This document shows positions 1 through 40,583 of a stretch of DNA of 40,583 nucleotides, piece after piece. The notes under the pieces were generated by a model, which was not told the DNA's origin, searched no databases, and worked only from the letters and a program-made list of their open reading frames with translations. The stretch's first letter is position 1; every line of letters starts with the position of its first letter. This stretch comes from Balneolaceae bacterium. GTDB taxonomy: Bacteria > Bacteroidota > Rhodothermia > Balneolales > Balneolaceae. Location of the stretch: contig JAEPQH010000025.1 of assembly GCA_017640605.1 (NCBI GenBank), forward strand, positions 1 to 40,583. Direction: 5' to 3'. The translations under genes were made by a program, and so were the position numbers.

Positions 1-102
1 GCCAGACAGGCAGTGAAAGCTGCCATCAAACTTTATAATGAAGAACGCCCACACCTGAGTCTGAACTATCAGTTTCCAGACCAAGTGCATCGGGCAGCTT
101 AA
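1..102 (+). CDS. IS3-family transposase, C-terminal end (5' partial)
   Basis: The open frame enters from the left edge and stops at TAA 100-102. The last 33 residues contain IKLYNEERPHLSLNYQFPD followed by QVHRA, the typical end of the IS3-family OrfB integrase (the NxxRPHxSL...TPxxV motif after the final Glu of the DDE site). The catalytic residues lie outside the window, so activity cannot be judged. The product would cut and join the ends of its own element. Confidence 0.8.
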   Translation, partial: ARQAVKAAIKLYNEERPHLSLNYQFPDQVHRAA

Positions 103-140
103 CAAAACAAAAACTGTAAACCTATTCTAGGACTAGACCA
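1..140 (+). mobile_element. Right end of an IS3-family insertion sequence
   Basis: After the transposase stop there are 38 bases ending in CCTATTCTAGGACTAGACCA (121-140). This resembles the terminal inverted repeats of the IS150/IS3 group and ends in the expected CA. The exact edge at 140 is inferred; the left end and target duplication are off the window. Confidence 0.55.
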
Positions 141-188
141 TGAATTTCGAAATGAGGGAAGTCGTTCGTCGTTCGTCTTTGGTCGTTA

Positions 189-1082
189 ATGAAATCCTCC
201 GCAACACATATCGCTGATCGAATTCGACTGATGATTTCCACCAAGCAATTTCAGGTGGGAGAGGTGTTGCCGTCAACGCGTGAATTGGGGCAACAGCTGG
301 AAGCGAGCTTTCACACGGTAAGGAAAGCGTATCATATTCTGGCAGATGAAGGGCTGATTACCGGAGAACGTGGTCGGGGGTTTGTAGTAAATCGGCAGAC
401 CTCGTTGATGGATAAAGAAAAGCGCCTGGAAATTGGGGGCGAAAAAGTACAGGCTCTCATCGAGCAATTGGTGGGTTATGGACTGGACGATAACGAGATT
501 GAATTGCTGTTTCAGGAGCAATTGGATTACATGGATTGGCCGGATAGAATCCAAACGTGTGCCAGTGTGGGCGAAAACAACGAGCTTGGTGGTATGCTCG
601 CGAGTGCCATCAAAAAACAGGTGGGCGTAAAAAGTCGGGTAATCGACATCAACCAATATGAAAGTGCTGCAAAATTCGATGCACTATTTGTGCCGGTTCG
701 GTTTATGCATCAATTCCGGAGTTTGAGCGACTCAATCATGATTATCCCTATCATTTATGGCTATGATCCGGATGTGCTGCTTTCAGTGGTTGATCAGTTT
801 GGTATCCAAACCATCGGCTTGGTAACTTCCGAAGAGGATTCCATAGCACGAATTATCGCAGAACTAAAACCGACGATTCCCTTCGAAGGCTCCTTTGTGG
901 CAGGAAGTATTTATGGGAAGTCGTTACCTTTGTTTGTTCGAGATACCGATTTGATTTTGTATACCCCCGATAGCGCTCGATTGGTGGAGCAAAAAGTACC
1001 GGAAAAGAAGCGTATTAAACTCGAATACAAGCTTTCCGATCGATCCGCAGAAATGATCCGCTCGGAGCTTTGGGAACAATAA
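189..1082 (+). CDS. GntR-family transcriptional regulator
   Basis: A 297-residue protein. Residues about 5-68 form a GntR winged helix: ADRIRLMI, then GEVLPSTRELGQQL, FHTVRKAYHILADEGLI and the wing GERGRGFVV. The remaining 225 residues are not the FCD, UTRA or aminotransferase domain usual for GntR proteins; strings such as IMIIPIIYGYDPDVLL and FGIQTIGLVTS suggest an alternating alpha/beta sensor domain of unknown ligand. The start is the first ATG in frame and leaves a complete helix-turn-helix. It lies 48 bases after the inferred IS end, so its native promoter may have been separated or replaced. An SF1 helicase follows on the same strand after 80 bases. DNA-binding role is solid; target and ligand are unknown. 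Confidence 0.85.
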   Translation: MKSSATHIADRIRLMISTKQFQVGEVLPSTRELGQQLEASFHTVRKAYHILADEGLITGERGRGFVVNRQTSLMDKEKRLEIGGEKVQALIEQLVGYGLDDNEIELLFQEQLDYMDWPDRIQTCASVGENNELGGMLASAIKKQVGVKSRVIDINQYESAAKFDALFVPVRFMHQFRSLSDSIMIIPIIYGYDPDVLLSVVDQFGIQTIGLVTSEEDSIARIIAELKPTIPFEGSFVAGSIYGKSLPLFVRDTDLILYTPDSARLVEQKVPEKKRIKLEYKLSDRSAEMIRSELWEQ

Positions 1083-1095
1083 ATTTACAATTAAG

Positions 1096-1142
1096 AATTA
1101 AGAATGACTCAATTAAGAAAATGAATAAGTTCATTCTTAATT
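1096..1142. repeat. Perfect 12-base inverted repeat between the regulator and helicase genes
   Basis: Arms AATTAAGAATGA (1096-1107) and TCATTCTTAATT (1131-1142) are exact reverse complements around a 23-base loop. There is no T-run suited to an intrinsic terminator. The word CATTCTTAATTGA recurs near 22115. Confidence 0.7.
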
Positions 1143-1162
1143 GATAATTGAAGCATTGAAAA

Positions 1163-3091
1163 TTGAATACTAAGAAGACTATTCAACAGGCGATAGAAGC
1201 CATCGGTAAAGAAATTGAGGCCGTGAGAGAAACTCCCTCCACCGATGTATTAACCCAGGGGATCAAAGAGAAAAAATCGGGTCAGTTTGTGTATGTGTTT
1301 GAATGCAATAATCAGGGATTGCGATTCGCGGAAGAAGTAAAGGCCACCATCGGAACCGAAAAACCGGTAAAAGTGGAAGTGCTTGATCTGAAAGACAGCA
1401 AAGTTTGGCTGGAGTTTGATAAAGATCAGGGCAAGGTGATCAACGAGGTATATCTGGAATGGGAAAATGATTTCGTACTTCGCCGGACTGAAGATCACTT
1501 GCAAACGCTCAAAGAAAAGTGGAAGGAAATTCCACAATTGGAAGTGCTCCTTCAGCCTAAAAAACGGTTCAGTAAAACAGAACCCGAGGTAGATGTACTC
1601 AAAGACGAGCTGAGAAATGATTCGCAGTTGGATGCCATTAAAAAAGCGTTGAATAATAACGTGACCTATATCTGGGGACCTCCGGGAACAGGAAAAACCG
1701 CGACCACCGGGTACATTATCGCAAATTTTCTGAGATTGAAAAAGCGAGTGCTTTTTGTCTCGAATACCAATCGCGCTGTGGATGTTGGACTTCTAAGTGT
1801 GATGGATGCACTGTATGAAATTCAGCCCAATTTCGATCTGCAAAACAGCACTCGATTTGGGGAAGCTTGGTTAGATGATGAACGTCTGGATGAAGTTTTG
1901 TTCGAACATCAGGTGAAAGCAAAGCTGGATGGACGTAAAGCGGATGCGGTGGAAATGAGTCAGCTACTGGATAACTTCAGGGCGCTGCAGGATCAAATCG
2001 ACGAGATGATGGAGAACGACGAAGAAGTTCCCCAGGCTTTGGATATGCAAGCGCAATTGATTGGTGAAAAAGTAGATCGAATGGGTGGGCCGCTTGAGCT
2101 TGAAGAGAAAATTGAGAAACTGCTGAATTTGAACGAGCGCTACGAGTTGAAAAAAAAGCAATTGGTAGCTACCACCATGGCTAAAGTGTGCACCAGCGAG
2201 TTGTTCTACAATATTAGTTACGATGCTGTAGTGGTGGATGAAGCCTCAATGGCATCGCTACCTTTTTTGCTATTGATGGCGGCCAAAGCCAAAGAGCATA
2301 TCGTGATTACCGGTGACCCTATGCAATTACCGCCCATTTCCATTACTGACGATCGGGAAGCTTCGGCTTTTTTAGAGAAAGATATTTTCACATACGTTTC
2401 TGAAGCTGAAACCACTGAAGATTTATTCTTCTGGCATGATCGAAATCCTGATTTCACCTGCTTTTTTGATACTCAATACCGGTTGAATTCTGACCTTGCA
2501 GGAGTGATAAGTTCCGTTTTTTATGATGGTCGGCTAAAAACAGGGAAGAAGCCAAAAGCCGGAAATCAGAAGAAATCAAAAGTATCTGTGGCATTGGTCG
2601 ATTCCAGTAAATACGGCCCGCATATCAAACAAGAATCCAGCGAACGAGGGTTTAAGCCAAAGAACGAAGTACATCTTCGATTGATCGAGGAAAGCCTAAA
2701 GAAACTCAAATTAAAGCATCCCGCTGATCATATTGGGATCATTGTTCCATTTCGGAGTTCAGTGTACCAAGTTCGAAATCATTTGCGGGAAAAAGGACAT
2801 CGAGGGATTGAAGTAGGCACAATCCACACCTTTCAAGGGCGTGAAAAGCCGGTTATTATCTTTGATACCGTGATGAGTGGCGAAGTGCAGTACGGGCAAC
2901 AACGTCATTACTCTGTACGTCCTTTCGATGAAACTAAAAACGGGATGAGTGTGCCGCGATTACTCAACGTAGCTTTTTCTCGCTCCAAAGAGTTATTGGT
3001 TGTACTGGCTGATATGAATCATATCGAAAGAGTGTATGGCAACAAATTTTTGGGTAGGTTATTATCAGCTCTAAAAGAAATTTCGATGTAA
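1163..3091 (+). CDS. SF1 (Upf1/DNA2-like) AAA helicase
   Basis: A 642-residue superfamily 1B helicase. Motif I is GPPGTGKT (residues 172-179), motif II is VVVDEASMASLP, motif III GDPMQLPPI, motif IV TQYRLNSDL, motif V GTIHTFQGREKPVIIFD and motif VI LLNVAFSRSKELLVVL. The first ~150 residues are a charged domain that may bind nucleic acid, and a Glu-rich helical insert lies between motifs Ia and II. The first possible start is TTG at 1163, because an in-frame TGA lies at 1157-1159 and the next Met is far inside the helicase core. It is predicted to unwind DNA or RNA with ATP, in the cytoplasm. No nuclease domain is seen. It lies 80 bases after the GntR gene and may be co-transcribed with it. 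Confidence 0.88.
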   Translation: MNTKKTIQQAIEAIGKEIEAVRETPSTDVLTQGIKEKKSGQFVYVFECNNQGLRFAEEVKATIGTEKPVKVEVLDLKDSKVWLEFDKDQGKVINEVYLEWENDFVLRRTEDHLQTLKEKWKEIPQLEVLLQPKKRFSKTEPEVDVLKDELRNDSQLDAIKKALNNNVTYIWGPPGTGKTATTGYIIANFLRLKKRVLFVSNTNRAVDVGLLSVMDALYEIQPNFDLQNSTRFGEAWLDDERLDEVLFEHQVKAKLDGRKADAVEMSQLLDNFRALQDQIDEMMENDEEVPQALDMQAQLIGEKVDRMGGPLELEEKIEKLLNLNERYELKKKQLVATTMAKVCTSELFYNISYDAVVVDEASMASLPFLLLMAAKAKEHIVITGDPMQLPPISITDDREASAFLEKDIFTYVSEAETTEDLFFWHDRNPDFTCFFDTQYRLNSDLAGVISSVFYDGRLKTGKKPKAGNQKKSKVSVALVDSSKYGPHIKQESSERGFKPKNEVHLRLIEESLKKLKLKHPADHIGIIVPFRSSVYQVRNHLREKGHRGIEVGTIHTFQGREKPVIIFDTVMSGEVQYGQQRHYSVRPFDETKNGMSVPRLLNVAFSRSKELLVVLADMNHIERVYGNKFLGRLLSALKEISM

Positions 3092-3103
3092 TTAGATTTT
3101 TTG

Positions 3104-3135
3104 TTGAATTCCAATCGAAATGGTTCTTATATTTA
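3104..3135 (+). promoter_or_regulatory. Possible promoter of tRNA-Gly
   Basis: TATATTTA (3128-3135) matches the Bacteroidota -7 element TAnnTTTG at 7 of 8 positions. A TTG at 3104-3106 lies 21 bases upstream, near the -33 position. It sits about 35 bases before the tRNA. Confidence 0.35.
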
Positions 3136-3169
3136 AAGCCGTTTCGAAAACGAAGCTTATTTATTGAAA

Positions 3170-3242
3170 GCGAGAATAGCTCAGTTGGTAGAGCACAACC
3201 TTGCCAAGGTTGGGGTCGCGAGTTCGAGTCTCGTTTCTCGCT
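3170..3242 (+). tRNA. tRNA-Gly (anticodon GCC)
   Basis: Complete 73-base cloverleaf. The acceptor arm pairs GCGAGAA (3170-3176) with TTCTCGC (3235-3241), with discriminator T3242. The D arm is GCTC/GAGC, the anticodon stem CAACC/GGTTG encloses TTGCCAA with GCC at 3203-3205, and the T arm is GCGAG-TTCGAGT-CTCGT. No CCA is encoded, as is common in this phylum. It reads GGC and GGT glycine codons. A terminator follows, and part of its 3' half is repeated about 100 bases downstream. Confidence 0.97.
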
Positions 3243-3248
3243 CTTTAG

Positions 3249-3283
3249 AAGCCTCTTGGATTAATTTCTGAGAGGCTTTTTTA
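3249..3283 (+). terminator. Intrinsic terminator after tRNA-Gly
   Basis: Stem AAGCCTCT (3249-3256) pairs with AGAGGCTT (3271-3278), followed by a run of Ts. Confidence 0.8.
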
Positions 3284-3296
3284 TTGGAAAGGGTTA

Positions 3297-3344
3297 ACCA
3301 AGGTTGTTATTGTCACGCAGTGGCGTGACGTCTCGTTTCTCGCT
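3297..3344 (+). repeat. Broken partial copy of the tRNA-Gly 3' half, with an inserted hairpin
   Basis: GTCTCGTTTCTCGCT at 3330-3344 is identical to the last 15 bases of tRNA-Gly (3228-3242), and CCAAGGTTG at 3298-3306 repeats its anticodon arm. Between them, where the T arm should be, lies a hairpin with arms GTCACGC (3312-3318) and GCGTGAC (3323-3329). It could be a relic of a second tRNA or an attachment-site scar. Confidence 0.6.
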
Positions 3345-3416
3345 TATAGTTCTAAAAATTAATGAGAAGTGGCAAAGGATAGTTTACGATTTACAGAGAT
3401 CTCTTTTCACATTTCA

Positions 3417-3842
3417 TCAATCCGAATACATCGGAGCACTTTCGAAAACTTCCATCGGTAAGCTTAAAAAACTGGTCACCCCATCAACATGGTAGAGGTT
3501 AATGAAACTCTCCACTTCTTTGATAGTGATACTCAATACTTTTAACCGATATACCAGCGATCCGGGAATATCGTAACCTCTCATTTGTAGGTATTGGCCA
3601 TGCGTATTTAGCTGGCTCCATTCAGACTTTAGCTGAATATAAAACCACATCAGCACAAGTTGAAATTCTTCCTCCTGATACATGCTGCTGGTGGATAAAA
3701 ACATGTCTACTTTTCGGCGAATCCATCGGTGAATTCGAAAGCGTTCGTCTTTATTACTTATTCTGGTTAGCACTTCATCATAACTGGTAGTTTTTAGATT
3801 GGAAATGCACTCGTCAATAACCTCTTTGGTAAGTATTTTCAT
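3417..3842 (-). CDS. Hypothetical protein, 141 aa
   Basis: I do not recognise this family. The protein starts MKILTKEVIDEC and is predicted mostly helical, with a basic stretch FRIHRWIRRKVD and an aromatic-rich FQLVLMWFYIQLKSEW. No signal peptide, membrane segment or enzyme motif is visible. It stands alone, convergent with tRNA-Gly and in the same direction as the histidine kinase gene, which lies upstream of it. The frame is open, starts with ATG and uses codons like its neighbours. Upstream (3850-3880) is a pyrimidine-rich tract of repeated TCTC that may hold its leader. Confidence 0.65.
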   Translation of the reverse strand: MKILTKEVIDECISNLKTTSYDEVLTRISNKDERFRIHRWIRRKVDMFLSTSSMYQEEEFQLVLMWFYIQLKSEWSQLNTHGQYLQMRGYDIPGSLVYRLKVLSITIKEVESFINLYHVDGVTSFLSLPMEVFESAPMYSD

Positions 3843-4001
3843 CGCATTGTCTCTCTTTCTCTCTTGATAATCTCTCTGTACGAAGTACTTTTTAAGATTA
3901 TCGGCAAATCAGTAAATCGCATAACACTAAAACTTAAGAATTATTAGAAAATTTTAATTCACTTAAGTTTCATTAAGAAATGGACATAGGGCAATGGTGA
4001 G

Positions 4002-5273
4002 TTAATCGGAAACTTTATCCGGAAAAAATAGAATGATTTTTGTGCCCTTTTTGGGTTCACTTTCAATATTGATATACCCGTTGTGCAGATGCATTAATTC
4101 GATGCACAAATTAAACCCAATCCCGGTTCCACGTTCTTCAGCAGTTCCTTTTTTTGATGCATAAGAGCTGATGTCTTGAAGCGCCCGAAGTGTGTCTTTA
4201 TCCATTCCCACTCCATTGTCTTTTATGGTGATAAAGCATCCAAGTGCATCGGAATGAGAGGAAATAGTGATTTCGCCGCCGGGGTTTGTAAACTTTATTG
4301 CATTGGTAACCAGGTTTCTGAGTATGGTTTGCAAAGCATTTTGATCGGCAAAAATTTCGGGTGCAGTAAGTGGCCCAATATTAAAGGCTATATTTTTTGA
4401 GGTAAGCTTGAACTCTACTAAATCTTTTAGACTAAGCAAAAAGGGCTCAATACGAATGGGACGTACTGTAAGAGTTATATTGTTTTCCTGAGATCGGCTC
4501 CATTCTAACAAATTGTTCACCAGAAATGAAGTTTGCTCAACGGTGGTGCTTAATAGCCCTGCATAGTCCTTTAAATCCTCATTTTTCGATTGATCCACTT
4601 CATCTTTTATCAATACCGAGAGGCTGGTTAAGCTCATAAGTGGAGAACGTAAATCGTGCCCGATAATAGATAGTAATTTACCTTTGGTGTTATTGCTTTT
4701 GCTTAAAAGCTGAGACTGATTTTCAAGCTCATTGTTTACGCGTTCTTGTTCGGTTAAAAAGGATTCAATTTGTGTGATAAAAGCATAAATGATGAGCACA
4801 TATATCGAAAAAACGATGGCTATTGTTATAAACGATTCTTGCAGAAATTCGTGTGATGAAAGTATCGTGATTAAAACGAACTGAACTCCAAATAGCAGGG
4901 CGCTATACATGAGTTGACGCGTGCCAAATAGTAATGCAAGCACCGCCATGGTAGCCCAGTAAAACAATGCGTTACGTAAAAAAAGGAGAATGAAATTGTC
5001 AAGAGTTAGTGCTAAAAATGGTAGTACTAGTAAATTCAGAAAAAGAGTAAGCGTCAGAATCTTAAGTAATTCCCAATTGTGCTTTTTTGTAATCAGAAAA
5101 TAAATGAGCGCTGTAAAACTTATTCCAGCGCACACAGAATGCATCATTACAATTGCACTAGTGAATTCTACCAAAAAAAGATCAAGAACATAGCCCACAC
5201 CCGAAATCAAACCGAATAGTACAATTACCCATTGGTTTGCAATAAATTCCTGATAGGTATTAAATAATTTCAT
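4002..5273 (-). CDS. Membrane sensor histidine kinase (orphan)
   Basis: A 423-residue kinase. The first ~170 residues hold about six hydrophobic helices (roughly 14-35, 41-62, 71-90, 92-115, 119-140, 149-170) with no clear periplasmic sensor domain, so it may sense a membrane signal. A coiled-coil linker (about 172-195) leads to HisKA with phospho-acceptor His206 in IGHDLRSPL. The ATPase domain follows: N box RNLVTNAIKFTNPGG, G1 DNGVGMD and G2 ERGTGIGFNLC. It should autophosphorylate on His206 and pass the phosphate to a response regulator. No receiver gene is adjacent, so the partner is unknown. It is divergent from the OsmC-type gene with 175 bases between them. Confidence 0.9.
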   Translation of the reverse strand: MKLFNTYQEFIANQWVIVLFGLISGVGYVLDLFLVEFTSAIVMMHSVCAGISFTALIYFLITKKHNWELLKILTLTLFLNLLVLPFLALTLDNFILLFLRNALFYWATMAVLALLFGTRQLMYSALLFGVQFVLITILSSHEFLQESFITIAIVFSIYVLIIYAFITQIESFLTEQERVNNELENQSQLLSKSNNTKGKLLSIIGHDLRSPLMSLTSLSVLIKDEVDQSKNEDLKDYAGLLSTTVEQTSFLVNNLLEWSRSQENNITLTVRPIRIEPFLLSLKDLVEFKLTSKNIAFNIGPLTAPEIFADQNALQTILRNLVTNAIKFTNPGGEITISSHSDALGCFITIKDNGVGMDKDTLRALQDISSYASKKGTAEERGTGIGFNLCIELMHLHNGYINIESEPKKGTKIILFFPDKVSD

Positions 5274-5448
5274 TCTACGATTTGTTTAGGCTTTGCCAAG
5301 TGTAATACTAATGCTTAACAGAAATGACAACCAAATTCGTATTATTCTGTTCCGCTATTTTCATTCTCAAAACTAATTTATTTAATTCGGGAATGCGTTT
5401 AATTTCGGATAAGTTATCGGTAGTAACTAACAATAAATAAATCTAATT

Positions 5449-5871
5449 ATGCCAGATAGAAAAGCAGAAGCCATGTGGAATGGCGATTTAAAAAGTGGAA
5501 ATGGAAATCTGAAACTTGGAAGTGGTATGTTCGAAGGTGCGTATTCCTTTGTCTCAAGGTTTGAAGATGGAGAAGGTACCAATCCTGAAGAATTAATTGC
5601 GGCTGCACATGCCGGTTGCTACTCAATGGCATTATCAAACGAACTTGCAAAGGCAGGTCATGATACCAAGAGCGTAGATACAAAAGCTACTATTACATTG
5701 GAAATGATTGATGGTGCTCCAACCATCTCAAAAATAAAATTGAATGCTACAGCTACAGTTCCGGGTCTCGATAACGATGAATTCCAGAAAATCGCTGAAG
5801 CAACCAAAGATGCCTGCCCGGTTTCCCGAGTGTTAAATGCTCAGATTATTTTGGAAGCCGAATTGGCCTGA
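5449..5871 (+). CDS. OsmC-family peroxiredoxin
   Basis: A 140-residue OsmC/Ohr-fold protein. The two redox cysteines are Cys57 (in HAGCYSMAL) and Cys123 (in DACPVSRVL), and Arg37 and Glu48 sit where the family's catalytic Arg and Glu are expected. It resembles the OsmC branch (start MPDRKAEAMWNG, then GTNPEELIAAAHAGCYS) rather than Ohr. Such enzymes reduce organic hydroperoxides in the cytoplasm using the Cys pair, often with dihydrolipoamide. It is monocistronic: a terminator follows, and the divergent gene upstream is the orphan histidine kinase. Confidence 0.9.
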   Translation: MPDRKAEAMWNGDLKSGNGNLKLGSGMFEGAYSFVSRFEDGEGTNPEELIAAAHAGCYSMALSNELAKAGHDTKSVDTKATITLEMIDGAPTISKIKLNATATVPGLDNDEFQKIAEATKDACPVSRVLNAQIILEAELA

Positions 5872-5890
5872 TTTTTCTCTAACAATCTTC

Positions 5891-5923
5891 AAAAGCTTGC
5901 TAGTTAAATAGCAGGCTTTTTTT
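5891..5923 (+). terminator. Intrinsic terminator after the OsmC-family gene
   Basis: AAAGCTTGCTA pairs with TAGCAGGCTTT (one mismatch) around GTTAAA, followed by seven Ts. Confidence 0.75.
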
Positions 5924-6048
5924 ATGTGAATCTGCCGATTAAAACTGAAGTCATGTTATTGGGAACTAACCGACTTCTAATGCACACTTCCCGATTGGTT
6001 TTATTATCTTTTGTTTTTGCATCAAAAAAATGAGTTCGAGGCCCTTAA

Positions 6049-7551
6049 ATGAGCGACAAACCCCGCGAGTATTGTGGAGTATTTGGAGTATTTGATCACC
6101 CTGAAGCCGCATTGCTAACCTATTACGGCTTACACGCCCTTCAACACCGAGGGCAAGAATCTGCCGGCATTGTTACCTCTTATTTCGATGAAGAGAAAAA
6201 CCGCAACGTAATGCCAACGTACAAAGACTTTGGCCTGGTACTAAGCGTGTTTGACAAGCCGAAGATCTTCAAGAAAATATTGAAAGGGGATTCCGCTATC
6301 GGTCACAACCGATATTCAACTTCAGGATCGTCGAAAAATCCGGCCAATATTCAGCCATTCAGAGTGCATTATCGCACGGGGAATATTGCAATCGGGCACA
6401 ACGGGAATCTCTCGAACGCGAAACAAATCAGAAAGCGATTTAGAGAAGAAGGAGTATTGTTCCAAAGCACTTCTGATACGGAATTGATTTTACACCTAAT
6501 CGCGCAGAGCAAAGAGGAAGATCAGTTGCAACAAATTATGGATGCACTTTCACAAATTGAAGGAGCTTACTGTTTGGTGATGCTTACCGATGACAAATTG
6601 ATTGCCGTTCGCGATCCTAATGGTTTTAGACCACTTGCTCTGGGTAAAGTTGATGGTAAATTTTGTGTAGCCAGCGAAACGTGCGCATTTGATATTATCG
6701 ATGCGGAATATATCCGCGATATTGAGCCGGGCGAGGTTATTGTAATCGATCGGGAAGCCTCAGAAAACGATTCGCCAAAATCGTATTACCTCGAAGCTAA
6801 AACAGGAACAGGCACTAGCCAATGTATTTTTGAGTACGTCTATTTTTCACGCCCAGATAGCATGGTATTTGGCGAAATGGTGGATAAGATCAGACGAAAT
6901 TTGGGAAAAGCACTTGCAAAAGAGCATCCTATCAGTGAAGTGGTAAAGCATTCCTCATCCGATAAAAAGCCTGTGGTAATCTCTGTTCCCGATTCCAGCA
7001 ATACAGCCGCACTTGGTTATGCAAGTGAAAATCAGAAGCAGGGACAAGATTGTAAATACGATATTGGACTTATCAGAAATCATTATGTAGGTCGGACTTT
7101 TATATCACCGGGACAGAAATCCCGTGAGCAAAAAGTTCGTACTAAGTTTAATCCTGTTCGGGGCGTGATCGAAGGGAGATCGGTAATCATTGTAGACGAT
7201 TCCATTGTTCGTGGTACAACCTCTCAACTTTTGGTGGATATGATTAGAGCTTGTAACCCCAGCGAGATTCACTTTTTAGTGAGTTCACCTCCAATTATTA
7301 GTCCATGTTACTATGGGATGGATTTTCCAAGCCCAGAGGAGCTAATTGCAAATCGATTCGACCGTGATATTGAGAAAATGGCAAAAGAAATTGGCGTAGA
7401 TAGTTTGCGCTATTTGTCGCCTGATGGGCTGGTAAATGCGGTTAAGGCTGCAAACCCTTCTGGCTACGATTATTGCACTGCGTGTTTTACATCAGAATAT
7501 CCGGTTCCTGTAAATTTTGGTGTAGAAAAAGAAGAAAACGAGTTGGTTTAA
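6049..7551 (+). CDS. purF: Amidophosphoribosyltransferase
   Basis: A 500-residue PurF, first committed step of purine synthesis: PRPP plus glutamine gives phosphoribosylamine. The N terminus MSDKPREYCGVFGV places the nucleophile at Cys9, so an 8-residue propeptide is probably removed, as in the Bacillus type. The glutaminase motifs HRGQESAG and GHNRYST are present. The PRPP loop is VIIVDDSIVRGTT (about residues 379-391). Cys259, Cys420, Cys476 and Cys479 sit where the 4Fe-4S ligands of the Bacillus-type enzyme are expected, so this should be an oxygen-sensitive iron-sulfur form. It overlaps engB by one base (TAATG). purA and a RdgB-type purine NTPase lie elsewhere in the window but not in this operon. 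Confidence 0.96.
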   Translation: MSDKPREYCGVFGVFDHPEAALLTYYGLHALQHRGQESAGIVTSYFDEEKNRNVMPTYKDFGLVLSVFDKPKIFKKILKGDSAIGHNRYSTSGSSKNPANIQPFRVHYRTGNIAIGHNGNLSNAKQIRKRFREEGVLFQSTSDTELILHLIAQSKEEDQLQQIMDALSQIEGAYCLVMLTDDKLIAVRDPNGFRPLALGKVDGKFCVASETCAFDIIDAEYIRDIEPGEVIVIDREASENDSPKSYYLEAKTGTGTSQCIFEYVYFSRPDSMVFGEMVDKIRRNLGKALAKEHPISEVVKHSSSDKKPVVISVPDSSNTAALGYASENQKQGQDCKYDIGLIRNHYVGRTFISPGQKSREQKVRTKFNPVRGVIEGRSVIIVDDSIVRGTTSQLLVDMIRACNPSEIHFLVSSPPIISPCYYGMDFPSPEELIANRFDRDIEKMAKEIGVDSLRYLSPDGLVNAVKAANPSGYDYCTACFTSEYPVPVNFGVEKEENELV

Positions 7552-8141
7552 TGTACAACGGCCCTGCCAAATTTATTACTAGTGCCCCTCGCTTAGAAGA
7601 TTGTCCACCCGCTACATTACCGGAAGTTTGTTTTGCCGGTAGATCAAATGTTGGGAAGTCATCGCTGATTAATGCACTGACCAATAAAAAGCGATTGGCC
7701 CGCACATCAAACGTGCCGGGTAAAACCCAGCAAATGAACTATTATAACATTACTGATACCTGTTATTTTGTTGATTTACCGGGTTACGGATACGCAAAAG
7801 TGCCCATGAAAGAACGAGAGCGATGGGGAAGAAACATCCGCGAATATCTCGAAAACCGAGAGACCCTACGGTTAATTTTGCATGTAATTGATGCCCGACA
7901 TTCCCCAACCGAACTAGATCAGGATTTTTTTTATTGGATGGCATCGAACCAAATGCCCTTTTGCGTATTAATGTCGAAAGCAGATAAACTTTCGAACAAC
8001 AAAAGAGCTAAATCAAAGGCCACATTGAAAAAAGTATTAGCCGAAATGAATATCGAAGTACCCATATTGTTGTATTCATCCGACAGTAAGCTTGGTATTG
8101 AAGCCGTTCAAAAGCTAATTGAAGAATTTGTTATCACATAA
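7551..8141 (+). CDS. engB: Ribosome-biogenesis GTPase EngB (YihA/YsxC)
   Basis: A 196-residue GTPase of the TrmE-Era-EngA-YihA class, needed for late assembly of the large ribosomal subunit. G1 is GRSNVGKSS, G3 is DLPGYGYAK and G4 is SKADKL (Ser in place of the usual Thr); TSNVPGKTQ is the switch I region. The frame is open further upstream inside purF, but the ATG at 7551 overlaps the purF stop as TAATG and gives the normal N terminus, so translation is probably coupled to purF. Confidence 0.95.
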   Translation: MYNGPAKFITSAPRLEDCPPATLPEVCFAGRSNVGKSSLINALTNKKRLARTSNVPGKTQQMNYYNITDTCYFVDLPGYGYAKVPMKERERWGRNIREYLENRETLRLILHVIDARHSPTELDQDFFYWMASNQMPFCVLMSKADKLSNNKRAKSKATLKKVLAEMNIEVPILLYSSDSKLGIEAVQKLIEEFVIT

Positions 8142-8175
8142 TTACTAATCACAAAACTCACACTCACTCACACTC

Positions 8176-9765
8176 ATGTCTTTTAAAGTTTTATTGTTAG
8201 ATAGCGTTGATCCGGTTTGTGCCGAGGTCTTCAAAAAACGTGGAATCGAAGCCGATCAACCTGGAAAGTTAACCGAAGAAGAACTTTTCGCCCGCATCGG
8301 TGAATACGATGGAATGGTAGTACGAAGTGCTACTAAAGTAACTGCAGAGCTATTATCGCATGCAAAAAAAATGAAAGTTGTGGGCAGGGCCGGTGTGGGA
8401 GTCGATAATGTAGACATCCCATCTGCAACGGCTAAAGGCGTGTTGGTTATGAACACCCCAGATGGGAATACGATATCTACCGCAGAGCATACCTGTGGAT
8501 TAATTATCGCGCTATCGCGAAATATTCCTAAATCGGTTGCTAAGGTTAAAAGTGGTGGCTGGGATCGCAAAGCCTACATGGGAACCGAAGTGCACGGCAA
8601 AACTTTAGGCATTGTGGGCTTAGGTAAAATTGGTACCGAAGTTGCAAAACGCATGAAAGCTTTTGGAATGGAAGTACAGGCGTATGACCCATTCTCGACT
8701 GAAGAACATGCCAAAGAAGTAGGTGTGAAGTTAGTAGAATTGGATGAGCTACTTGGCACTTCCGATTACATGAGTGTTCACACTCCGCTTACTGAAAAAA
8801 CGAAAGGATTGGTTTCTCTCAAGAATGCCGATAAGCTGAAAAAAGGAATTCGTTTGGTAAATTGTGCGCGAGGTGGAATTTATACTGAAACAGATCTACC
8901 GGCATTAATCGATCAGGGAATTGTGGCAGAAGTGGCACTTGATGTATATAGCACCGAACCGCCCACTGAAGAGATTTACGAAGTGCTGAAGCACGAAGAG
9001 ATTATTTGTACACCACATCTGGGAGCCTCTACCGAAGAAGCGCAGGAAAAAGTAGCCGAGCAAATTGCCGAGCAAATGGCCGATGCACTCGAAAACAAGA
9101 ATTATAAAGGTAGCTTGAATGGGAAATCCATTTCATTGCTTACTAATCAAGAGGTTCAGCCCTATTTGCAGCTGGCTGAAAAGCTGGGTCAGCTTGCAGT
9201 GCAAATTAGCCCGGATCATGCGAATAGTTTCGAGTTTGAATATGCGGGAGACAGTGCCAAATTTGCCGATGTACTAACTGATGGAATTATTAAGGGGATG
9301 CTCTCTCAATACGTAGATGAATCCGTGAACCTGATTAATGCCCGTGTTTATGCTGATCAACGTGGATTTACGATCAAAGAGACAACCACCAGCAAGGCGA
9401 AGCTGTACAACGATTTAGTAACCATTCGTTTGCCAAAAGGTGCGGAATACAGTTCTATTTCGGCAGTGGTATTTGGTGATGGAGATTACCGAATTGTTGA
9501 AATCGATAATTATGGAATCGAACTCCGCTTAGAAGGTGATATGATTCTGTATCAAAACGAAGATAAACCGGGAATGCTTGCCTCTGTAAGTGGTGCTCTC
9601 GCCGAGATGAATATCAATATTGGTGGATTAAGTCTTGGCCGAAGTGGCAAAGGATCGCGTGCAATTACAGCTTTTTCTGTTGATAAACATCTGGACGAAA
9701 AAGAGCTTGCTAAAGTATCGGCTCTCGAAGGCATTGAGCATCTCCGCTACGTTTCTCTAACATAA
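8176..9765 (+). CDS. serA: D-3-phosphoglycerate dehydrogenase
   Basis: A 529-residue long-form SerA: oxidises 3-phosphoglycerate with NAD+ as the first step of serine synthesis. The N-terminal substrate domain contains VVGRAGVGVDNVD; the NAD-binding loop is LGIVGLGKIGTEVA. The catalytic triad is Arg232 (NCARGG), Glu261 (STEPP) and His281 (TPHLGAS). An intervening domain (about 320-450) and a C-terminal ACT domain (from about 455, EDKPGMLASVSGALAEMNINIG) follow, so serine feedback is possible. It lies 34 bases after engB and may be in the purF-engB transcript. Confidence 0.95.
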   Translation: MSFKVLLLDSVDPVCAEVFKKRGIEADQPGKLTEEELFARIGEYDGMVVRSATKVTAELLSHAKKMKVVGRAGVGVDNVDIPSATAKGVLVMNTPDGNTISTAEHTCGLIIALSRNIPKSVAKVKSGGWDRKAYMGTEVHGKTLGIVGLGKIGTEVAKRMKAFGMEVQAYDPFSTEEHAKEVGVKLVELDELLGTSDYMSVHTPLTEKTKGLVSLKNADKLKKGIRLVNCARGGIYTETDLPALIDQGIVAEVALDVYSTEPPTEEIYEVLKHEEIICTPHLGASTEEAQEKVAEQIAEQMADALENKNYKGSLNGKSISLLTNQEVQPYLQLAEKLGQLAVQISPDHANSFEFEYAGDSAKFADVLTDGIIKGMLSQYVDESVNLINARVYADQRGFTIKETTTSKAKLYNDLVTIRLPKGAEYSSISAVVFGDGDYRIVEIDNYGIELRLEGDMILYQNEDKPGMLASVSGALAEMNINIGGLSLGRSGKGSRAITAFSVDKHLDEKELAKVSALEGIEHLRYVSLT

Positions 9766-9790
9766 TAATTGAAGCAAAAAAAGATGATGG

Positions 9791-9821
9791 ACGAATGATG
9801 GGTTTCTCACCGATCATTCGT
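9791..9821. terminator. Hairpin between the convergent serA and mnmD genes
   Basis: ACGAATGAT (9791-9799) pairs exactly with ATCATTCGT (9813-9821). T-runs on either side are weak or distant, so a bidirectional terminator is likely but not certain. Confidence 0.45.
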
Positions 9822-9838
9822 TTACATCAAACTTTTAG

Positions 9839-10612
9839 CTAATCGAAGTCGCCACCATCGAGTCGTTCTATCAATCGAGATTCGTTTAATCGCTTAAAGC
9901 CACTCAGTTTTTCTTGATTGAGGGAAGCAATCGTCATTTCTCTTTTGCCAAGCGCTCCTTTTGCCCGGGCAATGTTCCAACCCGCTTTCGCTAAAGCTGC
10001 CCTGGCTTTTGATGCCGCACAATAGGTGCTTAATACGGAGTTTATATTCGCCATTGCTTTGAGCTTTTTAAAGGTTTCCGCGGTCCACAACTCATCGTTC
10101 ACTTCAGGTGAAAAAGGATCATGGAAGAAAAAGTCGATCTTATTTTCCGGAGCCGATAACTCATCAAACAATCCATAAAACAAATGTAATTCAATAGTAG
10201 GATGAGTGTTTATCGAAAATGTATTCCAGCCTTTTTGTAGCGAAGAAAACAGCGTTTTTAAAAAAGGTTTATAGACATCATCTTCCAGAATTTCTTCGTA
10301 ATTGATGGCGTCAATCGTTTCAGTGGTAACAGGGAATGCCTCCACCGAATAAAAATGAATGGGTATGTTAACATTCAATTTCGAGCAGTAATCAAGCAGC
10401 AACAAAAAGTTCAATCCGGTTCCAAATCCCATTTCAAAAATGGAAAGTTGAGCATCGGCCATTTGTAATTGATCGACGAGTCCGGGGGTCTCAAAAAATA
10501 CATGACGGCTTTCGGAAACTGCACCGTTTGGATTGTGATAATATTGTTCAAATACATCAGAATAGAGTGTAGAAGAACCATCTTTTGTAATGTGATGTTT
10601 TATTGAGCTCAT
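9839..10612 (-). CDS. mnmD: tRNA 5-methylaminomethyl-2-thiouridine-34 methyltransferase (MnmD)
   Basis: A 257-residue methyltransferase of the MnmD type, equal to the N-terminal half of enterobacterial MnmC. The SAM-binding motif is FEMGFGTGLNFLLLL, and FFHDPFSPEVNDELWT is the family's catalytic signature. It methylates nm5(s2)U34 of tRNAs to mnm5(s2)U with SAM. The FAD oxidase half of MnmC is absent from this polypeptide. A DAO-family FAD protein is encoded at 11862 on the other strand, but it looks more like an amino-acid or polyamine oxidase. Confidence 0.88.
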   Translation of the reverse strand: MSSIKHHITKDGSSTLYSDVFEQYYHNPNGAVSESRHVFFETPGLVDQLQMADAQLSIFEMGFGTGLNFLLLLDYCSKLNVNIPIHFYSVEAFPVTTETIDAINYEEILEDDVYKPFLKTLFSSLQKGWNTFSINTHPTIELHLFYGLFDELSAPENKIDFFFHDPFSPEVNDELWTAETFKKLKAMANINSVLSTYCAASKARAALAKAGWNIARAKGALGKREMTIASLNQEKLSGFKRLNESRLIERLDGGDFD

Positions 10613-10674
10613 AAGAAATACCTGCTACATAAGTAGCAAATTAAGCCGTATCATCGAGCAAAACCACATACTTT

Positions 10675-11865
10675 ATGCATTTGAAAAAAGAACTGCTTGA
10701 GCTTACCGGGAAATACGTACCCTACATGATTGAAACCCGACGGTATTTACATCAGCACCCAGAAGTAAGTTATAAAGAATTTGAGACTACGAAATTCATT
10801 AAAGCGGAATTAGATAAACTGGAAATCTCATACGATTCTCCGTTAGAAACCGGTTGTGTTGGAATTATTGAAGGAGCAATTGAATCTGAAAAGGTGATCG
10901 CTCTTCGCGCTGATATCGATGCACTTGCCATGAGTGAGGAAGGAGACGCGAAATCCACTTTTTTTTCTAAAAATGAAGGAGCCGCTCACTGTTGCGGTCA
11001 TGATGCGCATACTGCAAATTTATTGGGTGTGGCGAAGATTCTATCCGAATTAAAAGAGCATATATCCGGAAAGGTTTTGTTGATATTTCAGCCGGGTGAA
11101 GAGAAGCTGCCGGGTGGTGGACGATTACTATGTGAAACGGAATATCTGCAAAAACATAATGTTAATGCCATTTATGGTTTGCACACTGATCCCTCGCAAT
11201 CTCCCGGAAAAATTGCCACTAAATCCGGTCCATTGATGGGAAGTCCCGACGAGTTTGAAGTGGAAATCTTTGGTAAAGGTGGACACGCCGCCCGTCCGCA
11301 TGAGGCAATCGATCCTATCGTGATGGCATCTCAATTTATTACTTCAGCACAAACTATTGTTAGCCGTTCTGTTGATCCTACCGATGCTGCTGTTGTAACC
11401 ATCGGGAAGATTGAGGGAGGAACGGCTCATAACATCATTCCGGAATCAGTTCGGATGTTGGGAACGGTTCGAACCCTATCAAAATCTACTGCAGATACTA
11501 TAGCCGAACGATTGGAAGCAATCTTGAAAGGAATCTGTGAAGGTGCTGGTGGAAGCTACTCGTTTACCTTTAACAGAGGTTATCCTGTAGTTAATAATAC
11601 CGTTGAGGAAACAGCACAAATTTTAACTTCGATGAAAGCATTATTTGGAGAAGAATCAGCAACTGAGCTCGAGAAGCCGATTATGGCCGGAGAGGATTTT
11701 GCTTTTTATCAGGAGCATTTTCCCGGCGCTTTTTTCTTTGCAGGAAGCGGTGCTCCCGAAAGCGACTCACAGTATGTATGGCATCATCCAAAGTACAATG
11801 TAGACGACCGTTTTTTCGAGTATGCAGCGCCATTAATGGCATCGCTCGTAGTTGATAAAAAATGA
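10675..11865 (+). CDS. M20-family amidohydrolase (N-acyl amino acid/hippurate hydrolase type)
   Basis: A 396-residue M20D metallohydrolase that cleaves amide bonds of N-acyl amino acids or similar substrates with a two-metal centre. Visible motifs are the N-terminal RRYLHQHPEVSYKEFETT, ALRADIDAL, the metal-binding CCGHDAHTANLLG, catalytic QPGEE, YGLHTDPS and the C-terminal MAGEDFAFYQ. The dimerisation domain sits at about 185-300 (GKGGHAARPHEAIDP). There is no signal peptide, so it is cytoplasmic. Its stop overlaps the start of the following FAD oxidoreductase (ATGA at 11862-11865). The exact substrate cannot be told from the sequence. Confidence 0.92.
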   Translation: MHLKKELLELTGKYVPYMIETRRYLHQHPEVSYKEFETTKFIKAELDKLEISYDSPLETGCVGIIEGAIESEKVIALRADIDALAMSEEGDAKSTFFSKNEGAAHCCGHDAHTANLLGVAKILSELKEHISGKVLLIFQPGEEKLPGGGRLLCETEYLQKHNVNAIYGLHTDPSQSPGKIATKSGPLMGSPDEFEVEIFGKGGHAARPHEAIDPIVMASQFITSAQTIVSRSVDPTDAAVVTIGKIEGGTAHNIIPESVRMLGTVRTLSKSTADTIAERLEAILKGICEGAGGSYSFTFNRGYPVVNNTVEETAQILTSMKALFGEESATELEKPIMAGEDFAFYQEHFPGAFFFAGSGAPESDSQYVWHHPKYNVDDRFFEYAAPLMASLVVDKK

Positions 11866-12965
11866 AAAGGGCTAGACAGTCATATTGGGAAGACGAGCTC
11901 TATAGCCAACAGTGCGATGTGCTGATTGTTGGCGCAGGGTTAACCGGGCTTTCTACCGCATTATTTTCAAAAAGAATGAATCCGAAGGCTCGAGTGGTAG
12001 TACTGGAGCGTGGCGTTTATCCTATCGGGGCGAGTACCAGAAACGCAGGATTTGCTTGCATCGGAAGTATAACGGAACACTTGGCGGATTTGGAATTGGA
12101 TTCAGAAAATCAGCTAAAAAAACGAATTAAAGCTCGATTCAATGGACTTCATTTACTCAGAACAACACTTGGTGATCAGAATATCGATTATGATGATTGC
12201 GGAGGATGGGAAATTTTTACAGACCACACTGAATTTGAAAAAGCTTCACATCAAGTAGAACGGTTTAATAACTGGATGGAGCAATTGATTGGCGAAAAAG
12301 AGGTATATCAGGTTGGAAAGTTTGAGGGATATCCTGCCATTTTCAATTGGGTGGAAGGAGCTCTTCATCCCGGGAAGATGATGAAAACGCTCATCGAGCT
12401 AAATGTGAAGGAAGGAGTAGAGTTAAGATGGCAAACTGCTGTAAAACACATTGATGTCGAAAAAGGGAGTGTGATTGGAGAGAATGGCGAGCAATGGTTT
12501 AGCGAAACTTTAGTGTTAGCAACGAATGCATTTACCAATCATTTATCGCAGAAAAAGGAAATCAAACCCGGTCGCGGATTCGTATTTGTTACCAGTCCAT
12601 TAAAAGAATTGTCATGGAAAGGCACTTTTCATTACGATAAAGGTTATGTGTACTTCCGGAATCTTGGGGAAGATCGGTTGTTAATCGGGGGTGGAAGAAA
12701 TGTTGATTATGATGCAGAAACGACCGATGAGTTTGGGATAAATGAGGCGATAAAAAAGTATTTGATCAACTATGTGAATGATGTCCTTACGTTACCCAAG
12801 GGTTGGAAAATTGATCGCGAATGGAGTGGGATTATGGGATTTACAGCCTCAAAATCTCCATCATTGGAAAAAATTGGAGCAAAAACATGGCAAGTTGCCG
12901 GATTAAGCGGAATGGGTGTGGCTTTGGGAATGGCGCTGGGAAAATCTGCCGCTGAGAGACTATAA
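11862..12965 (+). CDS. FAD-dependent oxidoreductase (DAO family)
   Basis: A 367-residue flavoprotein with an N-terminal Rossmann motif DVLIVGAGLTGLSTAL followed by VVVLERGVYPIGASTRNAGFACIG, typical of DAO-fold amine and amino-acid oxidases such as PuuB-like enzymes. The end GLSGMGVALGMALGKSAAERL is the usual second FAD-contact region. It should oxidise a C-N bond of a small amine or imino acid. The 4-base overlap with the amidohydrolase suggests consecutive steps, for example release of an amino acid from an acyl conjugate and then its oxidation; this is inference. The oxidase half of MnmC is an alternative I consider less likely. Confidence 0.85.
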   Translation: MKRARQSYWEDELYSQQCDVLIVGAGLTGLSTALFSKRMNPKARVVVLERGVYPIGASTRNAGFACIGSITEHLADLELDSENQLKKRIKARFNGLHLLRTTLGDQNIDYDDCGGWEIFTDHTEFEKASHQVERFNNWMEQLIGEKEVYQVGKFEGYPAIFNWVEGALHPGKMMKTLIELNVKEGVELRWQTAVKHIDVEKGSVIGENGEQWFSETLVLATNAFTNHLSQKKEIKPGRGFVFVTSPLKELSWKGTFHYDKGYVYFRNLGEDRLLIGGGRNVDYDAETTDEFGINEAIKKYLINYVNDVLTLPKGWKIDREWSGIMGFTASKSPSLEKIGAKTWQVAGLSGMGVALGMALGKSAAERL

Positions 12966-12999
12966 TTCTAGTAGTTAATTAATCAGTAGCAATAAATTT

Positions 13000-13029
13000 A
13001 TCACCGGCTAACCGGATTGGTGATTTTTT
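13000..13029 (+). terminator. Terminator of the amidohydrolase-oxidoreductase operon
   Basis: ATCACC (13000-13005) pairs with GGTGAT (13019-13024) followed by TTTTTT. It lies within the last codons of the convergent Nudix gene. Confidence 0.5.
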
Positions 13030-13670
13030 CCTAAATCCATAAACTCTTCATAAAGTACCACGAGTTCGTTAAGCATCATAGATGTAGCACCCCAAAGTGG
13101 AACCGAATGTACATCCCAAAATGGAACCACATATTTGGTTTCGCGCAACGACCATAATTCCTGCTTCAGAAACTCTTCGCCTGATAGTTTTGAGATTGGG
13201 ACGCTAAAAATTTCATCTACCTCATTGGGGTTTGCGCAGAACTCCTGTTCCTGATGAATAAAGCCAACTACGGGAGTCACCATGTTGTTCGAACGATCCA
13301 CATAAAGTGTTGAAAGATGCCCAACCACTTCTACATTAACCTCAATGATTCCCGTTTCTTCATGGGCTTCTCTCAATGCAGTTTCTTCGATGGATTCATC
13401 GCCTTCACGCCCACCACCCGGAAAGCTGATTTGTCCACCATGTTTAATCCCTTGAGTTCGTAAGGTCAGCAAAACCTCAGGTTCTTCGGTGTAGGTTAAG
13501 ATGGGTACCAGCACACTACTGTTGCGATAACTGTCGTCTTCGGGCGAAAAACTTTTAAAAGTTGGATTTTTATACGACTCAGGAAAAGGACGCATCACAT
13601 TTTGAGCTTCCTCTCCCGGTAAAGTTTTTGTAAGCCGACGTGTCAAGAATTCCTGGAAGATTTTGCTCAT
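13008..13670 (-). CDS. Nudix hydrolase, CoA pyrophosphatase type
   Basis: A 220-residue NudL/YeaB-type hydrolase. The Nudix box GGGREGDESIEETALREAHEETGI is complete, with the REAHEET metal-binding glutamates. It is preceded by LLTLRTQGIKHGGQISFPGG, which matches the UPF0035 signature of CoA pyrophosphatases. It would split CoA or its derivatives into phosphopantetheine and 3',5'-ADP. It is convergent with the amidohydrolase operon and divergent from the pfkB-type kinase. Confidence 0.88.
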   Translation of the reverse strand: MSKIFQEFLTRRLTKTLPGEEAQNVMRPFPESYKNPTFKSFSPEDDSYRNSSVLVPILTYTEEPEVLLTLRTQGIKHGGQISFPGGGREGDESIEETALREAHEETGIIEVNVEVVGHLSTLYVDRSNNMVTPVVGFIHQEQEFCANPNEVDEIFSVPISKLSGEEFLKQELWSLRETKYVVPFWDVHSVPLWGATSMMLNELVVLYEEFMDLGKNHQSG

Positions 13671-13725
13671 CCTCGAATATAATTTGATTTAAACCAACAA
13701 ACATCCCATAAACCAAGGCCATTCC

Positions 13726-13756
13726 TTTTAATCGAGTGATAGGCTGTGTACCTTTG
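13726..13756 (+). promoter_or_regulatory. Promoter of the pfkB kinase-SemiSWEET-rdgB operon
   Basis: TACCTTTG (13749-13756) is an exact TAnnTTTG -7 element. TTTT at 13726-13729 lies 19 bases upstream, matching three of four bases of the -33 TTTG at the canonical spacing. The start codon follows 27 bases later. Confidence 0.55.
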
Positions 13757-13783
13757 GAGCCACAAAAAAATCCTGTTTATTGA

Positions 13784-14776
13784 ATGAAAAAATACGATGT
13801 ATACGGCATTGGTAATGCCTTAGTAGATTTAGAAGCAAAAGTTTCTGACGAGTTTATTCAGAAATTCGAAGTGCCCAAAGGGTTAATGACATTAGTAGAT
13901 GATGCGCATCAGCGAAAACTGATTGATGCCATGGAAAACAAAGAGGTGAAGAAAAAATCCGGCGGTTCTGCCGGTAACACTGTAATTGCCGTAAGTCAGT
14001 TTGGGGGACAAGCATTTTATTCGTGTAAAATTTCGAACGATGAGTATGGCGATATCTTCAACAAAGATTTAAAAGATCTGGGGATTGCATCGAACCTCGA
14101 TAAAATTGAGCGTGGCGACGGTCCAACCGGTCGGTGTTTAGTAATGATAACCGACGATGCCGACAGAACCATGAATACCTTTTTGGGTGTTTCGGTAGAT
14201 TTATCGAAAAGTGAGGTAGATGAAGATGCTATCAGAGCTTCAGAATATGTGTATCTGGAAGGATATCCGGTAACTTCCGACTCGGCATTTGAAGCACTCA
14301 AATACACTAAAAAAATAGCCGAAGAAGCGGGTGTGAAAACTTCGCTTACACTTTCAGATCCATCAATTGTAAAGGCATTTAAGGGTCGTTTTGTAGAACT
14401 GATAGGTGCATCTGTTGACTTATTATTTTGCAACGAAGACGAAGCGTTGGAGTTTACCAATACCGAAAACTTGATGGATGCTCGGGAAGCTCTAAAAAAA
14501 GACGCTAAACGTTTTGTAATTACACAAGGTGCAAACGGAGCCATGATTTTTGATGGCGATACCTTTATTGACATCGAACCCTATCCCGTAGAGGCTGTTG
14601 ATACCAATGGAGCCGGTGATATGTTTGCCGGTGCATTTTTGTATGGTATTACGAATGGACTCGGTTTTGCCGGTGCAGGAAAACTGGCAAGTTTAGCGTC
14701 GTCGCGAATTGTAGCTCAATACGGACCAAGATTAGCAAAAGCGGAAGCTATCGAAATCAAAAAGAGGTTCCATTAA
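13784..14776 (+). CDS. PfkB-family carbohydrate/nucleoside kinase (adenosine kinase-like)
   Basis: A 330-residue ribokinase-fold kinase. The N-terminal GIGNALVDLEAKV and the GGSAGNTVIAVSQFGG motif (first PfkB signature) are followed by TLSDPSIV. The second signature is DTNGAGDMFAGAFLYG, with the catalytic base Asp279. The substrate motif resembles adenosine kinases and related sugar kinases of Bacteroidota. It phosphorylates a nucleoside or sugar with ATP. It is first in an operon with a SemiSWEET transporter (TAATG overlap) and rdgB, which makes a sugar or nucleoside substrate plausible. Confidence 0.88.
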   Translation: MKKYDVYGIGNALVDLEAKVSDEFIQKFEVPKGLMTLVDDAHQRKLIDAMENKEVKKKSGGSAGNTVIAVSQFGGQAFYSCKISNDEYGDIFNKDLKDLGIASNLDKIERGDGPTGRCLVMITDDADRTMNTFLGVSVDLSKSEVDEDAIRASEYVYLEGYPVTSDSAFEALKYTKKIAEEAGVKTSLTLSDPSIVKAFKGRFVELIGASVDLLFCNEDEALEFTNTENLMDAREALKKDAKRFVITQGANGAMIFDGDTFIDIEPYPVEAVDTNGAGDMFAGAFLYGITNGLGFAGAGKLASLASSRIVAQYGPRLAKAEAIEIKKRFH

Positions 14777-15039
14777 TGACTGGCGTTGAACTATTGGGCT
14801 GGCTCGGCTTCGGGTTACTTATCACAGCATGGATTCCTCAAACTTGGGATACGATTAAGGCTGGTAGAACCGACATGAATCTGGTATTCATATTGTTATA
14901 CGTCACTTCAAGCTTGTTACTTACCATTTATTCGGTACTTACAGTTGATTACGTATTTATTGCGCTTAACGCACTTCTTACAGTGGGCAGTGGTATTAAT
15001 TTATTTTATAAGCTAAAACCACGAAAAGTAAATGGATAA
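14776..15039 (+). CDS. SemiSWEET (MtN3/PQ-loop) transporter
   Basis: An 87-residue membrane protein with three helices (about 4-22, 34-54 and 58-78), the three-helix unit of SWEET sugar transporters. The PQ-loop motif WIPQTWDTIKAGR is in the first helix and its loop. Such proteins dimerise and carry sugars across the inner membrane by facilitated diffusion. The ATG overlaps the kinase stop (TAATG), and its own end overlaps rdgB by 8 bases, so the three genes are tightly coupled. A transporter next to a PfkB kinase suggests uptake followed by trapping through phosphorylation. Confidence 0.88.
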   Translation: MTGVELLGWLGFGLLITAWIPQTWDTIKAGRTDMNLVFILLYVTSSLLLTIYSVLTVDYVFIALNALLTVGSGINLFYKLKPRKVNG

Positions 15040-15613
15040 GTTAGTTCTTGCTTCTCGTAATCATAATAAAATTAAGGAAATGGAAGAGTTGCTTCAGCCA
15101 CTAGGTATAGAAGTTTGCTCAGCCTTGGATTTTCCTGAATTAGAAGAAGTGGAAGAAGATCAGCCTACTCTGGAAGGGAATGCGCTCAAGAAAGCCGAAT
15201 ATGTGCACTCGGTTACCGGCTTACCTTCATTATCGGATGATACAGGCTTGGAGGTTGACGCTTTAGCTGGAGCACCCGGCGTTTATTCTGCGCGTTATGC
15301 AGGTGAAGAGGCAAGTTATCAGGATAATGTATTGAAGCTATTGGCAGAAATGAAAAACGCTGATGTGCGAAAGGCTCAATTCAGAACCGTAATGGCATTT
15401 GTAACATCTGATAATGCACACACTTTTGAAGGTGTGGTAGAAGGGATAATTCTAGATCATCAACGGGGAGAAGGCGGTTTTGGGTATGATCCTGTATTTA
15501 AACCCGATGGATATGAGCAAACATTTGCGGAACTAGAATCTTCTGTGAAAAATAAGATCAGCCATAGAGGGCGAGCCATTCAGGAATTCCTGAAGTTTTT
15601 AAATACTGGGTAA
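15032..15613 (+). CDS. rdgB: dITP/XTP pyrophosphatase (RdgB/HAM1)
   Basis: A 193-residue Ham1-family enzyme that hydrolyses dITP, ITP and XTP to monophosphates, preventing incorporation of deaminated purines. Family motifs are the N-terminal VLASRNHNKIKEM, LSDDTGLEVDALAGAPGVYSARYAG, GEGGFGYDPVF and the C-terminal ISHRGRA. It is last in the kinase-transporter operon, overlapping the SemiSWEET gene by 8 bases. About 150 bases without an obvious gene follow. Confidence 0.94.
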   Translation: MDKLVLASRNHNKIKEMEELLQPLGIEVCSALDFPELEEVEEDQPTLEGNALKKAEYVHSVTGLPSLSDDTGLEVDALAGAPGVYSARYAGEEASYQDNVLKLLAEMKNADVRKAQFRTVMAFVTSDNAHTFEGVVEGIILDHQRGEGGFGYDPVFKPDGYEQTFAELESSVKNKISHRGRAIQEFLKFLNTG

Positions 15614-15766
15614 GTCAACGCATACTTCTGGAATTAATAAAACAGATTCATTGACTAATTGGATGAATCCCCTATTCAATATCAGCAAAAAAGCTTTTCG
15701 TAAATACTTTAAATCAGGTAGATAGTTATTGAAGAAAATTGAATACTATCTATCGAACTAATTTTT

Positions 15767-16246
15767 ATGCCTTCCAATCATATACATATCGTTGAACAAT
15801 TCTATGCCTCGCTGAATAACAAAGATTTTAAAACGCTAAAATCGTTGTACCATCCGAAAGCAGAATATAATGATGAGCTTTTTAGCTTAAATTATCGGGA
15901 GATACTTGCCCTCTGGTATAGTAGCATGAAACCGGATATGGATCTAAAAGTGAAGGTGGATTCCATCGAACAACATCAAGATTTCGTGGTAACTAATTGG
16001 ACCATTTCATACACCATTACTTCGATAAATAAAAGAATTACATTGGATGAAATTGGACGATTTGAGTTCGAAGATGGCTTAATTGTTCGTCATACCGATG
16101 CATACAGTTTTTACAGTTGGTGTACTCAGGCATTCGGTGTGGCTGGTATGTTAGCTTCATGGAGTAATTGGCTCCGAAATAAAGTGCGGAATCAGGCATA
16201 CAGTAGTATAAATGCAAATATATATGTTGCAAATTCAATGGAATAG
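15767..16246 (+). CDS. NTF2/SnoaL-like protein, paralogue 1
   Basis: A 159-residue NTF2-like (cystatin-like cone) protein. The start HIVEQFYASLNNKDFKTLKSLYHPKAEYNDELF is the usual SnoaL opening, with a DGLIVRHTDAYSF strand later. The C-terminal ~45 residues (TQAFGVAGMLASWSNWLRNKV) are conserved in the next gene, with which it is clearly paralogous. No certain catalytic residues can be named; members of this fold are isomerases, lyases or binding proteins. It is the first gene of a five-gene same-strand cluster with two aminotransferases and a sulfotransferase-like protein. Confidence 0.8.
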   Translation: MPSNHIHIVEQFYASLNNKDFKTLKSLYHPKAEYNDELFSLNYREILALWYSSMKPDMDLKVKVDSIEQHQDFVVTNWTISYTITSINKRITLDEIGRFEFEDGLIVRHTDAYSFYSWCTQAFGVAGMLASWSNWLRNKVRNQAYSSINANIYVANSME

Positions 16247-16251
16247 GTGCT

Positions 16252-16761
16252 ATGAAAAACGAACAGGCAAAACAATCGGCGTTAATTCATACGTTGTACT
16301 CTTCTTTTGCGCAGCGCGACTATAAAACCATGGCAGAATGTTATCACCCGGAAGCACGATTTAAAGACGAAGTTTTTGAACTTAAAGGAAATGAAATAGC
16401 TGCTATGTGGCACATGTTATGTGTTCGGGGAAAAGATCTAAACATCGAATATGATCAGGTAGAAGTTTCTGCCAATACCGGATCAGCAAATTGGGTGGCA
16501 ACCTACACATTTAGCCAAACCGGCAGAAAGGTAAAAAACGAAATTGCGGCGTCTTTTATCTTCAAAGATGGATTAATTCTTAATCATCAGGATGATTTCG
16601 ATTTCTGGAGATGGAGCACTCAAGCACTTGGTTTTGTTGGATTGGTTTTAGGATGGAGTGATATTTTGAGAAATAAAGTGAGTCAACAAGCAATGCAATC
16701 GCTCCGGGCATTTATTCGCAAACATCCCGAATACGAACAGAACAATCTTCTGGGAGATTAG
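16252..16761 (+). CDS. NTF2/SnoaL-like protein, paralogue 2
   Basis: A 169-residue NTF2-like protein that starts five bases after its paralogue ends. It shares LYSSFAQRDYKTMAECYHPEARF and the C-terminal block TQALGFVGLVLGWSDILRNKV with the first copy, so the pair arose by tandem duplication and has since diverged. The FDFWRWSTQ motif near residue 120 is aromatic-rich and may line the cone. It lies eight bases before the class I aminotransferase and is probably co-transcribed. Function is unknown. Confidence 0.8.
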   Translation: MKNEQAKQSALIHTLYSSFAQRDYKTMAECYHPEARFKDEVFELKGNEIAAMWHMLCVRGKDLNIEYDQVEVSANTGSANWVATYTFSQTGRKVKNEIAASFIFKDGLILNHQDDFDFWRWSTQALGFVGLVLGWSDILRNKVSQQAMQSLRAFIRKHPEYEQNNLLGD

Positions 16762-16769
16762 ATACAGCC

Positions 16770-18074
16770 ATGCGACAACCATTGCTTAATGAAGGAGCCA
16801 ACGAACTCAGCTATGAAATACGCGAGATCGTAAAAAAAGCGCGCATTTTAGAAAAATATGGAGTTGAAATCTCGTGGGAAAATATTGGTGATCCCATTCA
16901 AAAAAATGCCCACATCCCGGAATGGATTAAAGACATTGTGGTGGATCTAACCAGAAATGATAAATCCTATGGTTATTGCGATTCTAAAGGTGTGCTTGCC
17001 ACCAGAGAGTTTTTAGCAGAGCGCACCAATGAACAGGGCGGGGTACAAATTACGGTTGACGATATCCTTTTTTTTAACGGATTGGGAGATGCCATTGCAA
17101 CGCTTTATCAATATCTGAGACCTACGGCGCGGGTTATCGGTCCCTCTCCGGCATATTCTACACATTCATCGGCTGAAGCTGCTCACGCCGGAAATTCTCC
17201 TCTTACTTATCGCTTGGATCCAGAAAATCATTGGTATCCGGATATGGAAGAGCTTCGCAATAAAGTGAAATACAATCCGAATATTGTGGCTATTCTGTTG
17301 ATCAATCCGGATAACCCAACCGGAATGGTATACCCTAAAGAGATTTTGGAAGAAATCGTAGAATTAGCTCGGGAGTTTAAACTGTTTTTGATTTCTGACG
17401 AGATCTACAATCAGATTACTTATAACGGTGCCATAGCATATTCTCTGGCGGAAGTGATTGGCGATGTACCGGGAATTGCGATGAAGGGAATCTCCAAAGA
17501 ATTGCCCTGGCCGGGTTCGCGCTGTGGATGGATCGAATATTACAATAGAACCGCTGATCCCGATTTTAACCAGCTTTGTAAAGTTCTGGATGATGCAAAA
17601 ATGATTGAAGTTTGCTCAACCACACTGCCGCAAATGGCGATTCCCAAAATCTTGGGCGATCCTCGATATGAAACCTATCGTAGTGATTTAAATGCAAAAA
17701 CGGGATGGCGAAGTCGCTTCATTTCCGAAACGCTTCAAGATATTCCCGAACTTACTTTTAATCCTACATTCGGGGCGTTTTATAACACTATTATTTTTAA
17801 AGAGGGAGTGCTAAATCATCGGCAGTCGCTTCCAATCGAAAATCAGGAAGCCAAACAAAAGGTAGAAGAATGGGTGGATGGCGTTTCACTCGATTTCCGA
17901 TTTGTATACTATTTACTAGCCTCAACAGGGATTTGTGTAGTTCCTATTTCATCATTCTGCTCCGATCTACTCGGGTTCCGAATTACCCTACTCGAAGAAG
18001 ATGAAGAACTTCTGAAAAAAACGTTCACCACCCTCCGCGATGCCATTCGAACTTATTTGGATTCAACTAAATGA
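16770..18074 (+). CDS. Class I/II PLP-dependent aminotransferase
   Basis: A 434-residue fold-type I aminotransferase. Recognisable motifs are SYGYCDSKGVLATREFL near the N terminus, LINPDNPTGMVYPKE, LISDEIYNQITYNG, and the PLP lysine Lys243 in GISKELPWPGSRCGW. The C-terminal FRITLLEEDEE supplies the substrate-carboxylate Arg. It resembles AlaA/aspartate-type enzymes but carries an insertion near residues 345-370. It moves an amino group between an amino acid and a 2-oxo acid; the substrate is unknown. It is followed after 80 bases by a class IV aminotransferase, so two unrelated aminotransferase folds lie side by side. Confidence 0.9.
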   Translation: MRQPLLNEGANELSYEIREIVKKARILEKYGVEISWENIGDPIQKNAHIPEWIKDIVVDLTRNDKSYGYCDSKGVLATREFLAERTNEQGGVQITVDDILFFNGLGDAIATLYQYLRPTARVIGPSPAYSTHSSAEAAHAGNSPLTYRLDPENHWYPDMEELRNKVKYNPNIVAILLINPDNPTGMVYPKEILEEIVELAREFKLFLISDEIYNQITYNGAIAYSLAEVIGDVPGIAMKGISKELPWPGSRCGWIEYYNRTADPDFNQLCKVLDDAKMIEVCSTTLPQMAIPKILGDPRYETYRSDLNAKTGWRSRFISETLQDIPELTFNPTFGAFYNTIIFKEGVLNHRQSLPIENQEAKQKVEEWVDGVSLDFRFVYYLLASTGICVVPISSFCSDLLGFRITLLEEDEELLKKTFTTLRDAIRTYLDSTK

Positions 18075-18075
18075 A

Positions 18076-18152
18076 AAATTCAAAATGAAAGATGAAAAAT
18101 AGTGTACTATAAGTGGTTCAATTTTGAATCTTAAATTTTTCATTTTGAATTT
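18076..18152. repeat. Perfect 15-base inverted repeat between the two aminotransferase genes
   Basis: AAATTCAAAATGAAA (18076-18090) and TTTCATTTTGAATTT (18138-18152) are exact reverse complements, and the loop repeats variants of the same words. It fills nearly the whole 80-base gap. Confidence 0.7.
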
Positions 18153-18154
18153 CT

Positions 18155-19078
18155 ATGGTACACGGTACGCATAATGCATTAGATGACCCGCGGAATGAGA
18201 ACGTTTTGATCTCAATAAACGGAGAGCTATTTCCCCGACATGAAGCAAAAATTTCGGTATTTGATTCGGGATATTTGGTGGGTGATGGAGTTTGGGAAGG
18301 TTTGAGGCTGCATCATGGTATACTGGTTTTTTGGGATGATCACATGGATCGGTTGTATCAGGGAGCCAAAACAATTGGCATGGAGATTGGGATGGATCGA
18401 GATCAAATAAAATCTCAAGTATCAAAAGTGTTGGATGCGAATGATATGACAGACGGTGTGCATGTTCGCATCATGCTAACCCGCGGAATCAAAAAAACGC
18501 CAAGTCAGGATCCGCGGCTCACCATTTCCGGGCCAAATATGGTAATCATAGCCGAGCATAAAAAAGCCGATCCTGAAACACGAAATAAAGGCATCACCTT
18601 GTTTACAAGCACCATTCGTCGAGGCTCGCCCGATTATTTAGATCCAAGATTGAATTGCCATTCTAAACTCCACGAAGTGCAGGCCCTTATTCAAGCCATA
18701 GAAGCCGGCGCTGATGAAGCACTGATGTTGGATGTGAACGGATTTGTGAGCACCTGTAACGCCACCAACTTTTTTATGGTGAAAGATGGCGAAGTGTGGA
18801 CCTCCACCGGGCAGTATTGCATGAATGGAATTACACGGGCCAAAGTGATTGAAGTCTGCGAGCAGAACAACATTCCTTGTCACCAAAAAAACTTCTCGCT
18901 GTTCGATGTGTATGGTGCCGATGAAGCCTTCGTTACCGGAAGTTTCGGAGGATTAACTCCCGTAACCAAAATAGATGGAAGGCAGATTTCCAAACAAGTC
19001 CCCGGCACAATCACCGGCTTACTCCAACAACTCTACGAAGGGAAAATTGAAGCAGCTTCGCTGAATGATAAATTTTAA
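18155..19078 (+). CDS. Class IV aminotransferase (branched-chain/D-amino-acid type)
   Basis: A 307-residue fold-type IV PLP enzyme related to IlvE, DAAT and aminodeoxychorismate lyase. Motifs include ISVFDSGYLVGDGVWEGLR near the N terminus, the AGADEALMLDVNGFVSTCNATNFFMV region (the ExxxxNxF PLP-binding part) and GITRAKVIEVC. The only lysine near the expected Schiff-base position is Lys171 in DPRLNCHSKLHEV, which is offset from the IKSLNYL lysine of IlvE. A sulfotransferase-like gene follows 84 bases later. An amino-acid substrate is likely; assigning ilvE would go beyond the evidence. Confidence 0.87.
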   Translation: MVHGTHNALDDPRNENVLISINGELFPRHEAKISVFDSGYLVGDGVWEGLRLHHGILVFWDDHMDRLYQGAKTIGMEIGMDRDQIKSQVSKVLDANDMTDGVHVRIMLTRGIKKTPSQDPRLTISGPNMVIIAEHKKADPETRNKGITLFTSTIRRGSPDYLDPRLNCHSKLHEVQALIQAIEAGADEALMLDVNGFVSTCNATNFFMVKDGEVWTSTGQYCMNGITRAKVIEVCEQNNIPCHQKNFSLFDVYGADEAFVTGSFGGLTPVTKIDGRQISKQVPGTITGLLQQLYEGKIEAASLNDKF

Positions 19079-19088
19079 ATGCTAAGTG

Positions 19089-19156
19089 TTAAATGGTAGC
19101 ATCAGAATTAATTTCCAAATTCAAAATTTAGCTTTTAAAACTTAACATTTAACATT
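19089..19156. repeat. AT-rich inverted word repeat before the sulfotransferase-like gene
   Basis: TGTTAAATG near 19089 is the reverse complement of CATTTAACA near 19147, with partial repeats of TTAAC, AAATT and TTTAG between. It fills the 84-base gap in the same way as the repeat at 18076. Confidence 0.5.
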
Positions 19157-19162
19157 CCATCT

Positions 19163-19882
19163 ATGGTTAAACGAATTTGTGTGTGGTCGGGGCCACGAAA
19201 TATTTCCACAGCGTTGATGTATTCCTTTGCACAGCGCAAAGATACTACCGTAGTAGATGAGCCACTGTATGCGCACTATCTAACTTCAACTCACGCCGAC
19301 GAATATCACCCCGGTGCAGAAGAAGTAATCGACGATCAGGAAAACGACGGACAAAAAGTGATCGATGAAGTGATTTTTGGCGATTATGACACACCGGTAG
19401 TGTTCTTCAAACACATGACGCATCACCTGGTGGATCTAGACTGGAGTTTCATGAAAGACACCATCAACGTGATTTTAACCCGCGAGCCGAAGGAAATGCT
19501 CACGTCCTTTATTAAACAAATTCCGAACCCAACGTTAAGAGATACCGGCTATCCCCAGCATCTAGAGTTGATGGAATATTTGAAAAGTATCGGGCAAACT
19601 CCGCTGGTAATCGATTCCAAAGAAGTGTTGATCAATCCCCGAAAAAAGCTCTCTGAATTTTGTGAATACGTAGGAATTCCCTTCGACGAAGCCATGCTAA
19701 GCTGGCAAGCCGGCGCCCGACCTGAAGACGGAGTGTGGGCAAAGCACTGGTATCATAATGTGCACAATTCTATCGGCTTTCAACCTCATCAACCCAAGGA
19801 CGAGGTAGTTCCTGAACACATTAGAGAACTCTATAATCGGTGTTTAGAGTACTATAATCGACTAGTTTCAAGGAAAGATTAG
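19163..19882 (+). CDS. Sulfotransferase-like P-loop protein linked to the class IV aminotransferase
   Basis: A 239-residue protein with an N-terminal phosphate-binding loop WSGPRNISTALMYSF (about 8-22), the sulfotransferase-type 5'-PSB loop rather than a Walker A. TVVDEPLYAHYL and NVILTREPKEMLTSF match the region around the 3'-phosphate-binding site of PAPS-dependent sulfotransferases. No signal peptide. Proteins of this type are often encoded beside class IV aminotransferases, and as I recall plant branched-chain-aminotransferase-like proteins carry both domains in one chain. It is last in the five-gene cluster. Sulfation of the aminotransferase product is possible but not shown. Confidence 0.8.
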   Translation: MVKRICVWSGPRNISTALMYSFAQRKDTTVVDEPLYAHYLTSTHADEYHPGAEEVIDDQENDGQKVIDEVIFGDYDTPVVFFKHMTHHLVDLDWSFMKDTINVILTREPKEMLTSFIKQIPNPTLRDTGYPQHLELMEYLKSIGQTPLVIDSKEVLINPRKKLSEFCEYVGIPFDEAMLSWQAGARPEDGVWAKHWYHNVHNSIGFQPHQPKDEVVPEHIRELYNRCLEYYNRLVSRKD

Positions 19883-20000
19883 AAAAGTTGGATTGGTATT
19901 GATTCACTGCTGGCAATGCTGTTTTTTGTTGTGCGACCGATTACACTTTTTAACAAGGTGAAAAATTCGGGTAACAATAAATAAAAAAACAGGGTATTTG

Positions 20001-21215
20001 ATGAAGTACACAGCAATAAAACGATCAGCTCTTTTAATGCTACTGGTATCAGTTGTAGCCTTTGGATGTAAGAACGGAACAGAACTTACAGCGCCGGGCT
20101 CTGAAGATGCGGTTGAAGTAACAGCAGTAGAGGGTCAATACATCGTTGTATTAGATCAGGTAAAAGGTAAATTTAAATTGGGTGAACCTCAGCAGATAGA
20201 AGGAATTCGACAGGCTGTAATTGAAGCCAATAATCTTGTGCCTGAGCGTATAGTTAAAAGATATAACCATGCATTGGCAGGCTTTACAGCAACGCTAGAC
20301 CCAGATGAGTTAGTAAAAATCCAAAACGATCCGTTTGTTAAGTATGTAGAACAAGATCGAATAGTTCGGTTTGCTCCTCCATGCGGAACCCCGAAAGGCG
20401 GTCCATGTGATGGCGATGGTGGCGGTGGAGGAGGAGAAGATCCGACTCAGGAAACACCATACGGTATTACACGGGTTAATGGCGGCGCTACTTATACAGG
20501 TAGCAACGTAGCTTGGGTACTGGATTCAGGAATTGATTTAGATCACCCTGATTTAAATGTAGATGCATCCCGAGGATTTAATGCCTTTACTTCTGGTAAA
20601 GATGGACGTAGCCTAGATGATGGCGACGGTCATGGAACTCACGTAGCCGGAACCATCGCTGCAATCGATAACAATCAGGGAGTAATTGGGGTAGCAGCCG
20701 GTGCTACTGTAATTCCAGTAAAAGTTTTAGATAGCCGTGGAAGCGGGTCTTATTCTGGTGTAATTGCCGGTGTGGATCATGTTGCTGCTAATGGCTCTTC
20801 CGGTGATGTTGCAAATATGAGTCTTGGTGGACCTCCATCACAGGCTCTTGATGATGCCATTGTTGCTGCGGCTCAAAATGGAATCAGATTTACATTAGCT
20901 GCCGGTAACGAAAGCACTGATGCAAACAACTCATCTCCTGCACGAGTGAATGGTAACAACATCTATACCATTTCTGCTGTGAACAGTTCGGATGTATTTG
21001 CGAGTTTCTCTAACTATGGAAACCCTCCTGTTGATTATGCCGCTCCCGGTGTGTCTATAAAATCAACCTGGAAAAATGGCGGATACAATACCATTAGTGG
21101 TACTTCAATGGCGGCACCTCATGCAGCCGGTGTACTTTTACTAGGTAATCCATCTTCTACAAGTAATGCCATCGGCGACCCTGATGGAAACGCTGATCCG
21201 ATTATCGAGAACTGA
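20001..21215 (+). CDS. Lipoprotein subtilase (S8 family serine protease)
   Basis: A 404-residue subtilisin-like protease. The signal peptide MKYTAIKRSALLMLLVSVVAFGC ends in a lipobox with Cys23, so it should be lipid-anchored. Residues about 45-123 form an inhibitor I9 propeptide (GQYIVVLDQV ... FVKYVEQD). A Gly-rich, Cys-containing linker follows, then the S8 domain with catalytic Asp175 (VLDSGIDLDHPDL), His211 (GDGHGTHVAGT) and Ser369 (GTSMAAPHAAG). A TTG three bases upstream is in frame, but the ATG at 20001 is preferred. A strong terminator follows, so it is monocistronic. Confidence 0.93.
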   Translation: MKYTAIKRSALLMLLVSVVAFGCKNGTELTAPGSEDAVEVTAVEGQYIVVLDQVKGKFKLGEPQQIEGIRQAVIEANNLVPERIVKRYNHALAGFTATLDPDELVKIQNDPFVKYVEQDRIVRFAPPCGTPKGGPCDGDGGGGGGEDPTQETPYGITRVNGGATYTGSNVAWVLDSGIDLDHPDLNVDASRGFNAFTSGKDGRSLDDGDGHGTHVAGTIAAIDNNQGVIGVAAGATVIPVKVLDSRGSGSYSGVIAGVDHVAANGSSGDVANMSLGGPPSQALDDAIVAAAQNGIRFTLAAGNESTDANNSSPARVNGNNIYTISAVNSSDVFASFSNYGNPPVDYAAPGVSIKSTWKNGGYNTISGTSMAAPHAAGVLLLGNPSSTSNAIGDPDGNADPIIEN

Positions 21216-21238
21216 TGATAAATCGCTGATTTAAAACG

Positions 21239-21270
21239 AAAGCGCCTTGAGAAATCGAGGCGCTTTTTTT
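21239..21270 (+). terminator. Intrinsic terminator of the subtilase gene
   Basis: AAAGCGCCT (21239-21247) pairs with AGGCGCTTT (21258-21266), followed by a T-run. Confidence 0.85.
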
Positions 21271-21409
21271 GTGGCTACATGAAAAGAGGAGTCGATTCTG
21301 GAGGGATTATTTAAGGAGTGTGAAGTGTATTATCGAAACCTAATCGATAAGCTCAATTGATCTTGTAATAACCAATTTATCCTAGAATGGATTTATTTTC
21401 CTGAATGTC

Positions 21410-21417
21410 TATATTTG
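21410..21417 (+). promoter_or_regulatory. Promoter -7 element of the parDE operon
   Basis: TATATTTG is an exact TAnnTTTG element 26 bases before the antitoxin start. No good -33 match is visible. The following TATATATA stretch and the dyad ATTTG...CAAAT (21413-21430) are candidates for autoregulation by the antitoxin. Confidence 0.5.
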
Positions 21418-21442
21418 CTATATATAAACAAATTTAATTGAT

Positions 21443-21676
21443 ATGAATGTTAGTCTTACAAAAAAACAAGAAGAGTATATCACAAAGCAGATTGATACAG
21501 GAGATTTTCAGAACGCAAGTGAATTGGTGAGAGATGCAATTCGATTACACCAGTTTTATCGAGAGCGGGTTTTGAAAGAATTAAAGCTTGAAATCGAAAA
21601 AGGATGGGAAGGTCCTATTTCTTCGAAAACCGTCCAAGAGATTGTTAAGGAAAGAAAACAAGCACATAATGTATGA
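21443..21676 (+). CDS. ParD-like antitoxin (ribbon-helix-helix)
   Basis: A 77-residue protein with an N-terminal ribbon-helix-helix (MNVSLTKKQEEYITKQIDTGDFQNASELVRDAIRL) typical of ParD/CopG DNA-binding antitoxins. The charged C-terminal half (RERVLKELKLEIEKGW...) would wrap the toxin. Its last eight bases overlap the toxin gene, the standard order for parDE. It should neutralise ParE and repress its own promoter together with the toxin. Confidence 0.88.
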   Translation: MNVSLTKKQEEYITKQIDTGDFQNASELVRDAIRLHQFYRERVLKELKLEIEKGWEGPISSKTVQEIVKERKQAHNV

Positions 21677-21959
21677 GGTACTGCTTTCGCTTGAGGCTGA
21701 AAAGGATTTGGTCGATATTTTTGAGTACAGCTTAATGGAGTTTGGGGTTCACAAGGCTGAGTTATATACCCTCTCTTTCCAAGATGCTTTTGATTTACTA
21801 GGTGAAAATCCGGTTGTAGGAAAAAAAAGAGACGAGATTAAATCGGGGCTGCGCAGTATCGTGAAAGAAGAGCACATTGTTTTCTACCGAATCATGAACG
21901 ATCACATTCTTATTGTTAGAATATTGCATTCCAGCAGAGATATTAAGCGCTTTTTATAG
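21669..21959 (+). CDS. ParE-like toxin (RelE/ParE superfamily)
   Basis: A 96-residue RelE/ParE-fold toxin: MYEVLLSLEAEKDLVDIFEYSLMEFG at the start, then the conserved GLRSIVKEEHIVFYRIMNDHILIVRILHSSRDIKRFL with its HSSRD signature. ParE proteins poison DNA gyrase, whereas RelE relatives cut mRNA; the spacing and HSSRD end favour ParE. The frame is open for 27 codons further upstream inside parD, but the ATG at 21669 gives the family-standard N terminus and an 8-base overlap. Confidence 0.88.
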   Translation: MYEVLLSLEAEKDLVDIFEYSLMEFGVHKAELYTLSFQDAFDLLGENPVVGKKRDEIKSGLRSIVKEEHIVFYRIMNDHILIVRILHSSRDIKRFL

Positions 21960-22099
21960 TTTCTCATGCTCAGCAACTTGTATTGAATGATCTTTATAAT
22001 TTGAAGTGAAGTAGTCACGATGAATCTATCTTCGATCTCCAGTAGATAGCATATTTGAATACTGTTCACTCTTTGCTGTTTACTGATTATTCCTAATTC

Positions 22100-22150
22100 T
22101 TAATTGAACCATTCTTAATTGATCATCTTCGCTAAAGCTTCGATGATTAA
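22100..22150. repeat. AT-rich intergenic word repeat
   Basis: The gap between the toxin and the Y-family polymerase holds TTCTTAATTGAA and CATTCTTAATTGATC in tandem, then the dyad ATCATC...GATGAT around TTCGCTAAAGCTTC. CATTCTTAATTGA also occurs at 1132-1144. Confidence 0.5.
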
Positions 22151-22159
22151 AATAATTCC

Positions 22160-23500
22160 TCACGCGTTTCTCTCCAAAAAGTGCGTATTTCCTTCCACGC
22201 GATGTAGCGTATTAGCACTGATGATGGTTCCTTTACCATAGCGATTGTTGATTTCGTCTAACGCTTCGTAGCGAGCTACATGCTCAGCTTCATCCTGGAA
22301 AAAAAGGTTCATTTGACTGGTTTTGTCGATCTGATGGGTGCCGATCATCAGGTTACGGATTTCCATGCCTTGTTCTGCGGCTTTGGAAATGGCAGGGAGA
22401 ACCCGATCCATACATGCTTTGTAAATGTACTTGTTTACGTTGGTGTAGCCATCGGTTACGAAACGGAATCCCACCCAAGGCAGATCAGTGTCGTTGTAGC
22501 CGAACATCCCGCTGAAGCTGTTGGCTCTTATTCCGTAAGCCCGCATCCGGTAGCAAATCATTTCTATACCGATAGCAAACTCGCCTTTAATGCGCTCTAC
22601 ATCCTTGCTGCCTTCTGAAAATGTATGCCCGTAGCTTACGCCCCATTTTGGGGAATACTCGTCGTTCTCTTCGAGGATGCGTCCCTCATCTTTGCCTGTA
22701 ATAGTTTGGAAAAGCATCCGCCCGAAATTGGCGCCGAACAGGCGGATAAACGTTCGGATGTTTCCTTTGGTGGCTACATCGCCAATAGTTTGGTAGCCTT
22801 CGGCACGAAGATGCTCATAGCGTTTGCCGCCCACACCCCACACTTCATTCAAATCCATCGGATAAATGTAAGCACGTTCGTCGTCATCGGTAATAATGAT
22901 GCTGATTCCTCGCGGTTTGTCCAGGCTGCTGGAAAGCTTGGCATAAGTTTTCGAGCGTGCGATTCCGAGAGCACCAAAAAGTCCGGTTGCCTCATAAATC
23001 TCGTTTTGAAGTCGACGCACAAACGTGCGTATTTCTGATTCCGATTTTTCTCTCATGAAAGTGAGATCCATGAAATACTCATCCATAGAATAGCGCTCTA
23101 CTTGGTGTGAATACTTTTTCATGATGTGATGCACCTGCTTCGAGATGGCGGTATAGGTCGCGTAATCCACTTGCAACATGCACACATACGGACATAGTTT
23201 ATAAGCTTCCAGCGCACTCATCCCCGTTTTGATGCCAAATGCCCGGGCCTCATACGAAGCCGTTGCCACGATGCCTTTTACCACTCCGTTTTCTTTGCGC
23301 CATCCGCCTACAATAAGCGGGACCCCATACATGCGTTTGCGCAGCTGCTCCACTTGCGCGTAGTAACAGGCAAAATCGAAATGCAGGTACAAACGATCTT
23401 TTCTCGAGCGATGCTGATGCTCAGGATATACGGTGTTGTAGAGCGTAATTCGGTGCACATCGTTTTCAGGATGTGCCGGGTTCCCCTTTTTCTTGGGCAT
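22160..23500 (-). CDS. dinB: Y-family DNA polymerase (DinB/Pol IV-like)
   Basis: A 446-residue translesion polymerase. The start is taken at 23500: GAGGAGGAG lies just upstream and the longer frame only adds a non-conserved 55 residues. The first metal motif is LHFDFACYYAQVEQ (usually HVDMDAFFASVEQ; the metal Asp is kept but the second Asp is Ala), and the second is YSMDEYFMDL with the catalytic Asp-Glu. LGIARSKTYAKLSSSLDKP is the fingers/palm signature, and GVGGKRYEHLRAEGYQTIGD is the thumb helix-hairpin. A 40-residue N-terminal tail precedes the palm, longer than usual. It copies damaged DNA with low fidelity. It is divergent from an unknown gene 70 bases away. Confidence 0.87.
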   Translation of the reverse strand: MPKKKGNPAHPENDVHRITLYNTVYPEHQHRSRKDRLYLHFDFACYYAQVEQLRKRMYGVPLIVGGWRKENGVVKGIVATASYEARAFGIKTGMSALEAYKLCPYVCMLQVDYATYTAISKQVHHIMKKYSHQVERYSMDEYFMDLTFMREKSESEIRTFVRRLQNEIYEATGLFGALGIARSKTYAKLSSSLDKPRGISIIITDDDERAYIYPMDLNEVWGVGGKRYEHLRAEGYQTIGDVATKGNIRTFIRLFGANFGRMLFQTITGKDEGRILEENDEYSPKWGVSYGHTFSEGSKDVERIKGEFAIGIEMICYRMRAYGIRANSFSGMFGYNDTDLPWVGFRFVTDGYTNVNKYIYKACMDRVLPAISKAAEQGMEIRNLMIGTHQIDKTSQMNLFFQDEAEHVARYEALDEINNRYGKGTIISANTLHRVEGNTHFLERNA

Positions 23501-23570
23501 GATTTTTCTCCTCCTCATTGATATGTATAATATATGTGTGTACTTTAAAACGACCAAATCCAATTGACAA

Positions 23571-24182
23571 ATGAACAAGTTTCCGCTGGTAGAAATGGTC
23601 GCTTTTTTTTGCCGATTTACTCGGCTCGAAACTCCGATATGGAGACGGGGATTGGTGCGACACACCCGACGAGTTCGATCCAGTCACACGAAGTTGGAGG
23701 GCGGGATAAAGAAGTCGCAGTACACGGTGGAAACCAAAGAAGGGGAGATTGTGAATCTAAGTCTCGATCACGAAGAAATGATTTGGGAGTTGGATCCCAT
23801 AGATCCGTTTAAGGGATTTGTAATCGATCGGTTGTTGGTGTATGTAAAGCGACACAAACACTTGCCTTCCGAATCTCATCGGATTGTCCCGATTCGCTTC
23901 GAGCTCATCCCCAGAGAAAAACTGGATCGAAAAACACCTATTGAACTCGCTTTTATGGATCGGATGCAGCCGTATCGTTTCAAAAAAGGGAAGATTTCGA
24001 TTCAAGTGAAGCAAATCGAAACGCGACATCTTGAAAATGTGATGGTAACCAAGCATGCCCATTATGTGGTAGAGGATACCGACGGACGGTTTTACCATCT
24101 GGTGTACATTTTAGACGAGGGCGACTGGCGGTTTATGCAGGAAGTGGACGAGCAGTTTTTGTTTGTAAGAGCGAAGGGGTAG
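23571..24182 (+). CDS. Hypothetical protein divergent from the Y-family polymerase
   Basis: A 203-residue protein I do not recognise. The N-terminal 45 residues are basic (WRRGLVRHTRRVRSSHTK); the rest alternates beta-like stretches such as FKGFVIDRLLVYVKRH and VPIRFELIPREKL. The end (GRFYHLVYILDEGDWRFMQEVDE) loosely resembles small proteins found beside ImuB/DnaE2 polymerases, but this is a weak impression. No signal peptide or membrane helix. The 70-base divergent intergenic region with the polymerase suggests shared control, perhaps a damage response. The true start could be internal, because the first 40 codons are less conserved in style. Confidence 0.6.
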   Translation: MNKFPLVEMVAFFCRFTRLETPIWRRGLVRHTRRVRSSHTKLEGGIKKSQYTVETKEGEIVNLSLDHEEMIWELDPIDPFKGFVIDRLLVYVKRHKHLPSESHRIVPIRFELIPREKLDRKTPIELAFMDRMQPYRFKKGKISIQVKQIETRHLENVMVTKHAHYVVEDTDGRFYHLVYILDEGDWRFMQEVDEQFLFVRAKG

Positions 24183-24728
24183 AGTTTTAATATTCAATAT
24201 TCAACAAGGAGTGAACAAGGTGCAGATGAATTACGAATGACGAGTAATGAAATACGAATCACGAATTGGTGAGCGATTTCGGTCATATACAAGCGAGGAC
24301 TTTAGTCCTTCTTGATTTAAGGGAAAGGTAAGAATAATTGAACTTTGAACAGTTGAACATCGAGCAATCGAACAATCGAACTTTAATCAACTACGTTCAG
24401 AAAACTTCGTTGATTGTAGGTTTGCGAGATATGAGTTGGAGTCTTATTTCGGCACCCGTCAACAATTAACGACTAACGAAATTAAGTCTCTCTGATCCGC
24501 CGGCTGGCGGAGAAGAATCTAAACGGATGAAATGAATACTCTTAATTTCATGATCTATGAACATGGATTGGTAGGTGGAACCTGTTCGGAATAGCCGATG
24601 CTTTTCCGGTAGATATTATTCTATTCATAGTGTAATAAATTATCCTTTAATGTTGTTTTATTTACATAAAAGGCAATAAAGTACTCTTTGTATAAAATAA
24701 AATAGTAAACCTTATTAAAGAGCCATAT
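24183..24728. other. Non-coding stretch made of short word repeats and hairpins
   Basis: About 550 bases with no credible gene. It contains repeated words (AATATTCAATATTC; ACGAATGACGAGTAATGAAATACGAATCACGAA; TTGAACATCGAGCAATCGAACAATCGAAC) and at least three clear hairpins. These are AGGACT-TT-AGTCCT (24296-24309), an imperfect AATCAAC...GTTGATT (about 24386-24417), and the GC-rich TCCGCC-GGCT-GGCGGA (24496-24511). The last 150 bases are AT-rich and probably carry the hipBA promoter. Confidence 0.6.
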
Positions 24729-24743
24729 ATTACATATAGTAAT
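24729..24743. promoter_or_regulatory. Operator-like dyad before hipBA
   Basis: ATTAC-ATATA-GTAAT is a perfect 5-base dyad 27 bases before the antitoxin start, a typical place for HipB autorepression. No matching second copy is evident. Confidence 0.4.
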
Positions 24744-24769
24744 GCAAATATTAGTTTATAGGGTAAAAT

Positions 24770-25135
24770 ATGGCACAAAAAATAAGTTATGAATTAGCTT
24801 CCAATCAGCAAATACGAACAGATTTAGGAGAGAAACTGGCAAGTCAACGATTAGCACAGAATATCACCCAAGAGCAACTTGCCGAAAGATCTGGAGTGAG
24901 TTTGCGAACTCTAAAACGTCTGGAAAAAGGAGAGAATAGTTCTATAGAAACGCTGATCAAAGTGATGAGCGGGCTTCAGCTTTTGGCAAACCTGGAACAG
25001 CTTATTCCTGCGCCAACAGTTCGCCCAATGGAGCGCATCCAACAAAAAGGAAAAGAACGTCAACGCGCTCGCCCCATCGTTCAGGAAAAAGATGCAGATA
25101 CATCAGCAACATGGTCGTGGGGTGATGAGCAATGA
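24770..25135 (+). CDS. hipB: HipB-like antitoxin (XRE helix-turn-helix)
   Basis: A 121-residue protein with an XRE/Cro helix-turn-helix at about 17-72 (LGEKLASQRLAQNITQEQLAERSGVSLRTLKRLEKGE) and a Gln/Arg-rich, probably disordered tail ending WSWGDEQ. It overlaps the following HipA-type kinase by four bases (ATGA), the normal order. It should bind the operon's promoter and hold the kinase inactive. Confidence 0.88.
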   Translation: MAQKISYELASNQQIRTDLGEKLASQRLAQNITQEQLAERSGVSLRTLKRLEKGENSSIETLIKVMSGLQLLANLEQLIPAPTVRPMERIQQKGKERQRARPIVQEKDADTSATWSWGDEQ

Positions 25136-26433
25136 GCACTGATGCACTCATAAAACTGTGGGGCACCCCAATTGGAGCGGTAAGCTGGGTTGAGGATCGA
25201 GGCGTAGGAGTATTTCAATATGCCAAAGAATTTGTACGTAGCAACATTCAGGTTTCGCCTATACATATGCCACTACGTGAAGCTCCTTATGAGTTTAGCG
25301 CACTAAGTAAAAATAGCTTCAATGGGTTGCCAGGATTGGTTTCCGATTCTTTGCCCGATCATTATGGAAACGCATTAATTGATGCATGGCTAGCTACACA
25401 GGGTAGGTCTCCACAAAGTTTCAATCCCGTTGAGCGGCTTTGTTATATCGGGAAAAGAGGTATGGGAGCGTTAGAGTTTGAGCCAACGTTAAGTGGTCGG
25501 GAAAAGAAAAGTGCCAGTATCGAAATGGAGCAGTTAGTTGAACTTGCCAATAGCGTATTACAACGAAGAAGTGAGCTGGAGGGAGCACTTTCAGGAAAAG
25601 ATGATCAAAAAAACATGGAGGAAATTCTTAAAGTTGGAACATCGGCAGGCGGTGCGCGGGCAAAGGCTGTGATCGCATGGAATCGGGCAACCAATGAGTT
25701 TAGATCAGGGCAGGTTGAGCAAGAAAATAATTTTGAACATTGGTTGATAAAACTAGATGGCGTTGATGGAAATGGCGATCATGGCGTAGCCGATCCATTG
25801 GGCTTTGGAAAAGTGGAGTACGCGTACTCTTTGATGGCGAAAAAAGCAGGAATTGAAATGACGGAGTGCAGACTTCATAAAGAAGGAGGAAGAAGTCATT
25901 TTATGACCAAACGCTTCGATCGAACAGATAATGGCGACAAAATGCACATGCAAAGTTTGGCGGCACTGGCACATTTCGATTATCAACAACCACAAAGTTA
26001 CAGTTATGAACAATGCATTCAGGTAAAGCGGAAATTAGGATTAAGCGCAGTTGAATTGGCTCAACAGTTCAGACGTACGGTGTTTAATGTAATTGCAAGA
26101 AATCAGGATGATCATGTGAAAAACATAGCTTTTCTAATGGATCGAAAAGGGAAATGGAAATTATCACCGGCATTCGATATTACCTATGCGTGGAACCCGG
26201 AAGGGCTGTGGACAAAGAATCATCAGATGAGCATTAACGGAAAATGGAATGATTTTGAACTAGCAGACCTCATTGCGTTAGGTAGATATTCGGATTTAAA
26301 ACCTCCTAAAATAAAAGAGATTATAGAAGAGGTTAAAGAGGCGGTTTCTAATTGGATGAGTTTTGCAGAAGCGGGAGATGTAAATGAAAAGTTTGCGAAA
26401 AAAATAAAGCGAGCGCACCGTTTATATATTTGA
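25132..26433 (+). CDS. hipA: HipA-like serine/threonine kinase toxin
   Basis: A full-length 433-residue HipA with the N-subdomain (about 1-110, including LPGLVSDSLPDHYGNALID) fused to the kinase core. The Gly-rich loop is VGTSAGGARAK (residues 168-178), where Ser171 is at the likely autophosphorylation position and Ala replaces the common Pro. The catalytic loop is ARNQDDHVKN with Asp327, and the metal-binding Asp349 is in SPAFDITYAW. HipA phosphorylates glutamyl-tRNA synthetase in E. coli and induces dormancy; the target here is not known. Paired with the HTH antitoxin gene. The residues needed for activity are present. Confidence 0.9.
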   Translation: MSTDALIKLWGTPIGAVSWVEDRGVGVFQYAKEFVRSNIQVSPIHMPLREAPYEFSALSKNSFNGLPGLVSDSLPDHYGNALIDAWLATQGRSPQSFNPVERLCYIGKRGMGALEFEPTLSGREKKSASIEMEQLVELANSVLQRRSELEGALSGKDDQKNMEEILKVGTSAGGARAKAVIAWNRATNEFRSGQVEQENNFEHWLIKLDGVDGNGDHGVADPLGFGKVEYAYSLMAKKAGIEMTECRLHKEGGRSHFMTKRFDRTDNGDKMHMQSLAALAHFDYQQPQSYSYEQCIQVKRKLGLSAVELAQQFRRTVFNVIARNQDDHVKNIAFLMDRKGKWKLSPAFDITYAWNPEGLWTKNHQMSINGKWNDFELADLIALGRYSDLKPPKIKEIIEEVKEAVSNWMSFAEAGDVNEKFAKKIKRAHRLYI

Positions 26434-26477
26434 AAACTAGTTTTCAATAAACCGACTGCGATTTAAATTCCCATCAC

Positions 26478-26505
26478 AAAAAAAGGTTCAGAAAACCTGA
26501 ACCTT
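26478..26505 (-). terminator. Terminator of the two-lipoprotein operon
   Basis: AAGGTTCAG (26483-26491) pairs with CTGAACCTT (26497-26505). On the minus strand the stem is followed by a T-run (A-run 26478-26484 on plus). It may also help stop hipA from the other side. Confidence 0.75.
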
Positions 26506-26530
26506 GAATCTGTTGTTTATGTGGATGTAC

Positions 26531-27130
26531 TCAATCCTCTGCACGATGAATTTCGAGAAGAGCATTTGAAAGTGCATCCTGGATGATTTTATGCGTGTCG
26601 TATTCAGGTATATCTGCAAGATAACGATCATTGATTCTTACAATATCAGCTTGAACAACAACTTTCGATAAATTCGGTAGGGCTGCTCCTAACGTAGTTA
26701 TGAGTGCCGCGCGGCCATACTCTCCATTAAAAGCTTCTACCACTCCAATCGTGGGCATAATTACAGTTCCAATGCCCCCTACAATGGTAGCAATGATGGC
26801 GTTTGAAGTAGATTTAACACGAAAGTTTACCATCGCATTGCCGCCTGCTTCTTCAATGGCGTTGTTGATATCATCAGAAAGATCAAACTCAGTTTTTGTA
26901 AGTGATAATTTCCCGTGAAAAGCACCGGTCATATACCTTCTGAATTTGAAGGAGCCAACCTTCTCGTAAGCTTCGTCACCAATTTCATCGAGATCATTTG
27001 TGTATAATAACGAGTTCATAGAAACCGGATACACCGTTTTTTCCATGGTGAGGGTAGCTTCATAGCTGGTGCAAGCTTGTACGCTAATGATGAGTACGGT
27101 AAATAGTATAAGTTTAGTCATTATTTTCAT
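26531..27130 (-). CDS. Lipoprotein of unknown function, 199 aa
   Basis: The signal peptide MKIMTKLILFTVLIISVQAC ends in a lipobox (Cys20), so it should be lipid-anchored. The mature part begins TSYEATLTMEKTVYPVSMN and contains AIEEAGGNAMVNFRVKS and a hydrophobic AIIATIVGGIGTVIMPTIGVV that may be a membrane-associated helix. The family is unknown to me. It starts 15 bases after the other lipoprotein gene and shares its terminator. The operon carries the TACCC-N6-GGGTA site described at 27589. Met4 is an alternative start. Confidence 0.75.
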   Translation of the reverse strand: MKIMTKLILFTVLIISVQACTSYEATLTMEKTVYPVSMNSLLYTNDLDEIGDEAYEKVGSFKFRRYMTGAFHGKLSLTKTEFDLSDDINNAIEEAGGNAMVNFRVKSTSNAIIATIVGGIGTVIMPTIGVVEAFNGEYGRAALITTLGAALPNLSKVVVQADIVRINDRYLADIPEYDTHKIIQDALSNALLEIHRAED

Positions 27131-27145
27131 GGTAGTACTCTGCGT

Positions 27146-27526
27146 TTAATTTGATCTTAGGTAAGCGTATATCCAGCGGTATTGGTTACTGAAAGCCAGT
27201 CCGAAAAAATCCTGACCTACATAAATCCAATCGGTTACAAAAACGATGTCTCGTTCATCAGTAACTCGCAAAGCAGGACCAATACCATTAGTGGATGACT
27301 GTGTATTGATCTGATAATTGCCGGAAGTGGTGGTAGTTTCGGAATTGTCGTTCACGAAATAATCTTCCATAATGAGAGGTATTTCAGAAGCGGTGACATC
27401 CGGAGCAATCTGAGCACCTATCATAAGCGGGTGATCAACTTTAGTGGTTGTCATATCGAGCGAAGTACAGGCTGAACAGAATATAATTACCATTAACAGA
27501 CCTAGTGAGTAGTGATTATGTTTCAT
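27146..27526 (-). CDS. Small lipoprotein, 126 aa
   Basis: The signal peptide MKHNHYSLGLLMVIIFCSAC ends in a lipobox (Cys20). The mature part is rich in Thr and Ser (ETTTTSGNYQINTQSSTNGIG) and ends in aromatic strands (DWIYVGQDFFGLAFSNQYRWIYAYLRSN), which suggests a small beta-rich surface protein. No known family. First gene of the operon with the 199-aa lipoprotein. The NarL-type dyad lies 63 bases before its ATG. Confidence 0.75.
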   Translation of the reverse strand: MKHNHYSLGLLMVIIFCSACTSLDMTTTKVDHPLMIGAQIAPDVTASEIPLIMEDYFVNDNSETTTTSGNYQINTQSSTNGIGPALRVTDERDIVFVTDWIYVGQDFFGLAFSNQYRWIYAYLRSN

Positions 27527-27588
27527 AGTGTTATAGATTGAGTTTTAAAGACCGCTTTTAACCTATAACTGATCAGGAAGGAGATAAA

Positions 27589-27604
27589 TACCCTATTTCG
27601 GGTA
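27589..27604. promoter_or_regulatory. NarL-type 7-2-7 dyad before the lipoprotein operon
   Basis: TACCCTA-TT-TCGGGTA: inverted halves TACCC/GGGTA with a six-base centre, extending to a 20-base frame (27587-27606) of perfect outer pairing. It has the same form as the sites at 39384, 39424 and 40254 beside the response regulator, and lies 63 bases before the lipoprotein ATG. A weak -7 candidate TAGGTTAA on the minus strand (27565-27558) lies between site and start. Confidence 0.65.
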
Positions 27605-27786
27605 TTCTGTAGGTAATTAAATTAATCGTGAATTAAGTATCCGACGATTGTTATTTACTGTGATGCAATGAGTTAATAAGGCGGAGGAAGCTCTTACCCA
27701 ATAATTGATTGATGAAGGCGGGAATTCGGAATTAATGATTTGAGAAGAAATAAAGCCAAACTTTTTCCTTTAATAGTTACTGGTAA

Positions 27787-27817
27787 ATTGGTGGCTGCAA
27801 CCAATACGGAACGTATT
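27787..27817. promoter_or_regulatory. Two overlapping dyads before the 58-residue ORF
   Basis: ATTGGT (27787-27792) pairs with ACCAAT (27800-27805), and AATACG-GAA-CGTATT (27803-27817) is a second perfect dyad sharing three bases. They lie 50-80 bases before the small ORF. Either operator or RNA structure is possible. Confidence 0.35.
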
Positions 27818-27865
27818 AAGTAGGTTTTTACTTGACAGAGTATCTATTCATCAAAAGAGATTACT

Positions 27866-28042
27866 ATGCAAGAGCCAGATAAACGACATATTCTAGATTA
27901 CGATGGAATGGGAGATTTTTCTCGGTTTCCGAATAAAACCACAGAAGCTTATGTGAGTTTAGAAAATGAGATAAAGAGTTCCTTCGAGAGAATGGTACAG
28001 CGGTTTTTTCTAGGGAATAACGAAGAGCAAGTTGAAAACTAG
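27866..28042 (+). CDS. Small protein, 58 aa
   Basis: ATG at 27866, starting MQEPDKRHILDYDGMGDFSRF and ending EEQVEN before TAG. It is acidic and soluble-looking, with a helical stretch AYVSLENEIKSSFERMVQRFF. No family is recognised. A rho-independent terminator directly follows the stop and two dyads precede it, which argues for a real transcription unit in the 734-base gap between the lipoprotein operon and the SRAP gene. Confidence 0.55.
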   Translation: MQEPDKRHILDYDGMGDFSRFPNKTTEAYVSLENEIKSSFERMVQRFFLGNNEEQVEN

Positions 28043-28045
28043 AAT

Positions 28046-28070
28046 AACCTCTTTAAAGGCGGTTTTTTGT
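28046..28070 (+). terminator. Terminator after the 58-residue ORF
   Basis: AACCTC/GGCGGTT forms a stem with one mismatch around TTTAAA, followed by TTTTTTG. It begins 4 bases after the stop codon. Confidence 0.65.
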
Positions 28071-28137
28071 TTTAAATACTACTGAAACAAATTACTCGTT
28101 GTCTGCTTTCATCAAGAGAAAATGAATATGCAGAATA

Positions 28138-28275
28138 ATGAAGTCATTCGAGAGAGAACAGCCACGAAAAAAAGAGAAGGAAGAGAATTCGCGACGTAAG
28201 AAAATGGAAGAAAAGCTCGCAGAACTAATGCGTCTGATTTTTGAAGAAAATACTTTTCAATCAAAAAAGGGTTGA
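28138..28275 (+). CDS. Possible small charged protein, 45 aa
   Basis: ATG at 28138 gives MKSFEREQPRKKEKEENSRR then KKMEEKLAELMRLIFEENTF, a highly charged, helix-forming peptide. Its end overlaps the last 15 bases of the convergent SRAP gene. Composition is compatible with a real small protein, but there is no homology or clear ribosome-binding evidence, so this is tentative. Confidence 0.35.
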   Translation: MKSFEREQPRKKEKEENSRRKKMEEKLAELMRLIFEENTFQSKKG

Positions 28276-28932
28276 TGGTTCAATTAAGTTCGCATTGTTA
28301 TTTCGTACATTTCCAACTGCTTTAGAAACAATATGCTGTGTTAATGCATCATCTGGGTAAGGTTGAAGCATATCTACCAACAAATCGATGGATTGCTCGG
28401 GATTAAGCCAATCTTCAAATTCTGAAGGATGTAAAAAAGCAGGCATTCGATCATGAATCGGTTCCATCAACGAATTTGGTGAGGTAGTAATTACAGAGTA
28501 GGATTTTGTACCGTCAATCGGGCTGAGATCGGAGTAAATTCCTGCGGCCACTAACAATTCCCCATCGTTTTTAGGGTAAATGTAGTGTGGCGTTTTCTTT
28601 CCTTTGGTTCCTTGCCATTCATAAAAGCCATTCATTGGAATTAAGCATCTTTTGGATTGGATGGCTCGCCTCCACATCGGCTTTTTGGTGAGGCTATCGT
28701 CACGAGTATTAATAGGAAGAAATGGTTTTTGCACTTCTTTCGGTTTCCATCCCATATAACCCCAATGCATAGTTTCGGTGATGCGTTTACCTTCAACATC
28801 GACAAATGCGACCGGCATGGTATGCGTTGGAGCTACATTGTAGTTTGGAGTAATCTCGCCTCGACGTTCCAGAACTCCTAAAAAGTGGTCGATTTCATCC
28901 ATTAATTTAAATAGAGCGTATCGACCACACAT
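28261..28932 (-). CDS. SRAP-family protein (YedK/HMCES abasic-site shield)
   Basis: A 223-residue SOS-response-associated peptidase-like protein. It begins MCGRYALF, so after Met removal Cys2 is N-terminal and forms a thiazolidine cross-link with abasic sites in single-stranded DNA. Other family residues are visible: Asn and Arg in PINTRDDSL (usually NARxE), Glu in GFYEWQ, and His in IHDRMPAFL. It lies two bases after purA on the same strand, so it is co-transcribed with it; a link to the Y-family polymerase 5 kb away is only thematic. Confidence 0.93.
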   Translation of the reverse strand: MCGRYALFKLMDEIDHFLGVLERRGEITPNYNVAPTHTMPVAFVDVEGKRITETMHWGYMGWKPKEVQKPFLPINTRDDSLTKKPMWRRAIQSKRCLIPMNGFYEWQGTKGKKTPHYIYPKNDGELLVAAGIYSDLSPIDGTKSYSVITTSPNSLMEPIHDRMPAFLHPSEFEDWLNPEQSIDLLVDMLQPYPDDALTQHIVSKAVGNVRNNNANLIEPSTLF

Positions 28933-28934
28933 GG

Positions 28935-30254
<1,320 letters not shown>

Positions 30255-30277
30255 CAAATTAGTTGGTTATTGAGCAA

Positions 30278-30622
30278 TTAATCTTCATTGTACGATTCAA
30301 CGGCTTTATCCACCGAATCGTAGTGCTTAAACACGGTGATAAGCTTTGTGACAATTAATAGACTCTGAATTTTATCGGTTGCATTGGCAATTCGAAGGTC
30401 TCCACCAGACTTACGCATGGTAGTGAGTCCACCGATTAGCATACCTAGCCCCGAGGAGTTCATGAACTTAACTTTTCCCAGATCAACCACAATATTGGTT
30501 TTACCTGCGTCAATTAACTCATGAAGTTTTTCATTAAGGCTAACCGCATCAGGTCCACCCATTACATTACCTTTAAATTCGATAACCACACTTCCGTAGC
30601 GTTCTGAAGTATTAAAGCTCAT
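30278..30622 (-). CDS. STAS-domain protein (anti-sigma-factor antagonist-like)
   Basis: A 114-residue single STAS domain like SpoIIAA/RsbV. The conserved phosphoacceptor region is VKFMNSSGLGMLIGG, with a Ser pair in place of the usual D/N-S-S motif. In anti-anti-sigma proteins the serine is phosphorylated by a kinase that holds a sigma factor; no such kinase or sigma gene is near. It follows secF by 21 bases and ends at a terminator, so it probably belongs to the secDF transcript. It could be a regulatory switch or a structural component. Confidence 0.85.
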   Translation of the reverse strand: MSFNTSERYGSVVIEFKGNVMGGPDAVSLNEKLHELIDAGKTNIVVDLGKVKFMNSSGLGMLIGGLTTMRKSGGDLRIANATDKIQSLLIVTKLITVFKHYDSVDKAVESYNED

Positions 30623-30643
30623 AAGTTTCCTCGTAAATATTCT

Positions 30644-31555
30644 TTAAGATTGTTTGGCGCGTTTGTCCAGTTCTAGTACCAGAGGACTTGCTACAAACAG
30701 CGAACTGTAGGTACCAAGAACCACCCCGATTATAAGGGCAAAAGACAAGCCTTTCAACACCTCACCTCCGAAAATAAACAGCACCAATACTACAAACAAG
30801 GTTGTAATAGAAGTAATTACAGTTCGGCTTAGTGTGTCGTTCAAACTTTTGTTCACCATTGGCAAGAAATCCATGCCTTTATGAACGATGCTGTTTTCAC
30901 GAATACGATCGAATACTACCACGGTATCATTCAGCGAATAACCTACAATTGTTAAGAATGCAGCGATAATATTTTGATCGATAAGTAAACTGAAATTAAC
31001 TACATCGCTTAGTAGCGTGAAGATTCCCAAAGTAATGGTAACATCATGAACCAATGCAGCTACTGCACCAGCAGAGAAGGTCCAGTTACGGAAGCGGATC
31101 AAAATGTAGATGAAGATGATGATAATGGCATAAATCACGGCCTGAACGGCTCCGGATTTAAGATCATCACCGAATCTAGGGCTAATATAACTACTAGATT
31201 CCGATTCGTAAGTAATATTTGATAATTGAGCGTTGAACGTTTCTTGAATAATTACTTCCACATCCTCTTTAGATGCAGTATTGTCTGTTCTTATCAAAAC
31301 TTCAACGTCAGTTCCGAATTGTTTTACTTCAGGTGCCGATCCTAATGGCTCGGTAAGTAATTGACGTACTTCGGTAGTACTAACAGGTTCAGAGAATTTG
31401 TATACAAACTCACTTCCTCCTTTAAAGTCGATACCATACTGCAATCCCTGAGTAATAATAACTACCAGCGAGAGCGTAAACATGATACCGGAGAAAATGT
31501 AAGCGCCTTTACGCTTGCCGACAAAGTCGATATTTGGTGTTTCAAACCATCTCAT
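30644..31555 (-). CDS. secF: Protein translocase subunit SecF
   Basis: A 303-residue SecF. The N-terminal GKRKGAYIFSGIMFTLSLVVI is the first membrane helix, followed by QYGIDFKGGSEFVYKF (the FKGG motif), a small periplasmic domain, and the SecF signature VGYSLNDTVVVFDRIRENS within the five C-terminal helices. Together with SecD it uses the proton gradient to help pull exported proteins through SecYEG. It lies 42 bases after secD as a separate gene, and the STAS gene follows. Confidence 0.95.
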   Translation of the reverse strand: MRWFETPNIDFVGKRKGAYIFSGIMFTLSLVVIITQGLQYGIDFKGGSEFVYKFSEPVSTTEVRQLLTEPLGSAPEVKQFGTDVEVLIRTDNTASKEDVEVIIQETFNAQLSNITYESESSSYISPRFGDDLKSGAVQAVIYAIIIIFIYILIRFRNWTFSAGAVAALVHDVTITLGIFTLLSDVVNFSLLIDQNIIAAFLTIVGYSLNDTVVVFDRIRENSIVHKGMDFLPMVNKSLNDTLSRTVITSITTLFVVLVLFIFGGEVLKGLSFALIIGVVLGTYSSLFVASPLVLELDKRAKQS

Positions 31556-31597
31556 AATAAGTTCCTTTTATATCTTTATTAATTTCTTGTATTGAGA

Positions 31598-33412
31598 TTA
31601 TCCGAAGCTCATTGAGTCGGCGTTTTTGTTACTTAGGTACTCAACAATTACGCGAGTAATCACTAATGCACTGAATAGAGAGCATGCAATACCGGCTAGT
31701 AGAGTTACCGCGAATCCTTTAATCGGGCCAGAGCCAAAACTCATCAAGATGATGGCCACGAAACCGGTAGTTACGTTTGCATCAATAATTGCACTTAAGG
31801 CATTCGCAAAGCCGGCTGAAATAGCTGCTTTAATGGTTTTACCACCGCGTTGTTCTTCCCGAATACGATCGAAAATAAGTACGTTTGCATCTACCGCCAT
31901 ACCAATGGTTAGTACGATACCTGCCATTCCGGGAAGGGTAAGTGTAGCACCAAAACTTGCCAGCACACCTAGAATAAATACGATATTTGTGATTAAGGCT
32001 ACATCAGCAACTGCACCACCTTTGCGGTAATACATAATCATGAACAGTGCTACAATCCCTAAACCAATCAAAATAGAGTTCAATCCGGCGCTTACGGAGG
32101 CTTCACCTAAAGTAGCACCAACAGTACGGCTACCAATAATTTCAAGTGGAGCAGGAAGTGCACCGGAAAGCAAGATATTTACTAAATCCTCTGCTTCTTC
32201 AATGCTCTCTAATCCGGTGATGGTTGAATTTCCACCAGAGATTTTGGTTTGAACATTTGGATAAGAAACCACAAAACCGTCTAATACAATAGCAATTGGC
32301 TTGCCAATATTGGCACCGGTAATTCGACTCCAAGTACGTGCACCTTCGCTATTCATCCCCATTGCAACTTCAGCGGCATTGGTGGTTGGATCGAATTGAA
32401 TAGAAGCTTCTTCGATCACTTCTCCGGTGAGTTCTATATCAGCGTTAACGCCAAATAGCGTGAATTGCTCGGTTCCATCTGCAAACTCAATCGTTCTTGA
32501 TCCCCATAGTAATTCAGTATTTCGAGGCATCATTCGTCGAACTTCTTCTGCACTCAATAATTCCATTACACGCGCAGTATCTTCAGAGGAAGCATATCCA
32601 AATACATAAGGACTTTGACCTTGTACAAACCCAATTACATCGATGAGCGGATTTGTAGATGCATCGAGTTGAAGAGAGTCGGTAGTGTCCGGCTCTACAT
32701 TATAGAATTCAACCGCTTGATTTCTGAATACACTGAAATCTTGTGCATCAGGACCTGTTCTGAATTCAAGTCGGGCCGTACCTTTTAAAAGATTGCGAAC
32801 ACGGTCTTCGTCATCTACACCGGGAAGCTCAACGATAATTCGGCTGCTTCCTTGTTTTACGATGGATGGTTCGGTCACACCAAAACGGTCAACACGAGTA
32901 CGAATAATTTCGATGGCGCGATCGAGGGCTGCATCCCGCTGTGTTTTAAGATAGGCTACGATCTCTTCGTTGGTTGAACGACGAGTGATTTCATCGGCAT
33001 CACTACGGTAGTATCGGCTCAAACGTGCATTAGCATCACGAGCTTCGAATGCGGTAAGCATTTCGTCGATAAAATCGGTGTCGTTTTCAAGAGCGGCTGT
33101 GCGCGCTTCTTGTACTACTTCAGTTAGCAATTGATCGCGATTCTCACCGGCTAATTCTAAGATCAATTGTGGCGTTCCTACTTCAAGAGTTACGTGCATT
33201 CCACCCTGTAAATCGAGGCCAAGAGATAGAATGTTATCTTGAAGGTTTGATAATTTTTCGGCGTTTTCAGCTTCATACTGAGCGGCTTCTTCCACCGTCA
33301 TTTCGCTGATTTGTTTTTGTTCGAGGTTCCATATAACGGTAGCCGATAACTCGTATAAGAAGTATCCGAGAAAGGCTACAATCAGGAATATTTTAAATCC
33401 GTTGCCTTGCAT
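31598..33412 (-). CDS. secD: Protein translocase subunit SecD
   Basis: A 604-residue SecD. An N-terminal helix (about 7-27) precedes LGLDLQGGMHVTLEV, the large periplasmic P1 head (about 70-440), and five C-terminal helices containing LTIGMAVDANVLIFDRIREE, the SecD/F motif with the proton-relay Asp. The protein works with SecF in the inner membrane. The secD-secF order is the usual one; the genes have not fused as in many Bacteroidetes and Bacillus. Confidence 0.95.
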   Translation of the reverse strand: MQGNGFKIFLIVAFLGYFLYELSATVIWNLEQKQISEMTVEEAAQYEAENAEKLSNLQDNILSLGLDLQGGMHVTLEVGTPQLILELAGENRDQLLTEVVQEARTAALENDTDFIDEMLTAFEARDANARLSRYYRSDADEITRRSTNEEIVAYLKTQRDAALDRAIEIIRTRVDRFGVTEPSIVKQGSSRIIVELPGVDDEDRVRNLLKGTARLEFRTGPDAQDFSVFRNQAVEFYNVEPDTTDSLQLDASTNPLIDVIGFVQGQSPYVFGYASSEDTARVMELLSAEEVRRMMPRNTELLWGSRTIEFADGTEQFTLFGVNADIELTGEVIEEASIQFDPTTNAAEVAMGMNSEGARTWSRITGANIGKPIAIVLDGFVVSYPNVQTKISGGNSTITGLESIEEAEDLVNILLSGALPAPLEIIGSRTVGATLGEASVSAGLNSILIGLGIVALFMIMYYRKGGAVADVALITNIVFILGVLASFGATLTLPGMAGIVLTIGMAVDANVLIFDRIREEQRGGKTIKAAISAGFANALSAIIDANVTTGFVAIILMSFGSGPIKGFAVTLLAGIACSLFSALVITRVIVEYLSNKNADSMSFG

Positions 33413-33488
33413 ATTCGTTAATTGTTATTTGTTAATAGATGGATGAGACTTAGATTAAATCTGAAGTCGGATAAAATGAAGGATGTAA

Positions 33489-33519
33489 TTATTGGTATCG
33501 ATTAACGATTAACCAATAA
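33489..33519. repeat. AT-rich inverted repeat between secD and the exported-protein gene
   Basis: TTATTGGT (33489-33496) pairs with ACCAATAA (33512-33519) around ATCGATTAACGATTA. It may terminate the upstream exported-protein gene (minus strand), but a T-run is not clear. Confidence 0.5.
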
Positions 33520-33523
33520 CCAA

Positions 33524-34084
33524 TTAAGGGGCACCGATTGCAGTGCCGCTCGCCAAAGGGCGTAATAGAAAAGAAGTTGAAAATTCCTTGGCTCCCTGTG
33601 AGTTTTCGTTAGGATAAACCTGTGAACTAGTGGGGAGCGTTGAGAGGCCTGCCATCGACGCGAATTTTCCATCGTTGGGTAGGATGGTGGTCGATTTGGC
33701 AGCTTCCACAAAAATTGCTTTACCCATTCCTGCTTCCGAGTTCTGGAAATGATTCCATTGCTCCAGCAATAAGTGATACATATCCTCAGACTCACCTTGT
33801 TCATCTGAGGCTGCATCCAAAGGCAGTGTAAAATCGTCGGAGTGTGAAGCTACTAATTCGGATGCCTTCCGGATTACTTCATCCAGCGCAGCGTTGTCTT
33901 TTGAGAGTTTTTCAAGTGCTAGATGTGCTTCGCTATCCACATTTTTAAGATGCGATCCCAGCCAAGAGGTAAAAGCAGCGTGATGCGCTTGTTGTTCAGA
34001 ATCGCCTGCCAGGTGCAGGGTGATTCCAATCATCAGCACAAAAAAGCTGTACGCACGGAGAATATGTGAACGAAAGATTTTCAT
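33524..34084 (-). CDS. Exported hypothetical protein, 186 aa
   Basis: The Met at 34084 is preferred because MKIFRSHILRAYSFFVLMIGITLHLAG is a good signal peptide; the longer frame adds 11 residues. The mature part is acidic and helical (KNVDSEAHLALEKLSKDNAALDEVIRKASELV), with a motif NHFQNSEAGMGKAIFVEAAKS. No family is recognised. The same strand continues into secD after 110 bases. The carboxyl third is Ser/Thr-rich and loosely structured. Confidence 0.6.
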   Translation of the reverse strand: MKIFRSHILRAYSFFVLMIGITLHLAGDSEQQAHHAAFTSWLGSHLKNVDSEAHLALEKLSKDNAALDEVIRKASELVASHSDDFTLPLDAASDEQGESEDMYHLLLEQWNHFQNSEAGMGKAIFVEAAKSTTILPNDGKFASMAGLSTLPTSSQVYPNENSQGAKEFSTSFLLRPLASGTAIGAP

Positions 34085-34224
34085 GGAAGCCTTAAAGATA
34101 GCTAAGACAAACCCCAATTTGCAATGCGATTATTTTGAATCTGATTCCTTTAACAATCGCTTCTACCCGGTCATTATTCATTTTTGTAATTCATAAAACA
34201 AAGGAACTCATCCATCATTTTCAT

Positions 34225-34258
34225 AAAAAAACCCGAGCTACATCTCTGCAACTCGGGC
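34225..34258 (-). terminator. Terminator of the giant T9SS gene
   Basis: CCCGAG (34232-34237) pairs with CTCGGG (34252-34257) with partial inner pairing; on the minus strand it is followed by a T-run. It lies about 20 bases after the stop codon. Confidence 0.7.
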
Positions 34259-34279
34259 TTGGTCAGTGTTCACTACTCA

Positions 34280-37200
34280 CTATTTGATGAGTGTCATCTT
34301 ACGAGTTAACACATTTGCCGCTGTACGCAAGCGATAGAGATAAAGTCCACTGGCTAAACTGCTGGCATCAAAGGTTGCAGTGTAGGAGCCGGCAGAGAGC
34401 GACTCATTTACCAGTTCCTGGATTTTCCGTCCATTTATATCATAAATTTCCAGCACAACCTGACCACTACTTGGTACTGAGAACTCAATATTTGTACTTG
34501 GGTTGAACGGGTTCGGGTAGTTTTGTTTGAGTTCAAAAGCGAGAGGAGTCTCATTTATTATTTCTGAACTCACAGGGCTGTTATCTACAGTAAACGATTG
34601 TTCGGCAGTAAACATTGAGCCCGCAAAGCCATTATCAACTGCTTGTACTTGCCAATAGTACGTTCCATTTGCTAAACCGCTAATCGTAAAGCTATTGGTG
34701 CGCCCGGCATTTCCTGATACCTGAGATAACAATTTGCCTGTTTGTAGATTGGCATTAGCTGAAACTACATCGGAACTTCCCGGTGAGCTTCCAACACGCA
34801 AATTATAGGTTAAAATATTAGCTGGAGTTTGCGCATCGGTAGAAGGATTCCATGAGAATTTAACCGAATCCATCATAATACTCGCCATTGCATTTGTTGG
34901 AACTGTAGGAGGAGTGTTAACTATGGCGGTAGTATTTGTTAATACTTTTGCACCGCCTGATCCGCTAGCAATGATATCCAAATCGCCATCTCCGTCATAA
35001 TCAGCCCAGGTAATCGAAGATCCGGAGACATCCAGTGAGATCTCATCAAAAGATGAGCGTTTATTTTTCAGAATTGAAACCGCCATATTTGAATTGATCA
35101 AGACATCCTGATCACCATCATTATCGAAATCGCCTAATTGTAGACTACTTTTCGCCGAAGCAGATTCAACCGATTTACTTGGTGGATTTTTGATAGAGAA
35201 GAAAAGCTCAAAATCTAATCCATTGTAATGGTAAATGCCGGTAAAGTGTTGGCTTTTTCCTGCGTCGGTATAACCGCTGATAAGAATATCCAGATCACCA
35301 TCTACATCAAGATCAGCAAAAGAAACCGCTCCTGAATTCACCCCTTGGAAAGAGCCTTCCTTCACGAAGAAAGAGTTCGCATCTATACTTTGGTAAACGG
35401 TTGTACTAAATGCGCCATCTTCAAGTTCTCCGGCAATAATGAAATCGAGGTATCCATCTGCATTGTAATCTCCCCAAGCCGCTGCAGCTTTTGAGTAACC
35501 TATAAACTCAAAAGGAAAGAGCTCGAAGGTTTGATTGCCATTATTCTCCAAAAGAGCAGTTACATAACCATCACCGGTGTCGCCCGCAACCAGTAAATCG
35601 GTATCACCATCATTGTCGAAGTCGGCAGGTGAAATCATGCCATCCGCATAAGCAGGAAGCACTAATTCGGCATCTGTAAAACTGCCTTCGTTATTGAAAT
35701 AAACCTTGGTAATAACGGAACCGTCGGCGGTTTCTCCCGAAATGAGTACATCAACAAAACCATTTTGGTCGATATCCTGCCAGAAAACTGTACTGTTAAT
35801 CACGCCTATAAACTCCTCATTAGAATCGGTAAAGGCTCCGGTTCCATCATTCAGAAATAAATAGGTCTCAGGATTAGATTCTGTATTTAATCTTCCGGTC
35901 ATCAGTAAGTCCATATCTCCATCGCCATCAACATCAGCCCATGAGGATGTACCATCAATCAGATTAGGCAAGGTGATAGACTCTTCTACATAGCTATCTG
36001 TAGGTACTGCACTTGCGAACGACGCAAACCCGGCTTTGCCGAATTCATTAACTCCGCTTAGCAAGAAGAGATAAGTATTATCGTTTTCTAAATTGGATAC
36101 GACATAACTTGTGTCGTTCGCATTGTAAATAGAATCCTGTAATACCAAATCACCTGATCGGGTATTAACAACAAGCTCATATAAACCAAAATAAGTAGTA
36201 TCAGAAGGACTCCAATCAAGTTGAACAGCTCCATCACCTGCTGTAGCGGTAAAGTTTTGGATTTCGTCCGGAGTAGGATAAGGAGTGGCTGATAATTGAT
36301 TGGATAACTCACTTTCGAGTAGTGCTGAATTTACTACCGAAACAGCAAATGTATACTCTACAAACTCAGTTAGATCGAAGATGGCTTTGGCCGTATCTTG
36401 AGAAAACTGAGTTCCTACTCTTGTTGAATCGATGAACTGTAATTCCCCATCAGCTTCGGCCATGTATACTTTGTAGTAAAGAAAATCTTCGGCCGTACTC
36501 TGATTCCATTCAGGAATTAGGGAATTGTCGACGAATCCATCCCGAACTTTCAATAATGTTACCGGATTCGGTGGAGCTACTTCTTCGCCAATGATGCTAA
36601 ACTGAACGCTATTCAGGTTTTCCGTTGAAGCTTCAACAATGTATTCACCGGCGGTATCACCTAGTGTAAATAACACACGGGCATTCCCTTCCGAATTTGT
36701 GATTACAGATGATTCGCTGATGGAAGCACCTTCCGAGTTTTCTGGAACAGAGATCACAGCAAAGTTGATCGTTAATCCATCTACCGGCAGTTCGTTTTCA
36801 TCCAACACTTGTACCATAAGTGCCTCTTCTAAAGTGGTATTTATGGTTCCGACTTGGTTGTTGCCAGCTGCTATGATCATTGTATCGGGTACAACAGGCT
36901 CAACATCGCCAAACACATTTGAACCGCCGGACTGATACATATAATCGAAGGTGAAAGAATCGCCAAAACCTCCTTCAGGTAACCCGGTAATCTCCATTAC
37001 GGCATAATCACCTTCGCGTGTGTAAACTGCCCATAATTCACCTACCGAAATGGGCTGTCCACCGGTTCCGTCCGAAAAATCGTACGATACCGTTACCCAT
37101 GGATTTTCGTTCTGACGAATAGGAACTTCGGTTACGCTCTCTAAACTACCTTCGCCGAGTAAATAAAAACGACGACCGGTTTCAGAGAGAGAAGAACTTC

Positions 37201-39322
37201 CTTCATTTCCGAAATTCACACCTTCGTTACTCACAAAAGCAAAATCGAGTTGGTAATCGCCTTCATCTTCGTTGTCTCCGGTTTGTTGCAGGGAGAAATC
37301 GAAGCCGGTGCCAAAGGAACTAGTTGCGGAACCACTGATAATCTCTCCGGCTTGATTGGAAGATGGAGTTGCGCTTAAAGGTCCTGCGGCTGTTGCACTT
37401 TGATTATCAAAAACATCCACACTATACAACCAGTAGAAATAAGTTTGATCACCCGATACGGTATCATCAAAATAGGATGGGTCGGTAACCGTGGCTAGTA
37501 AAGAAGTAGAGGCAGGATTGTCATCATTAAGTGATCGATAAATTTGATAAGCTACCGCACCATTTACGAGATCCCAGCTAAGCTCTACACTTTCAATCCC
37601 AGCATTCGCCTGAAAATTTTGCGGAGCAGAAACAAGTTCACCATTTACAGTAAATACCACTGAATCCACTGCAGGATAATCAGCCAAAAATGCTTTAATG
37701 GAATAAGTGCCTTCAATATCGCCGGGAGTGTAGTTCATGTACGCCCGATTGTTAGAGGTTTCCGATTGATTTACAGCAATTCCGTCAATCGTAAAGAATG
37801 AGCCGGAAATGGCACCGACCGGTATCTCCGATTCCTCAAAGGTTACCGTAATTCCGTTCATAGGTTCGCCGATATCGTCAATAACTACGATTTCGAGTGG
37901 GTTAGCAATCGTGTCTCCTAAAACTACCGATTGATTATTCCCACCGGCTATTACTAAAGTTGCAGGTTGAGGTCCGGTTGGTTCTTCTGCGGTGATTGTA
38001 AATGTTACGTTAGTTTCCGAATCCGCATCTAATGAAGCTTCCACGGTATAAATTCCGGCAACATTTCCCACATTGGCATCTGTGGCGGCAAAACCGTTGT
38101 CATCAGAAAGTACAGGTGAGGTTAATCCGCCTTGGCCGGTTGCACCATCAGGAATTGAACTGAAATTAAAATTTACTGATTGGTCCGACGCCGGGTTACC
38201 CTCTGAATCGGTTACTAAAACAACAAGATTTTCAGCTACAGATTGATTGATTGTTATGGTTTGATTATTTCCGCTTTGAATGGCAATGGAATAGCTTTCG
38301 ATAGTGATGGAAGTATCTGCATCAAAACTATTGCTACCGTTTGGCTGGTATTTGTACTTAAAATCAAAAGATTGTCCAAAATTCCCACCGGGTAAGGCTG
38401 TTATTTCGATGGCTGCATAATTTCCTTCGCGGGTATAAACGCCCCAAAGTTGTCCAGCCGAAATAGGTTGACCTCCGGTTCCATCCGAAAAATCGTAGGA
38501 AACGCTAACCCAGGGAGCAGCATCCACTCGTTCGGGGATGGTAGTTAAAGTGTCGAGGTTTCCCTCACCAAGCAGCAAAAATCTACGTCCGGTTGTAGAA
38601 AGTGAAGAACTACCTTCGTTGCCGAAGTTAACGCCCTCGTTATTTACAAAAACAAAGTCCGGGAGATAATTACCGGCGTCTTCCAATTCTCCATTCGTTT
38701 CGCCGGAAAGATCAAATCCATTACCACTATTGAGTGTGGTATTTCCCGAAATTTGATCTCCTGAATCTTCATTAAGATTACTTTCTTCGAGCGTTGTGCC
38801 ACCTTCGCTCATGTATTTGTATTTGAACGTGAAGGAATCACCAAAATTCCCTCCGGGTAGTTCATCAATTTGCATTACCGCATATAGCCCCTCAGATGTA
38901 TAAACTACCCAAAGTTGACCCGGCGAAATGGGTTGACCTTGAGTCCCGTGGGTGAAATCCCAACTGGTATCGATCCAGGGAGCAGCATCTGTCCATTCTG
39001 GGACCGAAGTAAGTGTGTCGATATTGCCTTCACCCAGAAACAGGAGTCTTCGATCGGGAATAATTGGCGAAAATTCCTGCCCAAAATTTACGCCTTCGTT
39101 ACTACTGCCTCGGAAATCTGGAGTATAGGTGGCGGTATCGGCGATGGTAAATGCAGTTTGCGATGTAAAATCGTAATACTGCCATTGGCCATCTATCTTA
39201 GTTATCGTATCGCTTCCTGCAACAAGCTGGGCTGAAATACTAGGTGATAGAATTAAAAATAGAATCGCAACCGAAAGAAAGCGGAATGCGATTAGTTTTG
39301 ATTGGTAATTAAACCCCTTCAT
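34280..39322 (-). CDS. Giant secreted T9SS substrate with repeat modules and FG-GAP propeller
   Basis: A 1680-residue secreted protein. Signal peptide about 1-31 (ends SPSISAQ). Three copies of a ~130-residue module with NEGVNFG, GRRF-LLGEG and SYDFSDGTGGQPIS (about 45-172, 191-327, 661-797); the first is divergent. Bacterial Ig-like stretches about 345-445, 455-560 and 815-910; FN3-like regions about 565-655, 920-1100 and 1455-1560. Seven FG-GAP/VCBS repeats with DxDxDGDxD calcium motifs (about 1110-1420). The end (about 1600-1680) is a T9SS type A sorting domain: QNYPNPFNPSTNIEFSV ... SSLASGLYLYRL ... MTLIK. It should be exported by Sec and T9SS and attached or released outside the cell, as an adhesin or binding protein. 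Two NarL-type dyads precede it. Confidence 0.9.
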   Translation of the reverse strand: MKGFNYQSKLIAFRFLSVAILFLILSPSISAQLVAGSDTITKIDGQWQYYDFTSQTAFTIADTATYTPDFRGSSNEGVNFGQEFSPIIPDRRLLFLGEGNIDTLTSVPEWTDAAPWIDTSWDFTHGTQGQPISPGQLWVVYTSEGLYAVMQIDELPGGNFGDSFTFKYKYMSEGGTTLEESNLNEDSGDQISGNTTLNSGNGFDLSGETNGELEDAGNYLPDFVFVNNEGVNFGNEGSSSLSTTGRRFLLLGEGNLDTLTTIPERVDAAPWVSVSYDFSDGTGGQPISAGQLWGVYTREGNYAAIEITALPGGNFGQSFDFKYKYQPNGSNSFDADTSITIESYSIAIQSGNNQTITINQSVAENLVVLVTDSEGNPASDQSVNFNFSSIPDGATGQGGLTSPVLSDDNGFAATDANVGNVAGIYTVEASLDADSETNVTFTITAEEPTGPQPATLVIAGGNNQSVVLGDTIANPLEIVVIDDIGEPMNGITVTFEESEIPVGAISGSFFTIDGIAVNQSETSNNRAYMNYTPGDIEGTYSIKAFLADYPAVDSVVFTVNGELVSAPQNFQANAGIESVELSWDLVNGAVAYQIYRSLNDDNPASTSLLATVTDPSYFDDTVSGDQTYFYWLYSVDVFDNQSATAAGPLSATPSSNQAGEIISGSATSSFGTGFDFSLQQTGDNEDEGDYQLDFAFVSNEGVNFGNEGSSSLSETGRRFYLLGEGSLESVTEVPIRQNENPWVTVSYDFSDGTGGQPISVGELWAVYTREGDYAVMEITGLPEGGFGDSFTFDYMYQSGGSNVFGDVEPVVPDTMIIAAGNNQVGTINTTLEEALMVQVLDENELPVDGLTINFAVISVPENSEGASISESSVITNSEGNARVLFTLGDTAGEYIVEASTENLNSVQFSIIGEEVAPPNPVTLLKVRDGFVDNSLIPEWNQSTAEDFLYYKVYMAEADGELQFIDSTRVGTQFSQDTAKAIFDLTEFVEYTFAVSVVNSALLESELSNQLSATPYPTPDEIQNFTATAGDGAVQLDWSPSDTTYFGLYELVVNTRSGDLVLQDSIYNANDTSYVVSNLENDNTYLFLLSGVNEFGKAGFASFASAVPTDSYVEESITLPNLIDGTSSWADVDGDGDMDLLMTGRLNTESNPETYLFLNDGTGAFTDSNEEFIGVINSTVFWQDIDQNGFVDVLISGETADGSVITKVYFNNEGSFTDAELVLPAYADGMISPADFDNDGDTDLLVAGDTGDGYVTALLENNGNQTFELFPFEFIGYSKAAAAWGDYNADGYLDFIIAGELEDGAFSTTVYQSIDANSFFVKEGSFQGVNSGAVSFADLDVDGDLDILISGYTDAGKSQHFTGIYHYNGLDFELFFSIKNPPSKSVESASAKSSLQLGDFDNDGDQDVLINSNMAVSILKNKRSSFDEISLDVSGSSITWADYDGDGDLDIIASGSGGAKVLTNTTAIVNTPPTVPTNAMASIMMDSVKFSWNPSTDAQTPANILTYNLRVGSSPGSSDVVSANANLQTGKLLSQVSGNAGRTNSFTISGLANGTYYWQVQAVDNGFAGSMFTAEQSFTVDNSPVSSEIINETPLAFELKQNYPNPFNPSTNIEFSVPSSGQVVLEIYDINGRKIQELVNESLSAGSYTATFDASSLASGLYLYRLRTAANVLTRKMTLIK

Positions 39323-39383
39323 AGTGATGTGGATTAAGTGAACAGTTGAGCTTCAAATAATCAATCTCGGAGTTTAGTTTACA

Positions 39384-39399
39384 TACCCGATTCGGGGTA
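39384..39399. promoter_or_regulatory. NarL-type 7-2-7 dyad, proximal site before the giant T9SS gene
   Basis: TACCCGA-TT-CGGGGTA, outer 18 bases perfectly inverted. It lies 62 bases before the ATG, the same distance as the lipoprotein site. The minus-strand sequence below it holds a TTTG (39357-39354) that may be part of the -7 element. Confidence 0.65.
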
Positions 39400-39423
39400 T
39401 TCTTGACGAAGAATTGCGATTAA

Positions 39424-39439
39424 TACCTCAATTAGGGTA
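39424..39439. promoter_or_regulatory. NarL-type dyad, distal site before the giant T9SS gene
   Basis: TACCTCA-AT-TAGGGTA: one mismatch in the left half. Its centre is 40 bases from the proximal site, close to four helical turns, so both could be occupied on roughly the same face. Confidence 0.5.
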
Positions 39440-39547
39440 TCGAAACAGTGTTTTCTATAGATCATATTTACCCACACAACTCTAACAGCCGCCAGAGATG
39501 GAGGTATAATTCAAGGGGTAACTATGAAAACAATTACCAAATTAAGA

Positions 39548-40219
39548 CTACTGTGCAAGACCACGTTTAATAGCCAACCGAACGGCGGAAGCGCGCGAAT
39601 GCACGTGCAGTTTTTTGTAGATGTTTTTGATGTGTGTCCGAACAGTATGTGGGCTGATAAATAGTTTCTCTCCAATCTGAGGCTCGGTAAGATCTTCAAC
39701 AATACCCTGAAGAATTTCTAACTCACGATCACTTAAAGAAAATTCTTCCTGAGCTTCCTTTACTTTGTCTACTTTCGATGACTGTTCGTTTTTCACAAAC
39801 TTCATCACTTTTATAGCAATAGATGGAGAGAGTACAGCACCGCCGTTCACCAATTCTTTAATGGCATCCACATATTTTTTAATCGGATCGTCTTTTAATA
39901 GATAACCCGAAGCTCCGGCTTGGATGGATTGGAAAATTTTGTCTTCATTTTCGAATACCGTTTGAATGAGTATATCAATTTCAGGGTATTCCTTTTTGAT
40001 GATATGCGTGGCTTCGATTCCGGATTTGCCGGGCATCTCGATATCCATCAAAATGATTTGAGGTAATGTTAATTTCGAGAACTTTTGTAACTGCTGGAGG
40101 GCATTATCTGCATTCTCTGCTTCTAAAACGATTTCAATTTCCTCAAAAAACCCTAAGCGAGTTTTTAAGTTTTCCCGAATTCGGGCCTGATCTTCAACAA
40201 TTCCTATTTGTATACTCAT
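39548..40219 (-). CDS. NarL/FixJ-family response regulator
   Basis: A 223-residue LuxR-type regulator. The receiver (about 1-125) has acidic residues VED at 8-10, phospho-acceptor Asp59 in ILMDIEMPG, Thr87 and Lys109. The DNA-binding domain (about 160-221) contains LSDRELEILQGIVEDLTEPQIGEKLFISPHTVRTHIKNIYKKL, the LuxR helix-turn-helix. It lies after its kinase gene on the same strand with 50 bases between, which contain a TACCC-N6-GGGTA dyad. NarL relatives bind TACYYMT heptamers as 7-2-7 inverted pairs, so this protein is the natural candidate to bind the four sites. Confidence 0.93.
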   Translation of the reverse strand: MSIQIGIVEDQARIRENLKTRLGFFEEIEIVLEAENADNALQQLQKFSKLTLPQIILMDIEMPGKSGIEATHIIKKEYPEIDILIQTVFENEDKIFQSIQAGASGYLLKDDPIKKYVDAIKELVNGGAVLSPSIAIKVMKFVKNEQSSKVDKVKEAQEEFSLSDRELEILQGIVEDLTEPQIGEKLFISPHTVRTHIKNIYKKLHVHSRASAVRLAIKRGLAQ

Positions 40220-40253
40220 AGTTGAAAAAACGAAAATTCGGGTATACTCAGAA

Positions 40254-40269
40254 TACCCAGTTCAGGGTA
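40254..40269. promoter_or_regulatory. NarL-type 7-2-7 dyad before the response regulator
   Basis: TACCCAG-TT-CAGGGTA, outer 18 bases (40253-40270) perfectly inverted. It is 35-50 bases before the regulator ATG and directly abuts the kinase stop codon; a further half-site CGGGTAT lies at 40239-40245. This suggests autoregulation of the regulator independent of the kinase. Confidence 0.7.
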
Positions 40270-40583
40270 TTATGCCAGTTCAAGTGTTATGGTTGTTCCT
40301 TTGCCTTTTTTGCTCTCGATGAAAATGGAGGCACCCATCATTTTAGCTCGCTCATGCATGTTTACAAGTCCGTTCCCCGAGCCGATCTGAGCTTCAGCAT
40401 CCATTCCAATACCATCATCATTCAAAACTATCCGAACTTTGCCATTCGTTTCGGAACAAGTAATACTAAATACTGAAGCCTTTGCATATTTGTTGGTATT
40501 ATTTAGGGCTTCTTGCACAATACGGGTAAGATTAAGCGATCGATCGGGAGAGAGAATTAGCTGTGGGTTTACTGATGAAGAAA
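40270..40583 (-). CDS. Sensor histidine kinase, C-terminal end (5' partial)
   Basis: The frame runs off the right edge. The visible part is the HPK7-type (NarX/DegS-like, HisKA_3) ATPase domain: LNLTRIVQEALNNTNKYAKA (N box), VRIVLNDDGIGMD (G1), GSGNGLVNMHERAKMMGAS (G2) and GTTITLELA. HPK7 kinases normally pair with NarL-type regulators, which fits the adjacent gene. Sensor domain and phospho-His are off the window. Confidence 0.9.
   Translation of the reverse strand, partial: SSSVNPQLILSPDRSLNLTRIVQEALNNTNKYAKASVFSITCSETNGKVRIVLNDDGIGMDAEAQIGSGNGLVNMHERAKMMGASIFIESKKGKGTTITLELA

What the first reader, a model, noticed from the sequence alone, without database searches (positions are those of the whole stretch)
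15767..19882. Five-gene cluster: two NTF2-like, class I and class IV aminotransferases, sulfotransferase-like protein
Same strand; gaps are 5, 8, 80 and 84 bases. Class IV aminotransferase adjacent to a sulfotransferase-type P-loop protein also appears, as I recall, fused in plant branched-chain-aminotransferase-like proteins of unknown function. A bacterial cluster with NTF2-like partners and a second aminotransferase could make or modify an amino-sulfonated metabolite. Not verified.
Basis: partly seen in the sequence, partly recalled or inferred. Interest (0 to 1): 0.75.

Follow-up and report, generated by a model that had tools for sequence, protein, structure and literature searches.

The report
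Sulfotransferase paired with lysine-less aminotransferase homologue
In bacteria of many phyla a sulfate-transferring enzyme travels with a relative of amino-acid-processing enzymes that has lost the one residue those enzymes need for their usual reaction, so the pair probably carries out an undescribed step on a small amino-acid-like molecule.

Summary
The five genes are real, but they are not one conserved unit. The conserved core is the last two genes: the class IV aminotransferase homologue (AT4, 18155-19078) and the sulfotransferase (ST, 19163-19882). Of the 80 best AT4 relatives, 76 have ST immediately downstream, across at least eight phyla. Even where unlinked, the two co-occur. The NTF2-like and class I genes accompany the pair only in some Balneolaceae.

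It is Asn167 here, Asn in all 80 relatives and in the solved 7z79 protein from Variovorax paradoxus; a sister branch has His. All Lys-less proteins fall on one side of a single branch. AT4 is therefore unlikely to be an ordinary transaminase, though its phosphate cup and a carboxylate-type Arg are kept. ST has the sulfotransferase fold and intact PAPS-site residues.

Best reading: ST sulfonates a small amino-acid-like compound, and AT4 handles the same compound by non-canonical chemistry. Some proteobacterial AT4s without a neighbouring ST lie in amino-acid uptake operons, two near a sulfatase. Substrate and reaction are unknown.

The parts
15767..16246 (+). NTF2/SnoaL_2-like protein A, 159 aa; Balneolaceae-specific companion
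   Evidence: found near AT4 in 8 of 80 loci, all Balneolota
16252..16761 (+). NTF2/SnoaL_2-like protein B, 169 aa; tandem paralogue of A
   Evidence: 36% identity to A
16770..18074 (+). class I PLP aminotransferase of the PRK06855 family, 434 aa; companion in some Balneolaceae
   Evidence: NF005334 at 687.6 bits against a cut-off of 443; near AT4 in 6 of 80 loci
17496..17498 (+). Lys243 of the class I enzyme (GISK..PGSR), candidate Schiff-base lysine, present
   Evidence: motif read in the sequence
18155..19078 (+). AT4: fold-type IV (class IV) aminotransferase homologue lacking the catalytic lysine, 307 aa
   Evidence: PF01063 2.3e-45; 55% identity to PDB 7z79; fold match Z 29.3
18350..18352 (+). 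AT4 Arg66 (HxxR), phosphate-cup Arg, conserved in all classes
   Evidence: 121/121 N-type, 15/15 H-type, 19/19 K-type
18491..18493 (+). AT4 Lys113, signature residue of the Lys-less family
   Evidence: K in 118/121 N-type (R in 3) and 15/15 H-type; not the commonest residue in any of the K-type sequences
18653..18655 (+). AT4 Asn167 codon (AAT), at the Schiff-base Lys position
   Evidence: N in 80/80 relatives and N174 in 7z79, with N174K made as 9j32
18752..18754 (+). AT4 Thr200, at the position of the Glu that contacts pyridine N1 in canonical enzymes
   Evidence: T/S in 121/121 N-type; E in 15/15 H-type and 19/19 K-type
18827..18838 (+). AT4 GITR phosphate-binding motif, kept
19163..19882 (+). 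ST: Sulfotransfer_5 (PF19798) PAPS-type sulfotransferase, 239 aa
   Evidence: PF19798 2e-43; model pLDDT 93.7; all 50 listed fold matches are sulfotransferases
19190..19210 (+). ST 5'-phosphosulfate-binding loop GPRNIST (R12, S15, T16)
   Evidence: R12 and T16 invariant in all 132 aligned ST proteins
19259..19261 (+). ST Glu33, candidate catalytic base
   Evidence: invariant in 132/132; the role is inferred
19409..19426 (+). ST K83-x-x-x-H87-H88, conserved acceptor-side motif
   Evidence: K83 in 132/132; H88 in 129/132
19481..19507 (+). ST 3'-phosphate-binding pair R107 ... S115 (R+8=S)
   Evidence: both in 132/132

Best explanation
The functional unit is the AT4+ST pair. Shown by sequence: AT4 is a fold-type IV PLP-enzyme homologue whose Schiff-base lysine is replaced (Asn here, His in a sister branch) while the cofactor-phosphate cup is kept; ST has the sulfotransferase fold with intact PAPS-site residues; the genome encodes an APS kinase, so PAPS can be made; and the two genes are coupled by neighbourhood and by co-occurrence. 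Inferred: ST transfers a sulfuryl group from PAPS to a small metabolite carrying a carboxylate and an amine or hydroxyl, and AT4 binds the same metabolite and converts it by a reaction that does not need an internal aldimine. The form of that reaction I think most likely is elimination or rearrangement in which the sulfate made by ST is the leaving group, with PMP/PLP held non-covalently or with no cofactor. In some proteobacteria AT4 appears without a neighbouring ST in amino-acid uptake operons, so it must have a substrate role of its own rather than being only a subunit of ST. The upstream class I aminotransferase and NTF2-like proteins would be optional, lineage-specific steps.
For: Adjacency: 76 of 80 loci have ST directly 3' of AT4 on the same strand, median spacing 27 bases; two of the four exceptions are cut by a contig end. 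Co-occurrence: in 98 Balneolota-group genomes the same 31 have both; in 249 Pseudomonadota genomes all 24 with ST have Lys-less AT4, plus 3 with AT4 only (Fisher p 3e-26 and 2e-30, not corrected for relatedness). Six alphaproteobacteria keep both although unlinked. Lys loss: N in 80/80; every full-length class IV neighbour paired with ST is N or H; N and H types together form one side of a supported branch, 100/96. Structural precedent: 7z79 and its N174K mutant 9j32. Kept: R66, GITR, R105. ST motifs and fold. APS kinase in the genome. Amino-acid context of AT4: ABC transporters, ornithine cyclodeaminase or P5CR-like genes, and betC-type sulfatase near AT4 in two plasmids (Lys-less state checked). 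Sulfonation as leaving-group chemistry is known for the nearest solved ST relatives, CurM/OLS (PMC3903477).
Against: No substrate, product or activity is known. The elimination step is analogy only. The CurM/OLS similarity is weak in sequence (E 9e-5 and 3e-4) and its fold Z ties with tyrosylprotein sulfotransferases. G504, G521 and G543 carry AT4 without a detected ST, and genome G106 has AT4 but no ST. The uptake-operon subfamily may have a different substrate from the ST-paired one. AT4's own model is weak around the active site (pLDDT under 50 at 156-170). Whether 7z79 binds PLP could not be seen.
Confidence: 0.45

Rival explanations
1. AT4 is a catalytically dead pseudoenzyme that serves ST as a scaffold, substrate-presenting or allosteric subunit; only ST does chemistry.
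For: Loss of both Schiff-base Lys and N1-Glu in the N-type; near-perfect pairing with ST.
Against: AT4 occurs without a neighbouring ST in amino-acid uptake operons on several plasmids and in G504 and G521, so it has a role of its own. The H-type keeps the Glu, and new residues around the site (H103, R105, K113) are fixed in both types, as expected for an active site.
Confidence: 0.22
2. AT4 is still a transaminase that uses another lysine (Lys113 or Lys171) as Schiff-base residue.
For: Lys113 is K in 118/121 N-type and 15/15 H-type and is a signature of the family; the phosphate cup is kept.
Against: Lys171 is Arg in 6 N-type proteins and Leu in all H-type; Lys113 is Arg in 3. The pyridine-contacting Glu is gone in the N-type. 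Depositors of 7z79 made N174K, suggesting that the wild type was seen as lacking the lysine.
Confidence: 0.12
3. One reading: a conventional class IV aminotransferase and a sulfotransferase, with a second aminotransferase and NTF2-like partners, make an amino-sulfonated metabolite in one five-gene pathway.
For: Tight same-strand arrangement; the class I enzyme has an intact Lys motif; ST motifs are intact.
Against: AT4 lacks the catalytic lysine; the other three genes are absent from the neighbourhood outside Balneolaceae.
Confidence: 0.1
4. The pair is linked by a common substrate class only: ST makes a stored or exported sulfonated compound and AT4 acts on an unrelated step of the same amino acid's metabolism, with no direct coupling.
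For: In alphaproteobacteria the two genes are unlinked, and AT4 can lie in uptake operons without a neighbouring ST.
Against: Unlinked genes still co-occur in every ST-bearing genome of the sample; adjacency recurs in distant phyla.
Confidence: 0.11

Closest known systems
Aminotransferase-like protein of Variovorax paradoxus (PDB 7z79; N174K mutant 9j32)
   Same: Same fold (Z 29.3), 160 of 292 aligned positions identical, Asn at the Schiff-base Lys position, Thr/Ser at the N1-Glu position
   Different: The closest plasmid relatives of 7z79 (61-68% identity) lie in amino-acid ABC transporter operons without ST nearby; the context of the 7z79 gene itself was not seen. No function published in the library searched
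Archaeal-type branched-chain aminotransferases (5mqz, 5cm0, 5e25)
   Same: Nearest Lys-bearing solved relatives; same fold, phosphate cup, GITR
   Different: They have Lys where AT4 has Asn or His, and Glu where the N-type has Thr; AT4 fails the curated cut-offs of all branched-chain, D-amino-acid and ADC-lyase models listed
Sulfotransfer_5 (PF19798) proteins, including the probable SxtN of a Dolichospermum plasmid
   Same: Same Pfam family; R12, T16, E33, K83, H88, R107 and S115 kept. SxtN enzymes are PAPS-dependent N-sulfotransferases (PMC7290730)
   Different: The Dolichospermum and Streptomyces relatives stand beside cysC and other tailoring or NRPS genes with no AT4 nearby. That the Dolichospermum gene is SxtN is my inference from its neighbours
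CurM / olefin-synthase sulfotransferase domains (4gbm, 4gox)
   Same: Among the nearest solved folds (Z 14.7, 15.5) and the best profile hits; they sulfonate a beta-hydroxyl so that sulfate leaves
   Different: They are domains of polyketide synthases coupled to a thioesterase; ST is a free 239-aa protein coupled to AT4
PMP-dependent 3-dehydratases ColD / E1
   Same: Aminotransferase homologues whose catalytic Lys became His and which do elimination rather than transamination (PMC8987622); a precedent for the H-type
   Different: Relatives of fold-type I aminotransferases acting on nucleotide sugars; AT4 is fold-type IV and the window protein has Asn

Membership tests
PAPS-dependent sulfotransferase, Sulfotransfer_5 (PF19798) | profile score over the curated cut-off | tested here: met
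   148.9 bits against 23.2
PAPS-dependent sulfotransferase, Sulfotransfer_5 (PF19798) | 5'-phosphosulfate loop and 3'-phosphate Arg/Ser pair | tested here: met
   GPRNIST loop; R107 and S115 in 132/132
PAPS-dependent sulfotransferase, Sulfotransfer_5 (PF19798) | sulfotransferase fold | tested here: met
   all 50 listed matches are sulfotransferases, best Z 15.5 over 219 residues
PAPS-dependent sulfotransferase, Sulfotransfer_5 (PF19798) | PAPS binding and sulfuryl transfer | not testable with these tools
   needs protein; the genome has an APS kinase
Class IV (fold-type IV) PLP aminotransferase | PF01063 profile and fold | tested here: met
   155.6 bits against 28.5; fold Z up to 29.3
Class IV (fold-type IV) PLP aminotransferase | Schiff-base lysine (K160 in E. 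coli IlvE, PMC9309667) | tested here: not met
   Asn167; N in 80/80 relatives
Class IV (fold-type IV) PLP aminotransferase | Glu/Asp contacting pyridine N1 (E/D194 in IlvE) | tested here: not met
   Thr200 in the window; E only in H-type and K-type
Class IV (fold-type IV) PLP aminotransferase | cofactor-phosphate cup (HxxR, GITR) | tested here: met
   R66 and G225-T227-R228 in all classes
Branched-chain / D-amino-acid transaminase or ADC lyase (NCBIfam) | curated equivalog or subfamily cut-off | tested here: not met
   best PRK08320 241.7 of 363; ilvE_I 194.8 of 245.55; D_amino_aminoT 162.5 of 277.45
Variovorax paradoxus aminotransferase-like (7z79) family | Asn at the Lys position with overall similarity | tested here: met
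   55% identity, N167 = N174
PRK06855 class I aminotransferase (gene 3) | NF005334 equivalog cut-off and Lys motif | tested here: met
   687.6 bits against 443; GISK at Lys243
ColD/E1 PMP-dependent 3-dehydratase | Lys to His substitution | tested here: not met
   Asn in the window; His only in the sister branch
ColD/E1 PMP-dependent 3-dehydratase | fold-type I scaffold acting on a nucleotide sugar | tested here: not met
   AT4 is fold-type IV; substrate not tested
Plant branched-chain-aminotransferase-like fusion | ST and AT4 domains fused in one chain | not testable with these tools
   no eukaryotic collection; in all bacterial pairs examined the genes are separate

The most novel reading that the evidence does not exclude
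A bacterial two-enzyme system in which a PAPS sulfotransferase activates an amino-acid-like substrate and a lysine-free fold-type IV PLP-enzyme homologue removes or replaces the sulfate, a chemistry not described for this fold.
Probability: 0.2. Interest if true: 0.85.

Novelty: new variant of a known kind. Interest (0 to 1): 0.62.

Why it matters
Loss of the catalytic lysine in a PLP-enzyme fold, followed by extreme conservation (N in 80 of 80, most of the pocket invariant), points to a different reaction or role. A solved structure of the family exists, but no function was found in the library searched. The tight link to a PAPS sulfotransferase gives a first concrete handle: knock out one partner and look for a sulfur-bearing metabolite. 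It also warns that hundreds of genomes carry these proteins under names such as 'aminotransferase class IV' or 'branched-chain aminotransferase', which are probably wrong as to activity.

Tried and rejected
(1) Conventional branched-chain or D-amino-acid aminotransferase: rejected on the missing Lys and on the curated cut-offs; the genome has an ordinary Lys-bearing IlvE elsewhere. (2) Five-gene pathway as a conserved unit: rejected, the first three genes do not follow the pair. (3) A third conserved neighbour that would name the pathway: none across phyla; shared neighbours were ordinary synteny within genera. (4) Independent loss of Lys in the N- and H-types: the trees favour one branch for all Lys-less proteins, but the rooting is by assumption. 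(5) Placing the H-type with archaeal branched-chain enzymes: borderline rejected (p-AU 0.048). (6) Phage or viral carriage: two scans found none. (7) Literature on 7z79, on PF19798 function and on the plant fusion: searches gave nothing usable; PF19798 is only listed in PMC11625862. (8) A first attempt to centre a genome search on a locus failed.
Full report
Observation. Pfam gives SnoaL_2/NTF2-like twice, class I aminotransferase, class IV aminotransferase and Sulfotransfer_5. The class I enzyme exceeds the NCBIfam PRK06855 cut-off. The class IV protein exceeds none of the named aminotransferase cut-offs.

What is conserved. In 76 of them ST follows directly on the same strand, median spacing 27 bases. 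Two exceptions are cut by the contig end and two have other genes there; one of the latter genomes has ST on another contig and the other has none. By record title the loci include Balneolota, Bacteroidota, Chloroflexota, Gemmatimonadota, Calditrichota, Neomarinimicrobiota, Latescibacterota, Verrucomicrobiota and one 'Proteobacteria' MAG; many are MAGs, so single titles may be wrong. NTF2-like and class I genes appear in 8 and 6 of the 80, all Balneolota. No other neighbour is shared between phyla.

Co-occurrence. In 98 genomes around the window, full-length ST and Lys-less AT4 at E below 1e-60 are present in the same 31. In 249 Pseudomonadota genomes, 24 have PF19798 and 27 have Lys-less AT4: all 24 plus G504, G521 and G543. 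In six alphaproteobacteria ST has no AT4 next to it, yet a Lys-less AT4 is elsewhere in the genome. Fisher p values are 3e-26 and 2e-30 without correction for relatedness, so they overstate the independence.

Missing lysine. The alignment to PDB 7z79 shows Asn in both at the Schiff-base position; its titles are 'aminotransferase-like protein from Variovorax paradoxus' and, for 9j32, 'mutant N174K'. In the 80 relatives position 167 is Asn in every case. Every full-length class IV protein paired with an ST is Asn or His. One Lys-bearing class IV gene stands near an ST (L115), but there the Asn-type partner is also present. A wider alignment has 121 N, 15 H and 19 K. Phosphate-cup residues R66 and GITR are kept in all three. 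The Glu at pyridine N1 is kept in H and K types and is Thr/Ser in the N-type. H103, R105, K113 and N202 mark the Lys-less types; R105 aligns in the YIR/HVR motif with the carboxylate-contacting Arg of branched-chain enzymes (the residue roles are from PMC9309667, and general knowledge). The Lys-less proteins lie on one side of one branch with support 100/96; N and H are each single groups. The simplest history is one loss followed by divergence, if the root lies among the Lys-bearing proteins.

ST. The AlphaFold model has mean pLDDT 93.7. All 50 listed fold matches are sulfotransferases, led by the olefin-synthase domain, tyrosylprotein sulfotransferases and CurM, which are tied. PAPS-site residues are invariant in 132 aligned proteins, including a relative on a Dolichospermum plasmid that stands next to cysC and is probably SxtN. 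SxtN enzymes have been shown to use PAPS (PMC7290730). The genome carries an APS kinase.

Context away from ST. Twelve proteobacterial plasmid AT4s were read; the Lys-less motif was confirmed in eleven of them, and for the Dinoroseobacter protein (L241) the pattern did not print the position, so it is unconfirmed. No ST lies within these stretches. Most sit in polar amino-acid ABC transporter operons with GntR or XRE regulators. Recurrent companions are chloride-channel-type proteins, P5CR-like or ornithine-cyclodeaminase genes, and MmgE/PrpD. In Mameliella the next gene is annotated betC, choline-sulfatase; in Yoonia another betC lies about 4 kb downstream. Whether these strains have ST elsewhere was not tested. 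This context suggests an amino or imino acid substrate.

Mechanism. Shown: gene coupling, missing Lys, intact PAPS site, kept phosphate cup. Inferred: ST sulfonates a small amino-acid-like compound and AT4 acts on the same compound without an internal aldimine. Elimination with sulfate as leaving group is my preferred chemistry. It rests on analogy with CurM/OLS (PMC3903477), with ColD/E1 where Lys to His turned aminotransferases into dehydratases (PMC8987622), and on the sulfatase and halide-channel neighbours. None of this is demonstrated, and the scaffold rival is alive.

Novelty. Both protein families are catalogued and one AT4 structure is deposited. I found no paper in the library linking PF19798 with Lys-less class IV proteins, but that library lacks most subscription journals. 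I therefore rate it a new variant of a known kind.

Noticed in passing
18072-18154 and 19076-19162: Both longer intergenic gaps are AT-rich and look like imperfect inverted repeats (for example AAAATTCAAAATGAAAGATGAAAAAT ... ATTTTTCATTTTGAATTT); possibly small repeat elements or hairpins between the genes.
   Followed up: no
genome G020, C2:970162-970365: A 67-residue fragment of ST (E 1.2e-17) in a Balneolaceae genome that has no Lys-less AT4, consistent with joint decay of the pair.
   Followed up: no
L176, L177: Divergent PF19798 paralogues in two alphaproteobacteria next to an Asp/Glu-racemase-like gene (and in L176 an aldehyde dehydrogenase), with Ser in place of Asn13 and no AT4 nearby.
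   Followed up: partly
L240 (Streptomyces plasmid), 1478-6720: A PF19798-like sulfotransferase beside cysC, cysD and non-ribosomal peptide synthetase genes; a likely natural-product tailoring use of the family.
   Followed up: no
L219 7194-8450: A SnoaL/NTF2-like domain apparently fused to an alpha/beta-hydrolase next to a Lys-less AT4, echoing the two NTF2-like genes in the window.
   Followed up: no
24770-26433: An XRE-type regulator (121 aa) followed by a HipA-like protein (433 aa), which looks like a HipBA-type toxin-antitoxin pair; read by eye only.
   Followed up: no
19998-21215: A subtilisin-like (S8) serine protease with lipoprotein-like signal directly downstream of ST on the same strand; read by eye only.
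   Followed up: no
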